From assembly GCA_015709675.1 (NCBI GenBank), contig CP054182.1:723448-787447 (forward strand): a DNA stretch of 64,000 bases. The letters are read 5' to 3'. The stretch comes from Ignavibacteriales bacterium. GTDB taxonomy: Bacteria; Bacteroidota; Ignavibacteria; Ignavibacteriales; Ignavibacteriaceae. The stretch's first letter is position 1. Every line of letters starts with the position of its first letter. Below the pieces are notes generated by a model that made no database searches, was not told the DNA's origin, and worked only from the letters and a program-made list of their open reading frames with translations. The position numbers and the translations under genes are program-made. Below are positions 1-64,000 of the stretch, piece after piece.

Positions 1-576
1 GCCGATGAGAATTTCATCATCGGCGATGCTGAACTCTTTACGCAGCAGAGAGCGGTCGGCTTTTGCCGGATCAAAATGAGCAGTATCAATTGCATTATGA
101 AGCAGATCAATCCGTTCCGGATTAACCGGAGTGGTATCAGCCAGATTTTTTTCAATCACCCTGCTGATAGCAAAAGCACGGGTTACCCGGCTGTAAATCC
201 AGCGGTGAAGCGCATCCTTTTTTACAATAAAGGAGCCAACCTGTTTGGTAAGATACAGAGGGGAAGAAATTCCGGCAATGCGTAAAGCAGGTACCAGTAC
301 CCAAAGGTCTTTTGAGGCCTGGGTATGCAGAAGATCATAGCGGTTCTTTTTAAGAAGCCGGGTGAGTTTAAAGATTTCAGCGGGATGAAAATAACCGGAT
401 GCTTTAACGGGATAGACGGAAAGTTTCTGTTGCCCGGCTTCATGAAAAAGTTTGGAATCAGGATACGCCAGCAGATCAACCTGATGACCGCGTGCTATAA
501 GCTGATGCATACAGGTAAGGGTGTACATTTCCATCCCTCCCCAGCTTCGCGACAGGCATGAATAGAGGATTCTCAT
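1..576 (-). CDS. Glycosyltransferase family 4, N-terminal part (cut by window edge)
   Basis: The minus strand encodes 192 codons from an ATG at 574-576 and is still open at base 1, so only the N-terminal half is present. It begins MRILYSCLSRSWGGMEMYT, the usual opening of a GT-B glycosyltransferase N-terminal Rossmann domain, with the glycine-rich loop (SWGGMEM) after the first strand. Later come LLHTQASKD and RAFAISRVIEKNL, typical of the acceptor-side domain of the Glyco_transf_4 family. The nucleotide-sugar-binding domain lies outside the window. The role is probably sugar transfer in cell-surface polysaccharide or LPS synthesis; the substrate cannot be read. It follows lysA by only 3 nt on the same strand and may be co-transcribed. 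Confidence 0.85.
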   Translation of the reverse strand, partial: MRILYSCLSRSWGGMEMYTLTCMHQLIARGHQVDLLAYPDSKLFHEAGQQKLSVYPVKASGYFHPAEIFKLTRLLKKNRYDLLHTQASKDLWVLVPALRIAGISSPLYLTKQVGSFIVKKDALHRWIYSRVTRAFAISRVIEKNLADTTPVNPERIDLLHNAIDTAHFDPAKADRSLLRKEFSIADDEILIG

Positions 577-579
577 CGG

Positions 580-1860
580 TTACGGGCTGTTTTTTTCCAG
601 CAGTTCCGCTTCATCATACAACAGATGATCATACGTCTCACGGCTGCGGATGAGGCGGAAGGAGTTTCCCTCAACAATCACTTCGGGGACTCTCCTGCGG
701 GCGTTATAGTTTGAGGACATAACCATGCCATAGGCACCGGCAGACATTACCGCAAGCAGATCATCGTGTTCGGGTGACTGCAATGCCCGGCGGCGGGTGA
801 AGAAGTCACCGCTCTCACAGACCGGACCGACCACATCAGTAACCACTTCGGGAATATCCTCACGAAGGATAAGGGGCTGCACATGGTGATAGGCATCGTA
901 TATACTGGGGCGCAGCAGGTCATTCATCGCGCCGTCGGTAACAATAAAGTGTTTGTCGTCAGCTTCTTTGATATATAATACCTTTACCACAAGAATACCG
1001 CCGTTGCCGGTGAGGTAGCGGCCGGGTTCAAAGAAGATATCACAATCAAGCTCCTTAAGTGCCGGGCTGATAACGGATGCCAGTTCATCGGGGGTGAACG
1101 GAGTTTCATCTTCATAGCGGATGCCGATGCCGCCGCCAATGTCAAAATGCTCCAGATGAAGACCGCTTCTCTTTACTTCAAAATAAACTTCAGCGAGTTT
1201 TTCAACCGCTTCCTTAAAGGGTGCGGTGGTGGTAATCTGCGAGCCTATGTGCATATCAATGCCGGTAAAACGGACGTGCGGGAACTCAGCGGGATTTTTA
1301 TATATATTTAAAGCCAGCGGTTTGCTGATGCCGAATTTGTTTTCGCTTAAGCCGGTGGATATATAGGGATGCGTCTGCGGATTAACATCGGGGTTGACGC
1401 GGACTGCCACGGGTGCGGTTATGCCCATCTCACCGGCGATGCGGTTAATGAGAGCGATTTCATCCTTTGACTCCGCCTTAATCATGATGACCCCCTGCTC
1501 AAGTCCGGCACGGATTTCAGCGGCGGTTTTGCCGACTCCGGTCAGAATCATCTCGCTTCCCTTAACTCCTGCTTTCATGGCACGGAGCATCTCTCCTTCG
1601 GAGTTGACATCCATTCCCGCGCCCAGTTTGTGAAATTCTCTGATTACCGACAGGTTGGCATTGGACTTCACCGCATAGAAAATCCGGTGCCTGACATCCT
1701 TGAATGCGCGGGCGAAAGAGGTGTACTGATCGCGGAAGTGAGCCGCGCTGTAAATATAAACCGGGGTGCCATACCGATTCGCGATATCCTCAACACAAAC
1801 ATCACCGCAGAAAAGTTTCTGACCGCGGTAATGAAAATCACCGAAAGACTCCTGAGACAT
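580..1860 (-). CDS. lysA: Diaminopimelate decarboxylase
   Basis: This 426-aa protein converts meso-diaminopimelate to L-lysine with pyridoxal phosphate, the last step of lysine synthesis, in the cytoplasm. It has the fold-III PLP enzyme layout. The PLP lysine is in FYAVKSNAN near residue 64, HIGSQ follows in the barrel, GGGIGI is the phosphate-binding glycine loop, EPGRYL follows it, and GPVCESGDFF near residue 345 is the active-site cysteine motif of the DapDC family. Length is normal. The start is the ATG at 1858-1860; no second in-frame ATG fits better. It lies 3 nt upstream of the glycosyltransferase. Nothing in it is odd. Confidence 0.97.
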   Translation of the reverse strand: MSQESFGDFHYRGQKLFCGDVCVEDIANRYGTPVYIYSAAHFRDQYTSFARAFKDVRHRIFYAVKSNANLSVIREFHKLGAGMDVNSEGEMLRAMKAGVKGSEMILTGVGKTAAEIRAGLEQGVIMIKAESKDEIALINRIAGEMGITAPVAVRVNPDVNPQTHPYISTGLSENKFGISKPLALNIYKNPAEFPHVRFTGIDMHIGSQITTTAPFKEAVEKLAEVYFEVKRSGLHLEHFDIGGGIGIRYEDETPFTPDELASVISPALKELDCDIFFEPGRYLTGNGGILVVKVLYIKEADDKHFIVTDGAMNDLLRPSIYDAYHHVQPLILREDIPEVVTDVVGPVCESGDFFTRRRALQSPEHDDLLAVMSAGAYGMVMSSNYNARRRVPEVIVEGNSFRLIRSRETYDHLLYDEAELLEKNSP

Positions 1861-1920
1861 GAGCTGCTTAGTTACTGAAAGAAAGGGTGCAATTTACGAA
1901 AAAATAACAGGTTCTTTTCC

Positions 1921-3102
1921 TCAAATGTATTGCGGGGAAATAACCGGAGCGGAATCACTATTCTTGAGGCTGATCAGATAATTCCTGCCAATACCCAAAG
2001 AGGCGGAGAGCTTTACTAGTTTATCATACTCCTGACGACTTCCGTTGAGTTTTACTTCTATGGCTGCTTCTTTATTAAGAATGAAATCTATTTCAGCGCT
2101 GTTTCTTTTATTGTAATAACTGAGCTCGCCATAACGGGCAAGTTGATTTGCAACTGCGTTTTCAAACAACTGGCCGTCATTCACTCTTCCGATGGTATTA
2201 AGAATACCGTTATCCGCGAAATACACCTTTTTGCCTCCGGCAACTGCGCGATCCACACTACTGCTGAATTTAGGAACCAGCCGGATAAAAAATATTCCCT
2301 GCAGAAACTCAAGGTAGTTATACACCTTTTGACGGGTAATACCAAGCGCAGAAGAGAGTTTAGTAATTTCTATAATGTTGCCTGTTCTTGGCACCAGTAA
2401 AAGAATCAGATCACGAAGTTCGCGCACATCGGTGATATCAGCAAGCAGGCGGAGATCTTTCTGAAAAAAGGATGTAAAAATATTATTAAGAACTTCCTTT
2501 TTCGTTTTTACATCCGGAGTCAGAACCACTTCAGGCAGACCGCCGAACTCCAGATATTCATTGTAATCCCCCTCGAACCGTTTATAATCAATCATGTTGT
2601 TGGGAGCGGGGTCAAATGTGTTCTCTTCCCGCTGTATATATCCGGCTTTATCTTTGAAATACAGAATTTCCTGAAAATCCATAGGCGGGAGGACAAACAG
2701 AAATTTCCTGCCGCTCAGGGATTCTGGAAAAAGATTTCGCAGGTAATAGTTGGATGAGCCGGTTACGATAAACTTCACGCCGTATTTGTCCAGCAGATAT
2801 TTAATGACACGGGTGATCTGAGGCAGATTCTGAATTTCATCAATGAACACAAACAACCGCTCTCTTTCAGGAACTGCCGTCCGCCTGAGAAGCTCCTGAT
2901 AAATGCCGTCATAGTCAATATTCTCAAAGATTTTCATTTCGAGCGGATTTTCCAGATCGAACCAAAGTTTGGGACCGGAAACAGTCTCAAAAAGCTGTTT
3001 CATGAGGGTGGTCTTGCCTACCTGCCGCATACCGGTAATCACCAGTGCGTTTTTGTGGTCAAGATACCGGGCAATTTCGTTAAAAAGATAGCGTTTTTTC
3101 AT
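1921..3102 (-). CDS. AAA family ATPase with C-terminal DUF4143 domain
   Basis: A 393-aa protein with Walker A (GMRQVGKTT) near residue 25, Walker B (LFVFIDEIQ) near 90 and a sensor-like IVTGSSNYY near 115, followed by a winged-helix segment and a C-terminal DUF4143 region. The end has an EIDFIL...AIEVK pattern resembling a PD-(D/E)XK nuclease fold. These proteins are common, often multicopy, in Bacteroidota and their role is not settled. The frame stays open upstream to a TTG at 3144, but the ATG at 3102 (MKKRYLFNEI) is a better start: the extra 14 codons fall within a direct repeat. A second member of this family lies at 47986-49167. Confidence 0.85.
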   Translation of the reverse strand: MKKRYLFNEIARYLDHKNALVITGMRQVGKTTLMKQLFETVSGPKLWFDLENPLEMKIFENIDYDGIYQELLRRTAVPERERLFVFIDEIQNLPQITRVIKYLLDKYGVKFIVTGSSNYYLRNLFPESLSGRKFLFVLPPMDFQEILYFKDKAGYIQREENTFDPAPNNMIDYKRFEGDYNEYLEFGGLPEVVLTPDVKTKKEVLNNIFTSFFQKDLRLLADITDVRELRDLILLLVPRTGNIIEITKLSSALGITRQKVYNYLEFLQGIFFIRLVPKFSSSVDRAVAGGKKVYFADNGILNTIGRVNDGQLFENAVANQLARYGELSYYNKRNSAEIDFILNKEAAIEVKLNGSRQEYDKLVKLSASLGIGRNYLISLKNSDSAPVISPQYI

Positions 3103-3166
3103 ATTTGTATAATTTTCATTACAAATATACGCATATTTGTCCAAATTTCATTACAAATCTGTAATA
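3102..3166 (-). promoter_or_regulatory. Two direct repeats overlapping the ATPase start
   Basis: Read on the minus strand, two imperfect copies of about 29 nt stand in tandem. Each has the core TTTGTAATGAAA followed by ACAAATATG, and the second copy ends in the start codon of the AAA/DUF4143 gene. The second copy also contains TATATTTG, which fits the Bacteroidota -7 element TANNTTTG. A tandem operator for autoregulation is a reasonable inference; no regulator is shown. Confidence 0.45.
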
Positions 3167-3181
3167 TAATCCAGATGATTG

Positions 3182-3747
3182 AACACGATTGAGGGATGGA
3201 CAGGATTAACAGGATGATGATTAAGAGGAGGGGGAATTCGGGAGCACAGATGGTGGGTAATGTCATACGAACGCGATTAAGGCAGGACAGGAGTGAGAGG
3301 ATGATTGTTAATAAGGGGCAGGTCTTCCAAAACGCCAGCGGCGTGAGATATTACTAACAGCAGTCTACACAGAACCCACCAAAGCGCCGTAGGTGCGGCA
3401 TAGATTCGGAACAAGATTTTAGGATGGACAGGATGAACAGGATAATGAATAGAAACGAAAAGGCTTTCCGGAACGAAGGTGTTTGAAGAAGTCAAAAGCA
3501 CAAAAAAACTAACCATACCAGCACCACAGGACTTTTCACCGCGGGTCAGAGACGACGCAATCGCATGGGTTTTGTGTTTATGAAAAATCGTGGTAGCGAT
3601 TGCATCGTCTTTACGGATGGGGAAAATTTTTCCAAAACGCCAGCGGCGTGAGATATTAATAACAGAAGAATACTTGCGGCTATCCAAGCACCGTAGGTGC
3701 GGCATGGAAAGAGAACACGATTTTGGAATGAGCAGGAATAACAGGAA
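3182..3747. repeat. Intergenic mosaic of dispersed repeats (no gene seen)
   Basis: The 730 nt between the ATPase and the CARF gene hold no convincing gene. Two direct copies of about 115 nt lie near 3323-3443 and 3628-3747. Each starts TTCCAAAACGCCAGCGGCGT, has a middle arm GCCGTAGGTGCGGCA (or CACCGTAGGTGCGGCA), and ends with a GATT...CAGGA...AACAGGA tail. A third copy of the tail alone is at 3182-3217. Apparent reading frames here are translations of the repeat. Confidence 0.8.
3550..3622. repeat. Hairpin repeat, copy A
   Basis: An inverted repeat of about 70 nt with arms GACGACGCAATCGC and GCGATTGCATCGTC around a loop that includes GGGTTTTGTGTTTATGAAAA. It is followed by TTTACGGATGGGG. Near-identical copies lie at 8213-8286 and 8456-8523, on the far side of the CARF/kinase/HEPN genes, with a diverged copy at 8334-8400. 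Confidence 0.85.
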
Positions 3748-3831
3748 GCCAATTTCCTCTAAATCATGAACCATTGAACCGTTATCTCACAGGAAATCCC
3801 TAAATTTACATCAAACAAAATCCTTTACGAT

Positions 3832-4800
3832 ATGCAGGGATCATCAAAACCTTTTAAGAAAATCCTCTTCAGTTTTACCGGATATAACGATGCCGGAACC
3901 CTCATCAACCAGCAGGAAGGTGCGGTTTATACTGCGTTAAAAAATGAATCCTTTGACTCAGTTTATCTGCTCTTTAACCCAGGCGGCAGCAAAAAACCTG
4001 CATTCGAGGAAATCACCGAACGGCTCGCTAAAATCATAAAGAAAGAAAAGCTCGCAAAATCAGTAACATTAATCCCATTCCCCCTGAAAGATGTTACAGA
4101 CCATAACGAAGTTTACACCCGTCTGAAGGAATTTACTGATTCAATAGAAAAGCCGGATGGCTGCTATTTTTATGCAGCAATCTCCTCAGGCACTCCGGCT
4201 ATGCAGACGGCCTGGATTCTGCTTGCTGAGTCGGGGGAGTTCTCAGAACAGCACCCTCTTAATTTATTCAAGGTGAAAGATCCGAAATTCGGAGAGAGCA
4301 AAAATATCCCAGTAAAACTTGAAGCTGCCCTCCCCCGCATTACTGCGCTGAAAAAAGAGGTACACTCATTTCTTCCCCCGGTTAATATATACATAGATGC
4401 CGGAGAGCTGAAAATCGGCAGTCAGATCATTCCCCTGGCTCCGGTGGAGTTCTGCTATTACCGCTATTTTTGCGAAATAAAAAAGCAGGGGCGCGAAAAG
4501 ATAAAATTCTCAGGACTGACCACTCCGGAGGAATTTCTAAAAACAGTTTATGCTTATCATGAGGAAAGTTTCCCCGTGCTTGACCTCGGGCGGGAGGAAC
4601 TGCGGAAGATGATAAAGTCAGGTACGGGCTTGAGTGCCGCAACCTTCAGGGGAAACATAAGCAAGCTGAATAAAAAGATTGAACTCACTCTGCAGAACGA
4701 ACAGCAGGCAAAATACTGCAAAATTACTGCAACCGGACAGCGCGGAGCAAAGTTTTACGGCATTCCGGCTCCCCCAGAAAAAATCACGATTCACCCCTGA
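3832..4800 (+). CDS. Stand-alone RtcR-type CARF protein with C-terminal winged helix
   Basis: A 322-aa soluble protein. The first 175 residues resemble the N-terminal CARF domain of the RNA-repair regulator RtcR: ILFSFTGYNDAG at the first strand-loop, VYLLFNPGGSKKPAFEEI for the second strand and helix, IPFPLKDVTDHNEVYTRLK, and the ligand-loop motif YAAISSGTPAMQTAWILLA near residues 114-132. In RtcR the matching stretch is TTGTHVAQICWFLLAE. CARF domains bind RNA ends or cyclic oligonucleotides. Residues 186-312 look like a winged-helix tail (IPLAPVEFCYYRYF, then SAATFRGNISKLNKKI). There is no AAA+ domain, so it is not RtcR itself, and no rtcBA or cas gene is nearby. The next gene begins 82 nt downstream on the same strand but is much more AT-rich, so a joint operon is only possible. 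The CARF call rests on remembered family motifs. Confidence 0.7.
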   Translation: MQGSSKPFKKILFSFTGYNDAGTLINQQEGAVYTALKNESFDSVYLLFNPGGSKKPAFEEITERLAKIIKKEKLAKSVTLIPFPLKDVTDHNEVYTRLKEFTDSIEKPDGCYFYAAISSGTPAMQTAWILLAESGEFSEQHPLNLFKVKDPKFGESKNIPVKLEAALPRITALKKEVHSFLPPVNIYIDAGELKIGSQIIPLAPVEFCYYRYFCEIKKQGREKIKFSGLTTPEEFLKTVYAYHEESFPVLDLGREELRKMIKSGTGLSAATFRGNISKLNKKIELTLQNEQQAKYCKITATGQRGAKFYGIPAPPEKITIHP

Positions 4801-4882
4801 GAATTGCCGCAACGTTGCCGGAATAATTAAAGAATAACTATTGCGTAAGTTTGGATAAAGAAAAAAGGAAAAAAATCAGAAA

Positions 4883-6112
4883 ATGGCTACAGTAGAAGAT
4901 GTAATTAAAGTGTTAGAGGAATATGGGGTGCCGATGAGTTTTGAACAGATCGAACAATCAATTTTACTGAATCCCGAGGATAAACTTTCGAGGATATTAT
5001 GTGATGAAGAAATTGTAAAATTACGGGTGGAAATATTCACAGAGAATAAAACGGGCAAACATATCAATAATTTTTATGAATTGTATTGGACAAAAAATGA
5101 TTTTGAGTTATATTTTTTAACAATGCTCAAAACATTTAATTTATCCAGAGCATCTAAATATCGTATTGAAAACATTAAATTATTCTTTATGCCAAACCTA
5201 TCAACGCTAATTGGCGCGAGTAGTTTGACAAAATATAAATGGGAAAAAACTAACACTGAAGTATATTATTGTGCTAAATCAGCAAGTGGCGTTTTATCTT
5301 GGGAGAAACTCAATTACAATCAACTTTTGAAAATTTTAAAGGACTCTAGCAGGTTTACAATTTATATTCCATCAAAATTAAGCTCAGTAGAAGATTACAT
5401 TATTTATGAGACACAAAACGATGAATATAAAGATTCTATTGAAAGATTCAGACTTCAGACAATTAGGATCCTTCGTGGTAATCCAGAAACAACGTTTAAA
5501 GAACTTGTCTTTAAATTAAACAGTAAAGAAATACACTCTATTTTCCCTAAGCCGTATTCTAAAAAGACCATACTCGAAATTATTAAGGCAAACGAAAAGT
5601 ACTTTAATGTTGAAGGGGATCAAATTAGTTTGAAAGTTAATGTTGATTTTGTTCTGAATGAGCTTAAGTCTGATCCTGTTAAAATCAACCTCAACCAAGA
5701 ACTTCCTGAAGGTTATAGTGGAATAATCGCCTTAAAATTTATCGGCACAGATTTTCCCCTGCAAACCGCCGTTGAATATGTAAAAATACGTAAAATAGTG
5801 TCAATTGTAAAAACGACAGTGCCAAACACATTCTTTGCAAGAAAAAGAAACATAATGGAGATTTTAAGAAATTCAGAAATGTTTCGGTTTTTAAGTAGCT
5901 TCCTTGGTGACTCGGATAAGGCAACTGAATGGATGACGAAAAACTTAGAAGTTACTTTTTATTCTGATACCGAAGAATACATAGAAAGAATTTTTCCTGA
6001 AATACTTGAAAAACTTTCTCCTGTCTTCAACTTAGAAAACAATCCGGGTAATCTTTTCGCCACGACTCTGAGAGAGTTTGTTAAGGAAACAGACAATGCA
6101 GCAAACAAATGA
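4883..6112 (+). CDS. Uncharacterised protein, first gene of kinase/receiver-HEPN operon
   Basis: A 409-aa protein I do not recognise. It has no signal peptide or membrane segment. The first 45 residues (VIKVLEEYGVPMSFEQIEQSIL) look like a small winged helix of the kind used to bind DNA or tune nuclease modules; a second helical segment near 190-250 (TIRILRGNPETTFKELVFKL...KPYSKKTILEIIKANEKYF) looks like another. The rest is mixed alpha/beta with no clear catalytic motif. The start is supported by AAGGAAAAAAA about 15 nt upstream. It overlaps the next gene by 17 nt. Base use is clearly AT-richer than the flanking housekeeping genes, which suggests acquisition by transfer. It could be the sensing or adaptor subunit of the system, but that is inference. 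Confidence 0.6.
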   Translation: MATVEDVIKVLEEYGVPMSFEQIEQSILLNPEDKLSRILCDEEIVKLRVEIFTENKTGKHINNFYELYWTKNDFELYFLTMLKTFNLSRASKYRIENIKLFFMPNLSTLIGASSLTKYKWEKTNTEVYYCAKSASGVLSWEKLNYNQLLKILKDSSRFTIYIPSKLSSVEDYIIYETQNDEYKDSIERFRLQTIRILRGNPETTFKELVFKLNSKEIHSIFPKPYSKKTILEIIKANEKYFNVEGDQISLKVNVDFVLNELKSDPVKINLNQELPEGYSGIIALKFIGTDFPLQTAVEYVKIRKIVSIVKTTVPNTFFARKRNIMEILRNSEMFRFLSSFLGDSDKATEWMTKNLEVTFYSDTEEYIERIFPEILEKLSPVFNLENNPGNLFATTLREFVKETDNAANK

Positions 6113-6983
6113 ATTAGAATACTTGCGCAGCGAAAATGAACGATTAAAAAATGAAATTCGGTCAAAAGAGCAAAACCTTAATAACCTGCTAAAAGAAAAA
6201 GAATTTGAAGTTAAGAAAGCTGTATCGGTAAGTCAAAATAGTATCCTGCAAGACAAGCAGATAGCCGTAAACACCGAAACCTGGACCGAAGCCATGGATG
6301 AACTTGCCCATGCAATAAATACCAGCATCATGGTTGCGACAAGCGCAATTAAGGAACTTCCGGAAAGCCCTGAAAGAAGCAAGGCTTTTACCCATATAAG
6401 GCAAATTAAAAATTATACCGAACTTGTATTGTGGGATCTTCACATACGAAAAGGAGAGTTTTTAAATTCAAACGCAGAACCGGTTGAAATTGACCTTGTG
6501 CCGATTTTCACTGAAAATATCACTGCGATTAAGGATGAGCCATCTGTTCTCAGACCAAGAAATAAAAACCGTGCTGCACAATACAGTGAAATGAAGGTGG
6601 CTACCGATTTTCCACAGAAGTGTCTTGTGATGATTCCGTCTGAATTAAAAAATGTTTTTGATTTACTTTTCTTAGAACTGCTCAAGAATTCCTTTATCAA
6701 CACAAATGCGGAAAACCCGCATGTGAGAGTGCATGTTAAAGAATTACCCAGAAGTTTTGAGGTTCTTTTTGAGAACAATAAAATCATGGATGAGAAATAC
6801 CGAAACTGGTTTATGGGGAAAAGTGCAGACAGCTCATTCGACATTGCGAAATCGATAAAAGTAGGACTGCGGCTTGTGATGCGGTGGACTGAAATACTTA
6901 AAGTATCCCGCGATGTTACTATAGTTACGGAAGAAGAACTTACCAGAATTACCCTAACCATCCCTAAGGTTATTCAACTATGA
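6096..6983 (+). CDS. Soluble histidine-kinase-like protein with degenerate ATPase domain
   Basis: A 295-aa cytoplasmic protein. It starts with a coiled coil (residues 5-45), then an H-box-like helix MDELAHAINTSIMV with the candidate phospho-histidine near residue 72. A C-terminal GHKL-like domain has an N-box (LLFLELLKNSFIN, Asn near 198) and a G2-like GLRLVMRW near 257. The usual D-x-G-x-G box is missing: the matching stretch reads VLFENNKIMDEK. So ATP binding or kinase activity may be lost or altered. There is no membrane segment or sensor domain. The ATG at 6096 has AAGGAA about 10 nt upstream; a TTG-type start at 6078 is also open. It overlaps the upstream gene by 17 nt and the downstream gene by ATGA, so translational coupling and a working complex are likely. 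Confidence 0.7.
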   Translation: MQQTNELEYLRSENERLKNEIRSKEQNLNNLLKEKEFEVKKAVSVSQNSILQDKQIAVNTETWTEAMDELAHAINTSIMVATSAIKELPESPERSKAFTHIRQIKNYTELVLWDLHIRKGEFLNSNAEPVEIDLVPIFTENITAIKDEPSVLRPRNKNRAAQYSEMKVATDFPQKCLVMIPSELKNVFDLLFLELLKNSFINTNAENPHVRVHVKELPRSFEVLFENNKIMDEKYRNWFMGKSADSSFDIAKSIKVGLRLVMRWTEILKVSRDVTIVTEEELTRITLTIPKVIQL

Positions 6984-8050
6984 AACCAATTTCTGTCTTT
7001 ATTGCTGATGATTATGAAGATCCCCGTGAAATTCTGAAGAAAAGTCTTATTGATTTTGGAAAACAAGAAAATCTGGAGTTTAGTATTACCGAAGCAGACA
7101 CATATTCTTCAGCTATCCAGGTGCTTGAAGAAAAAGCCAGGCAAAAGGAATATTTTGATATTCAGTTTATAGATATTGATTTTACCGGTGATGAAAACCG
7201 GGGCAAGGCAGACTCCGGTTTTTCCATTATTGAAAAAGCATTCCAAATTTGCCAACTCTCAATAATATTAACTTTCAGTGCGCAGTTTAAGTCCATTAAG
7301 CTGCATCCTGTGTTTGTTGACCTGGTTAAGCGTGGTTTGGTAGCGGATGCATTTGATAAAAATGCGTCAATCGACAATCCGGAGCAATGGTTTGAGATTC
7401 ACTTCAGGCGGATTATTAAAGATTTTAAGGAAAACCTTTTTCTTTGGGACATTTGGGAAAACAACAAAACTATTCAAAACTATCTTAAAGATCATCCGGT
7501 TGCCAAAGACCAGATCGCAAACCTGCAAATATTCTCTGAGATAGAAAATTATCTTGATACAACACTGATGCTTCTTATGAACCGGGGAAAGATAGGCGCG
7601 GAGCATATCCTAAACCGGTCGCTTTTGCAGATGTATCACCGTGCGCTTGAGATTTTTTGCGAGGGAGATAAGTCAGAAAAAGAAATCAGAGAGATTGCAG
7701 ATAAGAATGTTCGTGCGGTTGCAGCCATTATCAACAAAAATGATTTAAAATTTACCAGGGACGATAGATTGTCTGCTCTTCATAAGATTGTGGCTCATTC
7801 AGCATCTCCCATTTCAAAATTTGGCTACAAGGTAAATAATTATCGAAATAATGCCATGCATCAGAGCAAGAAGTTTGATGTTGATACGGCGAACATTTTA
7901 TTTGGTTCTCTAGCTCTGCACTTATACATGGTTCCCGGAGTAAAACCAAAGATTGAGCGAATCCGGGAATTTTACAACAATAATAGCAAATTATCCGGCG
8001 CGAAGGATTTGAAAGAGTTGATGGGTTATGTGAGTTTTCAAATTAATTGA
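6980..8050 (+). CDS. Response-regulator receiver fused to HEPN-like domain
   Basis: A 356-aa protein. Residues 1-145 form a receiver domain: acidic pair D10-D11 (VFIADDYED), likely phospho-acceptor D65 in FIDIDFTG, a T/S switch at ILTFS (98-100) and K127 in DAFDKNA. Residues 155-356 are all-helical with no DNA-binding motif. They hold YRNNAMHQ, an R-N-x3-H pattern (R289, N290, H294) that matches the catalytic RX4H motif of HEPN ribonucleases. As in HEPN proteins, the motif starts a helix late in the domain and a final helix (TANILFGSLALHLYMV) follows. The first codon overlaps the stop of the kinase-like gene (ATGA). Inference: phosphorylation or partner binding at the receiver switches an RNase-type effector. 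The receiver call is firm; the HEPN call rests on one motif plus helical context. Confidence 0.72.
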   Translation: MKPISVFIADDYEDPREILKKSLIDFGKQENLEFSITEADTYSSAIQVLEEKARQKEYFDIQFIDIDFTGDENRGKADSGFSIIEKAFQICQLSIILTFSAQFKSIKLHPVFVDLVKRGLVADAFDKNASIDNPEQWFEIHFRRIIKDFKENLFLWDIWENNKTIQNYLKDHPVAKDQIANLQIFSEIENYLDTTLMLLMNRGKIGAEHILNRSLLQMYHRALEIFCEGDKSEKEIREIADKNVRAVAAIINKNDLKFTRDDRLSALHKIVAHSASPISKFGYKVNNYRNNAMHQSKKFDVDTANILFGSLALHLYMVPGVKPKIERIREFYNNNSKLSGAKDLKELMGYVSFQIN

Positions 8051-8094
8051 TGTGTGAAAGCATGCGGGAGATTTTCCTTGACGTGCTATCATTA

Positions 8095-8166
8095 TGTCAC
8101 CCCTACGGGGTTTTGGGGATGGTTAGGTTTGTGTTGTTATTAATATGTCACCCCTGCGGGGTTGGA
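8095..8166. repeat. Short CACCCC-TRC-GGGGT palindromes
   Basis: Two copies of ATGTCACCCCTACGGGGTTT / ATGTCACCCCTGCGGGGTTG, each a small perfect palindrome, stand about 50 nt apart after the HEPN gene. A related element with ACCACTTCGTGGT appears twice near 53727-53795. These are dispersed intergenic elements, not genes. Confidence 0.7.
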
Positions 8167-8212
8167 AACGGGATGGTGGGGAATATATACGATAATTGTA
8201 TTGTGTGGGTTT

Positions 8213-8523
8213 CAGACGACGCAATCGCAAAGGTTTTGTATTTATGAAAAATCGTGTTGGCGATTGCATCGTCTTTACGGATGGGGATATATCATCACAA
8301 TTAATATGTATACCTGTGGGGTTGGGGTTCGGTGTAGAGACGATGCAAACACTTTTCGGATTTTTATTGTAAAGGGATTGTTGTGTTTGCGTCGTCTCAG
8401 GGAAGAATATGCTGGTGTGCGCGGTCCTGGATGATGGATGTAATTTATAAGGGCCTGAGACGACGCAATCGCACGGGTTTTGTGTTTGCTAAAAATAGTG
8501 GTGGCGATTGCATCGTCTCTACA
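8213..8523. repeat. Three further copies of the GACGCAATCGC hairpin repeat
   Basis: Copy B (8213-8286) matches copy A at 3550-3622 closely through the trailing TTTACGGATGGGG. Copy C (8334-8400) is diverged (GACGATGCAAAC ... GTTTGCGTCGTC). Copy D (8456-8523) again has both GACGACGCAATCGC and GCGATTGCATCGTC arms. Short reading frames across the region are repeat translations, not genes. Confidence 0.85.
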
Positions 8524-8546
8524 GGTTTAATATATTGATATATATT

Positions 8547-8581
8547 TAGCTGTACATTGTAAATTGTTCATTGTACATTGA
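8547..8581. repeat. Stutter element at 3' end of the DUF1648 gene
   Basis: The stretch reads as iterations of TACATTGTAAATTGT and TTCATTGTACATTG and touches the stop codon of the minus-strand gene at 8582. The same words recur at 53879-53910 and, inverted, at 17961-17992. Confidence 0.6.
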
Positions 8582-9118
8582 TTATTTCCCCTGTCCTGAT
8601 TTGATCAGATAAACAATCAGTATCACCAGGTTTCCGAGCATAGCGAAGATCATGGTGTACATATCCAGTCCCTCGCTCTGCCCGAAGGCTACCTGTATGG
8701 TGCTGTGCTGAATGAGGGAAAACAGGAGGTTTATAAAAATGGTGAGCCAGTATAACAGCATCCTTGCCAGGCGGTACTGGTACTCCGCGTTTTCAGGCGT
8801 GATGGTTATCAGATAGTTAAAGGTGTGGGGATACCGCGTGAGCAGAGTCAGCATTGCCGTAAGCAGAAATGCTATCAGGGGCATTATCCAGATGGACCAC
8901 TTGCCGCCAAAATCATCCGGTGTGCCCGAAGGCCCAAAGTGGGTGGGGATGCTCTCCGGCAGTGATCCGAAACTCACCCCGGTATAAACCAGCATGCCGG
9001 TCAGCATCAGCCATCCGGCTATTGCCGTAAACTTCTCTTTCTCGTTTATCGGAAGATCAAGCTTCGGCTGATTACTTTTGGAAAAGATATTTTTTAGCAT
9101 AATACCCGAAATCTGCAC
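8582..9118 (-). CDS. DUF1648 (SdpI-like) integral membrane protein
   Basis: A 178-aa membrane protein with four hydrophobic segments (about residues 32-50, 92-110, 124-142 and 152-172). Between the first two it carries SLPESIPTHFGPSGTPDDFGGK, the DUF1648 signature of SdpI/YhdP-type proteins, in which the P-x-H-x-G-x-x-G loop is conserved. The role of such proteins is unknown outside of SdpI immunity. The start could be the ATG at 9118 or the ATG six codons in at 9100 (MLKNIFSKS); neither has a clear ribosome site. It stands alone between repeats and the divergent acyl-CoA synthetase gene. Confidence 0.8.
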   Translation of the reverse strand: MQISGIMLKNIFSKSNQPKLDLPINEKEKFTAIAGWLMLTGMLVYTGVSFGSLPESIPTHFGPSGTPDDFGGKWSIWIMPLIAFLLTAMLTLLTRYPHTFNYLITITPENAEYQYRLARMLLYWLTIFINLLFSLIQHSTIQVAFGQSEGLDMYTMIFAMLGNLVILIVYLIKSGQGK

Positions 9119-9217
9119 AAAAAAGGGTTATTTTTCAATAAAAATCGGATGACCGGCCCGAAATTCCTCTGGCATAAAAGATGAATATATTTTCCTTTTA
9201 TCCATTAATCAGAAACT

Positions 9218-11245
9218 ATGTTTACCAGATTCTTTTATCCCCGCACTCTCTGTGTGGCAGGCGCCTCCTCAAAGGAAAAATCCATCGGCTATGAACTCCT
9301 CCGCTCCATTAAGGAATATAACTACACCGGCACCCTCTATCCGGTTAACCCGAAGGCGGATGAGATCCTCGGCTATAAGTGCTTCCCCTCAATTGAAGCT
9401 ATACCTGAGGCGGTTGACCTTGCCATCATCGTGGTGCCGAAGGCCTTCGTGAGGGAAACAATTGCCTCGCTGGCGGCCAAAGGAGTGAAGAGCATTATTC
9501 TGATTACCGCAGGATTTAAGGAAACCGGTGAAGCGGGACAGCAGGCAGAAAAAGAATTAGTGGAGTATATCCGTTCTCAGGGAATGAGAATGGTTGGTCC
9601 GAACTGTATGGGTATCATCAACACCTCAGCGGAGATAAAACTGAACGCAACGTTTGTCGCAGAAAAACCGCGTGAAGCCAGGGCGGGATTTCTTTCGCAG
9701 TCCGGCGCGCTCGGAGCCGCGGTGCTGAACGGTCTGAGGGAGAGCGGTATTTCCTTCGGGCACTTCATCAGCGTGGGGAATAAAGCCGATGTGAATGAAA
9801 ATGATTTGCTTGAATACTGGCTTGAAGAAAAGAGCATTTCTGCCGTAGCCATGTATCTGGAGAGTTTTGTGGACGGCGCGCGGTTTCTTGATATATACCG
9901 GAAAACAAAAAGCCGCAAGCCGGTCGTGGTGGTTAAGGCGGGAAGAACCGGAAGCGGAATGAAAGCTGCTTCCTCTCACACCGGAGCGCTCGGCAGCAGT
10001 GAGCGGGTGGTGGACGCACTGCTGAAACAGTTTGGTTTCCTGCGGGCTGATACCGTGCAGGAGATGTTTAATACGGTGAGTATATATGAGCGGTTCCCCC
10101 TGCCGGCGGGTAACCGGGTTGCGGTACTTACCAATGCCGGAGGTCCGGCCATCCTTTGCGTTGATGAACTGGAAAAGCAGGGACTCACACTCGCCCGTCT
10201 GACCGAGCCCACAAAAGAAAAACTGCGGGGGTTTGTCCACCCTGAAGGAAGCGTAAATAATCCCGTCGATCTTCTTCCGGGGGGCACGGCAGAACAGTAT
10301 ACCCGCGCAGCAGATCTGCTGGCGCAGGATGAAGAAGTTGACGCGGTGGTCTCAATTTTTGTGGAGCCGGTCATGGTACCCGCGCTGCCGGTGGTGAGTT
10401 CGGTATATACGGTTAACTCCCCAAAGCCGGTGGTACAGGTTGTGATGCCTCTGCCTGAGTTCCATCAGAATTATAAAAATGCGTATCCGGAGGGCAAGCC
10501 CTATTTCAGAACCGCAGAAGAGCCGGCCAGAGTGCTTGCGAATCTGCTCAGCTATAACAGGTTCAGCGAGGCTGAACGGCTTGAGGGGAAAGTGAAAAAG
10601 ATAGCAGAGCCGGAAAGATGGCTGTCTCCGGAGAAGACAGCATCTCTTGCAAAGGAGTACGGACTGCCGGTGATTTCATCAGCGTGGATAGCGCCGGGGG
10701 CTTCAATTCCCGAGTATATATCATATCCTCTGGTGATAAAAGGAATTGCACCGGGAGAGACGCATAAATCGGAAAAAAATCTGGTACGGCTTAATATCCG
10801 TACAGAGGAAGAAGCTGTTTCCGTGATGAAGGAAATGAAAGCCACGGCGCCCGGCATTGTATCATTTGAAATTCAGCCGTATCTGCAGACACGGTTTGAG
10901 CTGCTGATTGGCGGCTTCCGGGACCCTTCATTCGGGCCGGTGATCATGTTCGGCAGCGGCGGCAAGTATGTTGAGGTTTATAACGATACAGCTTTGCGTC
11001 ATGCCTGCCTGAGCGGCGAAGATATCACCGCAATGATGGAGGAGACTAAAATATGCAGGCTTCTTAAGGGAGTTCGGGGAGAAAAGCCGGCGGATTTGCA
11101 GGCGGTTGCCGCAGTCATCAAAAACGCAGCCCAAATGCTGCTTGACTATCCGCAGATTCAGGAGTTCGATCTCAATCCGCTTATCGTCACCCCGGAGGGA
11201 AAAAACGTAGTTGTTGATATGAGAATAAGGATTGCGGGGGAATAA
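9218..11245 (+). CDS. NDP-forming acyl-CoA synthetase, fused alpha and beta subunits
   Basis: A 675-aa enzyme of the ADP-forming acetyl-CoA synthetase family, which couples acyl-CoA and ADP plus phosphate to free acid and ATP, or runs in reverse. The alpha part has the CoA-binding Rossmann domain (residues 1-130, VAGASSKEKSIGYELL and GPNCMGIINT) and a succinyl-CoA-synthetase-like domain with FLSQSGALGAAVL. The phospho-histidine is in SHTGALGS near residue 254. The beta ATP-grasp part starts near residue 465, with PLVIKGIAPGETHKSE, GFRDPSFGPVIMFGSGG and a final EFDLNPLIV. All the main parts are present in one chain. It is monocistronic in appearance and could serve energy conservation from acetate or branched acids. 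Confidence 0.93.
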   Translation: MFTRFFYPRTLCVAGASSKEKSIGYELLRSIKEYNYTGTLYPVNPKADEILGYKCFPSIEAIPEAVDLAIIVVPKAFVRETIASLAAKGVKSIILITAGFKETGEAGQQAEKELVEYIRSQGMRMVGPNCMGIINTSAEIKLNATFVAEKPREARAGFLSQSGALGAAVLNGLRESGISFGHFISVGNKADVNENDLLEYWLEEKSISAVAMYLESFVDGARFLDIYRKTKSRKPVVVVKAGRTGSGMKAASSHTGALGSSERVVDALLKQFGFLRADTVQEMFNTVSIYERFPLPAGNRVAVLTNAGGPAILCVDELEKQGLTLARLTEPTKEKLRGFVHPEGSVNNPVDLLPGGTAEQYTRAADLLAQDEEVDAVVSIFVEPVMVPALPVVSSVYTVNSPKPVVQVVMPLPEFHQNYKNAYPEGKPYFRTAEEPARVLANLLSYNRFSEAERLEGKVKKIAEPERWLSPEKTASLAKEYGLPVISSAWIAPGASIPEYISYPLVIKGIAPGETHKSEKNLVRLNIRTEEEAVSVMKEMKATAPGIVSFEIQPYLQTRFELLIGGFRDPSFGPVIMFGSGGKYVEVYNDTALRHACLSGEDITAMMEETKICRLLKGVRGEKPADLQAVAAVIKNAAQMLLDYPQIQEFDLNPLIVTPEGKNVVVDMRIRIAGE

Positions 11246-11358
11246 GCCAGAGAGACAGGGGAAAAACGCTTTGCCCGTCAGGTCAGATCATCCGGGTAAG
11301 AAGCAGCAGCCTTGTTCTAAGGTAATGCTGCCGGGGTGTGGTCTGTCCGGTAAAAGTG

Positions 11359-11724
11359 CTATCGCTGCTTTTTACTTACGAACTCAAAAACTTCGCTGTA
11401 TTCAGCCAGTTTTTGGGTGGTGGAGGTAAGCCGCTCGGCCATGTGGTAGAGGATTTTTTTAGTGAGAACGGGATTTTCTCTGATGAGCTGATCAAGATCA
11501 GCGGTAACTTCGAGGATTGTGGAATCCTCAAGTGCCATGACAGTCGCGGTTCTGGGCATAGAAAGGATGCCGCTCAGCTCACCGATTGTTGAACCCTCGG
11601 CTGAAATTTCAGCCAGTTTTTTGCCGTTTTTAAACACTCCGACCCTTCCGGAAACCAGTATATAAAACTCATCTCCGACCTCACCCTCCTTAACAATTAC
11701 TCTTCCTTCAGCGAATTCCTTCAT
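11359..11724 (-). CDS. Small stand-alone cyclic-nucleotide-binding domain protein (1 of 3)
   Basis: A 121-aa protein that is only a cNMP-binding beta-barrel plus a C-terminal helix. It has the phosphate-binding cassette form IGELSGILSMPRTATV; the arginine that contacts the cyclic phosphate in CRP-like proteins is kept. No DNA-binding domain, kinase or channel part is attached. Two paralogues with the same layout follow upstream (11811-12182 and 12503-12862). It ends with a helix, AERLTSTTQKLAEYSEVFEF, that could mediate dimer or partner contact. A good promoter stands 22 nt upstream. It probably acts as a regulatory subunit of something encoded elsewhere; this is inference. Confidence 0.88.
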   Translation of the reverse strand: MKEFAEGRVIVKEGEVGDEFYILVSGRVGVFKNGKKLAEISAEGSTIGELSGILSMPRTATVMALEDSTILEVTADLDQLIRENPVLTKKILYHMAERLTSTTQKLAEYSEVFEFVSKKQR

Positions 11725-11746
11725 AAAACCTTCATACTATGCAACA

Positions 11747-11774
11747 CAAAAATACAATGAATCCGAATACGCAA
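11747..11774 (-). promoter_or_regulatory. Bacteroidota-type promoter of cNMP gene 1
   Basis: On the minus strand TTG (11774-11772) is followed by 17 nt and TATTTTTG (11754-11747), an exact fit to TTG-N17-20-TANNTTTG. Transcription would start about 15 nt before the ATG at 11724. Confidence 0.6.
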
Positions 11775-11810
11775 AACAGCAGAGGGGAGGAGAGATAAAA
11801 TAACCGCGGT

Positions 11811-12182
11811 TCATCTTCTGGAAAAAACGGGGACTGCCTCGGTGTGCTGTTCGCTCCGGGCAAAGCGGGCGGTGGTGTTTTCCAGCCGTTCGGCAAGATT
11901 AAACACAAGAGTTGCTGCCAGTTCGGGGTTCTTTTTCACGATTACATTTGCATCCCCCTCAACTCTGGTAACGGAAACTTCACTCAGCGCAATAACGGTA
12001 GCCGTGCGGGGTTTGCGCAGAATACCGCTCAGTTCCCCGATGATGGAGCCCGGCTTCGTGATTTCTGTGACGTATTTTCCGTTTTTAAAAATGGCGAGCG
12101 TTCCTGAATTGAGTATATATAAGTCTTTCTCAAGCGCGCCTTCGCGGATGAGAATATCTCCGGTCTTAAAGCTGAGATTCAT
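11811..12182 (-). CDS. Small stand-alone cyclic-nucleotide-binding domain protein (2 of 3)
   Basis: A 123-aa protein from the ATG at 12182 (MNLSFKTGDILIREG). The frame is open to an ATG at 12269, but the start chosen aligns with the starts of both neighbours. The cassette is IGELSGILRKPRTATV with the ligand arginine kept. The last 20 residues differ from the paralogues. It is encoded 86 nt upstream of paralogue 1 on the same strand. Function as for the other two: probable cAMP or cGMP sensing without an attached output domain. Confidence 0.82.
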   Translation of the reverse strand: MNLSFKTGDILIREGALEKDLYILNSGTLAIFKNGKYVTEITKPGSIIGELSGILRKPRTATVIALSEVSVTRVEGDANVIVKKNPELAATLVFNLAERLENTTARFARSEQHTEAVPVFSRR

Positions 12183-12502
12183 ACGGCAGTGCAGTAATGT
12201 TAAAAGTATACCTGTTGATGAAGTGTGTTTTGCGTACGGTGCGGAGTAAAAAAGAGGCGCAGCATCCATACACTACAATGCAATATACAGATGAAACCCA
12301 AAGGCGTGACAAAAATATGATGAGCAGAAAAAATAATTACAGGGCTGTAAATCGCTTAACCGGAAGAGTAATCGTTCACCGAAGCCGGGGGAGGAGGACT
12401 GATGGTCAGAGCAACAAACGGTGCGGGAAACTATCGGAGAGAAAAGATGTGCCCGGCCTGGCAGTCAGCCGGGCAAAAAGATAAATGCTGTATATATACC
12501 GG
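12183..12502. other. Spacer between cNMP genes 2 and 3
   Basis: This 320-nt spacer has no convincing gene. It holds a hairpin at 12450-12475 with perfect 8-nt arms TGCCCGGC and GCCGGGCA. Read on the minus strand, downstream of the gene at 12503, the hairpin is followed by CATCTTTTC and could be a weak terminator. Confidence 0.5.
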
Positions 12503-12862
12503 CTATTTACGGAGCGTATATTCGAAAACTTCGGTCAGCTCGGCGTATTTTTCCGTAGTGGCAAGCACGCGCTTTGCCAGATCAAGCATGATGCCCATGG
12601 CAATATCCGGATGTTCTTTCATCAGTCTTTCCGGTTCAGCGTCAATATCAATTACGGTGGATTCTTCCAGCGCGATGACCGTAGCGCTGCGGGGCGTCTG
12701 AAGAATGCCGCTCAGTTCTCCGATGGTTGATCCTTCCGTGTCTATCTGAAGAAGCTCTTTGCCGTTTTTATAGACGCCGAATCTTCCTCTCATAACTACA
12801 TAAAACTGCTTTTCAACGGCGCCTTCCTTTATGAGGATCTGGCCTTTGTCCAGTTTCTTCAT
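12503..12862 (-). CDS. Small stand-alone cyclic-nucleotide-binding domain protein (3 of 3)
   Basis: A 119-aa protein, MKKLDKGQILIKEG at the start, cassette IGELSGILQTPRSATV with the ligand arginine kept, and a C-terminal helix ATTEKYAELTEVFEYTL nearly the same as in paralogue 1 (STTQKLAEYSEVFEFV). That shared tail suggests copies 1 and 3 are the closest pair and bind a common partner. It is separated from copy 2 by 320 nt and has no attached effector. Confidence 0.88.
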   Translation of the reverse strand: MKKLDKGQILIKEGAVEKQFYVVMRGRFGVYKNGKELLQIDTEGSTIGELSGILQTPRSATVIALEESTVIDIDAEPERLMKEHPDIAMGIMLDLAKRVLATTEKYAELTEVFEYTLRK

Positions 12863-13031
12863 CCTGGTTTCCTAGAATAATTATAAAAAGGTGGCAAAAT
12901 AAGCAATTCAGATTTCAGTATTAAGGGGAATAATTAGTCATTTACCTATCGTGTGTGGTCAGGCGTGCCCCCGTCACATCCTGATCCGCCCTCAAAAAAC
13001 GACGTTTACGGAAAAATTCAGGCGTTTTCCG

Positions 13032-13039
13032 TATCTTTG
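13032..13039 (+). promoter_or_regulatory. -7 element of the yebC promoter
   Basis: TATCTTTG followed by CACC fits the Bacteroidota -7 element. It lies 37 nt before the ATG at 13076, which rules out the longer frame that opens at 12953. No clear -33 TTG is present. Confidence 0.5.
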
Positions 13040-13075
13040 CACCATATTTTTCAGAAATTAAGACAAGATTACCCA

Positions 13076-13786
13076 ATGGGCCGCATATTCGAAAAAAGAA
13101 AATATAAGATGTTTGCACGCTTTGCCAAGATGTCCAAAGCGTTTAACCGGATCAGAAAAGAAATTGAAATAGCTGTTAAAGCCGGCGGGCCGGACGTCAA
13201 GGGAAACCCCCGCCTCCGCATTGCCATGCAGAACGCTAAGTCAGTGAATATGCCCAAAGACCGTGTTGAAGCGGCAATCAAACGGGCAATGAGCAAGGAT
13301 ACCTCCGGCTATCAGGAAGTGGTTTATGAAGGATACGGTCCACACGGCATAGCCGTCATTGTTGAAACTGCAACCGACAACACCACCAGAACCGTTGCCA
13401 ATGTGCGCCATCATTTCAGGGAATATGAAGGAACTCTGGGTAACTCCGGCTCAATAGCATTTATGTTTGAGCGCAAGGGACTCTTTACCATCAAGCAGAG
13501 CGTTATAAAGGATATTGACGAATTTGAACTGGAAATGATTGACCACGGACTGGATGATCTGACCGGGGACGAGGAGAATCTCTATCTCTACTGCGCGTTC
13601 CAGGATTTCGGAAACATGCAGAAAGCTCTGGAAGAAAAAGGCATTGAAGTAAGCAGCACAGAACTGCAGTATATACCGGGAAACACCAAGGAACTCACCG
13701 AAGAACAGCAGAAGGACGTAAACGACCTGATTGAAGCCCTCGAAGAGGATGATGATGTTCAGGCGGTGTATCACAATATGGCGTGA
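13076..13786 (+). CDS. yebC: YebC/PmpR family protein
   Basis: A 236-aa protein of the YebC/TACO1 family, first described as transcriptional regulators and since linked to translation of difficult peptide stretches. It starts MGRIFEKRKYKMFARFAKMS, the Bacteroidota form of the usual AGHSKW opening. It continues with the family signatures NPRLRIAMQNAKSVNMPKDRVEAAI in the first domain, then YEGYGPHGIAVIVE, TATDNTTRTVANVRHHF and GNSGSIAFMFERKG, and ends with the EEDDDVQAVYHN motif. Length is normal. The start at 13076 is set by homology and by the promoter element at 13032. Confidence 0.95.
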   Translation: MGRIFEKRKYKMFARFAKMSKAFNRIRKEIEIAVKAGGPDVKGNPRLRIAMQNAKSVNMPKDRVEAAIKRAMSKDTSGYQEVVYEGYGPHGIAVIVETATDNTTRTVANVRHHFREYEGTLGNSGSIAFMFERKGLFTIKQSVIKDIDEFELEMIDHGLDDLTGDEENLYLYCAFQDFGNMQKALEEKGIEVSSTELQYIPGNTKELTEEQQKDVNDLIEALEEDDDVQAVYHNMA

Positions 13787-13844
13787 TGAATTATTAGATA
13801 ACGAGTAAAATTCTTCGCAAAAGTGAAAGAAAAATTATATGAGT

Positions 13845-15365
13845 TTAGGCAACTTTACTGAGAATAGCCGGTAACTCTAATTCGCGTATATAAAGACCAC
13901 AAGGAATAGTGCTGAGTCCCAGTTTTGTTAAATGGTAACAATGGGTATTCGGCACTTTTTCTATAAGGTTGTGTTTTCTCAGTCGAGTTAGTATACGTGA
14001 TACTTTTGCAGAACTGTAGTTATCACCGAGATTCTTACGCAAGGTTTTGTTTCTGATTCCATTGAGGGTATTACTCCCACAATGAACAGCAATAAGCACA
14101 TCCTGTTCCTGCTTGTCAAAGAAGTTTATCCCTTTAACTGAGCGGCCATTATCTTTGAGGGGATTGCTGAGTTGTTCTAAATTCATTCTACCGGCTGAGG
14201 TATCATCGAAGGAGGCAAGAAAATCAAGGTATCTGCTGTTTACCGCTGTACACTCTTTCCTGAGCGGATGGATACTGTAAATACTCTTTTTCATCTCTGC
14301 TTTTTTCCAGGTGATTGTTCCTTGACAGGTTTTCACCATGCGATAGATTCTAAATGCTTTGATATTATTCACCGTCGTCTCAATGCGGAGAACTCCTGGA
14401 GCTTTATCATACATTTTAACACTATTTGCACCAATAGCGTGCTTAACGCGAGTTCCATGAATCATTTTATTATAATGAGTAGTGACTTCCTGTTCATAAT
14501 GAGCAGCAAGCGACCGGTTAAAAAAGGTAGCTATGTTACCTGGTTTGACCAAATGAATACATCTGAGGATTAATTCGTCGTAAAGATGTTTCATTCGATG
14601 CTTGTCCTTGAAGACAATATCGGTGGCATATTCTGCCTGAGTAAAAGTCCACTCCGGCCACTGGCGATATTCGGCAAAAACCGGGAGATATCGCCGCATA
14701 AATGCTTTCAGCCCGGAGTGTAAATTACCTGCACTGATTTTATCACTGAGTTTTTGTGCTTTCTGAAAATCACTTAGGTAGGTAAAGACATTATCCTGAA
14801 GAATATACATGATCCGGTTCTTACGGAGTTTATAAGCCAGAAGATTATGACCGTTAAAATACAACTGAACTTTGCAAGGCAGCCAGGTAGGAATACGAAT
14901 AAAGCAAAGTCCAAGATATTTATCTAAGAAATACAAATAATAATGCAGGCATTTTGAGGATCGCGCACGAACATCTCCGGTATGAGTGATCTTGTTCCAG
15001 GTGGTCTGATATCCGTCGCAAGATTCCATAATTGAGAAAATCGCAACAATGCCTTGCTTGAGGTTCTTTTCAGAAATGATTTTTTTGACTGTATTTTCTT
15101 TGTTGACCAGTCTCGGACTCCTGATATAGACAATAGGAACCCGGGTTTTTGCACTAAGAGTCTCCATTTGTGCATTAATTTTATCACGGACGGATTTAGC
15201 AAATTTCGTATAGTCCACAAACTTGATCTTGTGTTTGAGCAAAAAAAATTTCATTGCTCCCGGATATCTCCAGCCTGGCATTGTTCCACTGATAATAATC
15301 CGGTCAAAACAACTTACAACACCGAGAATATTGTCTTTATATTTTTCCAGAAAAGCCGAGAACAT
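13845..15365 (-). CDS. 506-aa protein of unknown function with C-terminal winged helix
   Basis: A basic 506-aa protein. I recall similar proteins starting near FLEKYKDNILGVVSCFDRI and annotated only as hypothetical or MarR-like, sometimes in many copies per genome; this recall is not verified here. The N-terminal 170 residues hold alpha/beta segments (FDRIIISGTMPGW, PIVYIRSPRLVNKE) and the motif CLHYYLYFLDKYLGLCFIRI. The C-terminal 80 residues read as a winged helix (YSSAKVSRILTRLRKHNLIEKV). No DDE, DEDD or tyrosine-recombinase motif is evident and no terminal inverted repeats were found, so it cannot be called a transposase. It sits alone between yebC and the TonB protein with no operon partner. 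Confidence 0.55.
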   Translation of the reverse strand: MFSAFLEKYKDNILGVVSCFDRIIISGTMPGWRYPGAMKFFLLKHKIKFVDYTKFAKSVRDKINAQMETLSAKTRVPIVYIRSPRLVNKENTVKKIISEKNLKQGIVAIFSIMESCDGYQTTWNKITHTGDVRARSSKCLHYYLYFLDKYLGLCFIRIPTWLPCKVQLYFNGHNLLAYKLRKNRIMYILQDNVFTYLSDFQKAQKLSDKISAGNLHSGLKAFMRRYLPVFAEYRQWPEWTFTQAEYATDIVFKDKHRMKHLYDELILRCIHLVKPGNIATFFNRSLAAHYEQEVTTHYNKMIHGTRVKHAIGANSVKMYDKAPGVLRIETTVNNIKAFRIYRMVKTCQGTITWKKAEMKKSIYSIHPLRKECTAVNSRYLDFLASFDDTSAGRMNLEQLSNPLKDNGRSVKGINFFDKQEQDVLIAVHCGSNTLNGIRNKTLRKNLGDNYSSAKVSRILTRLRKHNLIEKVPNTHCYHLTKLGLSTIPCGLYIRELELPAILSKVA

Positions 15366-15625
15366 GAGAATCCTTTTGCAATTGAGTTCTCTATATTACG
15401 AAAATTCCCATGAATTTGTTCGCTTACCATTTTGGTTCTGGCTACGCCAGCGTATGAATTATGAAGTATGAATTATGAATTGGGCCGGGTTTGACTTTAA
15501 CCCAGCCCTTTGAGGGGTTTTAAGAATAGCAGGGATATAAAGAACATAAAGACCAGCAGAGAAAAGAGGGACAAAAAGTTAAGAATCAGATGCTAAGAAT
15601 TATTCATTATTAATTCTTCATTACA
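15366..15625. other. Intergenic stretch with stutter repeats
   Basis: No gene seen. At 15452-15482 it has iterated TATGAATTATGAAG / TATGAATTATGAATTGG, and at 15597-15625 ATTATTCATTATTAATTCTTCATT, which touches the stop of the minus-strand TonB gene. Confidence 0.5.
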
Positions 15626-16477
15626 TTAAAATTCTACCGGTATAATCATCAATGAATTAACCGGCTTTTCGTTAATGCGTGCCGGGAGGTAGCGGGCATA
15701 ATAAACTGCAATCTGCGCTGCCTCATCACATCCGCCGCCAATTCCCTTTATGACCTCAGCATGCACGGCTTCTCCATTCCGGTCTATCAGTACGCGTACC
15801 TCAACCGTTCCGGTAATGCCTTTCTTCTTTGCCGATTCCGGATATACGCGCTTGTTCTGTATGGCATATATACCGCCGACCGGTTCGGGAGGAACATCAG
15901 CAGTCAGGAAAAATGCGGGATCATCTTCGGCGACCAGGTTAAAACGGTGAGTAAGCGAGGGTGTATTATGCACAGGGCGGGTTTCAATCTGCCGGACAGG
16001 GGGAATAACCGTTCCTTCTTTTAAGACGGGGATGGTTACCTCATCCTCCGTTACGGAGGGCTCCTCTGCTATATATACCGGTTCATCTTTCTGCCTGACT
16101 CCCTCACTGTAAAAATAATCATAGATGATTTTTCCGGTGCTGTCAAACGCGGTTTTTGGCCCCTCAAGTTTCCCTTTCTGAATGTTAAAAAACTCCTTTA
16201 GCTGTCCGTTTTCATAATAGCGGTTAACAGCCCCTTCCACTCGACCTGCCTGATAGGTGACGCTTTCCCTGATACGTCCTCCGGGGTAGTAGAACACCGC
16301 TTCCCCTTCGCGCAATCCGTTAGTCAGGATTATACGGGAGGAAACAGTGCCGTCTTCAAACCAGGTATATACGGTATCTGACTGGGCGTGAAGAACACCC
16401 GTGAACAAAAGGAGACAAAAGAAGGAGAAGCCGGTTATACGGCCGGTGAAAATCCTGAGAGACAATAAAAAAACCAT
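15626..16477 (-). CDS. MORN-repeat protein with TonB C-terminal domain
   Basis: A 283-aa exported protein: signal peptide in residues 1-32 (FFCLLLFTGVLHAQ), then four MORN-like repeats (NGLREGEAVFYYPGGRIRE, AGRVEGAVNRYYENGQLKE, KGKLEGPKTAFDSTGKI) to about residue 125, a linker, and a TonB C-terminal domain (GITGTVEVRVLIDRNGEAVHAEVIKG). It ends NSLMIIPVEF. Unlike energy-coupling TonB it lacks an N-terminal anchor helix, since the hydrophobic segment looks cleavable. Such proteins are thought to have structural roles in the envelope. Its ATG overlaps the stop of the upstream gene by 1 nt (TGATG), so the two are translationally coupled. Confidence 0.85.
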   Translation of the reverse strand: MVFLLSLRIFTGRITGFSFFCLLLFTGVLHAQSDTVYTWFEDGTVSSRIILTNGLREGEAVFYYPGGRIRESVTYQAGRVEGAVNRYYENGQLKEFFNIQKGKLEGPKTAFDSTGKIIYDYFYSEGVRQKDEPVYIAEEPSVTEDEVTIPVLKEGTVIPPVRQIETRPVHNTPSLTHRFNLVAEDDPAFFLTADVPPEPVGGIYAIQNKRVYPESAKKKGITGTVEVRVLIDRNGEAVHAEVIKGIGGGCDEAAQIAVYYARYLPARINEKPVNSLMIIPVEF

Positions 16478-16986
16478 CAGTCGTTTATATAGAGGGGAGC
16501 AAGTACCGTTAATATGAATGCAATTACTGCCATAACGGTAAAGAAGAGGGCAATTTCAGGAGCATAATCCAAAACATCAAAATAGCGGAGAATCCAGTTC
16601 CAGTCATGCTGAACATTCGGCGGGCCGAAGAGTTCAAGTTTCATTGTTTTAGCATCAGCGGCATAAATGCTGATATTGATGAATGAATGCCCGAGCAGAA
16701 ACATGGAAACCTGAAATAGCACCCGCATATAGTTAACATAGAAAAAGATAATCAGCAGCAGGGGGACGATAATCTGCATAAGGGTGCCGCCAAGAAACAT
16801 AACCAGATCGCCGAAAAAGCCAAGCAAAACATGTCCCGCTTCATGCACGATCAGATGGAAATAGTCTATGTACGTATAAGAGCGTTCTGAAAGAAAATAG
16901 ATAGCCGCTGGAAGGAACAGCAGCGAAGGGATCCAGCGCTTTATTTCATCCCACCCGGTGTGTGTTTTTGAACCTTCAGTTATCAT
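16477..16986 (-). CDS. Integral membrane protein with HExxH metalloprotease motif
   Basis: A 169-aa protein with about four membrane helices (residues 17-33, 63-84, 88-105, 142-165). It carries LIVHEAGHVLLGFFGD near residue 45, an HExxH zinc site at a membrane edge as in M50/site-2 proteases, followed by GGTLMQIIVPL. It is much shorter than classical site-2 proteases and lacks an evident NPDG motif. The frame is open upstream to 17127 inside trhO, but the ATG at 16986 is the better start and lies 28 nt after the trhO stop. It overlaps the MORN/TonB gene by 1 nt, giving a trhO - protease - TonB run. Confidence 0.72.
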   Translation of the reverse strand: MITEGSKTHTGWDEIKRWIPSLLFLPAAIYFLSERSYTYIDYFHLIVHEAGHVLLGFFGDLVMFLGGTLMQIIVPLLLIIFFYVNYMRVLFQVSMFLLGHSFINISIYAADAKTMKLELFGPPNVQHDWNWILRYFDVLDYAPEIALFFTVMAVIAFILTVLAPLYIND

Positions 16987-17014
16987 GGTCTTCCGCTCTT
17001 CTGTTGCGTATATA

Positions 17015-17905
17015 TCAGTCGTATTTGCGGGGCCGTTTGTGCGGTGATGCTTCACACTCAGGGGAGCAGCAGTGATGGTGTTCATCCCGGCAGGATTTGC
17101 ACACCACAAAAATTTTATCGCAGGCAAGGTTGTGGCAGTTAATATAATACGCTGTCGGGGTGCCGCAATGGTGGCAGACTGCAGTATATTTTAATTCTTC
17201 CTTTGAGTTTGGCTCAACCACTTTTCTGTCATCAAAAACAAACATTCCCCCCTGCCAGTAGGTATCAGGGTACTGCTGAATAAAATTGAGGATACCGCCG
17301 TCAATCTGATAAACATTCTTAAAACCCTTCTGCACCATATACGCGGTTGCTTTTTCGCAGCGGATGCCTCCGGTGCAATAAGTCACGATAGCTTTATCTT
17401 TATACTGCTCAAGCTCCTCAACCACCCGGGGCCATTCACGGAAGTTTTCCATTTCCGGAATGATTGCGTTTTTAAAGTGGCCAATGCGCGCCTCGTAGGT
17501 ATTGCGGGTATCCACGATAATGAAATCCTCCCCGCGGTCATACATGGCTACCAGTTCTGACGGTTTGAGGCGTTTGCCCCCTTCAGCCGGATTGATGTCA
17601 TCAACTCCCATGTGAATCAGCTCTTTTTTAAGCCGGACGTGCATTTTTTTGAAGGCATAATCCCGGCACTCAGACTCCTTAAACCAGATGTCATGGAACT
17701 GAGGAAAGTGTTTCAGGTAGGCTTTGTAGTTTTCCACGGCGGAAACGCGTCCGGTGATATTGCCATTAATACCCTCGTGAGAAACATAGACCTTTCCTTT
17801 AAGACCGTGGTAATGGCAATACTGAAGATGGTCTTCAAGAAAACTTTCGGGATTATCCAGCCGGGCGAATTTATAAAAGGAAATTATGCGGAAATTGTTG
17901 CTCAT
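17015..17905 (-). CDS. trhO: tRNA uridine(34) hydroxylase (rhodanese family)
   Basis: A 296-aa enzyme of the YceA/TrhO family, which uses oxygen to form 5-hydroxyuridine at tRNA position 34. The order is: N-terminal acylphosphatase-like domain (LKGKVYVSHEGINGNITG), rhodanese domain with the active cysteine in VTYCTGGIRCEKATAYM near residue 179, and a C-terminal cysteine cluster (CHHCG, CHNLACD, VCKSCRDEHHHCC) that should bind zinc. Length and all motifs are typical. It is the first gene of a minus-strand run that continues with the HExxH protein. Confidence 0.93.
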   Translation of the reverse strand: MSNNFRIISFYKFARLDNPESFLEDHLQYCHYHGLKGKVYVSHEGINGNITGRVSAVENYKAYLKHFPQFHDIWFKESECRDYAFKKMHVRLKKELIHMGVDDINPAEGGKRLKPSELVAMYDRGEDFIIVDTRNTYEARIGHFKNAIIPEMENFREWPRVVEELEQYKDKAIVTYCTGGIRCEKATAYMVQKGFKNVYQIDGGILNFIQQYPDTYWQGGMFVFDDRKVVEPNSKEELKYTAVCHHCGTPTAYYINCHNLACDKIFVVCKSCRDEHHHCCSPECEASPHKRPRKYD

Positions 17906-17932
17906 TCAGGGAAAATTATAACACAGAAAGCC

Positions 17933-17940
17933 CAAAATTA
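17933..17940 (-). promoter_or_regulatory. Possible -7 element of trhO
   Basis: On the minus strand TAATTTTG followed by GGC fits TANNTTTG, 28 nt before the trhO ATG. The nearest TTG is 25 nt upstream, too far for a standard -33, so this is tentative. Confidence 0.35.
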
Positions 17941-17956
17941 CGAAAAGCAGGCATAA

Positions 17957-18270
17957 TTATATGTACAATTAGCAATGGACAATTTGCAATGTAGAGGAAG
18001 GAGGTGTCCTCGACTCCGCTCGGACACCGGAAGAGAGCCGAGGGATGGTTCCCGAGCGGAGTCGAGGGAACGGGGGATGTGTCCTTGACTTTGCTTGGAC
18101 AACAGAAGGGGTGTCCTCGACTGCGCTCGGACACCGGGGGGACCGGAGAGATGTGTCCTCGACTCCGCTCGGACACTAGGGGAGATCGGAGAGATGTGTT
18201 CTCGACTGCACTCGGACACCGGGGGGACCGGAGAGATGTGTCTTTGACTTCGCTTGGACACCGGGGAGGG
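17957..18270. repeat. Stutter element and array of seven GTGTCC...GGACAC palindromes
   Basis: A TACATTG/CAATG stutter (17961-17992) precedes seven units of about 25 nt. Most read GTGTCC-TCGACTCCGCTC-GGACAC or variants (TTGACTTTGCTT, TCGACTGCGCTC, TCGACTGCACTC); one at about 18051-18069 is inverted. Spacers are 20-27 nt and resemble each other (GGGGGGACCGGAGAGAT recurs), unlike CRISPR spacers. The core CGACTNCGCTCGG returns at 39180-39330 and 47525-47650. The rest of 18270-18592 shows no gene. Confidence 0.8.
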
Positions 18271-18592
18271 GGGACGCGGATTAAGACGGATCGGATAAAT
18301 AGTGCACCATTGAAAAAGTACTGTAGAGAGAACTCCCGTTCTGACCATATTAAAACTCATCTGCATCATCCGTTTGTTAACAGCTTTTTCAGATGAGGGA
18401 AGTAATACGAAGGGGATTAAGTTTTTTGGGTGTTCATTGGTGCTAAGGAGAAGAGATGACCACGGAATCACCGCAAATAGCAAGCGGATATTCCAATAGG
18501 TTTTTTCAGGATAATTTGATAATTTTTAGCCGGAATTGTAGAATTATTAAACAGCATAAAACTATTTTCATCAACTAATCCAGGAAAGATGT

Positions 18593-20884
18593 ATGGACAA
18601 AAAGATACTTCTCCTCTTTGTGGTTTTCTTCTCTTTTGCTTCTGCTGGTTTTTCGCAGGCACTTACCGGCGACAAAATAATCAAAGCATCTAAGGACGAA
18701 AATCCGACCATCCAGACCTCTACAACAGGTCTCAACTCAAATGGTTCATTAGTGGCAAGCCATTCACAAAACGAGGTCCCCTTGGCTAATCTGCAGGGTA
18801 TATATTATGTTGGCGCTGCCGGTTCAGGTCCGGGCGGAAGTGACCCGCATTTCCCGTCATTCAGAGCCGCTCTTGATACCATCAGCTCAAACCCGATTGC
18901 AGGAGACTGTATCTTCTACATAACCAGCAATATCACTGAGCCCTATAGTGACAACCGCGGTATCGGACTTGCCGTTGACCCGGGTCCATATACCATTACC
19001 TTTAAGCCCTATACCGGTGTTCAGCCCGTTATTACCTTCAATTATCCGACTGACCTTAACAGCGGCCCATCAGGCGCGTTTGTTATAGGAATCCCCGGCC
19101 GCGGAAATATTTCATGGGACAGCATGAGAACCACACGCAATATCATTATTGACGGTTCAAATACTGCCGGCGGAACAACCCGCGACCTCACATTGCAGTC
19201 TGCCACAAACTCACAGCGTAATGCTATACCGCTGGTTATTGTGGGCGATGTTTCAGATGTGATAATTAAAAATACCAACATCCATTATAAAACACAGACC
19301 GTAAGCACTGTCGGCAACCTTTTTGCAGGCGCTGTTATGGTACGTCATCGCAATTACCTTGGCGCTGACCGCGTTCCGCACGATATCCTGTTCGAAAATA
19401 ACCACATAAGCGCTAATTTTGACGGCGTTGCTCAAAACGTGCAGGCATACGGTGTTTATCAGACGGGAACCCCGCTTCCGGTAACGTATCCGTATAACAT
19501 CACTCTTAAGAACAACCTGATTGAAGGCAAAAGAAGAGCAATCGCTCTCTACCGCGCGGGAAGCCACGATATCATCGGTAACAACATTGTTCTGAATCAG
19601 AATATTGCTGCCAATACCACGAACGAGGCAATCTATGCAGTGGATGTTGACACGAACTCAGTAGTAAACATCTACAATAATAAAATCTCCAAAGTATCAT
19701 CAATGACCAACGGCACCGGCTTCGGCAATACCGCCATCAGCATTGAATCCTTCGGAACCTATAACGTCTATAACAACTTCATTTACGGATTTGAGCTCAC
19801 TGCTGCAAATCCCGTTGCGTATGTACGCGGCATCAGAAACGGTTCTGCAAACGCCACCCTGAATGCTTCATTCAACTCAATATATATGACTGACATTCTG
19901 GCAGGCGGAACGGTTTCCTACAGCGGTATGTATTTCACGGACGGCAATAACACGGTAAAGAACAACATTGTTCACAATGCAGTGGTTGATTTTGCCGCTT
20001 ACTGCATTAGCAGAGTCGGCGCACTCGGAACGCTGACCTCAGACAATAACGACTTCTACTATGCGGATGCCACAAACGGAAACGTCGGGTTCTGGAACAC
20101 TGCAGCAACGCAGACTCTGGCACAGTGGCAGACTGCTTCTTCGCAGGATGCAAACAGTATCAGCGCTAACCCGTTGTTTGTTTCATCAACGGATCTGCAC
20201 CTTTCCGCTAACACGTCACCAGTGGTTGGCAAAGGAACAGCACTGGCCGGAATTACCATGGATATTGACGGCAATATGCGTGATACCATTCCGGAAATCG
20301 GAGCACACGAGTTCCCTGGTTTTATTCCGGTTGAACTGGTTTCTTTCAAAGCAGCTGCCAGCGGTAACTCTGTTATCCTTAGCTGGGAAACCAAAACCGA
20401 AACCAACAACTCATACTTTGAGGTTGAAAAGAGAACGGAAAACACTTCGTTTGAATCAATCGCACGTCTCACCGGTGCAGGCACCTCTGCTCAACCGGTT
20501 CAGTACAGCTATACCGATATCAATGCAGGTACCGGTACGGTTTACTACCGTCTGAAACAGGTTGACTTTGACGGTAGCGTAAATTATTCTTCTGAAGTTT
20601 CAGCTGATTTAAGTGTTCCGACTGAGTTCTCACTGAGCCAGAACTATCCGAATCCGTTTAACCCGAGCACAACTATTAAATTCGGCATTCCGGCTGACGC
20701 ACGAGTTCTGCTTGAGCTTTACTCGGTAACCGGAGAAAAAGTTGCAACTCTTATTGACGGTGATCTTTCAGCCGGATATCATCAGTATCTGCTGAATGCA
20801 TCAAACCTTGCAACTGGAGTATATCTCTACCGCCTGTCAGCAGGTGAATTCAGCTCAGTTAAAAAACTGATGCTGGTTAAGTAA
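18593..20884 (+). CDS. Secreted beta-helix protein with T9SS type A sorting domain
   Basis: A 763-aa exported protein. A signal peptide covers residues 1-22 (LLLFVVFFSFASAGFSQ). Residues about 60-560 are repetitive, with many short NN/IYNNKI/NNLIEG strands typical of a right-handed parallel beta-helix (NosD/pectate-lyase-like). Near residue 579 the linker PVELVSFKAAASGNSVILSWETKTE begins, common before T9SS domains, and the last 80 residues are the type A sorting domain (NYPNPFNPSTTIKF ... GVYLYRL...KKLMLVK). It should be exported by Sec, moved across the outer membrane by T9SS and attached or released. The start has AGGAAAG upstream. A terminator follows at 20905. Confidence 0.88.
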   Translation: MDKKILLLFVVFFSFASAGFSQALTGDKIIKASKDENPTIQTSTTGLNSNGSLVASHSQNEVPLANLQGIYYVGAAGSGPGGSDPHFPSFRAALDTISSNPIAGDCIFYITSNITEPYSDNRGIGLAVDPGPYTITFKPYTGVQPVITFNYPTDLNSGPSGAFVIGIPGRGNISWDSMRTTRNIIIDGSNTAGGTTRDLTLQSATNSQRNAIPLVIVGDVSDVIIKNTNIHYKTQTVSTVGNLFAGAVMVRHRNYLGADRVPHDILFENNHISANFDGVAQNVQAYGVYQTGTPLPVTYPYNITLKNNLIEGKRRAIALYRAGSHDIIGNNIVLNQNIAANTTNEAIYAVDVDTNSVVNIYNNKISKVSSMTNGTGFGNTAISIESFGTYNVYNNFIYGFELTAANPVAYVRGIRNGSANATLNASFNSIYMTDILAGGTVSYSGMYFTDGNNTVKNNIVHNAVVDFAAYCISRVGALGTLTSDNNDFYYADATNGNVGFWNTAATQTLAQWQTASSQDANSISANPLFVSSTDLHLSANTSPVVGKGTALAGITMDIDGNMRDTIPEIGAHEFPGFIPVELVSFKAAASGNSVILSWETKTETNNSYFEVEKRTENTSFESIARLTGAGTSAQPVQYSYTDINAGTGTVYYRLKQVDFDGSVNYSSEVSADLSVPTEFSLSQNYPNPFNPSTTIKFGIPADARVLLELYSVTGEKVATLIDGDLSAGYHQYLLNASNLATGVYLYRLSAGEFSSVKKLMLVK

Positions 20885-20904
20885 GAGAAAACCTCTAAAA
20901 ATAA

Positions 20905-20945
20905 AAGGCCGTTATCTGCAGCAATGCAGGTGGCGGCCTTTTTTA
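20905..20945 (+). terminator. Rho-independent terminator
   Basis: Stem AAGGCCG / CGGCCTT enclosing an inner CTGCAGCAATGCAG hairpin, then TTTTTAATT, 20 nt after the T9SS beta-helix gene. Confidence 0.85.
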
Positions 20946-21192
20946 ATTAGTAGTTAGTAATTAGGAATTAGTAATGGGGGAAATATATATTGCTTAACTT
21001 ATCCTTTGTGCTATTGCGCGGGTTATTCTTCCTGGCGACAATGGGGACAGTGGCGACAAGGGGTTTTTAATTTTCAATTCTCAACTTTCAACTCTCAATT
21101 AATTTGCGGCTTAGCGCAAGACCTCTGGGGACAGTGGCGACAATGGGTTTTTAATTCTCAACTCTCAACTTTCAATTTTCAACTCTCAAGTA
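20946..21192. repeat. Stutter repeats between convergent genes
   Basis: ATTAGTAGTTAGTAATTAGG (20946-20974) is followed by two copies of a unit: GGGGACAGTGGCGACAA, then GGGTTTTTAATT, then runs of TCAATTCTCAACTTTCAACTC (21043-21100 and 21129-21195). The second run touches the stop of the minus-strand thioredoxin gene. No gene is seen. Confidence 0.7.
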
Positions 21193-21690
21193 TCAACTTT
21201 TGCTTTTTAACTTCTTCAGTGCTGCTTCAAATTCTTCATAGCTCTTTTTCCCCTCAAGCACTGCCTGAAGCTTTCCTTTGGTGTCGTATATAAACGTTGC
21301 AGGAATTGCCCCTCCCCAGTCAGGGCTTAGGAAGTTTATCAGCTTTTCGTCACTGGTTTCCGTGTTTACCAGAATGCGGAACTTAACCGGCTGCTTTTTA
21401 AGGAAAGGTTTTATCTTTGATTCAATCTCATCCGGGTAATCAATGCTGAGCCCTACCACTTCGATGTTTTTATTCTTTTCCGCAAGTTTATTCAGGTCAG
21501 GCATCTCTTCCTTGCAGGGGATGCACCAGGTTGCCCAGACGTTTAGCACAAGGATTTTATCTTTCCGTTCTTTAATCAGTTTCTGCAGATCTTTAATCCC
21601 GGCGGTGCTTATGGCATCTTTCGCCGGATGAGCCGCAGGCGGAGGAACGGTATATATCAGCAGAAACGCAAGGATAAGAGTATGTATCAT
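21193..21690 (-). CDS. TlpA-like thiol-disulfide oxidoreductase
   Basis: A 165-aa exported thioredoxin-fold protein: short signal peptide (LILAFLLIYTVPPPAAH), then KILVLNVWATWCIPCKEEMPDL with the redox pair C-I-P-C near residue 58, and a cis-proline region GAIPATFIYDTKGKL. It likely reduces or handles disulfides in the periplasm (TlpA/ResA type). The redoxin gene at 21774 is upstream on the same strand 83 nt away, so the two may form a unit. Confidence 0.88.
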   Translation of the reverse strand: MIHTLILAFLLIYTVPPPAAHPAKDAISTAGIKDLQKLIKERKDKILVLNVWATWCIPCKEEMPDLNKLAEKNKNIEVVGLSIDYPDEIESKIKPFLKKQPVKFRILVNTETSDEKLINFLSPDWGGAIPATFIYDTKGKLQAVLEGKKSYEEFEAALKKLKSKS

Positions 21691-21773
21691 GGGGAATTTT
21701 TCCTGATGAGTTTAAAACCAGGGAGGCGCAGGAGAAGGGTGTCCTTTGCCTCCCCTCGGGGTAAGATGAACTG

Positions 21774-22355
21774 CTAATTTACTCTTTTTATGGTACATCC
21801 AAAAGCTTTTGTTTTGGCTACCGAAACTTTTTTTCCGTCCAGGATTTCATCCAGAGCGGCGCTCAGATCGCGCTTGGTAATGCCCGACTCCCGGCGGCTG
21901 TCATCTATGCGGCCATGGTAAAGCAGATCAAGACCTCCGTTAAGGACATATACCTCCGGAGTAAAGGATGCCGCAAATTTATCAGCGATAACATTGCCCG
22001 GATCTTTAAGGATGGTGAAACGGAGATTATTCTCTTCAGCGTGGGTTTTTATTTCTTCTATGCTTTCAGCTTTATTGGAGTTGATGCCCAGAAAAATAAT
22101 TCCCTTATCTTTATACTGCTCGTAGAGTGCTGCCATTCTGGTATTATAATCATTAGATACAGGACACTGCGTTGATACCCAGATCAGGACGATTGCTTTT
22201 GCATCCTTATACTGCTCAAGGGAATGTGCCTTGCCGTCAAGATCATTAAGCGTAAAGTTTTCTGCTTTTTTCATTTCTTCGGCTGCTGCCTGGCGGTGAT
22301 CTCCGCAGTTAAATAAAATAAAAGCGGTAAAAACGATGAAGAGAATTCTGCGCAT
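21774..22355 (-). CDS. Redoxin-domain lipoprotein
   Basis: A 193-aa AhpC/TSA-type protein. The N-terminus has a lipobox (FILFNCGD, Cys17), so it is probably a membrane-anchored lipoprotein. The domain starts AENFTLNDLDGKAHSLEQY and has VLIWVSTQCPVSNDYN, with one active-site cysteine in a T-Q-C-P-V-S context. That is the pattern of redoxin proteins of the PRXL/ScoI-like group rather than CxxC thioredoxins. It has FLGINSNKAESIEEI and EVYVLNGGLDLLYHGRIDD later. Substrate unknown; probably periplasmic redox balance along with the TlpA neighbour. Confidence 0.82.
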   Translation of the reverse strand: MRRILFIVFTAFILFNCGDHRQAAAEEMKKAENFTLNDLDGKAHSLEQYKDAKAIVLIWVSTQCPVSNDYNTRMAALYEQYKDKGIIFLGINSNKAESIEEIKTHAEENNLRFTILKDPGNVIADKFAASFTPEVYVLNGGLDLLYHGRIDDSRRESGITKRDLSAALDEILDGKKVSVAKTKAFGCTIKRVN

Positions 22356-22447
22356 GGGTTTTCCTTAGTTAATGAATAACCGCAAGATATGATTTTACAG
22401 CAACCGGGGCAATACCATTTACCGCACCAGTTGAGAAGGGCGTAAAC

Positions 22448-24841
22448 TCAGGTCTGTGGTGAGAGAGGAATAGTATAACAGAAAGTGGTGCCCTGCCCCG
22501 GCTGACTGACAACCGAAAGCGTGCCCTGATTAAGTTTTACGAACTCCTGCGTGATGATAAGCCCGAGACCGGTACCCTTAGCTTTATGGCTGCCCCCGAT
22601 TTCGGAATTTTTTACATCACTCCGGAAAAGTTTGCTGATATCCTCTCCGGTCATCCCGATACCATGATCGGAGATGCAGACTTTTGCAGAGCCGCCGGTA
22701 ATTTCTGCGGAGACTTCCACGGAGGACTCATTCGGGCTGAACTTAATTGCGTTAGCAAGCAGGTTTCTGAATATAGTGCGCTGCATATTCAGGTCGGCAA
22801 AAACCATAAGCTTTTCAGGGCAGGAGATGTTAATGTCTATCTTTCTGTTGTTCAGATCAAGCGTGAAAGCATGCACACCCTGGGTAAAGAGATCATGCAG
22901 GTTCACGTCAGCGGGATGATAGGTAACTCTGCCGGCATTCAGGATGGACCACTCAAGCAGATTTTCAACTAGTTTATATACTTTGGATGCTGCATCAAAA
23001 AGGTTGTCAATAAACCTCTGCCGTTCTTCGTTGCTCAGCTCATCCTGACTGTCGCGCAGAATACTGATGCTGCCGAGCAGCACGCTAAAGGGGCTTTTAA
23101 GATCATGCCCGATGATGGAAATAAGCCGGTCTTTGGCGCGGTTGCTGTCTTCAAGCTCCCGGTTATATTCCTGCAGCTGCTTTTCGGCTTCCTTGATAGG
23201 GGTGATATCGCGTATATATTCAATAACCCTGATAACCTTGCCGAGCTGATCATAAACCGGGTAGTTGGCCACTTCAAAATGACTTACCGTGCCGTCCGGG
23301 TTTTTATCTTCAAACTGCCGGAGCAGATATTGTTTTCCGCTCTGCAGTTCATTTAGAATGGTATTAATGTTGCCCGTAAAAAACAGTTTTTCCCCCTCTT
23401 TTCTGATTTTTTTAAGAGAGTGGAGATCTTCTGCTGCTGTATGGTTATAATACTCAATCTCTTTTGATTCGGTATTAATAACGTAGAACGGATAACGCAG
23501 GGAGTTGATGAGCGTCCGCAGGAATTTTAGAATGCTGTTATCCAGTTTATATTTTCTGTAGTAGAAGTAAAGGAAAAACAGTGCCAGTACCGAGAATGCG
23601 ATCAGGATGATATTGGTTAATGACTGTATAAACAGTTCCTGCTCTTTTTCCGAAACCAGAGCCTGCATTTCTGCATCCTGCCGCTCAAGTGCCTCTTTTT
23701 CACTGATATTCAGCAGTTCGGAGCTTATTCTGTCGGCGTTAACGGAGTCGGCAAGCAGTGTATATGCACGGTAATTTCTGAGAGCCGCGGTGCTGTTGCC
23801 GGTTTTATCATACAGGAGGGCCTGCTTAAGCAGCAGCTTCATGGTAACGGGGCTGTAATTAAGGGGTCTTCCCGCATTGATGGATTTTTCAAGCCAGAGG
23901 AGCGCTTCGCGTTCTTTCCCCCGTTCGGAGAGGAAATCAGCGTACTGCTCATAAAGCCGCTGGGCGGTGGAATTGGTTCCGGTAATAATCTGGTCATCCA
24001 GCAGTTCAAGAAAAAGCTTTTGCAGCTTTTCTTCATCCGGCATTTTCCGGTATATATCAATCATTACCGAATAAATATCAAAGCTGAACTCTTTAATTTC
24101 TCCGGTGAAGGAGCCGTCATCAAAATATGGCTGCAGATACTCACGGGAAATATTGAGATAATGAAGAGCGGAATCAAAGAGGCCACGCTCCTGAAAAACG
24201 CGTCCGAAATAGTAATAGGCATGAGAAACATAAAACGGTGTGGCATTCCGTTTTCTCAGCTCAAGCGCCCGCCCGAAATAGCTGTATGAACTGTCGTAGT
24301 TCCTCAGCTTCAGATTAACCAGACCGAGATTGATCAGGCAGACAGAAGCGCCGTGCCAGGTTGCATCCGACCCTTTCCACAGCGCGAGACCGCGCCGGTA
24401 ATAATTCGCGGCGATATCATACATCCCCTTTTCGTAATAGATATTGCCGATATCACTCAGGGTAAAAATATTAAAAGAGATATGAAAGGCTTCCGCGTAC
24501 TCCTTAAGCGAGGAATTATATGATTTGAGAGCAAGATTATATATACCCATCCGGCGGTACATATGGCCGAGCAGGGTATAGGCCTGCCCGGTAATAAGAG
24601 GGGCGCGGTTTTCGGTGCCAAGCTCAAGCGCAAGAGAAGTATAGGTAAAAAATTTCGGGGAAGAGGTATGCAGGTACTCCGAGGCGGCCAGAAGGGCTGC
24701 GTTGCCTGTTACGGTATCGCGCATTCCGGCCTCAAGGCGAACCGTAATAACCTTCTCAAGCGAATCGGCAAGCTGCTGAGTATATACTGTGCAGCACACC
24801 CCCTGAATGAGGAAAACAAGAAGAAACCAGCCTTTAAACAA
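22448..24841 (-). CDS. TPR-sensor histidine kinase
   Basis: A 797-aa membrane kinase. It has a signal/anchor segment (WFLLVFLIQGVCC) and periplasmic tetratricopeptide repeats across about residues 75-330. One membrane helix follows at about 404-425, then a PAS/PAC domain (437-545) and HisKA with the phospho-histidine in IIGHDLKSPFS near residue 578. The ATPase domain has N-box NLLANAIKFSPNES, G1 ISDHGIGM and G2 GTGLGLIITQEF. No receiver is attached and no response regulator is adjacent. The reading frame has no upstream ATG before a stop; the start appears to be a TTG at 24841, right after a T-run, so true initiation should be checked. Confidence 0.88.
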   Translation of the reverse strand: MFKGWFLLVFLIQGVCCTVYTQQLADSLEKVITVRLEAGMRDTVTGNAALLAASEYLHTSSPKFFTYTSLALELGTENRAPLITGQAYTLLGHMYRRMGIYNLALKSYNSSLKEYAEAFHISFNIFTLSDIGNIYYEKGMYDIAANYYRRGLALWKGSDATWHGASVCLINLGLVNLKLRNYDSSYSYFGRALELRKRNATPFYVSHAYYYFGRVFQERGLFDSALHYLNISREYLQPYFDDGSFTGEIKEFSFDIYSVMIDIYRKMPDEEKLQKLFLELLDDQIITGTNSTAQRLYEQYADFLSERGKEREALLWLEKSINAGRPLNYSPVTMKLLLKQALLYDKTGNSTAALRNYRAYTLLADSVNADRISSELLNISEKEALERQDAEMQALVSEKEQELFIQSLTNIILIAFSVLALFFLYFYYRKYKLDNSILKFLRTLINSLRYPFYVINTESKEIEYYNHTAAEDLHSLKKIRKEGEKLFFTGNINTILNELQSGKQYLLRQFEDKNPDGTVSHFEVANYPVYDQLGKVIRVIEYIRDITPIKEAEKQLQEYNRELEDSNRAKDRLISIIGHDLKSPFSVLLGSISILRDSQDELSNEERQRFIDNLFDAASKVYKLVENLLEWSILNAGRVTYHPADVNLHDLFTQGVHAFTLDLNNRKIDINISCPEKLMVFADLNMQRTIFRNLLANAIKFSPNESSVEVSAEITGGSAKVCISDHGIGMTGEDISKLFRSDVKNSEIGGSHKAKGTGLGLIITQEFVKLNQGTLSVVSQPGQGTTFCYTIPLSPQT

Positions 24842-24898
24842 AAAAACCCGTACGTTTTGTTAATGAATACCGGCAGAGCCGGCGTAATACTAATGCCA

Positions 24899-26107
24899 TC
24901 AGTTACCGGGCTTGTCGGGCACGGGCTGTGAGGTGAAAAAATCTATATAGAATCTGCTGACATACGAAGAAGTTAGTTCGCTAATCCGCTCGTAGTTTTC
25001 GGATGAGAAAATCAGTCCCGCATGATACTGCTTCTTCATTCTCCAGACGATTTCCGGATCATTGTAAGAGGAGAGATCAGGCCACTCCTGTTTGGAAAGT
25101 GAAATAAGGATGCCGGCGTATTTTCCGGAATCCTTTGGGGGCTGATAAACCGCGCCGGGCTTTGAGACCTCAAGTTTTGCCCACTCAGCCCAGAGATTCA
25201 CTCCGGTTGCGGCTTCAATCATATCAGCCAGATGCGCGCCGCCAACCCGCGCTGAGGTTTCGAGGAAGTATATACTGCCATCTTCGTGCGCTTTTATAAA
25301 CTCCGTATGAGAAACTCCGTGCAGAATACCGAGGGCGGGGAGCACTTCGGAGTTGGTTTTCTTAAGCGCCAGTTCATCCTCTGAACCGCGAATCATATTC
25401 CGGCTGTTAAAGACCCGCCCCTGATGGGCTACTTCCATCGGCGGAAGTGAATACTGACTGGCAACCGAGAAGATTACTTTTTTATCAAGGATGATTGAAT
25501 CAACATGGAAGACATCACCGGGGACGAAACGCTCCATCACATAAAATGACTGCTTGTCATCAAGAGAGTTAATAACCGACCACATCTCATCAGTGTTGTA
25601 AACTTTTTTGATGCCGATAGCGCCCGCCTGAAGCCGCGGCTTGATAACATAAGGGAACGGAACCCGCTTTGAAAACTGATTGATGGCATCGTGATTGAGG
25701 ACGTGGATAAACTCAGGGACTTTAATGCCCGACTCCTTAGCTTTCATGCGCATGGCGAGTTTATCGCGGAAGTAGCGCGCCGTGGTATCACCCATGCCGG
25801 GGATGCGGAGATGTTCGCGCAACGAGGCGGCTTTTTCCACATCAAAATCATCCAGGGCGATGATCTTATCAATCCGTTCGGTGCGGGCAAGAAAACTCAC
25901 ACCGCTGATAACATCGGCCATATTCCAGTCTTTGTTCACGTCAGGGATGTAGAAGATTTCATCCAGACTTTCGCGGGGCCAGTCAGCGGTATCAAGGCTT
26001 TTTGAGGTAAGAAGGATAACGCGGCACCCCTGGCGCTTGCACTCCCGCATAAATTCAGCACCTTTTTCGTAGCTGGCAACACATAAAACCGTCATCTGAT
26101 CGCGCAT
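24899..26107 (-). CDS. ATP-grasp domain protein
   Basis: A 402-aa protein of the carbamoyl-phosphate-synthase-like ATP-grasp group. It has an N-terminal Rossmann part (VLCVASYEKGAEFMRECKRQG) and IIALDDFDVEKAASLREHL. The ATP-grasp core has YFRDKLAMRMKAKESGI, PYVIKPRLQAGAIGI (ATP-binding lysine), FYVMERFVPGDVFHVD, and the metal-ligand stretch YFLETSARVGGAHLADM. Such enzymes ligate a carboxylate to an amine, often making peptides or amino-acid conjugates. The substrate cannot be read. MTVLCVASY, four codons in, is an alternative start. It lies 57 nt upstream of the TPR kinase on the same strand. Confidence 0.85.
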   Translation of the reverse strand: MRDQMTVLCVASYEKGAEFMRECKRQGCRVILLTSKSLDTADWPRESLDEIFYIPDVNKDWNMADVISGVSFLARTERIDKIIALDDFDVEKAASLREHLRIPGMGDTTARYFRDKLAMRMKAKESGIKVPEFIHVLNHDAINQFSKRVPFPYVIKPRLQAGAIGIKKVYNTDEMWSVINSLDDKQSFYVMERFVPGDVFHVDSIILDKKVIFSVASQYSLPPMEVAHQGRVFNSRNMIRGSEDELALKKTNSEVLPALGILHGVSHTEFIKAHEDGSIYFLETSARVGGAHLADMIEAATGVNLWAEWAKLEVSKPGAVYQPPKDSGKYAGILISLSKQEWPDLSSYNDPEIVWRMKKQYHAGLIFSSENYERISELTSSYVSRFYIDFFTSQPVPDKPGN

Positions 26108-26169
26108 GTGAATAATCCTCTCTTATCTGTGAAGTCCTTGAAAATCAATAGCATTTTGCACGTTAATAT

Positions 26170-26213
26170 GCGAAAGAATTATGAATTATGATGTACGAAG
26201 TATGAATTTTATG
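26170..26213. repeat. Stutter repeat TATGAATTATGATGTACGAAGTATGAA
   Basis: Iterations of GAATTATGAATTATGA and TACGAAGTATGAATT, the same word family as at 15452-15482, 27283-27325 and 53417-53450. Confidence 0.5.
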
Positions 26214-26290
26214 GAACTGCATAGGGCGGTGTTTTGGGGTTTGCGGGGGACGGTGGGTTATAAAATTCTTCCCTTTTTTTTGAGCTTACA

Positions 26291-27200
26291 GAACTCACCC
26301 CCCAACCCCCTCTCTCCTGACAGTTCAAGTTTTACTAAATTGTGGCGTCGTTTAGTGTGTGAGTTTTTTGTTATTCTTAGTCTGTATTGGAAAGAGGGGG
26401 CTTTAGAAAAAGGGGTTTGCCGGCTTTATAATTTTCTGCGTTAAAACTCTTCTCTTTTTTGAAGCTTACAGAACTCACCCCCCAACCCCCTCTCTCCTGA
26501 CAGTTCAAGTTTTACTAAATTGTGGTGTCGTTTAGTGTGTGAGTTTTTTGTTATTCTTAGTCTGTATTGGAAAGAGGGGGCTTTAGAGAAAGGAGTTTGC
26601 CGGCTATTAAATTCTCTGCGTTAAAACTCTTCCCTTTTTTGAAGCTTTCAGAACTCACCCTCCGACAAGTCGGAGCAAGCCCAATTCCCCCTCTCTCCTT
26701 ACAGTTCAAGTTTTACTAAATTGTGGCGTTGTTTAGTGTGTGAGTTTTTTGTTATTCTTAGTCTGTATTGGAAAGAGGGGGCTTTAGAAAAAGGAGTTTG
26801 CCGGCTATTAAATTTTCTGCGTTAAAACTCTTCTCTTTTTTGAGCTTGCAGAACTCACCCCCCAACCCCCTCTCTCCTGACAGTTCAAGTTTTACTAAAT
26901 TGTGGCGTCGTTTAGTGTGTGAGTTTTTGTTATTCTTAGTCTGTATTGGAAAGAGGGGGCTTTAGAAAAAGGGGTTTGCAGGCTTTTAAATTTTCTGCGT
27001 TAGAACTCTTCTCTTTTTTGAAGCTTACAGAACTCACCCTCCCACAAGTCGGAGCAAGCCCAATTCCCCCTCTCTCCTGACAGTTCAAGTTTACTAAATT
27101 GTGGCGTCTTTTAGTGTGTGAGTTTTTTGTTATTCTTAGTCTGTATTGGAAAGAGGGGGCTTTAGAAAAAGGGGTTTGTTAGCTTTTAATTTTCTGCGTT
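26291..27200. repeat. Five-copy tandem array of 180-200 bp units
   Basis: Unit starts (GAACTCACC) are at 26291, 26471, 26651, 26851 and 27030, so the periods are 180, 180, 200 and 179. Each unit has CCCCCTCTCTCC near the start and GGAAAGAGGGGGC about 100 nt later, which can pair as a hairpin around GACAGTTCAAGTTTTACTAA and GTGTGTGAGTTTTTTGTTA. Units 3 and 5 share an insert TCGGAGCAAGCCCAATTCC in place of the CCCAACC run. Reading frames in the array are repeat translations and lack start signals. Confidence 0.93.
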
Positions 27201-27318
27201 AATCTGCGAAATCTGCGGGAAACTTTTGTGGCTTAGCGGTAGATAGGAAGCCTGTACTAGAGCTTAAGAACTACCTACCACCGGTATGAAGTATTGCCCC
27301 CAATTCATACTTCAAACT

Positions 27319-30045
27319 TCATACTTTTCCTTCGCTTATTTCTTTCAATAGTGAGAGGAGCTGATTCCGGTTAAAGGGTTTTGAAAGATAGTGAGTGCAG
27401 CCTGCGGCAAGGAACTCCTCACGGTCTCCCATTAAAGCAAAAGCGGTGAGGGCTACTATGGGGGTGTCTTTATATGAAGGAATCTGCCTGAGCTTTTTGG
27501 TCACTTCTACTCCGCTCCCCCCCTTGCCCAGGTTGATATCCATGAAGATGATGTCATAGTTTTTTGAACCTGCTTTTTGCAGGGCTTCATCTGAGGTGCG
27601 AGCGTGGTCAACAATATATATTTCTTTGGTAATCATCGTGACCAGGTTAACGGCGTTTATGTCATCTTCAACCATGAGTATGACGGGAAGTTCGGAAGCG
27701 GACTCAAAAATAACTGGGGTCTGATGATCTTCATGCTCCGTATAGGGGAGTATGCTCTGATGAACGCCTTCTTCCCACAGGGGAAACGTTACAGTAAAAA
27801 CGGTACCGTTGTTCAGCTGGCTTTTTACGGATATATCACCGCCGAGCTTAGTAACAAATTTGCGCGTGATAGTGAGGCCGAGTCCGGTGCCCTCAAAGTT
27901 TCTGTTATATCCTTCGCTCACCTGGCGGAATTCTTCCCAGATAATCTGCTGGTCTTCTTCGGAGATTCCGATACCGGTATCTATAACACTGACGGATAAT
28001 CCCGATCCGGTATTTTCCGTTTTAACGGTAACCCCTCCACCGGAGGTAAACTTAATGGCATTATTAATCAGATTATTAAAAATCTGTGAGAAAATCTGTT
28101 TATCAGTGAGGAGGCGGGAGTATCGGGCGTTGAACTGCCTTTGCAGAGTGAGATTCTTTTTTGCTGCCATAGCACTGAAAAGCTGAACCACATCTTCGAG
28201 CACTGCGTGGGAATCAACTATTTCCTTTTTGATATCCAGCTTGTTTGCCTCAATAGCGGAGAGGTTAAGAATCAGATTGAGAGTCTCAAGCAGGCGGATG
28301 CCTCCTTTATGTATCATCTCGGACATTTCCCTGCTGTAGTCGTCCCTGGATTCATCCATAAGAATTTCAGAGAAGCCGAGGATAGCAATAAGCGGAGTGC
28401 GGAGCTCATGGCTCATGTTTGCAAGGAAGCTGGATTTAAGCCGGCTCATTTGTTCGGCTTTATCCTTGGCGGCTATCAGCTCTTCGACCATTTGCTTCTG
28501 TCCGGTGATATCTTCTTTTATGGCAAAGAAGTTGATGATTTCACCCCGTGAATTGACAACAGGTGATATAATGGCGTTTTCCCAGAAGAGTTCGCCGCTT
28601 TTCTTTCTATTCAGGAATTCCCCCTGCCATGTATTTCCGGAAAGAATGGTATCCCAGAGCTCGTGATAGAGCACCGGACTTGTTTCTCCCGACTGAAGAA
28701 TGCGCGGATATTTACCTTTTACTTCTTCAAAGGTATAACCCGTCGTCTGGGTAAAAAACGGGTTTATATATTCAATCCTGCCCGAACGGTCTGTGATAAT
28801 AATGCTTACCGGGCTCTGCTCAATTGCTTTGGTGAGCTTAAAGGCAAGCTCCTGCGCGTGATTCTTTTCAATAAACAGCAGAAGTTCATGAGCAACAATT
28901 TCCAGAACCTCAAGAGCAAAAGCATCAAACGCATCCGGTGCATCATAGCTTTGAACAACCACTGCTCCTTTTTTATTCTTTCCGGAGATCATGGGCACAC
29001 CGAGCCAGAGCTCCGGCATGGTGCCCACTACCTCAACGTCTCCTGCTTCTTCAAGCTGAAGTATATCCTGCCTGGTAAGAAACAGAGGAATACCATGGGC
29101 AAGAAGATAGCCGGTGAGGGATTTTTCAGCACTCCACTCTTCAATGGAGTCCATCTGATCCTGCCCGTATATATCACGCAGCATGCCGGTTTCTTCATTA
29201 TAAGCGGCAAAGAAAAAATTCTCCGTGTTAATCATTGTTTTTGCTTCGGAGAGGATGATTTCCAGCAGCTCGCTTACGGTTTCGGAACTGGCAACAGCCA
29301 CTGCTATATTGTGCTGGAGCATGTTGATGCGCTGTATGCGTTTACGCTCGGTAACATCCACAATAATTTCATGGATCAAATATTCATTCTGTACTTTTAG
29401 CCTGCTGGCAAAAACCTCTACATCCCGCACGGAACCGTCAGCTCGGCGGTGTTTGTAGTCAATGTGATATTTAGAATTGGCCGCAACTTTTCTAAGGTCT
29501 TCCATGAGTTCTTCTGCGGAAAGAGTGTTCAGGTCAAAGACAGTCTTACTGAGCATCTCTTCTTTTTTCCAGCCATAAAACTCCACGGCTGCCTTGTTTA
29601 CGTCAAGAATCCTGCCGTTTGATGCATCTATCATAAGCATTACTGCCAGGTTATCTTCAAAGAGACTTCTGAAACGTTCTTCACTCTGACTGAGTGCCTC
29701 TTCAAACTGTTTCCGTTCGGCAATTTCACTGGTCAGGCTTGCGTTAAGTTTTTCAGCGATGCTTTTTGCCTCAACAGCATCCTGCATCATGTTTAAAGCG
29801 GCGAGCCGGGAGTTATTGAGTTCAGCATTAATCCGCTCAAGCTCGTTCGCGCGTTCATTAATATGCTGTTGAAGTTCCGAGTTAGCTCTGGAAAGCTCAT
29901 CTTCTGATGCTGAAGAAGGGGCGGCGGCATCTTCCTGCTGATGCTGAGAGGGCCGGGGGGAATTTTTTTCCCGGAGTTTTTCCTCAAGGAGACGTATCTG
30001 TTCTCTGAGACGCTGGTTCTCTTTTTCTAATTCTTCTGTTTTCAA
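27319..30045 (-). CDS. Soluble hybrid histidine kinase (PAS-GAF-PAS-HisKA-HATPase-REC)
   Basis: A 908-aa protein with no membrane helix. Coiled coils (1-35, 50-110) are followed by PAS (about 120-240), GAF (240-395) and PAS/PAC (400-520). HisKA has ANMSHELRTPLIAILGFSE with the phospho-histidine near 543. The HATPase domain (650-760) has NNLINNAIKFTSGG, VIDTGIGIS and GTGLGLTITRKF. The C-terminal receiver (785-905) has VEDDINAV, the acceptor aspartate in IIFMDINLGKGGSG and the lysine in YLSKPFN. Its frame has no ATG: initiation appears to be TTG at 30045, with AGGAAT 13 nt upstream. It lies 88 nt downstream of the giant PAS/GAF sensor and could take signal from it. Confidence 0.9.
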   Translation of the reverse strand: MKTEELEKENQRLREQIRLLEEKLREKNSPRPSQHQQEDAAAPSSASEDELSRANSELQQHINERANELERINAELNNSRLAALNMMQDAVEAKSIAEKLNASLTSEIAERKQFEEALSQSEERFRSLFEDNLAVMLMIDASNGRILDVNKAAVEFYGWKKEEMLSKTVFDLNTLSAEELMEDLRKVAANSKYHIDYKHRRADGSVRDVEVFASRLKVQNEYLIHEIIVDVTERKRIQRINMLQHNIAVAVASSETVSELLEIILSEAKTMINTENFFFAAYNEETGMLRDIYGQDQMDSIEEWSAEKSLTGYLLAHGIPLFLTRQDILQLEEAGDVEVVGTMPELWLGVPMISGKNKKGAVVVQSYDAPDAFDAFALEVLEIVAHELLLFIEKNHAQELAFKLTKAIEQSPVSIIITDRSGRIEYINPFFTQTTGYTFEEVKGKYPRILQSGETSPVLYHELWDTILSGNTWQGEFLNRKKSGELFWENAIISPVVNSRGEIINFFAIKEDITGQKQMVEELIAAKDKAEQMSRLKSSFLANMSHELRTPLIAILGFSEILMDESRDDYSREMSEMIHKGGIRLLETLNLILNLSAIEANKLDIKKEIVDSHAVLEDVVQLFSAMAAKKNLTLQRQFNARYSRLLTDKQIFSQIFNNLINNAIKFTSGGGVTVKTENTGSGLSVSVIDTGIGISEEDQQIIWEEFRQVSEGYNRNFEGTGLGLTITRKFVTKLGGDISVKSQLNNGTVFTVTFPLWEEGVHQSILPYTEHEDHQTPVIFESASELPVILMVEDDINAVNLVTMITKEIYIVDHARTSDEALQKAGSKNYDIIFMDINLGKGGSGVEVTKKLRQIPSYKDTPIVALTAFALMGDREEFLAAGCTHYLSKPFNRNQLLSLLKEISEGKV

Positions 30046-30132
30046 AATATCAGACTGATTCCTGTTTCTTTTTTGAAATCTTTACAAATGAATATCAGAG
30101 ATTGTTCATGTACGTGAAACTGATGTCCGGCT

Positions 30133-33100
30133 CTAAGGACTGGTCTTTATGTGAGCAGAATCTGTTCCTGAGGTTTCAGAGCTTCCGCCGGTGATAAAAT
30201 CGAGATTATATACCGGCTCCTGCCCGAGCATTCCGGAGAGTTCATTAATTTTCTTTTTTAATTCAATCATCCTGAGCTCTCTGCCTACGGAGAGTTTGTT
30301 AAACTGCTCGAGTTCCTGGATTTTTGCCTGCAGTGCATTTTCATAGCGCAGCCGCTCGGTTATATCACGAACAACAACAAGGATTGCAGTTCCATTCTCA
30401 TAAGCAAAAGGAGTTGCTGTTGCTTCTATGTCTATTACGGTGCCGTCCAGACGGACAAGCCTCCGTCTTGCTGCGGGAGCATATTCACCGGATGAAAGAG
30501 AGCTGGACACTCTGTTTTTGATATCCTCATGATCATCTGGATGGAAAAACTCAAAGGGCGCTTTACCGAGAATCTGATCCGAGTTCCGGGCGCCAACCAT
30601 TTTCATCATTCCGGGGTTGCAATAAACAATTTCATTATTAAAATTAATATATATTGCATCCTGGGAAACTTCAATCAGTTTCCGGTAGCGTTCTTCACTT
30701 TCCTTAAGCGAATCCTGCATCAGTTTACGGTTGGTTATATCATGAGCTACTGCAAAGGAAATCTGTTCCTCAGGGTAGGGGTGCGAGACCCATGAAAGCC
30801 ATCTGACAGAACCGTCCCTGCACAGATACCGGTTTTCAAACTCAAAAACCTCTCTGCCGTCAATGATAGAGCGGTTGGCCTGATTGGTTCGTTCCCTGTC
30901 ATCCGGATGGATAAATTCATTCCATGGCTTTGAAAGCATTTCTTCAATTGACCACCCTAAGGTTTTTTCCCACGCCGGATTAAGCATTTTGAAATAGCCG
31001 TCATAACCGGCAACGCAGAGCAGATCAAGAGAGTGGCTCACTATTCTTCCGCTGAGCCGGAGCTGTTCTTCGGCTTTAATTCTTTCGGTAATATCCATAA
31101 TCATGGCAACAAACACCTGGTCTGTGCCAAAGGGATGAAGCTGCAGATGAACCTCAACATCATACACGGAACCGTCTTTACGCCGATGGCGGGTAGTAAA
31201 CGTAATCAGTTCTTTCTGCCCGCTGGTGAGCGGACTGATTGCCTGCATGAAGGTTTCCAATGTATAATCCGGCTTAATATCAACCGGCGTCATCCGGGTT
31301 ATCTCATCGGAAGTATAACCGAGATTCCTGAGTGCTCCCTCGTTCACAAACCTGAATTTCAGGTCGGAGCGGTTGAAGATATATATTTCATTCAGACTGG
31401 TCTTCAGGATTTCCCACAGGCGCTTTTCTTCGGCTTCGAGCTGCTTCTGTGCGGTGATATCACGCCAGACGGAGCGGCTTCGGATAATGCTTCCCGCGTC
31501 GTCATAAACGGCGGAAGAATTCAGCAGTATATATATCAGGGTGCCGTCTTTTCTGACCACTTCCATTTCGGCATTTACGATTTTGCCCTCCCTGCGGAAC
31601 TTTTCGAGATTACGCTTAAAATCTTCATAAGAGCGGGGATGGTAAAGCTCATTCACCGGCTTGCCGATCAGTTCCTCTTTTGTATATCCCGTAAGGATTG
31701 TGGCGGTATGGTTACACTCGATAATTCTGGCGGTCCCGGGATCAATGGAAACAAACATATCAGGGGAATACTCGTAAAGATCGGAATATTTCCGTTCGCT
31801 TTCAATAAGGCGCTTTTCAGATTCGGATCTCTGCAGTTCTTTCTGATAATTTCCGATGGCGAAAGTGATATCCAGCGCGATCTCTTCAAGAAGATTCAGT
31901 TCTTTCTGGCGGAAGAAATTTACTTCAGAGGAAAAAACGGAGAGCACATATTTTGCTTTTCCGTTCCGGAGCACGGGTGCTGAGGCCAGTGACTGTAACC
32001 GCCCCATCTCCGGGTATATCTTAAGGAAATCCTCATTAAAGAGTGAGTGAAGATTGTTCTGCACTATAATCCGGTTTTCTTTAACTGCCGCAAAGCAGGG
32101 TTTTTTACGAAGTTCTTCCTCAGTGGCGGCAGGCAGTTTTTCAAGAATAACATCAGACCCTGTTCCCAGAGCATAAAGGGGAATAAGTTTTTCGCCGTTA
32201 TCATCAAGCTCCCCGACCCATGCAAGTGCAAATTCGCCGGTTTCTACTGCAATGCGGCAGATATCCCTGAACAGAGTTTCGGGCGGGGGTAGTTTTGCCA
32301 CGGTTTTATTTGTCTGGCTGAGCATGGCGTAAAGGCGGTTCAGGTGACGAATTTCATTTTCCGCTGTCTTAACCAGGGTAATATCCGAAATAAAGCCCTC
32401 AAGCGCGGTGAGCGTGCCGCCGGTATATATGCCGGTTCCCCGCTCCCACACCCATTTGGTTTCACCCAGCGCGGTGATGATGCGGTATTCAATAACATAC
32501 GGAACTTCTATCTCAAGTGCCGACTGAATTTTCTGCCAGACCATTTCCTGATCATCCGGATGAATAAGGGAAGCAAACGTCCGCACGGAGCTGGCGATGA
32601 AGTCAGCTTTCGGGTAACCGCTAAGCAGGTTAATGCCGTCGCTTATATATTCCATGGTCCAGTCGCGGTCATTTTTGCACCGGTACACCACGCCGCTGAG
32701 GTTATCTATCATGGTATTAAAAGCCCGGGCACTTTCACGGAACGCCAGATCAGCTTTTTTCCATTCAGTAAGATCCTGAAAACTGGTGGCGAAACGGTTC
32801 TCCCCCGTCCTGAAGGCAGAGATTAAAAAATATTTATCCAGCGGGGCATAATAGGTTTCGAAGACCCCGGGCTTACCGCTGAGGGCAACTTCTTTGTATA
32901 TATCAAAATAGGGGCTTTCATCCGCTGAATATGCCTGGCGTGCAGGTTTGCCTTTCACCTGCTGAGCGGTTAGCCCTGTCATTTTTTCGTAAGCCGGATT
33001 CACATCCAGAATCAGGTAATCAACCGGGGTATTGTTTTCATCAAAGATAAGTTCGTGCAGGGCAACGCCTTCATTCATTGAAGAAAACAGCGCTACAAAC

Positions 33101-35007
33101 TTACGTTCACGTTCTTCGGTTTCAGCCTGAAATCGTTTCTTTTCGATGATTTCCCAGATGATATCGGAAAAATAAGACGCTATAAGCACATCCGGGCCGG
33201 TATATTCTTCCGGTTTATTGCCCAGCCCGATAATAGCAACCACCAAACCGTTTCTGATAACGGGAATTACAAGCTCGCGAAGCAGTTCTGCGTGCCCATC
33301 GGGCAGTCCTTTTTTGCCAGGCACCTTTGAGTAGTCGTTATGGATAACGGGAGCTTTGGTATATATACACTCCGTCCAGATGCCTGCCTGGCTTACATTA
33401 TAATGCAGCCCTTCCCCCTCGGCTTTGCAGTAGTGATTCCGGGTGTTTGTTGACCATGCCTGCAGCGAAATGGTTTCCTGATCTTCAAACACAAAATGAA
33501 GGAAACCAATGGTGCTTCCGGTAAGTTTTTCCATCTCATCCAGAGCACGGGTGAGGATTTCATTCTGGGAGTGATCGGCTGCGTAATTCAAAAGATTAAA
33601 ATGTGCCTGAATCATTTTAGACCTCAGGCGGCTGGTGCTCTGGTCTCTGAAGACAATAACTGACCCTGCTACTTCGCCTTTTTCATTAACTATCGGAGCA
33701 CAGCTGTCAGCAATAGGAATGTAAGAACCTCCGCGGGTTTTAAGAAGCATGGATGCATCAATATTTACCGGTTTTCCGGAAGAAAGCACTTCGGCAACGG
33801 GAGCGGGTTTATGTTCAAGGGTATTTTCATCAAGCAGCCAGAAGATGTTATCAGCCGGTTTGCCGGATGCATCATGCAGACTCCATCCCGTCAGTTTTTC
33901 GGCTGCGGGGTTAAGAAAACTGACGACGCCCCTGCTATCCGTGGTGATTACCGCATCACCGATACTGCGCAGAACGGTTTTGTGAGTCTGTTCTTTCTCC
34001 CAGTTCTGCCGGTATATATTGCGCTGGTTCAGGTGATAAAGCCAGAGCAGGCCGAGCACGATGGCAAGAAGCATAAAAACGATAAACCCTGCAGCAAGCC
34101 AGGTGATGAAAGTGATTTCCTGATATAACTCATCTTTATCAATCTTAGCAACAAAGAACCAGTCAGTGCCGGGTACTGATCCGAGATAGGCAAGAACAGC
34201 TTTACCTCTGTAGTCATCAGATTCCAAAAAGCCGGTATATCCTTTTACGGCTTTAATCGCTGCAACATCATTCCGGCTGAGAGGAATGTGCATTTGTAAC
34301 GCGGTATTCCGGAGATGGCGCACCTCATTCAGGAACACAACGCTATCCCTCTCCTTTCTGATAAGGAGAGTTTCCGCGGTCCTGCTTTTTCCGGGCCACG
34401 TCTGAATATATGGATAGAGATATTGGTGAGGATCAATCCTGAATACCATAACCGCAAACACGGCATCGTCAGATTTTTTTACCGGTGCAATAACATCATA
34501 GTGGATCTGCTGATGGATACTGCAGAAATAAAAATCAGTGTGGATAATTTCTTTTTTTTGAAAAGACTCTTTTATGATCTCTTTGGCATAAGAATCCATG
34601 ACAGCCGGGGTATCGGGTATGGCCAGGAAAGGGGAGCCGGTGCTGTCGGTGAAGAAAACCGAAATATACTCAGTGTTTGAAAACAGCCGGCTCATGCGCA
34701 GATTGATTTCGGCGGTAACGGCCGGTGCGGGCTTTTCTATATATTCGCTTATGAGTGAGGCTGTCATGGAAGAGCTGCTGAAAACATACGCGTCAAAGGT
34801 GCGCTCCTTGCGCCAGTTGACAAGCTGTCCGGTTTTAAGGCCGGCAACGGATCGGAGTTCTTCTGACTTTTGCTGTTGGAATGTGAAGGTCACCTGCCGG
34901 TAATAGAGGAAGACGGCAGTAAGGAGGGGAATACTGAGTATCAGTGCGGCAACAAGAATATGGGATTTCTTTGCCAGAAGACGGGCTGAAGCATTCAGGA
35001 GCTTCAT
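30133..35007 (-). CDS. 1624-aa membrane PAS/GAF sensor without a kinase domain
   Basis: The N-terminus has a membrane helix (ILVAALILSIPLLTAVFLYY), an extracytoplasmic Cache-like domain to about residue 300 and a second helix (FIVFMLLAIVLGLLWLYHL). The cytoplasmic part is a chain of sensor domains: PAS (about 345-465), GAF (475-620), three PAS/PAC (640-910), GAF (920-1080), then at least four PAS/PAC modules to about 1575. The chain ends in a short coiled coil and a Ser/Thr-rich tail (GGSSETSGTDSAHIKTSP). No H-box, HATPase, GGDEF or EAL output is present. The next gene on the strand is a soluble hybrid kinase, an obvious candidate output. Confidence 0.88.
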   Translation of the reverse strand: MKLLNASARLLAKKSHILVAALILSIPLLTAVFLYYRQVTFTFQQQKSEELRSVAGLKTGQLVNWRKERTFDAYVFSSSSMTASLISEYIEKPAPAVTAEINLRMSRLFSNTEYISVFFTDSTGSPFLAIPDTPAVMDSYAKEIIKESFQKKEIIHTDFYFCSIHQQIHYDVIAPVKKSDDAVFAVMVFRIDPHQYLYPYIQTWPGKSRTAETLLIRKERDSVVFLNEVRHLRNTALQMHIPLSRNDVAAIKAVKGYTGFLESDDYRGKAVLAYLGSVPGTDWFFVAKIDKDELYQEITFITWLAAGFIVFMLLAIVLGLLWLYHLNQRNIYRQNWEKEQTHKTVLRSIGDAVITTDSRGVVSFLNPAAEKLTGWSLHDASGKPADNIFWLLDENTLEHKPAPVAEVLSSGKPVNIDASMLLKTRGGSYIPIADSCAPIVNEKGEVAGSVIVFRDQSTSRLRSKMIQAHFNLLNYAADHSQNEILTRALDEMEKLTGSTIGFLHFVFEDQETISLQAWSTNTRNHYCKAEGEGLHYNVSQAGIWTECIYTKAPVIHNDYSKVPGKKGLPDGHAELLRELVIPVIRNGLVVAIIGLGNKPEEYTGPDVLIASYFSDIIWEIIEKKRFQAETEERERKFVALFSSMNEGVALHELIFDENNTPVDYLILDVNPAYEKMTGLTAQQVKGKPARQAYSADESPYFDIYKEVALSGKPGVFETYYAPLDKYFLISAFRTGENRFATSFQDLTEWKKADLAFRESARAFNTMIDNLSGVVYRCKNDRDWTMEYISDGINLLSGYPKADFIASSVRTFASLIHPDDQEMVWQKIQSALEIEVPYVIEYRIITALGETKWVWERGTGIYTGGTLTALEGFISDITLVKTAENEIRHLNRLYAMLSQTNKTVAKLPPPETLFRDICRIAVETGEFALAWVGELDDNGEKLIPLYALGTGSDVILEKLPAATEEELRKKPCFAAVKENRIIVQNNLHSLFNEDFLKIYPEMGRLQSLASAPVLRNGKAKYVLSVFSSEVNFFRQKELNLLEEIALDITFAIGNYQKELQRSESEKRLIESERKYSDLYEYSPDMFVSIDPGTARIIECNHTATILTGYTKEELIGKPVNELYHPRSYEDFKRNLEKFRREGKIVNAEMEVVRKDGTLIYILLNSSAVYDDAGSIIRSRSVWRDITAQKQLEAEEKRLWEILKTSLNEIYIFNRSDLKFRFVNEGALRNLGYTSDEITRMTPVDIKPDYTLETFMQAISPLTSGQKELITFTTRHRRKDGSVYDVEVHLQLHPFGTDQVFVAMIMDITERIKAEEQLRLSGRIVSHSLDLLCVAGYDGYFKMLNPAWEKTLGWSIEEMLSKPWNEFIHPDDRERTNQANRSIIDGREVFEFENRYLCRDGSVRWLSWVSHPYPEEQISFAVAHDITNRKLMQDSLKESEERYRKLIEVSQDAIYINFNNEIVYCNPGMMKMVGARNSDQILGKAPFEFFHPDDHEDIKNRVSSSLSSGEYAPAARRRLVRLDGTVIDIEATATPFAYENGTAILVVVRDITERLRYENALQAKIQELEQFNKLSVGRELRMIELKKKINELSGMLGQEPVYNLDFITGGSSETSGTDSAHIKTSP

Positions 35008-35344
35008 ATCTCAGAATCCTCAAATTCCAATCTGTGCCTACGCAAAGGGTGTTCCTGGTAATCTAAAAGTACAAGTTACAAAAACGGTAAATGATAACAA
35101 AACACGGTAAAAAATCAATGAATAATGTACAGGGGGAATTAGTAATTAGAACGGAGTAATTAGTAATGCTGACTCAGGAATTCCTTTGCGGCCTGGTGCG
35201 GGGTTGATGGGCCGCGGATGAAACGGATGCTGAAGCAGCGCTGATGAGCACGGATCGGAGAATTCTTTGCGGCTTAGAGCCTTTGCTCGATGTTATTGGA
35301 GAATGACTACTTTACATTTTCCATTATCCTCTATCCGTAATCAT
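35008..35344. other. Intergenic stretch with stutter repeats
   Basis: No gene seen. GGGAATTAGTAATTAGAAC and GGAGTAATTAGTAATGCTG lie near 35135-35169, and ACATTTTCCATTATCCTCTA with TCCGTAATCATT near 35312-35344 abuts the stop of the minus-strand gene. The latter is close to the inverted form of the word at 55145-55175. Confidence 0.5.
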
Positions 35345-36379
35345 TTACTTTACTGCTGGTTCGGTCAGTTTGAGCAGGCGGGAGTCTGCATCCAGCTCTG
35401 CCTGAGTGCCGAAGGGGAGTGTATATTTGTTTGCTATGTGACCGAAGCTAAGGCCGTAACAGACCGGAATGCCAAGCCCGCCAAGGCGGTCGAACAAGAC
35501 TTCCTTCAGCGTGAGGGATGAGGTAATGCCTGATTCGCTTTCTTTAGGATTGCACTTTGAAAATACTCCGAGTGCTATTCCTTTGCATTTCTCAATCGCG
35601 CCGGACTGAATAAGCTGTGTGAGCATCCGGTCAATGCGGTAGGGCTCTTCACGCACTTCTTCAAGAAAGATGATGGAATCAGTATAATCAGGATTATACG
35701 GGGTGCCGATAACGGAGACAACAAGCGAGAGATTTCCGCCAATCAGTTTACCGCGTGCAGTTCCGCCGGAGATGGTGTAAAGCTCGTAATCGGGATTGGC
35801 CGGATCGGCCGGGGCGTTATCAAGCGTATATACCGGCTGAGGGTTTATCAGCACATTGCGCAGATGGTTAACGCTGTATTCATTAAACGTGGAGATGCCG
35901 ACGGGTCCGTGGAATCCGGTTAAACCGGTTTTTGCGTATATACCGTAAAAGAGCGCGGTGATATCGCTGTAGCCCATCAGCACTTTGGGGTTTTGTTCAA
36001 TGAGAGGGTAATCAAGCATGGGGAGTATTCTTCCGCATCCGTAACCGCCGCGGGTGCAGATGATTCCTTTTACGGATGTATCGCCAAACGCCCAATTGAT
36101 GTCATCGGCGCGTTCTTTATCGCTGCCGCCAAGGTAGCCGTATTTGCTTACCACTGCCTTCCCCTCAGCCACTTCGAAACCAAGCGCTTCGATATTGGCG
36201 CGGGACTCCTGCAATTCTTCCGGAGTGATAAATCCACCGGGAGATACCAGCGCGACGCGGTCCCCCTGGTTCAGGCGGGGAGGTATGATGGTTTTTTTAG
36301 ATACGCTGCCTGCTTCCGAGCGGATAAATGGAGTGAGGGAAAGCAGAAGTGAAGAGGCGAGGAACTGCGAGCGTTTCAT
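35345..36379 (-). CDS. LD-carboxypeptidase (peptidase family S66)
   Basis: A 344-aa exported enzyme that trims the L,D bond of murein tetrapeptides in peptidoglycan recycling (LdcA family). The signal is MKRSQFLASSLLLSLTPF. Family motifs: RVALVSPGGFI at the start, ICTRGGYGCGRILPMLD, the nucleophile serine in LMGYSDITALF near residue 143, the glutamate in IIFLEEVREEPYRIDRML, and the histidine in CYGLSFGHIANKYTLPFG. Length fits the family with a signal peptide. The patatin-BamA gene is 24 nt downstream on the same strand. Confidence 0.92.
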   Translation of the reverse strand: MKRSQFLASSLLLSLTPFIRSEAGSVSKKTIIPPRLNQGDRVALVSPGGFITPEELQESRANIEALGFEVAEGKAVVSKYGYLGGSDKERADDINWAFGDTSVKGIICTRGGYGCGRILPMLDYPLIEQNPKVLMGYSDITALFYGIYAKTGLTGFHGPVGISTFNEYSVNHLRNVLINPQPVYTLDNAPADPANPDYELYTISGGTARGKLIGGNLSLVVSVIGTPYNPDYTDSIIFLEEVREEPYRIDRMLTQLIQSGAIEKCKGIALGVFSKCNPKESESGITSSLTLKEVLFDRLGGLGIPVCYGLSFGHIANKYTLPFGTQAELDADSRLLKLTEPAVK

Positions 36380-36403
36380 GAATAGTCCGTATATATGAGC
36401 GTA

Positions 36404-39124
36404 TCAGTAATAATATCCGATGGAAAAATAGAGATAGATCGGGCCTGAACGGATGGGGGTATCGGTCAGGTTTTTGGTGAAGCGGAAACTTCTCCCGATG
36501 GAGAAATCAGCCGGGCCGATCGGGGTATTCAGCGAAAGGGTCATGCCGATGCCATGGCGCAGATCGTTAAAGCGGATCTGGTCTTTTACCTCCCACATAG
36601 AGCCCAGGTCATATCTGAAGAGGGCATAGCTTTCAAAGTATATATCAAACGGCAGCCGGACGCGGTAATCAACCGACGTGAGGAAAATCTGACGCCCGCG
36701 GAATTCATCTTCCCTCATCCCGAAGAAACTGTTCTGCCCCCCGAGCGAATAATGATACGGCAGAGGCATGGTAGCATCGGCAAACCCGACCTTTGCCCCG
36801 GTGCCGAGAACATGGCTTTCGGTAAGCGGTATATATCCTTTGTACTCAAAGCCAAGATTGGTAAACGCGATATCCGAGCCCAGTGCTTTTAACGCGGTTT
36901 CGTAATAGGCATGAAAACGGACTCCCCGCTCAGGGAACGGGTATTTATCCTGCGTGTCTATGGCGGAGGATATCTTTACGGTGGAAATATGGTCATGCAG
37001 TTCGCTCACGGAATTATCCCGCAGGTTTGAGGTCTGTATGGTCTCATATTTGCCTGTGATAATCAGATTGCCGAACCGCTTCACCTGTGAGCCGAGTGAA
37101 AGAGATATACCGGTAAAGCTCTGGCGGTACTCCCCCGAAATGGTTTTATTAAAATTCGCGGAGCTGATGGCATTCTCCCGGTATATATAAATATCATCCC
37201 AGGAGTAATAGGCATTTATGCGGTAGGTGAAATAGGTATCAAAAATCCGGTTAGCCCGGTGTTCTGCCCCGAGAATACCCGCGCGCGGAGAAAGAAAAAG
37301 AAGCAGGCCGAGCTCGCTGCCGCTGCCAAAGACGTTGTTATCACGGATATCAAAGCTGATCTGAGGGTTGTTTTCGTTTTCCAGCTTAAGACCGATGCGC
37401 ATCAGGTTGGTTTCTTTTTCAAAGACTTCCATAATAAGCCGGTTGCGTCCGCTATCCTTGCTGACAGAAACGATGATATTTTCAAACAGATTTGTAGAGC
37501 GCAGATTGGTAAGCCCCTGCTGAAAACTGTCATAGATAAACAGATCGCCGGGGCGGAGCGGGAACTCCCGGGTGATAATGGTCTCCAGCGTGGAAGTATT
37601 TCCGATAATATCAATATCGCTGATGAGGCCTTCCTTAACGGATATATAGAGCACTCCGGTCTGGTGCGAGAACTGCAGGGTATCAATTTCAGCAAGAGAA
37701 TAGCCGGCAGAGCGGTACATTTTAAGAATTTCTTTTGCGCCGTCCAGAATGCGGTGTGGAGTAAAGGGCTTGTTCAGCAGCCTTTTAAGCCGGGCGTTAA
37801 CTGCAGCGGTATCAATCCTTTCAATGCCGCCATAGCTGATGCTTCTGATAAGGGGAGCACGCCTGCCGTGGATTGATATATATGAGGCATCTTCCCCTGA
37901 ACGGATAACCGCGTAAAGAGAATCATACTCATTGCTGCGGTTAAGCTGGTAGAGGTCGTAAAGAATCCGGGCAGTTGAGAGAGAATCCGCGCCTATATAT
38001 GAAAGAAGAATTTCGCGCCCGGCGGTAGAGCTTTCATCAATGGTAACCCGTCTGAGATACTGCTCGTTTTTCCGGAGATTGTCATAAAACCGTTTGTTAT
38101 ATACCTCTTCGAGGGAATCCAGAATGGGGAGTGTGCCCTCATAACCGAGATCAATCATGCCGGCAACTTCAGAAAAATCAGCCAGAGTGCTTGCTGAAAC
38201 TCCGCTGGTGATAACAAAATCCGCGTTCTCAAGCTGCCTGCTGTTAAGGAGCTTAACCGGAATGCTGATTACCTGATCTGCCACAATCCAGGGAAGATCA
38301 AACCGGTCAGGGGAGTGAAGGTCACCCGTGGCATCAATGGCTAAAACAAAGTCAGCCCCTTCCTGACGGGCTATATCAACGGGGATATTGGCAACCAGTC
38401 CGCCATCCACCAGCAGTGTGGTATCATAGCGCACCGGTGAAAGAAGAAACGAAACGCTTGAACTTGCGCGCATGGCCTGGGTGAGAGAACCGCCGCGGAG
38501 TATATACGGCTCACCCGTAATCAGATTAGTAGCAACAGCGCGGAAAGGAATTTCAAACGCGTTAAAATCATCAATCAGCCGGACCGGTGCCTGAAAGGAA
38601 AGAAGATTCAGATAATTGGTAAGCCGCTGCCCGTCGTTAATGGCAGTGGGAAGAATTGGCTTGAGGCCGTCAAGCTGCAGAGTGAGAACGGCTTTATCCT
38701 CGCTGAGTTTCTGGTCAATAAAAAGCTCACGCCGGTTCTGCTTTGCCTCGCCGCCGAGCAGATCATCCCACTTGGTAAAGGAAGCAACGGAATCAATATC
38801 CTCAACCGAGTAGCCGATGGAGTAAAGTCCGCCGATGATGCTCCCCATGCTTGTGCCGACGACCAGATCAATCGGGAAACCGCGTTCGGTAAGAGCCCGG
38901 AGAACACCGATCTGAGCCAATGCACGCGCCCCGCCGCCACTAAGGGCAAGTCCCACTTTCGGACGGGGAACAGCTACTTTCTGCTTCAGTCCGAAGGGGA
39001 GGGACTTTTCAGCATACTCGGTCATCAGGATAAAGGTGGTATCCTGTGACTGAACGAAGCCGAAAGCCGGTAAAAGAAGAGCGATAATGAGAAGCAGTTT
39101 TATGATACTAATCCGGGAAAACAA
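36404..39124 (-). CDS. Patatin-like phospholipase with POTRA and BamA-type barrel
   Basis: A 906-aa outer-membrane protein of the PlpD/FplA type. A signal peptide (ISIIKLLLIIALLLPAFGF) leads to a patatin domain: oxyanion loop GLALSGGGARALAQIG, nucleophile in GTSMGSIIGGLY and partner aspartate in LVDGGLVANIPVD. POTRA-like segments follow (RSISYGGIERIDTAAVNARL; ISDIDIIGNTSTLETIITR), then a D15-type barrel ending YLYFSIGYYY. It should hydrolyse acyl lipids at or outside the outer membrane. The frame is open to 39283, but that extension translates CGACTCCGCTCGG repeats. No ATG exists between the repeat and the signal peptide, so TTG at 39124 is the likely start. Confidence 0.88.
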   Translation of the reverse strand: MFSRISIIKLLLIIALLLPAFGFVQSQDTTFILMTEYAEKSLPFGLKQKVAVPRPKVGLALSGGGARALAQIGVLRALTERGFPIDLVVGTSMGSIIGGLYSIGYSVEDIDSVASFTKWDDLLGGEAKQNRRELFIDQKLSEDKAVLTLQLDGLKPILPTAINDGQRLTNYLNLLSFQAPVRLIDDFNAFEIPFRAVATNLITGEPYILRGGSLTQAMRASSSVSFLLSPVRYDTTLLVDGGLVANIPVDIARQEGADFVLAIDATGDLHSPDRFDLPWIVADQVISIPVKLLNSRQLENADFVITSGVSASTLADFSEVAGMIDLGYEGTLPILDSLEEVYNKRFYDNLRKNEQYLRRVTIDESSTAGREILLSYIGADSLSTARILYDLYQLNRSNEYDSLYAVIRSGEDASYISIHGRRAPLIRSISYGGIERIDTAAVNARLKRLLNKPFTPHRILDGAKEILKMYRSAGYSLAEIDTLQFSHQTGVLYISVKEGLISDIDIIGNTSTLETIITREFPLRPGDLFIYDSFQQGLTNLRSTNLFENIIVSVSKDSGRNRLIMEVFEKETNLMRIGLKLENENNPQISFDIRDNNVFGSGSELGLLLFLSPRAGILGAEHRANRIFDTYFTYRINAYYSWDDIYIYRENAISSANFNKTISGEYRQSFTGISLSLGSQVKRFGNLIITGKYETIQTSNLRDNSVSELHDHISTVKISSAIDTQDKYPFPERGVRFHAYYETALKALGSDIAFTNLGFEYKGYIPLTESHVLGTGAKVGFADATMPLPYHYSLGGQNSFFGMREDEFRGRQIFLTSVDYRVRLPFDIYFESYALFRYDLGSMWEVKDQIRFNDLRHGIGMTLSLNTPIGPADFSIGRSFRFTKNLTDTPIRSGPIYLYFSIGYYY

Positions 39125-39179
39125 AAAAAATCTGAACCACAAATTTAGGCAATCAGGGAGGAATAATTTGGGGGAAATG

Positions 39180-39330
39180 TGCCCCTCGACCCCCCCTCGA
39201 CTTCGCTCGGGGACCGCCCTCGCCCCTCGACTCCGCTCGGGAACCTCCAGCCCGGTGTCCGAGCGGAGTCGAGGAAACCTCACCCTCCGAGCAAAGCCAA
39301 TTAACTCCGGTTTCCGAGCGGAGCCGAGGA
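39180..39330. repeat. Cluster of CGACTNCGCTCGG palindromic repeats
   Basis: At least five units: CCTCGACTTCGCTCGGGGAC, CCTCGACTCCGCTCGGGAAC, and the inverted GTGTCCGAGCGGAGTCGAGG, CCGAGCAAAGCC and TTTCCGAGCGGAGCCGAGG. They lie upstream of the patatin gene and belong to the same family as 18004-18270 and 47525-47650. Confidence 0.8.
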
Positions 39331-39355
39331 AATCCTACCAATATTAATTGTTTAG

Positions 39356-40708
39356 TTATTCCTTTTTCTTTATTCCCAATTTCCTCATTTTTTTAAACAG
39401 TGCAGAGCGGTCAATCCCAAGCTTTCGAGCAGTATAACTCATCTTCCAGTCATTACTTTCAAGATGATTAATGATGAAATCACGTTCAAATTTGTCTCTC
39501 GCCTGGTTTATTGAGGTAATTTGATCGCGTTCGTCTTCCGGAATACTTTCGAGCCCAAGAACATTTAATATATCCTTTGTGTTTATAATTGAGTTTTCGG
39601 TAAAAACAGCAATATTTTCAATGACGTTCTTAAGTTCACGAACATTACCAGGCCAGTGGTGTTCAGTTAATAAGTTAATCACCTGAGGAGTAAAATCAAT
39701 AAGACGCTTATTGTAACTTTCAGCAAAGCTTTTGAGAAAGTAGCGGGCAAGAAGGGGGATATCATTTTTTCTTTCGCGAAGAGAAGGAACCGTAACCTTG
39801 ACGGTATTAATTCTATGGAGTAAATCCCTTCTGAAACTGCCATCAGAAACCATCAAATCCAGATTTTTATTGGAAGCAGACACAACTCTTACATCAACCT
39901 TAACGGTCTTGTTGCTGCCGAGTGCATCAAGTTCAAAATCCTGCAAAACCCTTAGCAGTTTTGCCTGTAGTTTAAGATCAAGATCGCCTATCTCATCAAG
40001 AAAAAGTGTGCCTCCGTCTGCCTTAAATATTTTTCCCTCGTAATCACGGTCAGCGCCGGTATATGCCCCTTTTTTATGACCGAAGAGTTCACTTTCGAGC
40101 AGATCGCCGGGAATGGCCGCACAGTTGATTTTGACAAATGGTTTACCATTTCTCTTGCTTCGGTAATGGAGAGCGCGGGCAACAAGCTCCTTACCCACAC
40201 CGCTTTCCCCCATAATGAGCACTTTAACATCGGTTGCGGCACATGCATAAATCTGATTAAGTAAATACATGAAAGAGGCACTCTCACCAATCATTGTAGA
40301 AACCGAATCAAGCTGTGAAAGCAGTTCTGCCTTTTCAGATCCGAGTTTCTGCTTTTCTGCTGCATTTTTAATGGTAATCAGAAGCCTGTCAACTTCAACC
40401 GGTTTTTCAAGAAAATCAAAAGCACCCTTCTTAAGCGCCTCTACAGCATGTGAGATACTGCTCTGACCGGAGAGCATAATAATAGGAGTGAAGCAATGTA
40501 TTTTATCAAGTTCGCTGAGCAGATCAATGCCGCCAAGTTCAGGCATCACAACATCACTTATGATACAATGAAAACCCTGCTCTTTAGCCATCTGAAGGGC
40601 TTCGGCAGCAGAGTTGACGGATACCACTTCCATACCCCGGTTTGAAAGCATTCGCTCCATTGACTGCAGATGAACAGCATCATCATCAACCAGTAGAATT
40701 TTAAACAT
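39356..40708 (-). CDS. Sigma-54-dependent NtrC-type response regulator
   Basis: A 450-aa regulator: receiver (1-115, acidic residues VDDD at 8-10, acceptor D52 in IISDVVMPE), AAA+ domain with Walker A GESGVGKELVARAL, the sigma-54 contact loop GAYTGADRDYEGK and Walker B GGTLFLDEIGDL, and a Fis-type helix-turn-helix (MSYTARKLGIDRSALFKKMRKL). The sigma-54 contact loop has Tyr for Phe, as in many functional regulators. It activates sigma-54 promoters elsewhere; no target is evident in the window. Its start overlaps the stop of the kinase gene by 8 nt, so the two are a cognate pair. Confidence 0.95.
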   Translation of the reverse strand: MFKILLVDDDAVHLQSMERMLSNRGMEVVSVNSAAEALQMAKEQGFHCIISDVVMPELGGIDLLSELDKIHCFTPIIMLSGQSSISHAVEALKKGAFDFLEKPVEVDRLLITIKNAAEKQKLGSEKAELLSQLDSVSTMIGESASFMYLLNQIYACAATDVKVLIMGESGVGKELVARALHYRSKRNGKPFVKINCAAIPGDLLESELFGHKKGAYTGADRDYEGKIFKADGGTLFLDEIGDLDLKLQAKLLRVLQDFELDALGSNKTVKVDVRVVSASNKNLDLMVSDGSFRRDLLHRINTVKVTVPSLRERKNDIPLLARYFLKSFAESYNKRLIDFTPQVINLLTEHHWPGNVRELKNVIENIAVFTENSIINTKDILNVLGLESIPEDERDQITSINQARDKFERDFIINHLESNDWKMSYTARKLGIDRSALFKKMRKLGIKKKE

Positions 40709-43214
40709 CAGCGACTCCGTTGTTTCCGGTTGGCAACATTACACGTACTATGGTGCTGTAAGCGGTACTTTCAGTAATATATATCTGGCCATGGTGCTCA
40801 AGAATAATTTTCTTTGCGATGGAAAGCCCAAGCCCGGAACCATCTGTTTTGGTAGTAAAAAACGGTTCAAAGAGTTTACTCCGGTGTTCATCATTTATAC
40901 CGCATCCGTTATCACAGACATCTATCGTGCACATATCTAAAGAATCAGTTTTCAAGTTTTGTGCCAGATACGATTTAATAAGAATTTCCCCTGAACCTGA
41001 CAGGGCTTCAATCGCATTTTTGATAAGAATTTGCATCACCTGCTGAAGCTGGAGTGCATCACCAAGTATGGTTATTTCCTCTTTTTCAGCAAGATTAGTA
41101 ATGGTTATACCGGGAGTAATAAGTGAATAGAGCTCATCAAGTGCATTGCGTACAATCAGGGCAACAGAAACGCGGCTAAAATGGGCATTCTGAAAATCGG
41201 AAAACTGCGCGAATCGCTTGGTCATTTTTTTAAGACGGGTAATCTCTCCGGTAAAGTATTTCAAATCTGTCAGCATCTGCCGGTGAATCTCCTTAGGGTA
41301 TTCTTCAATCTTTTGCTGAAGATTATCAGCCATAAGAAAAAGAGAGGAAAGCGGGGTTTTAAGATCATGCGCAAAGCGCTTAACGGTATCGCTCCACATA
41401 TTCATCCGCTCTTTATGTATCGGATCAGAATAATCGAGAATCTCAATTAAATAACCAACAGGATCAGAATTTTCCTTATGAAGAGGATAGCCGTTTATCT
41501 GAAGGCGGAGTGTTTCATCTTTGTGCTGCAGGGTAAAATCTCTGACAACGGTCTTTTTATTCAGCACCATTGATGAAAAGGTATCCCGGAGAACGGGAAA
41601 AGAAGCGAACTCAGTTGAAAATCTGGCACCCCGATGCATCGAGTGATTCATCTTGAGCAGATCCTTAATAGCCGAATTAATTTTTACTATTTTACCTTTA
41701 TGATCGAGCAGGATGATTCCCCGCTGTGCGTTCAGAAAAAGCTGATCAGAAAAATGATGAAAGAAGATACGCCGTTTAATATACCAATATCCCGAAAAAA
41801 CAAAACCAAAACAGACAACAAATAACCCGGCGGGGTAGATGTAACGGTAGGGATACCAGGGGTTGGGTTTGTAATTAACGAAATAAATACCGTCTGAGGT
41901 TTCAATGGCAAGGTTAGCGCCGTTATAATAACCTTGTATTGAGTGAACTTTGTAACGAAGTGGGTCAAAGTGCATATCAATTTTGGTAAATTCTGAGAGG
42001 GTTGTGTCTGTAATCCAATAGTGAGTCAGATCTAAGAACAACAGTTTCTTCTCAGAATCGCTGCCCAACTTTATCTCAGCCGTAAACTCAAACAGAGCAG
42101 GTACCGACTTAAAGAAATGGAGAGAGAGGTTTTGATCAACAATAAATAAAGAGTCGTTAGTACAGAGAAAATTAGTATTTGGAAACAAATCTGGAATCTG
42201 AAACAGTGTGTAATTATTTGAAACCGGCAGCCGCATGGTCTGCAGGATATTTCCACCGGCAGTGATTGTATATAAAGTGGATTTTTTGATATCGGTTCCA
42301 TAATTAGTGCTAATCAGGGTAAACAATAAACTATCACCAGAAGTGGTGGCAAAAGTAGTAAGTCCGGAGAACTCCTTACCAAACGGAATTGGTTGAAATA
42401 AAGGATTCAGGTTTTTGTCTAAGGTTACGAACCAGGTTTTGTCATCTTTATATTTTATATCACCATGAATGTTAAAGGAGCTAACAGACAGGCGGAAGTA
42501 AAATAGTGAATCACCCCGGTCGGTTGTAACAAAATTCGGATAACCAAGAGGCATTCCCCATCGGGGGGTTTGTGCAACTATTTTTAGTTTAACAAGGTCA
42601 TAGACAATTGTTTTGCGCGGAAATTGTGAAAACCCGCTGTGAATAGATAAGACTAATTCATTGATTCCGTCTTGGTTAAGATCTGTAAATAAAGCACCAT
42701 GAAAATAAACATCCCACTTACCAACTGGATTAAGAAAAACGTTCTCGGCCTTTGCCATAAAAAGCCGTTTTTTATAAAAATGGGGTTTTAACAGAGGGTC
42801 TATTATGTAAAGAAATAAAGAATCTTCCTTCTGAGTAAAAACATAATACTCTTTATCACCATCATTATTATAATCACCAGAAAAGGAAAACTTGGGAAGC
42901 CAACGCTCAGAGAAGTTCCATTGATCAATGATGTTTCCCTTCCCATTGAAGAGAACTAATGAGCTCTGCTTAAGGAGGAGATCGTAACCGAGAAAAACCC
43001 TCTCGGTTATACCATCACCCTCAAAATCAATAAATGCAGATTCAAAATCAGGAGCAAAGTACATATTGGAGAGGTCAACAACAATGTACTTATCTGATTT
43101 ATATGGGAAAAGAGCGAGCAGAGAAAAGCACAAAAGAATAGAAGCGGTAATCTGAAAAAAGAAAACCCTGTGTTTTTTTATAAAGGAACCCAAGAACAAA
43201 GCCAACCGCCGCAT
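40701..43214 (-). CDS. NtrB-type sensor kinase with repeat-rich periplasmic domain
   Basis: An 837-aa membrane kinase. Helices at about 18-36 and 452-476 flank a 410-residue periplasmic domain that has FG-GAP/VCBS-like calcium loops (FSGDYNNDGDKEYYVF, DLNQDGINELVLS), so probably a beta-propeller. The cytoplasmic part is PAS (about 490-610), HisKA with RFAHDLKTPLSSLF, and HATPase with NAIEALSGSGE, DVCDNGCGI and DGSGLGLSIAKKII. It pairs with the NtrC-type regulator that it overlaps. The large extracytoplasmic domain suggests sensing of an envelope or polymer signal, which is inference. Confidence 0.92.
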   Translation of the reverse strand: MRRLALFLGSFIKKHRVFFFQITASILLCFSLLALFPYKSDKYIVVDLSNMYFAPDFESAFIDFEGDGITERVFLGYDLLLKQSSLVLFNGKGNIIDQWNFSERWLPKFSFSGDYNNDGDKEYYVFTQKEDSLFLYIIDPLLKPHFYKKRLFMAKAENVFLNPVGKWDVYFHGALFTDLNQDGINELVLSIHSGFSQFPRKTIVYDLVKLKIVAQTPRWGMPLGYPNFVTTDRGDSLFYFRLSVSSFNIHGDIKYKDDKTWFVTLDKNLNPLFQPIPFGKEFSGLTTFATTSGDSLLFTLISTNYGTDIKKSTLYTITAGGNILQTMRLPVSNNYTLFQIPDLFPNTNFLCTNDSLFIVDQNLSLHFFKSVPALFEFTAEIKLGSDSEKKLLFLDLTHYWITDTTLSEFTKIDMHFDPLRYKVHSIQGYYNGANLAIETSDGIYFVNYKPNPWYPYRYIYPAGLFVVCFGFVFSGYWYIKRRIFFHHFSDQLFLNAQRGIILLDHKGKIVKINSAIKDLLKMNHSMHRGARFSTEFASFPVLRDTFSSMVLNKKTVVRDFTLQHKDETLRLQINGYPLHKENSDPVGYLIEILDYSDPIHKERMNMWSDTVKRFAHDLKTPLSSLFLMADNLQQKIEEYPKEIHRQMLTDLKYFTGEITRLKKMTKRFAQFSDFQNAHFSRVSVALIVRNALDELYSLITPGITITNLAEKEEITILGDALQLQQVMQILIKNAIEALSGSGEILIKSYLAQNLKTDSLDMCTIDVCDNGCGINDEHRSKLFEPFFTTKTDGSGLGLSIAKKIILEHHGQIYITESTAYSTIVRVMLPTGNNGVADV

Positions 43215-43520
43215 GAATGCATCCTTTTATTGGAGGAAAAATAAACAAACCAGAGCAAATGGAAAAGAAAAAAGAAATAACGATGCAAAAAATCAACAAA
43301 AATGGGGGGGGGTGATTCCAAATGGAAACAGAAGAAGTTTTAAAGAACCACAAAACCGCTTTTAAATATCACAACCAATTTTTGAAGTATGGCATATAAT
43401 TTGAATAAGTCGGACATGAGGTGGTGATTATACCGGTTTGCCAAAAGCCAGTAAAATATACTTAAACATTTTTCAGCAGACAAACTCAATAATCTATTCA
43501 CAAAATCAATTGGAGTCAGT
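43215..43520. other. Intergenic region between divergent genes
   Basis: AT-rich, 306 nt, between the divergent kinase and BACON-protein genes, so it must hold both promoters. I saw no clear TTG-N-TANNTTTG pair and no sigma-54 GG-N10-GC site with confidence. An 8-G run lies near 43304-43311. Confidence 0.4.
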
Positions 43521-46500
43521 ATGCACAGGCAACTACTTTTTTTATTTTTTCTTTTGTTTTTATCAGAAGGGCTGATACCGCAGACAAAGGAGAATCTCAT
43601 TCAATCCACTAGCACTAGTGCTCTTACGATGTCCGAAGTCAAGAAAAATATTGAGGATATTACAGAGCTTTCACAAGTTGCTTATACTAATGCAAATGAG
43701 AAGGCACCCGTCATAGTAGGTACATCTAGTTACCTTTATGCTATTTATGAGTATAAGTTAGGTTCAAGCAATAGGGCAATTAAAATAAGGATTTCTACTA
43801 ACAACGGTACAAGCTGGAATGATTGGGATTTGATTTCAAACACCACATATAATCTTGGCACCCCTTATGCATACATAGCAGGTTCCAAGTTGTATATCGT
43901 CTGGCAAGTTGAGTATTCGACCACAGATTATGATATTGAATTCTGCTCATATAATGTGGGGGCCACCCCATCAGGGTTAAGCGTTACCTGGGTAGAACAG
44001 AGCGGTAACAATACTTTCCGACCGGTTGTGGCTGTAACTTCTTCTGATATTTATGTTGGGTATGTCAACGGAGGAACCGGCAAGTTTCAAATCAGAAGAA
44101 GCAGTAACAACGGCAGCTCCTGGTCTGATATTTTTACTTCCTCAACTAACTTTGTTTATCCAAGCACTTTGTTAAGGGTTGATGGTACGGCAAGTGGGAC
44201 AAATATGTTTGTATTCAACACAAAAATTTCAAATGTAGATCAAATAGTAGTTGTATCAAGAATGGGTTCAACCACCTGGAGTGAAACGTATGTATCTACT
44301 TCATCCGGTAACAAGAGCGGACCATCCATAGGCACCTATGGAAATAACTGGATTGTTGCATTTCAGGGAACAAGTAGTAATGTCAAGTATTTTTATAAGT
44401 CTTCAACTGCCTCATCGCCTACGGAATATACATTGGCAACAAGCGCAACATTTCCAACGGTTGAAATGACTGACAACCCAAGCGGCTTTGTAGTGTGTAC
44501 ATTCGTTAAAAATCAAAAAGTTTATAAAGTTACCTCCGGCGTTGCTCAATTACCAACATGGTCTTCGGAAGCAGCACTTTATACTGATGATATGCCGCCA
44601 AGCACCGATGATTTTATGGGTTTGCATCCGTCAGGCTCCAATGCCGGTGTAGTTTTTGCAAATCCATATCAGGGTAGCACAAGCGACTATGATGTTTATT
44701 ACGCAGGGCTCGCTACTTCTGGCAATTGTACGCTTTCTATTCAGCCGACCACAAAGAATATTGGAGCTGAAGGGGGCAGTTTTACTATTTCTGTAACGGC
44801 AACTTGTAACTGGACCGCATCTGAAAGTGCCAACTGGATTACTATTACTCCCTCCTCTGGGAACGGAAATGGTTCAATAAATGTGACAGTTGATCCAAAC
44901 ACCAGTTTTAATAGCCGATCTGATATTATAGCTATTGCGAGTGGAACAACGGGGTTGATTTGTACAATAACCCAGAGCGGAGCGTCACAATCACTAATGA
45001 TAAGTCCAGAAGAATATAGCGCGCCATCTGCAAATGCGGGGAGTTTCACAATTACTGTTAGCTCCAATTTAAATTGGACTGCCTCGAGTAATCAATCCTG
45101 GATAACAGTAAGTCCTCAAAATGGAAGTAATAATGGCACGATAACGGTAAACTACACGGCAAACACTACATCAAGTCAAAGAACTGGAATGGTTACTGTT
45201 CAGGGTGGTTTGATTTCCGTTTTTTGTGAAATTTCTCAACCTCCAGCAACAACGAATCAATTAAATATTAACCCAACCACTTATACTGCGTCTTCCAGTG
45301 CTGCGGGTAGTTTTCCGATAACAGTTACATCCAATGTTAGTTGGACTGCATCTGATGACCAGACATGGATAACAGTCACGCCAACCAGCGGAAGCAACAA
45401 TGGAAGTGTTACGGTCAGCTATTCTGAAAACACATCCCCAACACAGAGGACTGGAACAGTTACCATTACAGGTGGAGGAATTACCAAGACATGTCCTGTA
45501 ACTCAGCCCGGTCCGCCAACTGGTAGCATTGTATGGCAATTTAATATTACGGTGGCATCGGGAGCTGATAATGGCGCACTTACTATTGGTCAGGGTGAGG
45601 GAGCTACTGACGGGCTTGATGCACAGTTTGGAGAGGCTGAGCTGCCTCCTATGCCGCCAACAGGTATCTTTGACGGAAGAATGGAACTGCCGACTACTCC
45701 ATTCGCTACCCCTTCCTTGAAAGATTTCAGAAGCAGCACTATAACTACAGCTCTATATACAATGCGATTCCAGCCGGGCTCCGGAGGTTATCCCATGAAT
45801 TTTTCCTGGAATCCAGCTTCATTGCCCGCAAATGGAATGTTTACGCTTAAAGGTGTACTGTCCAACGGTACGCTCATTAATATAAACATGAGAACACAAA
45901 GCTCATATAGTCTTAGCGATCCTGATGTCAGCCGACTTCGGATAGAATATGCACAAGGGATACAATCAACGGTAAGCTATTCATCTGGTTGGAATCTTTT
46001 ATCAGTGCCGGTAAATTCATCAAACATGACTAGATCTGCAATTTTCCCGGCCTCCGATTTAGTTTATAAATACTCAACGGGATATACTTCGATACCTCCT
46101 ACCGGCTTAATGGAAAACAAAATAGGGTATTGGGTAAAGTTTACTTCCGGCGGTTCGGTTAGTTTGCAGGGACAGATGGTAATAGGAAATATACCTGTTG
46201 TTAGTGGTTGGAATATTATTGGTCCTTTCCATTATTCAGTTCCGGTTTCAGGAATCACAACTAATCCGGCGGGAATACTTACAACGGGTTTTTATGGATA
46301 TAATAACGGATACACAACCCCAACCACGCTTGAGTCCGGAAAGGGATATTGGGTAAAAGCAAGTCAGGCGGGAAATATTATACTTCCTCCTCCGGCAGAA
46401 GAGGGATCGCAGGGGGGTGGAAAAGAAAAAGATACTCCATTAGCAGCGCTTCACGAAATTTCACTTACGATTTCTGATGGTGCCGGCGGATCACAAATCT

Positions 46501-47456
46501 TAAAAGTTGGAATTGATCCAAGTGCTACCGATGGTCTTGATCCGGCATTAGGTGAACAAGAATTGCCTCCTGCTCCACCAACTGGAGTTTTTGACGTAAG
46601 ATTAAATTTACCAGTTAACCCATCAATTCCATCCTTTGTTGATTATCGGCAAGGGACATCAAGCGGTGGATTTACCAAAATATATACAATTAAAGTTCAA
46701 GCTGGGAGTGGCCCGTGGATGACCTTAAATTACAATTTTACTCCGTACTCTACTGGCCAGATTTCTGGTAGACTACAAGCCCAAAGTTTTGATTCGACTC
46801 TCGATGCAAACATTAGTGGTGTGGGAAGTCTTATCTTTAGCGCGACAGAATATTCTCAGTTAAGATTAACATTAACCTTCGGCAGCCCCGTCCCTGTTGA
46901 ACTCACCTCCTTCACTGGTACTGCTGTAAACGGTAAGGTTTTGCTTAATTGGGCTACAGCAACAGAGATGAATAATAAGGGATTTGAAGTTGAGAGAAGA
47001 GCTGCCGGTGCTGCGTGGCAGAATATCGGATATGTTCAAGGTAACGGAACAACAACCGAACCACGGCGGTATTCTTTCACTGATGCTTCTCTGACAAAAG
47101 ACGGTGATTATGAATACCGTCTTAAACAGGTGGATCACAACGGTGATTATGAATATTCTAAAGTCATTGCGGTAAATGTTTCTGTTACACCGGAAAACTT
47201 TGTTTTGCATCAGAATTATCCGAATCCGTTTAACCCATCAACTCAGATTTCTTATTCACTTCCTTCAGGAAGTTATGTGAAACTGGTTCTCTATGATGTT
47301 ATCGGAAATGTAGCCGGATATATATATGACGGTTATCAGGATGCGGGTCATCATTCAGTAAACTATGATGCTTCCCATCTGACAAACGGAGTATATTATT
47401 ATCAGATAACAGCGGGTGATTTCAGGGCAGTGAAAAAACTCATTCTTATGAAGTGA
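43521..47456 (+). CDS. Large secreted T9SS protein with three BACON domains
   Basis: A 1311-aa exported protein. Signal peptide 1-21 (LLFLFFLLFLSEGLIPQ). Residues 50-395 carry sialidase/BNR-like repeats (IRISTNNGTSWNDW, IRRSSNNGSSWSD). Three BACON domains follow at about 403-487, 490-570 and 579-660 (TATCNWTASESANWITITPSSG and its repeats), a module linked to carbohydrate or mucin binding. Two copies of a TDGLDxxxGExELPPxPPTGxFD module lie near 690 and 995. Then come PVELTSFTGTAVNGKVLLNW (1124) and the type A sorting domain (NYPNPFNPSTQISY, 1232-1311). It is likely a surface or extracellular polymer-binding protein. A terminator follows. Confidence 0.87.
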   Translation: MHRQLLFLFFLLFLSEGLIPQTKENLIQSTSTSALTMSEVKKNIEDITELSQVAYTNANEKAPVIVGTSSYLYAIYEYKLGSSNRAIKIRISTNNGTSWNDWDLISNTTYNLGTPYAYIAGSKLYIVWQVEYSTTDYDIEFCSYNVGATPSGLSVTWVEQSGNNTFRPVVAVTSSDIYVGYVNGGTGKFQIRRSSNNGSSWSDIFTSSTNFVYPSTLLRVDGTASGTNMFVFNTKISNVDQIVVVSRMGSTTWSETYVSTSSGNKSGPSIGTYGNNWIVAFQGTSSNVKYFYKSSTASSPTEYTLATSATFPTVEMTDNPSGFVVCTFVKNQKVYKVTSGVAQLPTWSSEAALYTDDMPPSTDDFMGLHPSGSNAGVVFANPYQGSTSDYDVYYAGLATSGNCTLSIQPTTKNIGAEGGSFTISVTATCNWTASESANWITITPSSGNGNGSINVTVDPNTSFNSRSDIIAIASGTTGLICTITQSGASQSLMISPEEYSAPSANAGSFTITVSSNLNWTASSNQSWITVSPQNGSNNGTITVNYTANTTSSQRTGMVTVQGGLISVFCEISQPPATTNQLNINPTTYTASSSAAGSFPITVTSNVSWTASDDQTWITVTPTSGSNNGSVTVSYSENTSPTQRTGTVTITGGGITKTCPVTQPGPPTGSIVWQFNITVASGADNGALTIGQGEGATDGLDAQFGEAELPPMPPTGIFDGRMELPTTPFATPSLKDFRSSTITTALYTMRFQPGSGGYPMNFSWNPASLPANGMFTLKGVLSNGTLININMRTQSSYSLSDPDVSRLRIEYAQGIQSTVSYSSGWNLLSVPVNSSNMTRSAIFPASDLVYKYSTGYTSIPPTGLMENKIGYWVKFTSGGSVSLQGQMVIGNIPVVSGWNIIGPFHYSVPVSGITTNPAGILTTGFYGYNNGYTTPTTLESGKGYWVKASQAGNIILPPPAEEGSQGGGKEKDTPLAALHEISLTISDGAGGSQILKVGIDPSATDGLDPALGEQELPPAPPTGVFDVRLNLPVNPSIPSFVDYRQGTSSGGFTKIYTIKVQAGSGPWMTLNYNFTPYSTGQISGRLQAQSFDSTLDANISGVGSLIFSATEYSQLRLTLTFGSPVPVELTSFTGTAVNGKVLLNWATATEMNNKGFEVERRAAGAAWQNIGYVQGNGTTTEPRRYSFTDASLTKDGDYEYRLKQVDHNGDYEYSKVIAVNVSVTPENFVLHQNYPNPFNPSTQISYSLPSGSYVKLVLYDVIGNVAGYIYDGYQDAGHHSVNYDASHLTNGVYYYQITAGDFRAVKKLILMK

Positions 47457-47478
47457 TATAATATCCTCTCATTCATTC

Positions 47479-47518
47479 GGGCTGCCCGTCTTTGTCAGAC
47501 GGGCAGCCCTTTTTTTTC
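47479..47518 (+). terminator. Rho-independent terminator
   Basis: Stem GGGCTGCCCGTC / GACGGGCAGCCC around TTTGTCA, then eight T, 22 nt after the BACON-protein stop. Confidence 0.92.
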
Positions 47519-47524
47519 TTGATG

Positions 47525-47650
47525 GCTTCCCCCCTCGACTTCGCTCGGGAACCGACCCTCGACTCCGCTCGGGAACCGACCCTCGACTCCGCTCGGGAAC
47601 CGACCCTCGACTTCGCTCGGGGACCCCCCTCGACTTCGCTCGGGGACCGG
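47525..47650. repeat. Tandem array of CCCTCGACTNCGCTCGGGAACCGA
   Basis: Five successive units of about 24 nt: CCCTCGACTTCGCTCGGGAA, then three with CCCTCGACTCCGCTCGGGAA or the TTCGCTCGGG variant, each followed by CCGA, and a final CCCCTCGACTTCGCTCGGGG. Translations in all frames give low-complexity peptides. Confidence 0.88.
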
Positions 47651-47669
47651 CTTAGGGAGCGGTTTAGGG

Positions 47670-47815
47670 GGCAAAGGACGGGAAGGACAGCAAGGACAGG
47701 AAGGACGGGAAGGACAGCAAGGACAGGAAGGACAGGAAGGACAGCAAGGTTAAGATGGACAGTAAAATATAGAAGGACAGCAAGATTTAGAAGGACAGCA
47801 AGGACAATAAGACAG
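47670..47815. repeat. GGACAG microsatellite-like repeat
   Basis: About fifteen iterations of AAGGACAGCAAGGACAGGAA and close variants (period 9-10), fading into AAGATGGACAGTAAAATATAG and ending ACAATAAGACAGCC. No gene. Confidence 0.8.
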
Positions 47816-47861
47816 CCAAACCTCTTTGGAGAGCACGGGCTGCCCAGCCGGGCAAATCTAT

Positions 47862-47948
47862 ACGATAGTATCGTATAAAAATTGCCTATTCTATTTGGCA
47901 GTATCGAATAAAAAAGGCTATTTCCATTTGGCAATATCGAATACTTTT
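47862..47948 (+). promoter_or_regulatory. Direct repeats in front of the second AAA/DUF4143 gene
   Basis: A palindrome TATACGATAGTATCGTATA (47861-47879) is followed by two tandem copies of about 33 nt: GCCTATTCTATTTGGCAGTA-TCGAATAAAA and GGCTATTTCCATTTGGCAAT-ATCGAATAC. They end about 38 nt before the start codon. A multi-site operator is likely by position; compare the repeats ahead of the other family member at 3102-3166. Confidence 0.45.
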
Positions 47949-47985
47949 TCTAATTTTGGGAAAAAGACGGAAAATTGTTCTGAAA

Positions 47986-49167
47986 ATGGATCAGATCAGA
48001 GAAGACCTTTATAATTATAATCCCTGGTGGGAGGGGGAGTATGCCCCACAATATCACCCGCGGGAGAGATATCTTCGCGTGCTGAGAAATTCACTCAACC
48101 GGAGAGAGGTTGAGATTCTGACCGGACTGCGCAGAGTTGGCAAGACTTCCATTATGAAGCTTTTTATCTCTGAACTTTGCCGGTCAGTTGAACCAGGGAA
48201 AATTTTCTACGCATCGCTGGATTCCATTTCGCTTGAAAAATTTCAGATAGCCGAACTGGTGAGGGAATTTAGAAAAATTCATCAGCACAGGCGGGAAGAA
48301 AAAATCTATCTCTTCTTTGATGAGCCCGCCTACCGTGAGAATCTTCATCTGGAACTGAAGAATCTTTATGATTCAGAGAATGTTAAAGTCTTTGTTTCCG
48401 GTTCATCTTCCGCTGTTCTCAGAGACAAGGGGGCATTACTGACAGGAAGGGCAAGGGTTACTGAAATTAACCCGCTGAGCTTTTCTGAATATCTTGAGTT
48501 CAGAAACATTACTATAAAGAACTCAGAGCTTTACCTTACCGAGAAGTACTTCGAGGAGTATATGCAGGATGGCGGGATGCCGGAGTATATACTTACCAAA
48601 GATGTGGAGTATCTGAACGCGCTGATCGATTCAATTATCTATAAAGACATTGCCTTTTACAGGGGTGTAAGGGATACTTCATCACTGAAAGAGTTTTTCC
48701 GGCTGTTAATGGAACGTGCGGGAAAACAGCTGTCGATTAATAAAATATCCAAAGTAACAGGCATATCGCCAGAAACCGCCGCCCGGTATTTTGAATATTT
48801 CCAGAGTACTTACCTGATTTATGCCATTGAGCGCTGCGGTAAGCTGAATGAGCGGGTGAGGGCCCCAAAAAAAATATATGCTGCCGATACCGGCATAAGA
48901 AATTTTATCACCGGATTCAGGGATAAAGGCGCGGTTTTTGAAAATCTGTTTTATCTGCTGATCAGAGAAAAGTCCCCATGCTATATTTATAAAAACACCA
49001 TCGAACTTGATTTCTTCTGCCAAAATACGCTCTATGAGATTAAGTATAGCAGAGAACTCCCTAAAAATCAGGAGGAGCTGTTTAACAGTTTTCCGGCAGC
49101 AAACAAATACTTAATTTCAGGTATTCAGGATTATATGAGTTTTGTGGAGGGAAAAGCAGAGAAATAG
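47986..49167 (+). CDS. AAA family ATPase with C-terminal DUF4143 domain (second copy)
   Basis: A 393-aa protein with Walker A GLRRVGKTS near residue 38, Walker B IYLFFDEPAY near 100, the SGSSSAVLRDKGA sensor region and a winged helix (ISPETAARYFEYFQSTYLIYAI). The C-terminal DUF4143 region has NTIELDFFC...LYEIKYS, a PD-(D/E)XK-like pattern. The frame is open to a TTG at 47956, but the ATG at 47986 (MDQIREDLYNYNPWW) is preferred. It is the same length as the family member at 1921-3102 but not a recent copy. Role unknown; such genes often occur alone. Confidence 0.85.
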   Translation: MDQIREDLYNYNPWWEGEYAPQYHPRERYLRVLRNSLNRREVEILTGLRRVGKTSIMKLFISELCRSVEPGKIFYASLDSISLEKFQIAELVREFRKIHQHRREEKIYLFFDEPAYRENLHLELKNLYDSENVKVFVSGSSSAVLRDKGALLTGRARVTEINPLSFSEYLEFRNITIKNSELYLTEKYFEEYMQDGGMPEYILTKDVEYLNALIDSIIYKDIAFYRGVRDTSSLKEFFRLLMERAGKQLSINKISKVTGISPETAARYFEYFQSTYLIYAIERCGKLNERVRAPKKIYAADTGIRNFITGFRDKGAVFENLFYLLIREKSPCYIYKNTIELDFFCQNTLYEIKYSRELPKNQEELFNSFPAANKYLISGIQDYMSFVEGKAEK

Positions 49168-49312
49168 TTCTGCCAGCGAAGCGGGTTTTTCAACCGATCA
49201 TCATAATTTTTTGCTTTGCACGGCAGCATTTTTCAGCAAAAGTAATTTATTCCTTAAGTTTCCTGATCACTTTAGAGCAAGACCGTACAATATATTTTCA
49301 ATCTATTTCACT

Positions 49313-51736
49313 ATGAGAGCTCCAATGAAAAACCTACTGTTTCTCCTCCTCCTTTCCGCGGCTGTTTTCGGGCAGGGCGCAAGGGAATCCTTCTATGATA
49401 TGAATGCCTTTTCTTTTACCTCCCCCGGTGCCATGAAATACGGGCTTTACGGGTTTGACAACCCCGCACTGCTGGCCACCGTGACAGCGCCTGATTTAAT
49501 GGTGAACTGGACAACTTTTAAGAAGAAGTGGGATGATGTCCGCCGCGTGGGTGTATATACCGCTTCTCCGGGATTCGGTTTTGCGGTGAATGATCAGAAA
49601 GTATTTAACAACAAGGTTACCGACTACCGCGTGTCATTCGGCGGGGGCTCGGCGGCTTACGGATTTGGTTTCGGATACGGCTGGTCTAACGGCGACCGTG
49701 ATGTATTCGGGCGTTCATCACTCTGGACATTGGGTATCCTCAGCCGCCCGTCTCAGTATTTTTCAATTGGCTCGGTGATGTATATACCTGAGAAAGCCGA
49801 AACCGAAGCATCCATTGACGCTGCATACCGCCCCTTCGGCAATGAAAAAGTTTCATTGTTTGCCGATGCGGTTTTCAGAAAAAATGCTCCTGATGATCTG
49901 AGCAAATGGAGCGCGGGAATTGCAGTTGAAGCGCTGCCGGGTTTCAGGGTAACAGGAAGATATTTCGAAAAGAAAGCGTTCACGGTAGGCGTGCAGCTTG
50001 AACTTGGGGCGGCGGGATTTTCCTCACAGTCCTATTTTAACACCAACAGCGATTATGCTTTTAACTCTTACGGCATAAGACTCGGCGCGTACGACCGCAA
50101 TCTTGCCGAGCAGTTCCAGAAGCCTGAGGGATATCTCTATCTGAAGATGAGCAGCGGAGTCAAGTATCAGCGCTACCGCCTGTTTGATAACGCAAACACG
50201 CTTAAAGAACTGCTTGAGAATCTTGAACACGCTAAAAACGATCCGGCAATCGGCGGTGTTGTTATTAACACGGTTGATTTTTATACCAATAAAGTAATGT
50301 ATTGGGAGATCCGTGAAAAGCTGAAAGAAGTGAAAGCCGCCGGGAAGAAAGTAATTGTTTATCTGGAGCGCGCGTCTCTTGACCTTTACCGCTTTGCAAC
50401 CGTGGCTGATGAAATATATATGGAACCGCTCGGCTCCATGACCATGGAAGGATATATACTCGGCCGCAGTTATCTGAAAGGCACGCTGGAAAAACTCGGG
50501 ATCGGGTATGATGAGTGGAGATTCTTCAAGTATAAATCAGCAGCAGAGGGACTTTCCCGCGAATCAATGAGTGAAGCTGACCGCGAACAGCGTCAGGCAC
50601 TGGTTGATGACTGGTATGATGAGGTGAAGGGTGAAATCACACAGGCGCGGAATCTGACCGGCGAAAAATATGATGAACTGGTTAACAAAAAAGTATTCTT
50701 TACCGCTCAGGAAGCACTTGATAATAAACTGATTGATAAAATTGCCCGCTGGGATTCTCTTGATGCTGCCATCCGTGAGAATGACGGCTATTTTGTTTCA
50801 ACAGCCGGTCTCAAAGGCAATAAAGCACCGAAAGATAACCGCTGGGGTGTAAAGCCGAATGTTGCGGTTATCTACGCAATAGGCGCCTGCGCAATGGATG
50901 AAGGTATCAACGCACGTTCATTAGTGAACTTTGTAAATAAGGCGGTTAAGGATGATAATGTAAAAGCAATCGTCCTCCGTGTTGATTCTCCCGGCGGTGA
51001 TGCACTTGCTTCCGACTATATATCAGAAGCACTGCTGAAAGCAAAGGGAAAGAAACCGGTTATCGTTTCACAGGGAAGCGTTGCCGCATCAGGCGGTTAC
51101 TGGCTTTCGATGTATGCTGATACCATCATCGCGGCACCGGCCACCATCACCGGATCTATCGGCGTTATTGGCGGATGGTTCTATAATAAGAATCTTCTTC
51201 AGGATGCCGGAATCACGCTTGATCATGTGAAGAAAGGGGATCATGCTGATCTCGGATTCGGATTTACTTTCCCGCTGATCAACTTTCCTCTTGCACAGCG
51301 CAACATGAATGAAAATGAGCGGAAGATGATGGAAACCATGATCACAGGTTTTTATAAAGACTTTGTTAATAAGGTTGCAAAAGGCCGCAACAGTACATAC
51401 GATAAAATCCACGAAGTTGCACAGGGCAGAGTGTGGACCGGTACCGATGGTCTGGGACTCGGTCTGATTGATCAGCTCGGCGGCCTTGAACTGGCAATCA
51501 ACATTGCTGCCGATAAAGCCGGCTTGAAGAAGGGTGACTATAATGTCATCGAAATGCCGGATGCTCCGCTGCTTGATTTCGGTATGTTTATGCCGTCGTT
51601 AATCAGTACTCAGGTAATAAATGTTCCGCTGCTTAAGGATGCCCGTTTCAGAGCGCAGCATAACGGAAAGCCGCTGATGATGCTTCCGCTTGATCTTGCA
51701 CCGGATACGGATTTTGACGCACTGATGCCGGAATAA
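49313..51736 (+). CDS. sppA: SppA-type signal peptide peptidase with extra N-terminal domain
   Basis: An 807-aa protein. After a signal peptide (NLLFLLLLSAAVFGQ) comes a domain of about 240 residues with alternating strands (VGVYTASPGFGFAV, YRVSFGGGSAAYGFGFGYGW, FSIGSVMYIP, FTVGVQLELG) that looks like an outer-membrane-type beta structure. The rest is a tandem S49 peptidase as in 67-kDa SppA: the lysine in FFKYKSAAEGLSRES and the serine in IVSQGSVAASGGYWL, preceded by LRVDSPGGDALAS. The extra domain is not in E. coli SppA (618 aa). The ATG at 49313 is chosen; MKNLLF at 49325 is also possible. The upstream open frame to 49142 has no start support. Confidence 0.9.
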   Translation: MRAPMKNLLFLLLLSAAVFGQGARESFYDMNAFSFTSPGAMKYGLYGFDNPALLATVTAPDLMVNWTTFKKKWDDVRRVGVYTASPGFGFAVNDQKVFNNKVTDYRVSFGGGSAAYGFGFGYGWSNGDRDVFGRSSLWTLGILSRPSQYFSIGSVMYIPEKAETEASIDAAYRPFGNEKVSLFADAVFRKNAPDDLSKWSAGIAVEALPGFRVTGRYFEKKAFTVGVQLELGAAGFSSQSYFNTNSDYAFNSYGIRLGAYDRNLAEQFQKPEGYLYLKMSSGVKYQRYRLFDNANTLKELLENLEHAKNDPAIGGVVINTVDFYTNKVMYWEIREKLKEVKAAGKKVIVYLERASLDLYRFATVADEIYMEPLGSMTMEGYILGRSYLKGTLEKLGIGYDEWRFFKYKSAAEGLSRESMSEADREQRQALVDDWYDEVKGEITQARNLTGEKYDELVNKKVFFTAQEALDNKLIDKIARWDSLDAAIRENDGYFVSTAGLKGNKAPKDNRWGVKPNVAVIYAIGACAMDEGINARSLVNFVNKAVKDDNVKAIVLRVDSPGGDALASDYISEALLKAKGKKPVIVSQGSVAASGGYWLSMYADTIIAAPATITGSIGVIGGWFYNKNLLQDAGITLDHVKKGDHADLGFGFTFPLINFPLAQRNMNENERKMMETMITGFYKDFVNKVAKGRNSTYDKIHEVAQGRVWTGTDGLGLGLIDQLGGLELAINIAADKAGLKKGDYNVIEMPDAPLLDFGMFMPSLISTQVINVPLLKDARFRAQHNGKPLMMLPLDLAPDTDFDALMPE

Positions 51737-51800
51737 TAGACAATGAACAATGAATAATGAAAAATTATTTTATCTGATTAATGTTTAATAATTAAAGTTG

Positions 51801-51840
51801 AGGCGGTGTATGTTTGATATATGTGCACCGCCTTGGTTTT
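51801..51840 (+). terminator. Rho-independent terminator after sppA
   Basis: Perfect stem AGGCGGTG / CACCGCCT with a 17-nt loop, followed by TGGTTTT. It separates sppA from rmuC. Confidence 0.75.
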
Positions 51841-51860
51841 CATAATATATAGGGACTAAC

Positions 51861-53414
51861 ATGGAAATTCTGATCGTAATACTGCTGGCAGTTTTGCTGG
51901 GATTAGTTGTACTTCTTTTGATACGCAAAAACACCCCGGTGGTTCCGCCTCAGCTTGAGCAGACGCTAAACGGTATATCTTCAGCACTGCAAAAGCTTGA
52001 GACCGGACTTAAAGATGATTTCCGCATTAACCGCGAGGAGTCATCCAGAATAGCACGCGAGAACCGTGAGGATCTCCGGCTGCTCCTTTCTCAGATTCAG
52101 ACTGATATCACCACAACGCTTAACAATGCCGCGCAGGGGAATCAGGCTATTCTGAAAGAACTTACCGTTACACTGAACAATAGTCTTGCCGAACTTTCAA
52201 AGAAAAACGAAAATCAGTTTGCGGCTCACCGGCAGGATTTAATAAGCGGTCTAAAAACTTTTTCCGAAAGCAATATTATACAGATGGGTGAGGCACGAAA
52301 AACCATCGAGGCAAATCTGCGCACACTGCTTGAACAGGCAAAGAGCGAAAGCAGCGCGACCCGCGAGGCGCTTGCAAAATCGCTGAAAGATTTTCAGGAG
52401 GGCTTTGCTGCAAATGTTGAATCATTCAATGCTCTGCAAAGAGAAAAATTCACAGCACTGGAGAAAAAGCAGGATGAACTGATCTCCGGCACAGAAAAGA
52501 AACTCGAACAGATGCGCGAAACAGTTGATGAAAAACTGCAGAAGACGCTGAACGAACGCCTCACGCAGTCATTTGAAACTGTTGGCAAGCAGCTTTCAGC
52601 CGTGCAGGAAGGGCTGGGTGAAATGCGCAACCTTGCACAGGATGTTGGCGGGCTGAAAAAAGTTCTGGCAAATGTTAAACAGCGCGGCTCATTCGGAGAA
52701 GTGCAGCTTTCGATGCTTCTTGAGCAGATACTGGCGCCTGATCAGTATGATGCAAATGTAAAAACCAAATCCGGTTCATCTGATATCGTTGAGTTTGCGG
52801 TAAAACTCCCGGGTAAGGACAATGACCGGAAGTATATATACCTTCCTATTGACGCAAAGTTTCCTAAGGATGCATATTCATCGCTGCAGGATGCATACGA
52901 GCGGGGAGATCAGCCGGCGGTTGAAGAAGCGCAGAAGCAGCTCTACTCAACAATCAGGAAAATGGCAAAAGATATCAGCGAAAAATATCTTGATCCGCCA
53001 AATACTACCGACTTCGGTATTATGTTCCTTCCGTTTGAGGGTATTTATGCAGAAGTAGTCAGAAAAGCATCTTTGCTTGAAGAACTCCAGAGGGATGCCA
53101 AGGTAATAGTAACCGGCCCGACTACGCTGGCGGCGATTCTGAACAGTCTTCAGATGGGATTCCGTACGCTTACCATACAAAAGCGGTCGAGTGAGGTCTG
53201 GGATATACTCCGTGAAGTAAAGAAAGAATTCGATACCTTCGGCGGACTGCTTGACAAGGCACAGGAGAATATTCAGAAAGGATTGAACACTCTTGATGAG
53301 GTAAAAGGAAAACGCACCCGCGCAATCCAAAGACGGTTAAAAAATGTACAAAGCGGGGAAACAAAACTGCTGCCAGGAACAGAAGAACTGTTTGAGGAAG
53401 AAGAGAACAGTTAA
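51861..53414 (+). CDS. rmuC: DNA recombination protein RmuC
   Basis: A 517-aa protein: one N-terminal membrane anchor (LIVILLAVLLGLVVLLLI), a long coiled coil (about 25-255), then the RmuC domain. This has GSFGEVQLSMLLEQILAP, YDANVKTKSGSSDIVEFAVKL, YLPIDAKFPKDAYSSLQDA and GPTTLAAILNSLQMGFRTL, with the acidic and lysine residues of a PD-(D/E)XK-like nuclease fold. RmuC limits DNA inversions and has been linked to defence against mobile DNA. Length is normal. It stands alone between a terminator and a repeat-rich gap. Confidence 0.95.
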   Translation: MEILIVILLAVLLGLVVLLLIRKNTPVVPPQLEQTLNGISSALQKLETGLKDDFRINREESSRIARENREDLRLLLSQIQTDITTTLNNAAQGNQAILKELTVTLNNSLAELSKKNENQFAAHRQDLISGLKTFSESNIIQMGEARKTIEANLRTLLEQAKSESSATREALAKSLKDFQEGFAANVESFNALQREKFTALEKKQDELISGTEKKLEQMRETVDEKLQKTLNERLTQSFETVGKQLSAVQEGLGEMRNLAQDVGGLKKVLANVKQRGSFGEVQLSMLLEQILAPDQYDANVKTKSGSSDIVEFAVKLPGKDNDRKYIYLPIDAKFPKDAYSSLQDAYERGDQPAVEEAQKQLYSTIRKMAKDISEKYLDPPNTTDFGIMFLPFEGIYAEVVRKASLLEELQRDAKVIVTGPTTLAAILNSLQMGFRTLTIQKRSSEVWDILREVKKEFDTFGGLLDKAQENIQKGLNTLDEVKGKRTRAIQRRLKNVQSGETKLLPGTEELFEEEENS

Positions 53415-54047
53415 AAATTATGAAATTTGAATTTTGAAGTATGAATTAGGCGTGTTTCAAGCAGATTAACGCAGAAACCATTACTAATTTCTTCCTGTAC
53501 ATTGTACACGGATTCGTTTCCCGCAGTCTGTCGCGGCAGACCGCAGATTAGCGAAAAAAACGGTCTTATCGTAAACGAAAACCCGCTCAAAGGTGCCAAG
53601 CCGCAAAGGAGAAATTAATGCAGAGTTTCCGGCCCCCTTCTCCCTTTCTGGGTAGATGGGCTTGGGATGATGGTTCTTATTTAGGGAAGCAGGAATGCTA
53701 AAACATACCGGCAATCTCAGAAATAATGTCACCACTTCGTGGTTTGGGTTGACCAGATTAATTCCTTTGCTAAAATAATACCACCACTTCGTGGTTCCTC
53801 ACAAGTGGTTTCCCGCAGATTCCGCAGATTAACGAAGAAACCATTACTAATTACTCCTTACTAATTACTAATTTATTCCTGTGCATTGTAAATTGTTCAT
53901 TGTACATTGATTTGTTTCCCGCAGATTAGCGCAGATTTGCCCCCTTCCCATTACTAATTACTCATTCCTCATTACCAATTATTTTTGTCCCTTTTTTCTG
54001 ACCCGGGTTACTATTCACCTATCATTCATCATCACAAAGGAGTCCCC
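53415..54047. repeat. Repeat-rich intergenic region
   Basis: No gene. It holds TATGAAATTTGAATTTTGAA (53419-53445), two ATACCACCACTTCGTGGTT-like palindromes (about 53727-53745 and 53777-53795) and TTACTAATTACTCCTTACTA (53842-53876, 53949-53980). GTGCATTGTAAATTGTTCAT followed by TGTACATTGATTT is at 53880-53910. CCCGCAGATT is iterated around 53810-53830 and 53915-53937. Confidence 0.7.
53980..53987 (+). promoter_or_regulatory. Possible -7 element of the choice-of-anchor V gene
   Basis: TATTTTTG followed by TCCC fits TANNTTTG and lies 60 nt before the ATG at 54048. No TTG stands 17-20 nt upstream, so the assignment is tentative. Confidence 0.3.
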
Positions 54048-55142
54048 ATGTTCCAAAGGCTACGGATTACCCCGAAGCAGCATACAGCCTTCCTCTTGGC
54101 TGTGGTTTCCATCAGTTTCTTTCTTTATGCGTATTCATCCGGTATTACGGGAATGACCCAGCTTAATGGCGCGGGATGCACCTGCCATGGTGATCTTTCC
54201 GCCGGAGTAACCGTCAGCATCGAAGGACCGGATACACTGAGTCCCGGTCAGGTTGCCTCGTACACTGTTTCCATCTCAGGCGGACCTCTCACCCGCGGCG
54301 GGACGAATATCGCGGTATCAGGCGGATCTCTGGCCACGCTTCTTGGCTCAGGATTACAGAAAATCGGGAACGAACTGACCCACACTTCACCAAAGCAGCC
54401 GGTCTCAGGCGCTGTAACGTTTGCTTTTAATTACACAGCACCGAACACAACCGGTAATGTAACGATGCATGCAAACGGAAACAGTGTGAATTTCAACGGC
54501 GGTAATGACGGAGATCAGTGGAATTTTGCTCCTTCAAAAACCATCACCGTGGCAAACATTGTTCCGGTTGAGCTGACCTCATTCACTGCGTCGGTATCCG
54601 ACGGTGAAGTTGCGCTGACCTGGTCAACCGCAACCGAAATGAACAACAAGGGCTTTGAAGTTGAGCGCGCTGAGGTCACCGGCGGAATTAAGCAGGAGTT
54701 CACCTCCCTTACCTTTATTCAGGGTTCAGGCACTACCACCGAACAGCGTGTATATAACTATACCGACCGTCCCGGCAAAGCGGGCCTGTATCAGTACCGC
54801 ATCAAGCAGACCGATTTTGACGGATCATTCACTTATTACAATCTTTCCGCTGAGACTGAGGTAACCATGCCGGAGCTATTTACGTTAGAGCAGAATTATC
54901 CGAATCCGTTTAACCCATCAACCCAGATACGATTCTCGCTGGCCTCGGAGTCATTTGTAACCATGAAGATATACTCCATCACCGGTCAGGAAGTAGCCAC
55001 ACTGCTTCAGAAGCAGATGGAAAAAGGAAGCCACAGCATCAGCTTCACGCCTGATGACTACGGCCTTACCAGCGGTGTGTATATATACACTCTTGATGCC
55101 GGTGACTATAAAGCTGCAAGAAAAATGGCGCTGACGAAATAA
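54048..55142 (+). CDS. Choice-of-anchor V protein with T9SS sorting domain
   Basis: A 364-aa exported protein; the signal segment is AFLLAVVSISFFLYAYSSG. The mature N-terminus has GAGCTCHGDLSAGVTVSIEG, the choice-of-anchor V type opening, then an Ig-like domain (SYTVSISGGPLTRGGTNIAV). The usual CxxCH of this family is CxCH here. A linker PVELTSFTASVSDGEVALTW and a complete type A sorting domain (NYPNPFNPSTQIRF...RKMALTK) follow. The start has AAAGGAG 7 nt upstream; the open frame extends to a TTG at 53985, which is rejected. A terminator follows at 55261. Confidence 0.85.
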   Translation: MFQRLRITPKQHTAFLLAVVSISFFLYAYSSGITGMTQLNGAGCTCHGDLSAGVTVSIEGPDTLSPGQVASYTVSISGGPLTRGGTNIAVSGGSLATLLGSGLQKIGNELTHTSPKQPVSGAVTFAFNYTAPNTTGNVTMHANGNSVNFNGGNDGDQWNFAPSKTITVANIVPVELTSFTASVSDGEVALTWSTATEMNNKGFEVERAEVTGGIKQEFTSLTFIQGSGTTTEQRVYNYTDRPGKAGLYQYRIKQTDFDGSFTYYNLSAETEVTMPELFTLEQNYPNPFNPSTQIRFSLASESFVTMKIYSITGQEVATLLQKQMEKGSHSISFTPDDYGLTSGVYIYTLDAGDYKAARKMALTK

Positions 55143-55195
55143 TTGATAGCGGATAATGGAGAATTGATAATTATTCAATATCAAAATAATTGAAA

Positions 55196-55440
55196 TCCGT
55201 AGGGACAGGCCGCGACCTGTCCTAATGCGGCAAATGCCTGCCAGTTATTACCACAAAACAAATCCTCCGGAAGAGAAATTCTTTTGGAGGATTTTTTATT
55301 TATAGTATAACCTGCTTTGTACATGCCGTGAAGAAGTTTAACGAAGAGTAGGCAGAGTTTTGGACACGGTGTCCTCAGACGAGATCGCGCAAAGAAGCAT
55401 CAAGCAAATGTTCGGACAGGTCGTGACCTGTCCTAATGAA
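55196..55440. repeat. GGACAGG-YCGYGA-CCTGTCC palindromes and spacer
   Basis: GGGACAGGCCGCGACCTGTC at 55202-55222 and GGACAGGTCGTGACCTGTCC at 55414-55433 are near-perfect palindromes followed by TAATG; a shorter relative (GGACAACTCGCGTGTTGTCA) is at 55472-55491. The open frame across 55360-55626 reads through these and is not a supported gene. Confidence 0.65.
55261..55297 (+). terminator. Rho-independent terminator
   Basis: Stem AATCCTCC / GGAGGATT with an inner GGAAGAG-CTTTT extension, then TTTTATTTAT. Confidence 0.85.
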
Positions 55441-55503
55441 TACCGGGTTGGGGAATCCATGTACACAATAGGACAACTCGCGTGTTGTCACAAGGAAGGG
55501 TTA

Positions 55504-55546
55504 ATAAAAAAATCCTCCGGGAAAACTGTTGTCTTTACCCGGAGGA
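55504..55546 (-). terminator. Terminator of the thioester-domain gene
   Basis: On the minus strand TCCTCCGGG / CCCGGAGGA form the stem, followed by TTTTTTTATTAA. It lies about 100 nt after the stop at 55644. Confidence 0.8.
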
Positions 55547-55643
55547 GTTCATTCACCAATACATGGGGGTATGCAGAAGAATTACGAATTTTGAAGAATG
55601 AATTGAAAACATTTCATAACTCATAATTCACACCTCATAATTC

Positions 55644-57911
55644 TTACTTCAACAACGCCATTTTCCGGCTGAGCACGGTGCCATTTGCTTTAAGAACATA
55701 GAAGTAGGTTCCGCTGCTGAGACCGCTTGCGTTAAAGTTTACAGAGTGGCTTCCGGCTTCGCGGTATCCGTTTACTAAATCAGCTACTTTATTGCCGAGC
55801 ACGTCATAAACCTGAAGCGTTACGCTTCCAGGGTTACCAACAGAGAATCTGATTTCAGTTGACGGGTTAAACGGATTCGGGTAATTCTGATCCAGATTGT
55901 ATTCACCCGGTGAGGCAGCTTCAGAATTTATTCCGGTAACGCCGGATGAGAATAACATCGCCATTGAGCCGGGTGCATTAAAGAAGCCAGGCATGTTACC
56001 CTGTGAAGCTGAGATTACTTCAGCAAAATTTGCGATGGTGGTATCACGCGTAAGGTTTCCGGTAAAAGGAGCTAAATTAAACTGACCTGAACCATACATG
56101 CAGCGAACCATTGTCTGACCCGTAATTATTCCAGCCGGAAAATCTAAGGCTGCAAAAGGAGCAAGTACTGATCCGGTTACATTGATACCTGAAATATGGA
56201 GTTTTTCTGCTTCATAAAAATTGAATAATATATTTTCCTGCACTGCTCCGGTAAGAAAAATTCCGCCAAACATACGGGTGCTGTCACCGCTTACGTTAAC
56301 CAGCACGGTAGAATTTACGGGAACATCTATGTTTAACTGATTTGAACCAAGCAATAAACTGCCATCCAGATAAAATACATTCAGATCAGGATTGGTGCCA
56401 ACCAGACTTATCTGCATTCCGGTATGATAAACAGAACCTGATTGCGAAAGAGTGGCAAGCTGAACCGAAAGATTTTGTAAATGCAGCTTTGCGGCGGGGA
56501 AGTTTATGACGCTGTCCTGAAAAATGCCGCCATCAGCCGAGAATCCAATTGTTGAAGTAATATAATTCTGATAGACAGCTCTTCCGTTATATACACGTCC
56601 GATCATATAGGTAAGATGATTACCCACAACAAGCACATCACCTGAATTTGGAGGAAGCTGATCACCAACACTATAGCCGGTCAGGTTTGCGATTCCGCCT
56701 ACGGCAAGTTTACCCTGAGTGTCAGCAGAGGGCTGAATTAAGGTATCAAGAACAAAAAGATTAAATAGGGCTGCGGCGCCAAAATTAAATGAAGCGGCCG
56801 CAACATTTGAATAATCTACCTGCACCTGAAGAAGAAGCACTGCGGAATCACCCGCGCTGATGTTGCCGGCAGTCCAGATACCTGTGGCCGGATTATATAC
56901 ACCTGAAGGCACGGCTGAAACGAAATCAAAAATATCAGCCAGCTGATCTGATACTTCAACACCTTCAGCATTAGCAGAGCCGGTGTTTTTTACGGTGATT
57001 CTATAGCTGATGATATCTCCGTTGTTTGCGACAATCTGATCAACAGCTTTGTTAACAACCAGATCAATCTGATTGAACCAGGTGATGGTTCTGTGGATGG
57101 TACGTGCGGCAATAGTTGGAGTTGCCAGAATAAGTTTCTGCTTTCCGTTTGGGTCTGCTACATGATAATATTTTGTACCGGCCGGAATTCCAACCGTACC
57201 TGAAACGGAAATAGTTGCATTGGTGACTCCGACGCCTGGGATTATCGTAAGAACTGGTGAAACACCAGTGGGTCCCGTTACGGTTGTTGTGCTGCTAAGC
57301 GTACCCGAAGTAGTTGAAAGCGTAATGGTAACGTTCGGCATTGCAATACCCATGTTGTCAAACGCCTGTACGGTAAAACTGATGGGGCTCCCTATTGCAA
57401 ATGACTGAGCAGGAATATCAACAAAAAATGATTGAAGACTAAGCACATGTGCGTGAAGATTTGCGTCTGCAATAATATCAAGCGCCCTGGTTCTTACATC
57501 ATTAGCGCCTGTAACTCCCGCAACATTCAAACCATCAGCATAATGCCATAAAGCGAGCTGAACCGCCGCAGCTTCTTTTTCCACGGTTGAGGCAGAACCC
57601 GTGTAGGGGTAGGGTTTGAAGGGATAATAATTGTTGAGAATGTAGGTAAGCATACTGTCCGTAGATGACACATCCTGATATTGCTGATTATACGCTATCA
57701 GGTTTGCGAGATCTATGCAGTATAAGTTTGTTGGATTGCCGTCAATGGTGGCATTAAAAGTGCCGGCAAACACTGTCTTGCTAAAAGGAGCCGGCAGCGT
57801 AACATTCACCCCTTTATGAGTGCCGGATACCGTTGCAATGCTTTGCACATCAGCAAACGAATGAACGCTAATTAAAGCGAATAACACAAAAGAAATAAAT
57901 GAGTTGTTCAT
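55644..57911 (-). CDS. Thioester-domain, choice-of-anchor A adhesin with T9SS sorting domain
   Basis: A 755-aa exported protein. After a signal peptide (SFVLFALISVHSFA) comes a domain with NLYCIDLAN (C65) and AAAVQLALWHYADG (Q118). This Cys ... Q-x-A-x-W pattern is that of thioester-forming adhesin domains, which bond covalently to host or surface amines in Gram-positive pili. Then an Ig-like segment (FTVQAFDNMGIAMPNVTITLS), a DUF11 domain (about 282-370, ISYRITVKNTGSANAEGVEV), a choice-of-anchor A domain (about 370-620) and a type A sorting domain from about 675 (NYPNPFNPSTEIRF). It should be displayed on the cell surface by T9SS. Monocistronic, with its own terminator. Confidence 0.82.
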   Translation of the reverse strand: MNNSFISFVLFALISVHSFADVQSIATVSGTHKGVNVTLPAPFSKTVFAGTFNATIDGNPTNLYCIDLANLIAYNQQYQDVSSTDSMLTYILNNYYPFKPYPYTGSASTVEKEAAAVQLALWHYADGLNVAGVTGANDVRTRALDIIADANLHAHVLSLQSFFVDIPAQSFAIGSPISFTVQAFDNMGIAMPNVTITLSTTSGTLSSTTTVTGPTGVSPVLTIIPGVGVTNATISVSGTVGIPAGTKYYHVADPNGKQKLILATPTIAARTIHRTITWFNQIDLVVNKAVDQIVANNGDIISYRITVKNTGSANAEGVEVSDQLADIFDFVSAVPSGVYNPATGIWTAGNISAGDSAVLLLQVQVDYSNVAAASFNFGAAALFNLFVLDTLIQPSADTQGKLAVGGIANLTGYSVGDQLPPNSGDVLVVGNHLTYMIGRVYNGRAVYQNYITSTIGFSADGGIFQDSVINFPAAKLHLQNLSVQLATLSQSGSVYHTGMQISLVGTNPDLNVFYLDGSLLLGSNQLNIDVPVNSTVLVNVSGDSTRMFGGIFLTGAVQENILFNFYEAEKLHISGINVTGSVLAPFAALDFPAGIITGQTMVRCMYGSGQFNLAPFTGNLTRDTTIANFAEVISASQGNMPGFFNAPGSMAMLFSSGVTGINSEAASPGEYNLDQNYPNPFNPSTEIRFSVGNPGSVTLQVYDVLGNKVADLVNGYREAGSHSVNFNASGLSSGTYFYVLKANGTVLSRKMALLK

Positions 57912-58608
57912 GGCTGACAGACCATTTAAATAAGTGAATAATCAATTGTTCAACAAAAGATGTGCCATATAAAGATGCCACAATTAAAGAAGTTATGGAC
58001 TTGTCATACGATCCCCCTCGTCTCAAACTGAGACTTTTAGCCAAATGTATCAAATTGGTTCAGTTAAGGCGGGGATGAGTTGGAAAGGTGTTTGGGGTGT
58101 TGGCTATGTGGGGTTTGGAGGAGGGGGTGGGACAATATGATAGAATAGTCGGGTTTAAGAGGGGGTCTGAAGGTGGATTAGAAATTTAGGAATGGTGTGA
58201 AGGAGGTGATTAAGTGGGGTTGGTTGAAATCAGTTAAGTGAGAAGGCACTTAAAGGGCTTTTGCAGCAGCCTTACGGGGAGTGTAATTATAAAATAAGTT
58301 CTTCCCGAAACAGTTGTTTTTGATGCTAATTATTACTTTTTGAGGTAATTTTATAATATTATCAGTTCCTTTCAGAGACTTCCATTTTTGCCTCCAACGG
58401 ATTCAATCTATTCTTCTTCGCACCAGTATGCCACGATTTAGTTTCACTTTTTAATGGAAATTTCCTGATAACCGATTGAAATAATAGCATTTATAGGTAT
58501 AAAATTCCCAATACTTAACTGAATTTCGAGCAATACGCACCAAATCGACAATACATACCATAATCCTCAATAAATTGCACTTTTCTAAACATATATGTTA
58601 ATTTCTGT
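57912..58608. other. Intergenic region, 697 nt
   Basis: No supported gene. GT-rich on the + strand around 58066-58250 (GGGGTTTGGAGGAGGGGGTG), then AT-rich from about 58280, marking the left edge of the second low-GC island. A small palindromic stretch TCTCAAACTGAGA is at 58020-58032. Confidence 0.5.
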
Positions 58609-58638
58609 TTGTTTTATTCCTGAATATGTGTATATTTG
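58609..58638 (+). promoter_or_regulatory. Bacteroidota-type promoter of the DUF4160 operon
   Basis: TTG (58609-58611), 19 nt, TATATTTG (58631-58638): an exact fit to TTG-N17-20-TANNTTTG. The expected transcription start is at or within a few nt of the ATG at 58644, so the first transcript would be leaderless or nearly so. Confidence 0.72.
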
Positions 58639-58643
58639 CACCC

Positions 58644-58901
58644 ATGAGTATAATTAATACACCAAATTTTAGCATTCATGTATGGGGGTTTGATCATCCC
58701 CCGCCGCATTGCCACGTCCGTTTTAAGGATGGTTCAAGTGTATGTGTGACTATACCTTTTATTGAACCAATGTATGGGGCTACAATAAGTTATGCAGTGA
58801 GAAAAGCAATTGAAGATAATCTTGACGAGATTGTGGATTACTGGGATGCCTTACATCCAATTAGACAACCGAAGAGAAAAAATAAAACGAAACTAAAATG
58901 A
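58644..58901 (+). CDS. DUF4160 family protein
   Basis: An 85-aa protein with the DUF4160 pattern HVWGFDHPPPHCHVRFKDG and a C-terminal DEIVDYWDALH helix. DUF4160 genes are very often next to a DUF2442 gene, as here, and the pair is usually viewed as toxin-antitoxin-like or regulatory; neither role is proven. An ATG at 58626 is in frame, but it lies upstream of the -7 element, so the ATG at 58644 is right. It overlaps the next gene by ATGA. Confidence 0.87.
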   Translation: MSIINTPNFSIHVWGFDHPPPHCHVRFKDGSSVCVTIPFIEPMYGATISYAVRKAIEDNLDEIVDYWDALHPIRQPKRKNKTKLK

Positions 58902-60418
58902 TACGCTGGACCAATACCTCATACCAAAAAATCAGGCATGCAAAATTTGCCAACGAAAATGTTGTTGTGATTTTTGAAAATGGAGACATTATTGAAGTTC
59001 CTATAGAAACTTTAATTCCGTTCGATGTTAGGAACATTGAATGGAATAAATTGCATTATAATCCATTTGAAATTATTATTCCTGCAAGCCCACATAGTTT
59101 AGAAATTCCTTGGGATAAACTAAGAGTAATGACGGACAAAGATTTTGCAAAATATCTAGCTAATAAGTCTGAAGAGCAGGCGAAACTTATAGGAGTTAAA
59201 ATTAAACGTCTTCGTGAACGAAATAACCTAAGCAGTAAAAATCTTGCAGAAAGAGCTGGTGTTTCAGCACAAACAATTTCGAGAATTGAAAAGGGACACA
59301 CTGATGTAAGCTTTGGAACTCTTCGTAAAATACTTGCCGCAATGGGTTTTTCATTAAAAGATTTAGCAAATCAGGAAATAGAACTAGAAATGGAAAAAAC
59401 TCAAAAGAGCTTCAATGTGCTTCTGAAAAGATTGAGTTATGCAGGGATTGATTCAAATTTTCTGACACGTAAAATTATTCCAGCAAGAATACAATTTGCA
59501 TTGAATGCCCAACCGCAAAGCGAACCCGCAATGTTACTTGATGAAGCCGCAAGTTATGTTTCTACTATTTATGGTTGGACACTAAACGAAATTTGGGGTA
59601 AAGAAAACTTAGTATTAGGACCCGAACCTGCTGAAATGGCTTTCTTTAAGAAACCAACAAATGCTAATGAAAATCAAGTAAAAGCATACTCTCATTATGC
59701 GTTTTACTTAGCAAAAGTTGTTTTGAAAGCATTTAACCAAAAGAACAGTATTGAATATCCTTACAGTATAGAAGAATTTAAGAATGAATATTTCAAGAAT
59801 TATCAAAACATTGATTTAATTGCACTTTTAGAATTTGTTTGGAATATGGGAATATGTGTTTTGCCGTTAAGCGATTCTGGCGTGTTTCATGGTGCATCTT
59901 GGAATATAGAAGGAAGGCATGTTGTTGTTTTAAAACAAAACACACAATCACATGCTAGGTGGATTTTTGATCTGTTGCATGAGTTGTATCATGTGTTTAT
60001 GCACCTAGATAAAGTAAACACATCAGTTGTTGAAGTTCAAGAAATGAATCCATTTTCGAATAATGAGTCAATGGAAGAACTTGAAGCAAACTCATTTGCA
60101 AATCAAGTGATATTTGGAGGTCGAGCGGAAGTTCTTACCGAAAAATGTGTGACCCTTGCGAAATACGACATCAAAAATTTAGCAAAAGCAGTTTCACATA
60201 TTGCCAAAAGAGAAAGGGTAAGAGAAGATTTTCTTTCAAATTATTTAGCTTTTAGATTGAGTTATCAAGGTGAAAATTGGTGGAGTACTGCAAATAAAAT
60301 GCAAGTGACAGAACCAAATCCATTTACTGTTGCATCAGATTTTTTGAAAGAGAAAATACAAATACAAAAACTCACCCCTATGGACTTTAGTTTATTGAAC
60401 TCAGCACTTGCAAACTAA
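58898..60418 (+). CDS. DUF2442-XRE-ImmA/IrrE fusion protein
   Basis: A 506-aa protein made of three parts. Residues 1-85 are a DUF2442 domain (FANENVVVIFENGDIIEVPIE). Residues 95-152 are an XRE/Cro helix-turn-helix (LRERNNLSSKNLAERAGVSAQTIS). A long middle part follows, then an ImmA/IrrE-type zinc protease domain with DLLHELYHVFMH near residue 360 and a downstream EELEANSFANQVIF motif that supplies the third ligand. In phage and ICE systems ImmA-type proteases cleave repressors to switch genes on. Here DNA-binding and protease parts share one chain. It is AT-rich like the genes that follow, and lies 12 nt upstream of the DUF4186-like gene, so it may control this operon. Confidence 0.87.
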   Translation: MIRWTNTSYQKIRHAKFANENVVVIFENGDIIEVPIETLIPFDVRNIEWNKLHYNPFEIIIPASPHSLEIPWDKLRVMTDKDFAKYLANKSEEQAKLIGVKIKRLRERNNLSSKNLAERAGVSAQTISRIEKGHTDVSFGTLRKILAAMGFSLKDLANQEIELEMEKTQKSFNVLLKRLSYAGIDSNFLTRKIIPARIQFALNAQPQSEPAMLLDEAASYVSTIYGWTLNEIWGKENLVLGPEPAEMAFFKKPTNANENQVKAYSHYAFYLAKVVLKAFNQKNSIEYPYSIEEFKNEYFKNYQNIDLIALLEFVWNMGICVLPLSDSGVFHGASWNIEGRHVVVLKQNTQSHARWIFDLLHELYHVFMHLDKVNTSVVEVQEMNPFSNNESMEELEANSFANQVIFGGRAEVLTEKCVTLAKYDIKNLAKAVSHIAKRERVREDFLSNYLAFRLSYQGENWWSTANKMQVTEPNPFTVASDFLKEKIQIQKLTPMDFSLLNSALAN

Positions 60419-60430
60419 AACAACAATATT

Positions 60431-61042
60431 ATGGCAAAGAAATTTAAAAGAGTTCCTCCAGATATTCCAGTTTCAGATTTAAGTCCACTGAATATATCGT
60501 GTGGCAGCACAAAATGTGATGACGGACTTCACTGTTTTAAAACCAGCGAAAGAACCGCAAAAAAATTTGGCAGTCACGGAGTTTGCAAAGAATGTGGTAC
60601 AAGTTTGATTGATTGGAAAAGAGTCCATCTAAATGATATCAATGATGCTAAATTCATTTTCGAATCTATGAAAAATGAATTGATAAGACATATTTACTGG
60701 CATACTCCAATAGAACAAGATGCTATTACAAATGCTCTGAAATCAACTAGAAATGAACTAAGAACACATGCAAAGAGAATATTAAAATCAAAGATTGGCA
60801 GTTCTAAGAATGCTTGGGATGGCAGACAAACGCCAATGACAGGCAACGAAATCGTGCATTATGCTCAACACGCAACGGCAACTTGTTGCAGAAAATGTTT
60901 AGAGTATTGGCATAACATAAAAAAAGACGAAGATCTAACAGATGAGCAGTTGGAATTTTGCACTGAGCTTGCAATGCTCTATATAGAAGAAAGAGTGCCG
61001 AATATTGATGATAAAAGATCAGAGGAAAATGGCAAATCTTGA
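60431..61042 (+). CDS. DUF4186-like zinc-binding protein
   Basis: A 203-aa protein. The N-terminus has paired cysteines (C24 and C29, then C52 and C55 in VCKECG) that look like a zinc ribbon. The rest has GRQTPMTGNEIVHYAQHATA at about 131-150, running straight into TCCRKCLEYWH, which matches my recollection of the DUF4186 family signature. That family has no known function. The zinc ribbon seems to be an addition to it. It is followed by an overlapping radical SAM gene (14 nt), which points to a shared pathway. Confidence 0.72.
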   Translation: MAKKFKRVPPDIPVSDLSPLNISCGSTKCDDGLHCFKTSERTAKKFGSHGVCKECGTSLIDWKRVHLNDINDAKFIFESMKNELIRHIYWHTPIEQDAITNALKSTRNELRTHAKRILKSKIGSSKNAWDGRQTPMTGNEIVHYAQHATATCCRKCLEYWHNIKKDEDLTDEQLEFCTELAMLYIEERVPNIDDKRSEENGKS

Positions 61043-62036
61043 TACTGAAGTTATGTCCTCAAGTCTGAGAGATAAAGCAATTGATATTGATCGAAGAGCA
61101 ATATTGATTACTAATTTTTCAGGCTCAGAACAAGAAAAAGATTTAACTGAACCGGCTAATTGTAATGGCTTTGGGAGGGTTCGTCATTTTAAACTTGATG
61201 CGGGAAATGATTGGATAAAAAACCCGTTACCCATTTTACCGGCAGCAAAAGCATTAGGTTTAAAACCAGATTCACAAATTCGAGCTCAAGTTTTTCAAAA
61301 TTCAGTTTGCAATTGGCGTTGTTGGTATTGTTTCGTTGATTATAAACTGTTGAAAGGTGATACAAAGCATGCTTCATTTCTAAGTTGTGATGAAATGGTG
61401 GATTTGTATTTAAAAGAAGAGAATCCTGCCTCAGTGATCGATTTAACGGGTGGACAACCTGACTTGACGCCTGAGTGGGTTCCCTGGATGATGCAAACAT
61501 TAAAAGAGAGAGGATTGAATGAAAAAATATTCTTATGGTCAGATGATAATTTAAGTAATGACTACTTATGGAAATATTTAAGTAATAAGCAAATTGATTT
61601 AATGTCTAACTATAAAATGTATTCAAGGGTCTGTTGTTTCAAGGGGATTGATGAAAAGTCTTTTTCACTTAACACAAAGGCAGAGCCAAAATTGTTTTTA
61701 AAACAATTTTATTTATGCCAACGTTTATTGCAAATTAATCTAGATTTATATTGCTACATCACACTGACTGCAAACACGGACACAAAGTTTGACATGGTTG
61801 TTCCAAAATTACTGGATATTGTACAAAATATTGACGAAGCACTACCATTACGAGTTTTGCCTTTAAGAATATTTAATACGTTTACACCTATTGTAAAAAG
61901 AATGGATGATGGGTTTAACGATATGTTGCAAGGTCAATATATTGCACTAGCCGTTTGGAAAAAAGAAATGGCGAAAAGGTTTACCGCGGAACAATTAAAC
62001 CAACCTATTACGGAAATTAAATTAAAAAAATATTAG
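61029..62036 (+). CDS. Radical SAM enzyme of unknown substrate
   Basis: A 335-aa protein with the 4Fe-4S motif C-N-W-R-C-W-Y-C (CxxxCxxC, near residues 94-101) at the first strand and the GG-x-P motif (DLTGGQPDLTPEW) that follows in radical SAM barrels. A leader of about 90 residues (NGFGRVRHFKLDAGNDWIKN) precedes the cluster. No SPASM or second cluster motif is seen near the C-terminus. It would use S-adenosylmethionine to make a 5-prime-deoxyadenosyl radical; the substrate is unknown. The ATG at 61029 has AGAGG just upstream; an ATG at 61008 and a TTG at 61005 are in frame. The methyltransferase gene starts 2 nt after its stop. Confidence 0.85.
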   Translation: MANLDTEVMSSSLRDKAIDIDRRAILITNFSGSEQEKDLTEPANCNGFGRVRHFKLDAGNDWIKNPLPILPAAKALGLKPDSQIRAQVFQNSVCNWRCWYCFVDYKLLKGDTKHASFLSCDEMVDLYLKEENPASVIDLTGGQPDLTPEWVPWMMQTLKERGLNEKIFLWSDDNLSNDYLWKYLSNKQIDLMSNYKMYSRVCCFKGIDEKSFSLNTKAEPKLFLKQFYLCQRLLQINLDLYCYITLTANTDTKFDMVVPKLLDIVQNIDEALPLRVLPLRIFNTFTPIVKRMDDGFNDMLQGQYIALAVWKKEMAKRFTAEQLNQPITEIKLKKY

Positions 62037-62038
62037 CT

Positions 62039-63304
62039 ATGCATAATGAATACATCAATAGTTTGATTTTACGGCTTTGTAAGCAACCTCGAACTTTTGA
62101 ATTCATTTCAAAGAATTTCAGTGGACACGACCCAATCCAACTAAGGGATGCCCTTGAAATATTAGAGAACAAAGGATCGTTATATAAGCAAAGCGATATG
62201 TGGTCCGTAAAAGAGGATAAGAAAACACCCACTTTTGATTTACTTTCAGAAGACCCACAACTTTACCTAAAAAAGTACATGGGGTACTTTGATTTTCTAA
62301 AAATTCCACATCCTTTAGATTTTGAGTGGAGAAATTCTACTGCAAGTTTGAATTATTTGATTAATGAAATTCAAGAGATAAATTCTGTAAACGACAGAAT
62401 TTTATTATTGGGAATGCCAACACTGTTTGCGACTGCGTGTATAAAAGATATCCCTCAAAAAATTACTTTGGTTGAAAGAAACAAACCCATTGTGCGAGGT
62501 TTATCGAAATTAAGCGCTGATAAGGTTAGATTTCGAATTCTTGAAGCAGATATTTTTGAAGTTTCACCCAAAGCTATTGGTAAATTTTACAGTGTAATAA
62601 TGGATCCACCTTGGTATTCACCTCACTTTTATCAATTCATGTGGTTGGCTGCTCAATGTGTTGAATTGGGTGGGGTTATTGGTATAAGTTTGCCACCTAT
62701 CAATACTCGACCTAAAATTGAAAAGGAAAGAATTGATTGGTTTTCGTTTTGTCAGCAACAGGGCTTGTGTTTAGAAAATTTGTTTGCTCAGAAGTTGCAC
62801 TATGCAATGCCATTCTTTGAGTTTAATGCTTTTCGTTCAGCCGGGGTAACAAATATTTCCCCTTTTTGGCGTAAAGGTGATTTTGCGTTATTCCGCAAGG
62901 TTCATTCTGCTGCCATTGAAAGACCTGAATTTAATGAAACAAAACCTAAATGGGTTGAAAGGGATATTGATACTGTCCGAATAAGGGTTAAGGTTGATGA
63001 GTGTTCTGTAACTAATGATTTGGAAATACTGAGCCTAATAAAAGGTGATATACTTCCAACGGTGAGTACCAGAGATAAACGAAGGGACCTGGCGAATGTT
63101 TGGACTTCGGGGAACAGAATATTTAAAGTGAATAACACAAAGAAATTTGTTAAGTTGCTTGACGATTTTAAAACTGGTAAACGAATAACGAAAGAACTAA
63201 AACTCGTTGCAGATTTTGTAAATGCAATTACAGGATTTGAGAAAGGAGAATACAATAACTATCTAGACTGGCTATATCATGAAATGGAAAGGCAAACTAA
63301 TTAA
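62039..63304 (+). CDS. DPPW-motif methyltransferase-like protein with N-terminal winged helix
   Basis: A 421-aa protein. Residues 1-65 read as a winged helix (LRDALEILENKGSLYKQSD). Then a Rossmann fold: RILLLGMPTLFATA (motif I position), ITLVERNKP, and VIMDPPWYSPHFYQFMWLAAQ, with the DPPW catalytic motif used by N6-adenine methyltransferases including MT-A70, then GGVIGISLPPI. Motif I lacks the usual G-x-G-x-G, so cofactor binding is uncertain. The winged-helix plus DPP(Y/W) layout also recalls the aminopropyltransferase BpsA. Target unknown; DNA, RNA or a small molecule are all possible. It overlaps the ASCH gene by 26 nt. Confidence 0.7.
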   Translation: MHNEYINSLILRLCKQPRTFEFISKNFSGHDPIQLRDALEILENKGSLYKQSDMWSVKEDKKTPTFDLLSEDPQLYLKKYMGYFDFLKIPHPLDFEWRNSTASLNYLINEIQEINSVNDRILLLGMPTLFATACIKDIPQKITLVERNKPIVRGLSKLSADKVRFRILEADIFEVSPKAIGKFYSVIMDPPWYSPHFYQFMWLAAQCVELGGVIGISLPPINTRPKIEKERIDWFSFCQQQGLCLENLFAQKLHYAMPFFEFNAFRSAGVTNISPFWRKGDFALFRKVHSAAIERPEFNETKPKWVERDIDTVRIRVKVDECSVTNDLEILSLIKGDILPTVSTRDKRRDLANVWTSGNRIFKVNNTKKFVKLLDDFKTGKRITKELKLVADFVNAITGFEKGEYNNYLDWLYHEMERQTN

Positions 63305-63806
63305 TTACTTGATTGAACAACTGAAGGAAGATTCTCAATGGGGAAATACTATTGAGCACTTGCTGTTTGATCTGTCTATTGGAATTCACTTGGCAATTTT
63401 TAATGAGCCGTTTTTATCTCTTGTTTATAAAAAGGAAAAGAAAATTGAATCAAGGTTTTCGGTAAATCGAAGAATTCCATTTGAAAGAGTAAAAAAGGGT
63501 GATGTGATTATTCTGAAAGAATCCGGTAGTTTTGTTACTGGTGTTTTTGTTGCAGGTGAGGTAAATTTTTTTCATTTGGCAGATAAAGAGACTCTCAAAT
63601 ATATTGAAGCGAATTTTGGAAAAGCAATTTGTGCAGATTATGATACTAACTTTTGGAAAAACAGAGCAAAGTCAAAGTATGCCACTTTAATTGAAGTAAA
63701 AAAGATAAAAAAGATAGCACCATATAAAAGTGAAAAGAAAGATAGAAGCGGGTGGTCAATTTTGAGAGAAGGAATTTCGGAAGACCTGTTTACACAATCA
63801 AAATGA
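63279..63806 (+). CDS. ASCH domain protein
   Basis: A 175-aa protein. Residues about 36-140 match the ASCH fold: HLAIFNEPFLSLVYKKEKKI then ESRFSVNRRIPFERVKKGDVIIL, with the conserved lysine, E-x-R pair and GD turn, then FVAGEVNFFHLAD. ASCH domains bind RNA or modified nucleosides, and some hydrolyse N4-acetylcytidine. An N-terminal helical piece (1-35) is added. The start overlaps the methyltransferase by 26 nt and the end overlaps the kinase by ATGA, so it is translated as part of the operon. Confidence 0.8.
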   Translation: MKWKGKLINYLIEQLKEDSQWGNTIEHLLFDLSIGIHLAIFNEPFLSLVYKKEKKIESRFSVNRRIPFERVKKGDVIILKESGSFVTGVFVAGEVNFFHLADKETLKYIEANFGKAICADYDTNFWKNRAKSKYATLIEVKKIKKIAPYKSEKKDRSGWSILREGISEDLFTQSK

Positions 63807-64000
63807 AGTTAAAGTCTATAATCACAATAAGTGGTCGTATCTGTTCGGGAAAGTCGTATATTGCAAAATTGATTCAAGCCGAATATGGATTCCCAATAGC
63901 TTCATTCGGCGTTTACTTGAAATATTATTGCGTGAAAAATGGTTTGCCTACTGACAGGAAAGCACTTCAAGATACTGGTGAAGCATTTGTGAAGGAAAGT
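63803..64000 (+). CDS. P-loop nucleotide kinase-like protein, N-terminal part (cut by window edge)
   Basis: 66 codons are present, still open at the end of the window. It starts MKLKSIITISGRICSGKSY, a Walker A loop (GRICSGKS), followed by IAKLIQAEYGFPIASFGVYL. This layout, with the strand-loop-helix at the very N-terminus and a short SFG-type second strand, is that of adenylate kinase/dephospho-CoA kinase/dNMP kinase proteins. The substrate part is outside the window. It joins the ASCH gene by an ATGA overlap. Confidence 0.8.
   Translation, partial: MKLKSIITISGRICSGKSYIAKLIQAEYGFPIASFGVYLKYYCVKNGLPTDRKALQDTGEAFVKES

Follow-up and report, generated by a model that had tools for sequence, protein, structure and literature searches.

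A conserved class II-like thioester domain on T9SS-tailed proteins of Ignavibacteriales: likely covalent adhesins

In the searches reported by Walden 2015 (PMC4450167), thioester domains (TEDs) were found "exclusively in Gram-positive bacteria". As described there, the bond-forming Cys lies in a [YFL]C motif and the bond-forming Gln in a strand motif, PhiQzetaPhiPhi, that is called weak; a third motif, the central helical TQxxPhiW, carries a Gln that hydrogen-bonds the Cys backbone in solved TEDs and is not essential in Cpa. In class II TEDs (Miller 2018, PMC6194298), helix 3 is followed by a beta-sandwich and then by the strand P/Q hairpin, which bears the thioester Gln. A slipknot topology of this hairpin is a further mark of the class. 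The Cys–Gln spacing of this class is 195 residues in BaTIE (6fwv), 171 in SaTIE (6fx6) and 204 in EfmTIE86 (6fwy) (Miller 2018, PMC6194298), and 188 in TIEpLS20 of the Bacillus plasmid pLS20 (PMC8092201), to be compared with 193 between the two residues that we favour in the protein described here. The stalk family DUF11, since renamed CLIPPER, often contains a Lys-Asp-Asn isopeptide bond, which some members apparently lack, and its co-occurrence with a Por_Secre tail in surface proteins is known (PMC12617251).

We analyzed a 64,000-nucleotide stretch of an Ignavibacteriales genome (the window; assembly GCA_015709675.1, contig CP054182.1), whose list of open reading frames includes, at 55644-57911 (-), a 755-aa frame encoding a candidate adhesin. 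A first-pass annotation of this DNA had pointed to the stretches LYCID, with C65, and VQLALW, with Q118, both of which are found in the translation. It had also described a TED joined to DUF11, choice-of-anchor A and T9SS sorting domains, an architecture borne out by Pfam and NCBIfam matches above cut-off. In Pfam, the TED (PF08341) matches residues 63-141 with an E-value of 1.5e-8 (35.4 bits against a cut-off of 22), followed by DUF11 (E 6e-20), pAdhesive_15 at residues 377-612 (E 4.5e-46) and Por_Secre_tail (E 9.7e-10), these three likewise above their curated cut-offs; Big_1 is weak at residues 177-236, with 20.4 bits below the cut-off of 34.9. In NCBIfam, choice_anch_A (TIGR04215) is recovered with an E-value of 1.5e-48 (165.8 bits against a cut-off of 29) and the T9SS type A sorting domain with 1.9e-11, above cut-off, and the TQXA model reaches 14.9 bits, below its cut-off of 30.4. 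An LPXTG sortase anchor is absent, the C-terminus being the T9SS sorting domain. Like the TIE proteins with class II TEDs, the window protein carries its TED at the N-terminal tip; unlike them, it ends in a T9SS tail instead of LPXTG. As modelled, the TED extends beyond the Pfam match to about residue 281 and encloses an Ig-like insert (Table 1).

Table 1. Features of the candidate adhesin, with positions in the window and the basis of each assignment
Feature	Positions	Strand	Basis
Probable signal peptide, residues 1-20	57852..57911	-	Translation read by eye; in the model, a helix (2-16) preceding residues of low confidence
TED core lobe, residues 24-157: beta strands, then helices 1-3	57441..57842	-	Pfam TED match 63-141 and model
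C65, predicted thioester Cys; YCID fits [YFL]C-Phi-zeta	57717..57719	-	58/58 rows; motif as described in Walden 2015 (PMC4450167)
Q118, helical VQxxLW Gln, not the predicted bond partner	57558..57560	-	Model helix 110-126; Walden 2015 (PMC4450167)
Predicted Ig-like (Big_1/invasin-type) domain inserted in the TED, residues ~158-243	57183..57440	-	Intimin/invasin profile matches; VIA Z 11.1 to intimin
Predicted TED C-terminal hairpin, residues 244-282, back to the core lobe by homology	57066..57182	-	Strands 247-250, 260-262, 266-277; class II topology (Miller 2018, PMC6194298)
Q258 in GKQKLILATP, predicted thioester-forming Gln	57138..57140	-	Conservation and C-terminal edge register
DUF11 (CLIPPER) stalk domain, residues 283-371, with candidate isopeptide triad K288-D322-N369	56799..57065	-	Pfam; residue conservation; CLIPPER chemistry (PMC12617251)
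Choice-of-anchor A/pAdhesive_15, residues 377-618, ice-binding-protein fold	56058..56783	-	Pfam, NCBIfam, fold match
T9SS type A C-terminal sorting domain, residues 677-751	55659..55883	-	Pfam, NCBIfam

To characterize the architecture across the family, we scanned two sets of complete relatives with Pfam: a short-type set comprising the window protein and every complete protein of 700-900 aa (16), and a long set of 30 of the 46 complete proteins of at least 900 aa; the complete proteins below 700 aa (L126 and L135) belong to neither, and L126 was scanned apart. TED and T9SS tail are present in all 17 short-type proteins, and DUF11 and pAdhesive_15 in 16 each. The long set likewise has TED and T9SS tail throughout (30 of 30), with DUF11 and pAdhesive_15 in 28 each. 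A single DUF11 follows the TED in the window protein, and SdrD_B occurs in 23 of the 30 long proteins, which, as in L101 and L003, also carry BNR/Vps10-like repeats before the T9SS tail and reach frame lengths of up to 2263 aa. Big_1 is detected at E<=0.001 in 7 of the 17 short-type and 24 of the 30 long proteins. The window's genome itself encodes a second TED protein, a 1570-aa frame with SdrD_B, DUF11, pAdhesive_15 and T9SS domains.

An AlphaFold2 model of the TED, built from a 58-row alignment, reached a pLDDT of 89.9 and a pTM of 0.79, and the full-length model a pLDDT of 78.4 and a pTM of 0.53. A Foldseek search with the TED model returned five PDB chains at E<=0.001, namely four class II TED chains (6fwy at E 1.9e-10) and intimin. 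By VIA-align, the same model aligned to 6fwv with Z 16.8 over 244 residues (rmsd 9.5), to 6fwy with Z 14.2 (rmsd 8.0) and to SaTIE with Z 10.6 (rmsd 10.2), the last ranking below most class I TEDs. Across the whole class II TEDs, rmsd values of 8-10 and TM scores of 0.44-0.49 mean that the two lobes are arranged differently or are poorly modelled. Class I TEDs aligned over 138-157 residues at Z 10.6-12.2. With the class I TEDs SfbI (5a0l), CpTIE (5a0g) and Cpa/Spy0125 (2xid), the window protein shares the core lobe (139-157 aligned residues, Z 10.6-12.1, rmsd 3.0-4.0) and the register of the thioester Gln. In contrast to them, it has an Ig insert, and its model shows no helix alpha0 between strand D and helix 1: a strand at 77-81, after the Cys strand, leads into helix 86-94. 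The latter feature is shared with class II TEDs, which also give the top fold matches, as is an Ig-type insert ahead of the Gln hairpin, with model strands 162-242 lying between helix 137-153 and strands 247-262. On these models, the TED of the window protein is class II-like. It departs from described class II TEDs in that the insert is of the invasin/Big_1 type and a helical VQxxLW Gln is retained.

Searched against the PDB by sequence, the whole window protein had no hit at E<=10. The profile of our first alignment, from which six of 39 rows (L042, L048, L061, L062, L064 and L069) were omitted, recovered intimin/invasin chains in the region of the insert, with TED chains no better than E 0.094. 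We also assembled seven Bacillota class II-type plasmid TEDs near the pLS20 adhesin, in which the Cys and the C-terminal Gln are among the invariant residues; the pLS20 row has the two 188 residues apart, and from its annotation and this equal spacing we infer that the gene is the TIEpLS20 of PMC8092201. The match of the 58-row alignment to these seven TEDs by hhalign is weak and centred around the Cys (probability 1.8%, E 0.027), a point of difference from the TIEpLS20 group.

The central question is which glutamine would form the bond. The first-pass annotation took C65 and Q118 as the thioester pair and proposed structure prediction as a check; a TED-family domain with its Cys on a T9SS-tailed protein, in a genome with PorU and SprA, upholds one part of that proposal, but Q118 lies in the central helix 110-126 of the models and Q258 is favoured in its place. 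VQLALW is the helical TQxxPhiW-type motif, and Q118 is probably not the thioester Gln. The distance between C65 and Q118 in a model is no guide to the thioester, because the helical Gln hydrogen-bonds the Cys backbone in solved TEDs. By conservation and modelling, the likely bond partner of C65 is Q258, 193 residues downstream. It sits in KQKLI beside strand 260-262, and the residue before it is a Lys, not a hydrophobic one, so the weak PhiQzetaPhiPhi motif is partly matched.

The position of Q258 was assessed by its register at the C-terminal edge of the structural alignments. Reckoned on the assumption that the last 7-14 aligned residues are gapless, Q258 falls on the known thioester Gln (Gln267 of CpTIE, Gln261 of SfbI or Gln575 of Cpa) in nine of ten structural alignments and is off by one in the other, the ten rows representing three proteins, all of them class I TEDs. 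The residue numbers were taken from PMC4450167 and PMC4282584, and the comparison was confined to these three proteins, to the exclusion of Fne (5dcq) and the class II entries. Applied to the N-terminal edge, this approach lands C65 on the known Cys in one of ten rows and misses it by 4-9 residues in the others, so gaps must occur there. We also considered Q160 (LQSFF), which has the look of a PhiQzetaPhiPhi motif, and rejected it as the bond partner, its column being neither invariant nor nearly so in the 58-row alignment.

The same alignment, consisting of the window protein and 57 of 80 named loci that are the best 80 of 151 relatives, has C65, Q118 and Q258 invariant in all 58 rows at a mean column identity of 48%. 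Q118 was part of one of the two search patterns used to find relatives, and C65 and Q258 were in neither. Q258 is likewise conserved in 17/17 short-type and 30/30 long proteins. A further set of 39 rows, picked by regular expression from 38 of 39 sources (all but L054), has Q258 in 38, L069 being the exception; the Cys and the helical Gln, present in all 39, are uninformative here because the expression required them, which leaves Q258 alone as informative. These locus sets are not independent, as several named relatives may be the same genomes as contigs in the other set. A thioester between C65 and Q118, in favour of which stands the invariance of both residues in 58/58 rows (Q118 having been in a search pattern), is in our judgement very improbable: Q118 sits in a helix in the models, the equivalent Gln is dispensable in Cpa according to Walden 2015 (PMC4450167), none of the seven Bacillota class II-type rows has a Gln in that helix, and the known thioester Gln position is taken by Q258. 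We regard it as quite unlikely, too, that the TED fold is kept without a reactive thioester, as a plain structural or non-covalent binding module. Against this reading stands the invariance of the Cys and the C-terminal Gln at that level of overall divergence, as does the varying number of other TED cysteines, from 0 to 3 among the 17 short-type proteins. In the window protein, the TED region contains no Cys other than C65.

Beyond the TED, DUF11 places the window protein close to the CLIPPER stalks of fibrillar adhesins, in which this domain is likewise found in surface proteins with a Por_Secre tail. Judged from residue conservation, K288, D322 and N369 form a candidate isopeptide triad: the Lys and the Asp are each kept in 16 of the 17 short-type proteins and, differing here from the described stalks, the less conserved Asn in 12. 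The choice-of-anchor A domain of the full-length model aligned to the ice-binding protein 7bwx with Z 18.7 over 184 residues (rmsd 2.5; VIA-align). In this fold and in its TIGR04215 match it resembles choice-of-anchor A/ice-binding proteins; unlike them, it is joined to a TED, and ice binding itself is not implied.

The TED model matched 91 of 164 genomes of the same order (presumably Ignavibacteriales), or 68 of the 109 good-quality ones, and gave no match in 14 control genomes. In a GTDB sample of the phylum, 33 of 395 genomes carry the domain, 31 of 40 within the order and 2 of 355 outside it, a tally that takes 342 unlisted misses as no nearer than the class, in line with how the genomes were sorted. 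The named relatives, again the best 80 of 151, are mostly Ignavibacteria (Ignavibacteriaceae and Melioribacteraceae), the others being MAGs labelled Bacteroidetes, Bacteroidota, Chlorobiota or Chlorobiaceae and one Anaerolineae MAG. A T9SS-like tail, counted by a regular expression for an NPFN-type motif, is present in 65 of the 67 named frames whose 3' end is closed, the exceptions being L072, which is interrupted by Ns, and L126. In a TED phylogeny whose bootstrap had not fully settled, the window protein falls in a supported clade of 17 rows, 16 of them labelled short (among them the broken frame L072) and one long (the open-ended L081). No relatives were found at E<=1e-3 in the plasmid collection, and 68 pattern hits among viral contigs included no relatives.

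Two proteins differ in their anchors. The frame L126:4129-5796, from the Anaerolineae (Chloroflexota) MAG, has the same kind of TED with QKLVLATP, then GEVED, and ends in a hydrophobic stretch and a basic tail in place of the T9SS tail. The tree groups its TED with those of Ignavibacteria, though weakly supported (83/81), a placement that may reflect a transfer with a changed anchor. At L069:7279-7962 (L161), a 228-aa frame with a TED match of 23.7 bits carries a PEP-CTERM tail and has no room for an Ig insert; found in one of 98 genomes of another class of the phylum, it may be a class I TED combined with a further type of Gram-negative anchor.

The genome encodes PorU (972 bits, above cut-off) and SprA, the latter as three above-cut-off pieces within one 2337-aa frame, together with at least 150 T9SS tails (150 of 260 candidates were scored); the tail model also matches 2 of the 14 control genomes, in one of them above cut-off. 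The T9SS route is therefore present in this genome, and the reading of the adhesin as a T9SS-tail protein stands: as in T9SS type A cargo, the protein has the C-terminal sorting domain and its genome has PorU and SprA. Two more large frames, of 1909 and 1809 aa (G000:C1:2987498 and 1480049 regions), match the PorU model below cut-off with 217 and 214 bits.

Building on the observed domains, residues, conservation, fold match and PorU/SprA, we consider it probable that this is a T9SS-exported fibrillar adhesin with a class II-like TED tip and a C65–Q258 thioester that mediates covalent attachment; the formation of the bond, export and anchoring, reactivity and target are the conditional parts of this explanation. 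After Sec export, the N-terminal domain would fold as a class II-like TED and the internal C65–Q258 thioester would form with loss of ammonia. The protein would then pass the outer membrane via the T9SS, its C-terminal sorting domain serving for processing and anchoring. A nucleophile on another cell, a polymer or a particle, by analogy an amine, would attack the surface thioester and thereby be joined permanently via Q258. Spacer and stalk would be provided by the Ig-like insert and DUF11, and a second binding function, of a non-covalent kind, by the ice-binding-fold domain. The covalent attachment to amine-bearing surfaces suggested by the first-pass annotation is plausible by homology. The thioester might instead crosslink the cell's own surface proteins in matrix assembly, which we hold to be rather unlikely. 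In its favour, the named relatives are mostly MAGs with titles pointing to groundwater, fens and the like and no host named, and one domain of the protein has the fold of proteins that bind non-covalently; against it, an N-terminal tip TED with a stalk-type domain is the layout of known adhesins. A role in plain stabilization is disfavoured by Spy0125, in which the thioester adds little stability (PMC4282584).

These TEDs are not a hidden family, since Pfam and NCBI models already detect the proteins; among the papers listed by our searches of the open-access literature, we found no report of T9SS-exported TEDs. The function of these proteins with a conserved class II-like TED and a T9SS tail is likely that of covalent adhesins. 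We see about an even chance that Ignavibacteriales possess their own lineage of T9SS-delivered TIE-like adhesins, covalent at both ends through sortase-type anchoring and a reactive class II thioester tip, with an isopeptide-family stalk and an ice-binding-fold second adhesive module between. If so, environmental outer-membrane bacteria would ordinarily attach covalently, and the device would not be confined to Gram-positive host colonization. A widespread T9SS-tailed TED set in one outer-membrane order places the domain in a different envelope and lifestyle, and such environmental proteins allow one to ask what thioester adhesins bind outside a host. With Q258 named, the bond can be tested by a small set of mutants.

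Comparison of ten window neighbours with 13 short-type loci showed no conserved neighbourhood, because hits were limited to two neighbours, both with T9SS-like tails, and spanned mostly 84-105 aa, rising to 146-211 aa at a few sites in L071 and L075. Adjoining the adhesin gene, 53985-55142 (+) encodes a T9SS-tailed protein of 385 aa with a GCTCHG stretch in its translation. On the other side, 58626-62036 (+) encodes DUF4160, a protein with an HTH and an IrrE-like peptidase and weak RmrA/capP-type PADLOC hits, DUF4186, and a radical SAM protein that matches viperin weakly, and may represent a defence-like or mobile cassette.
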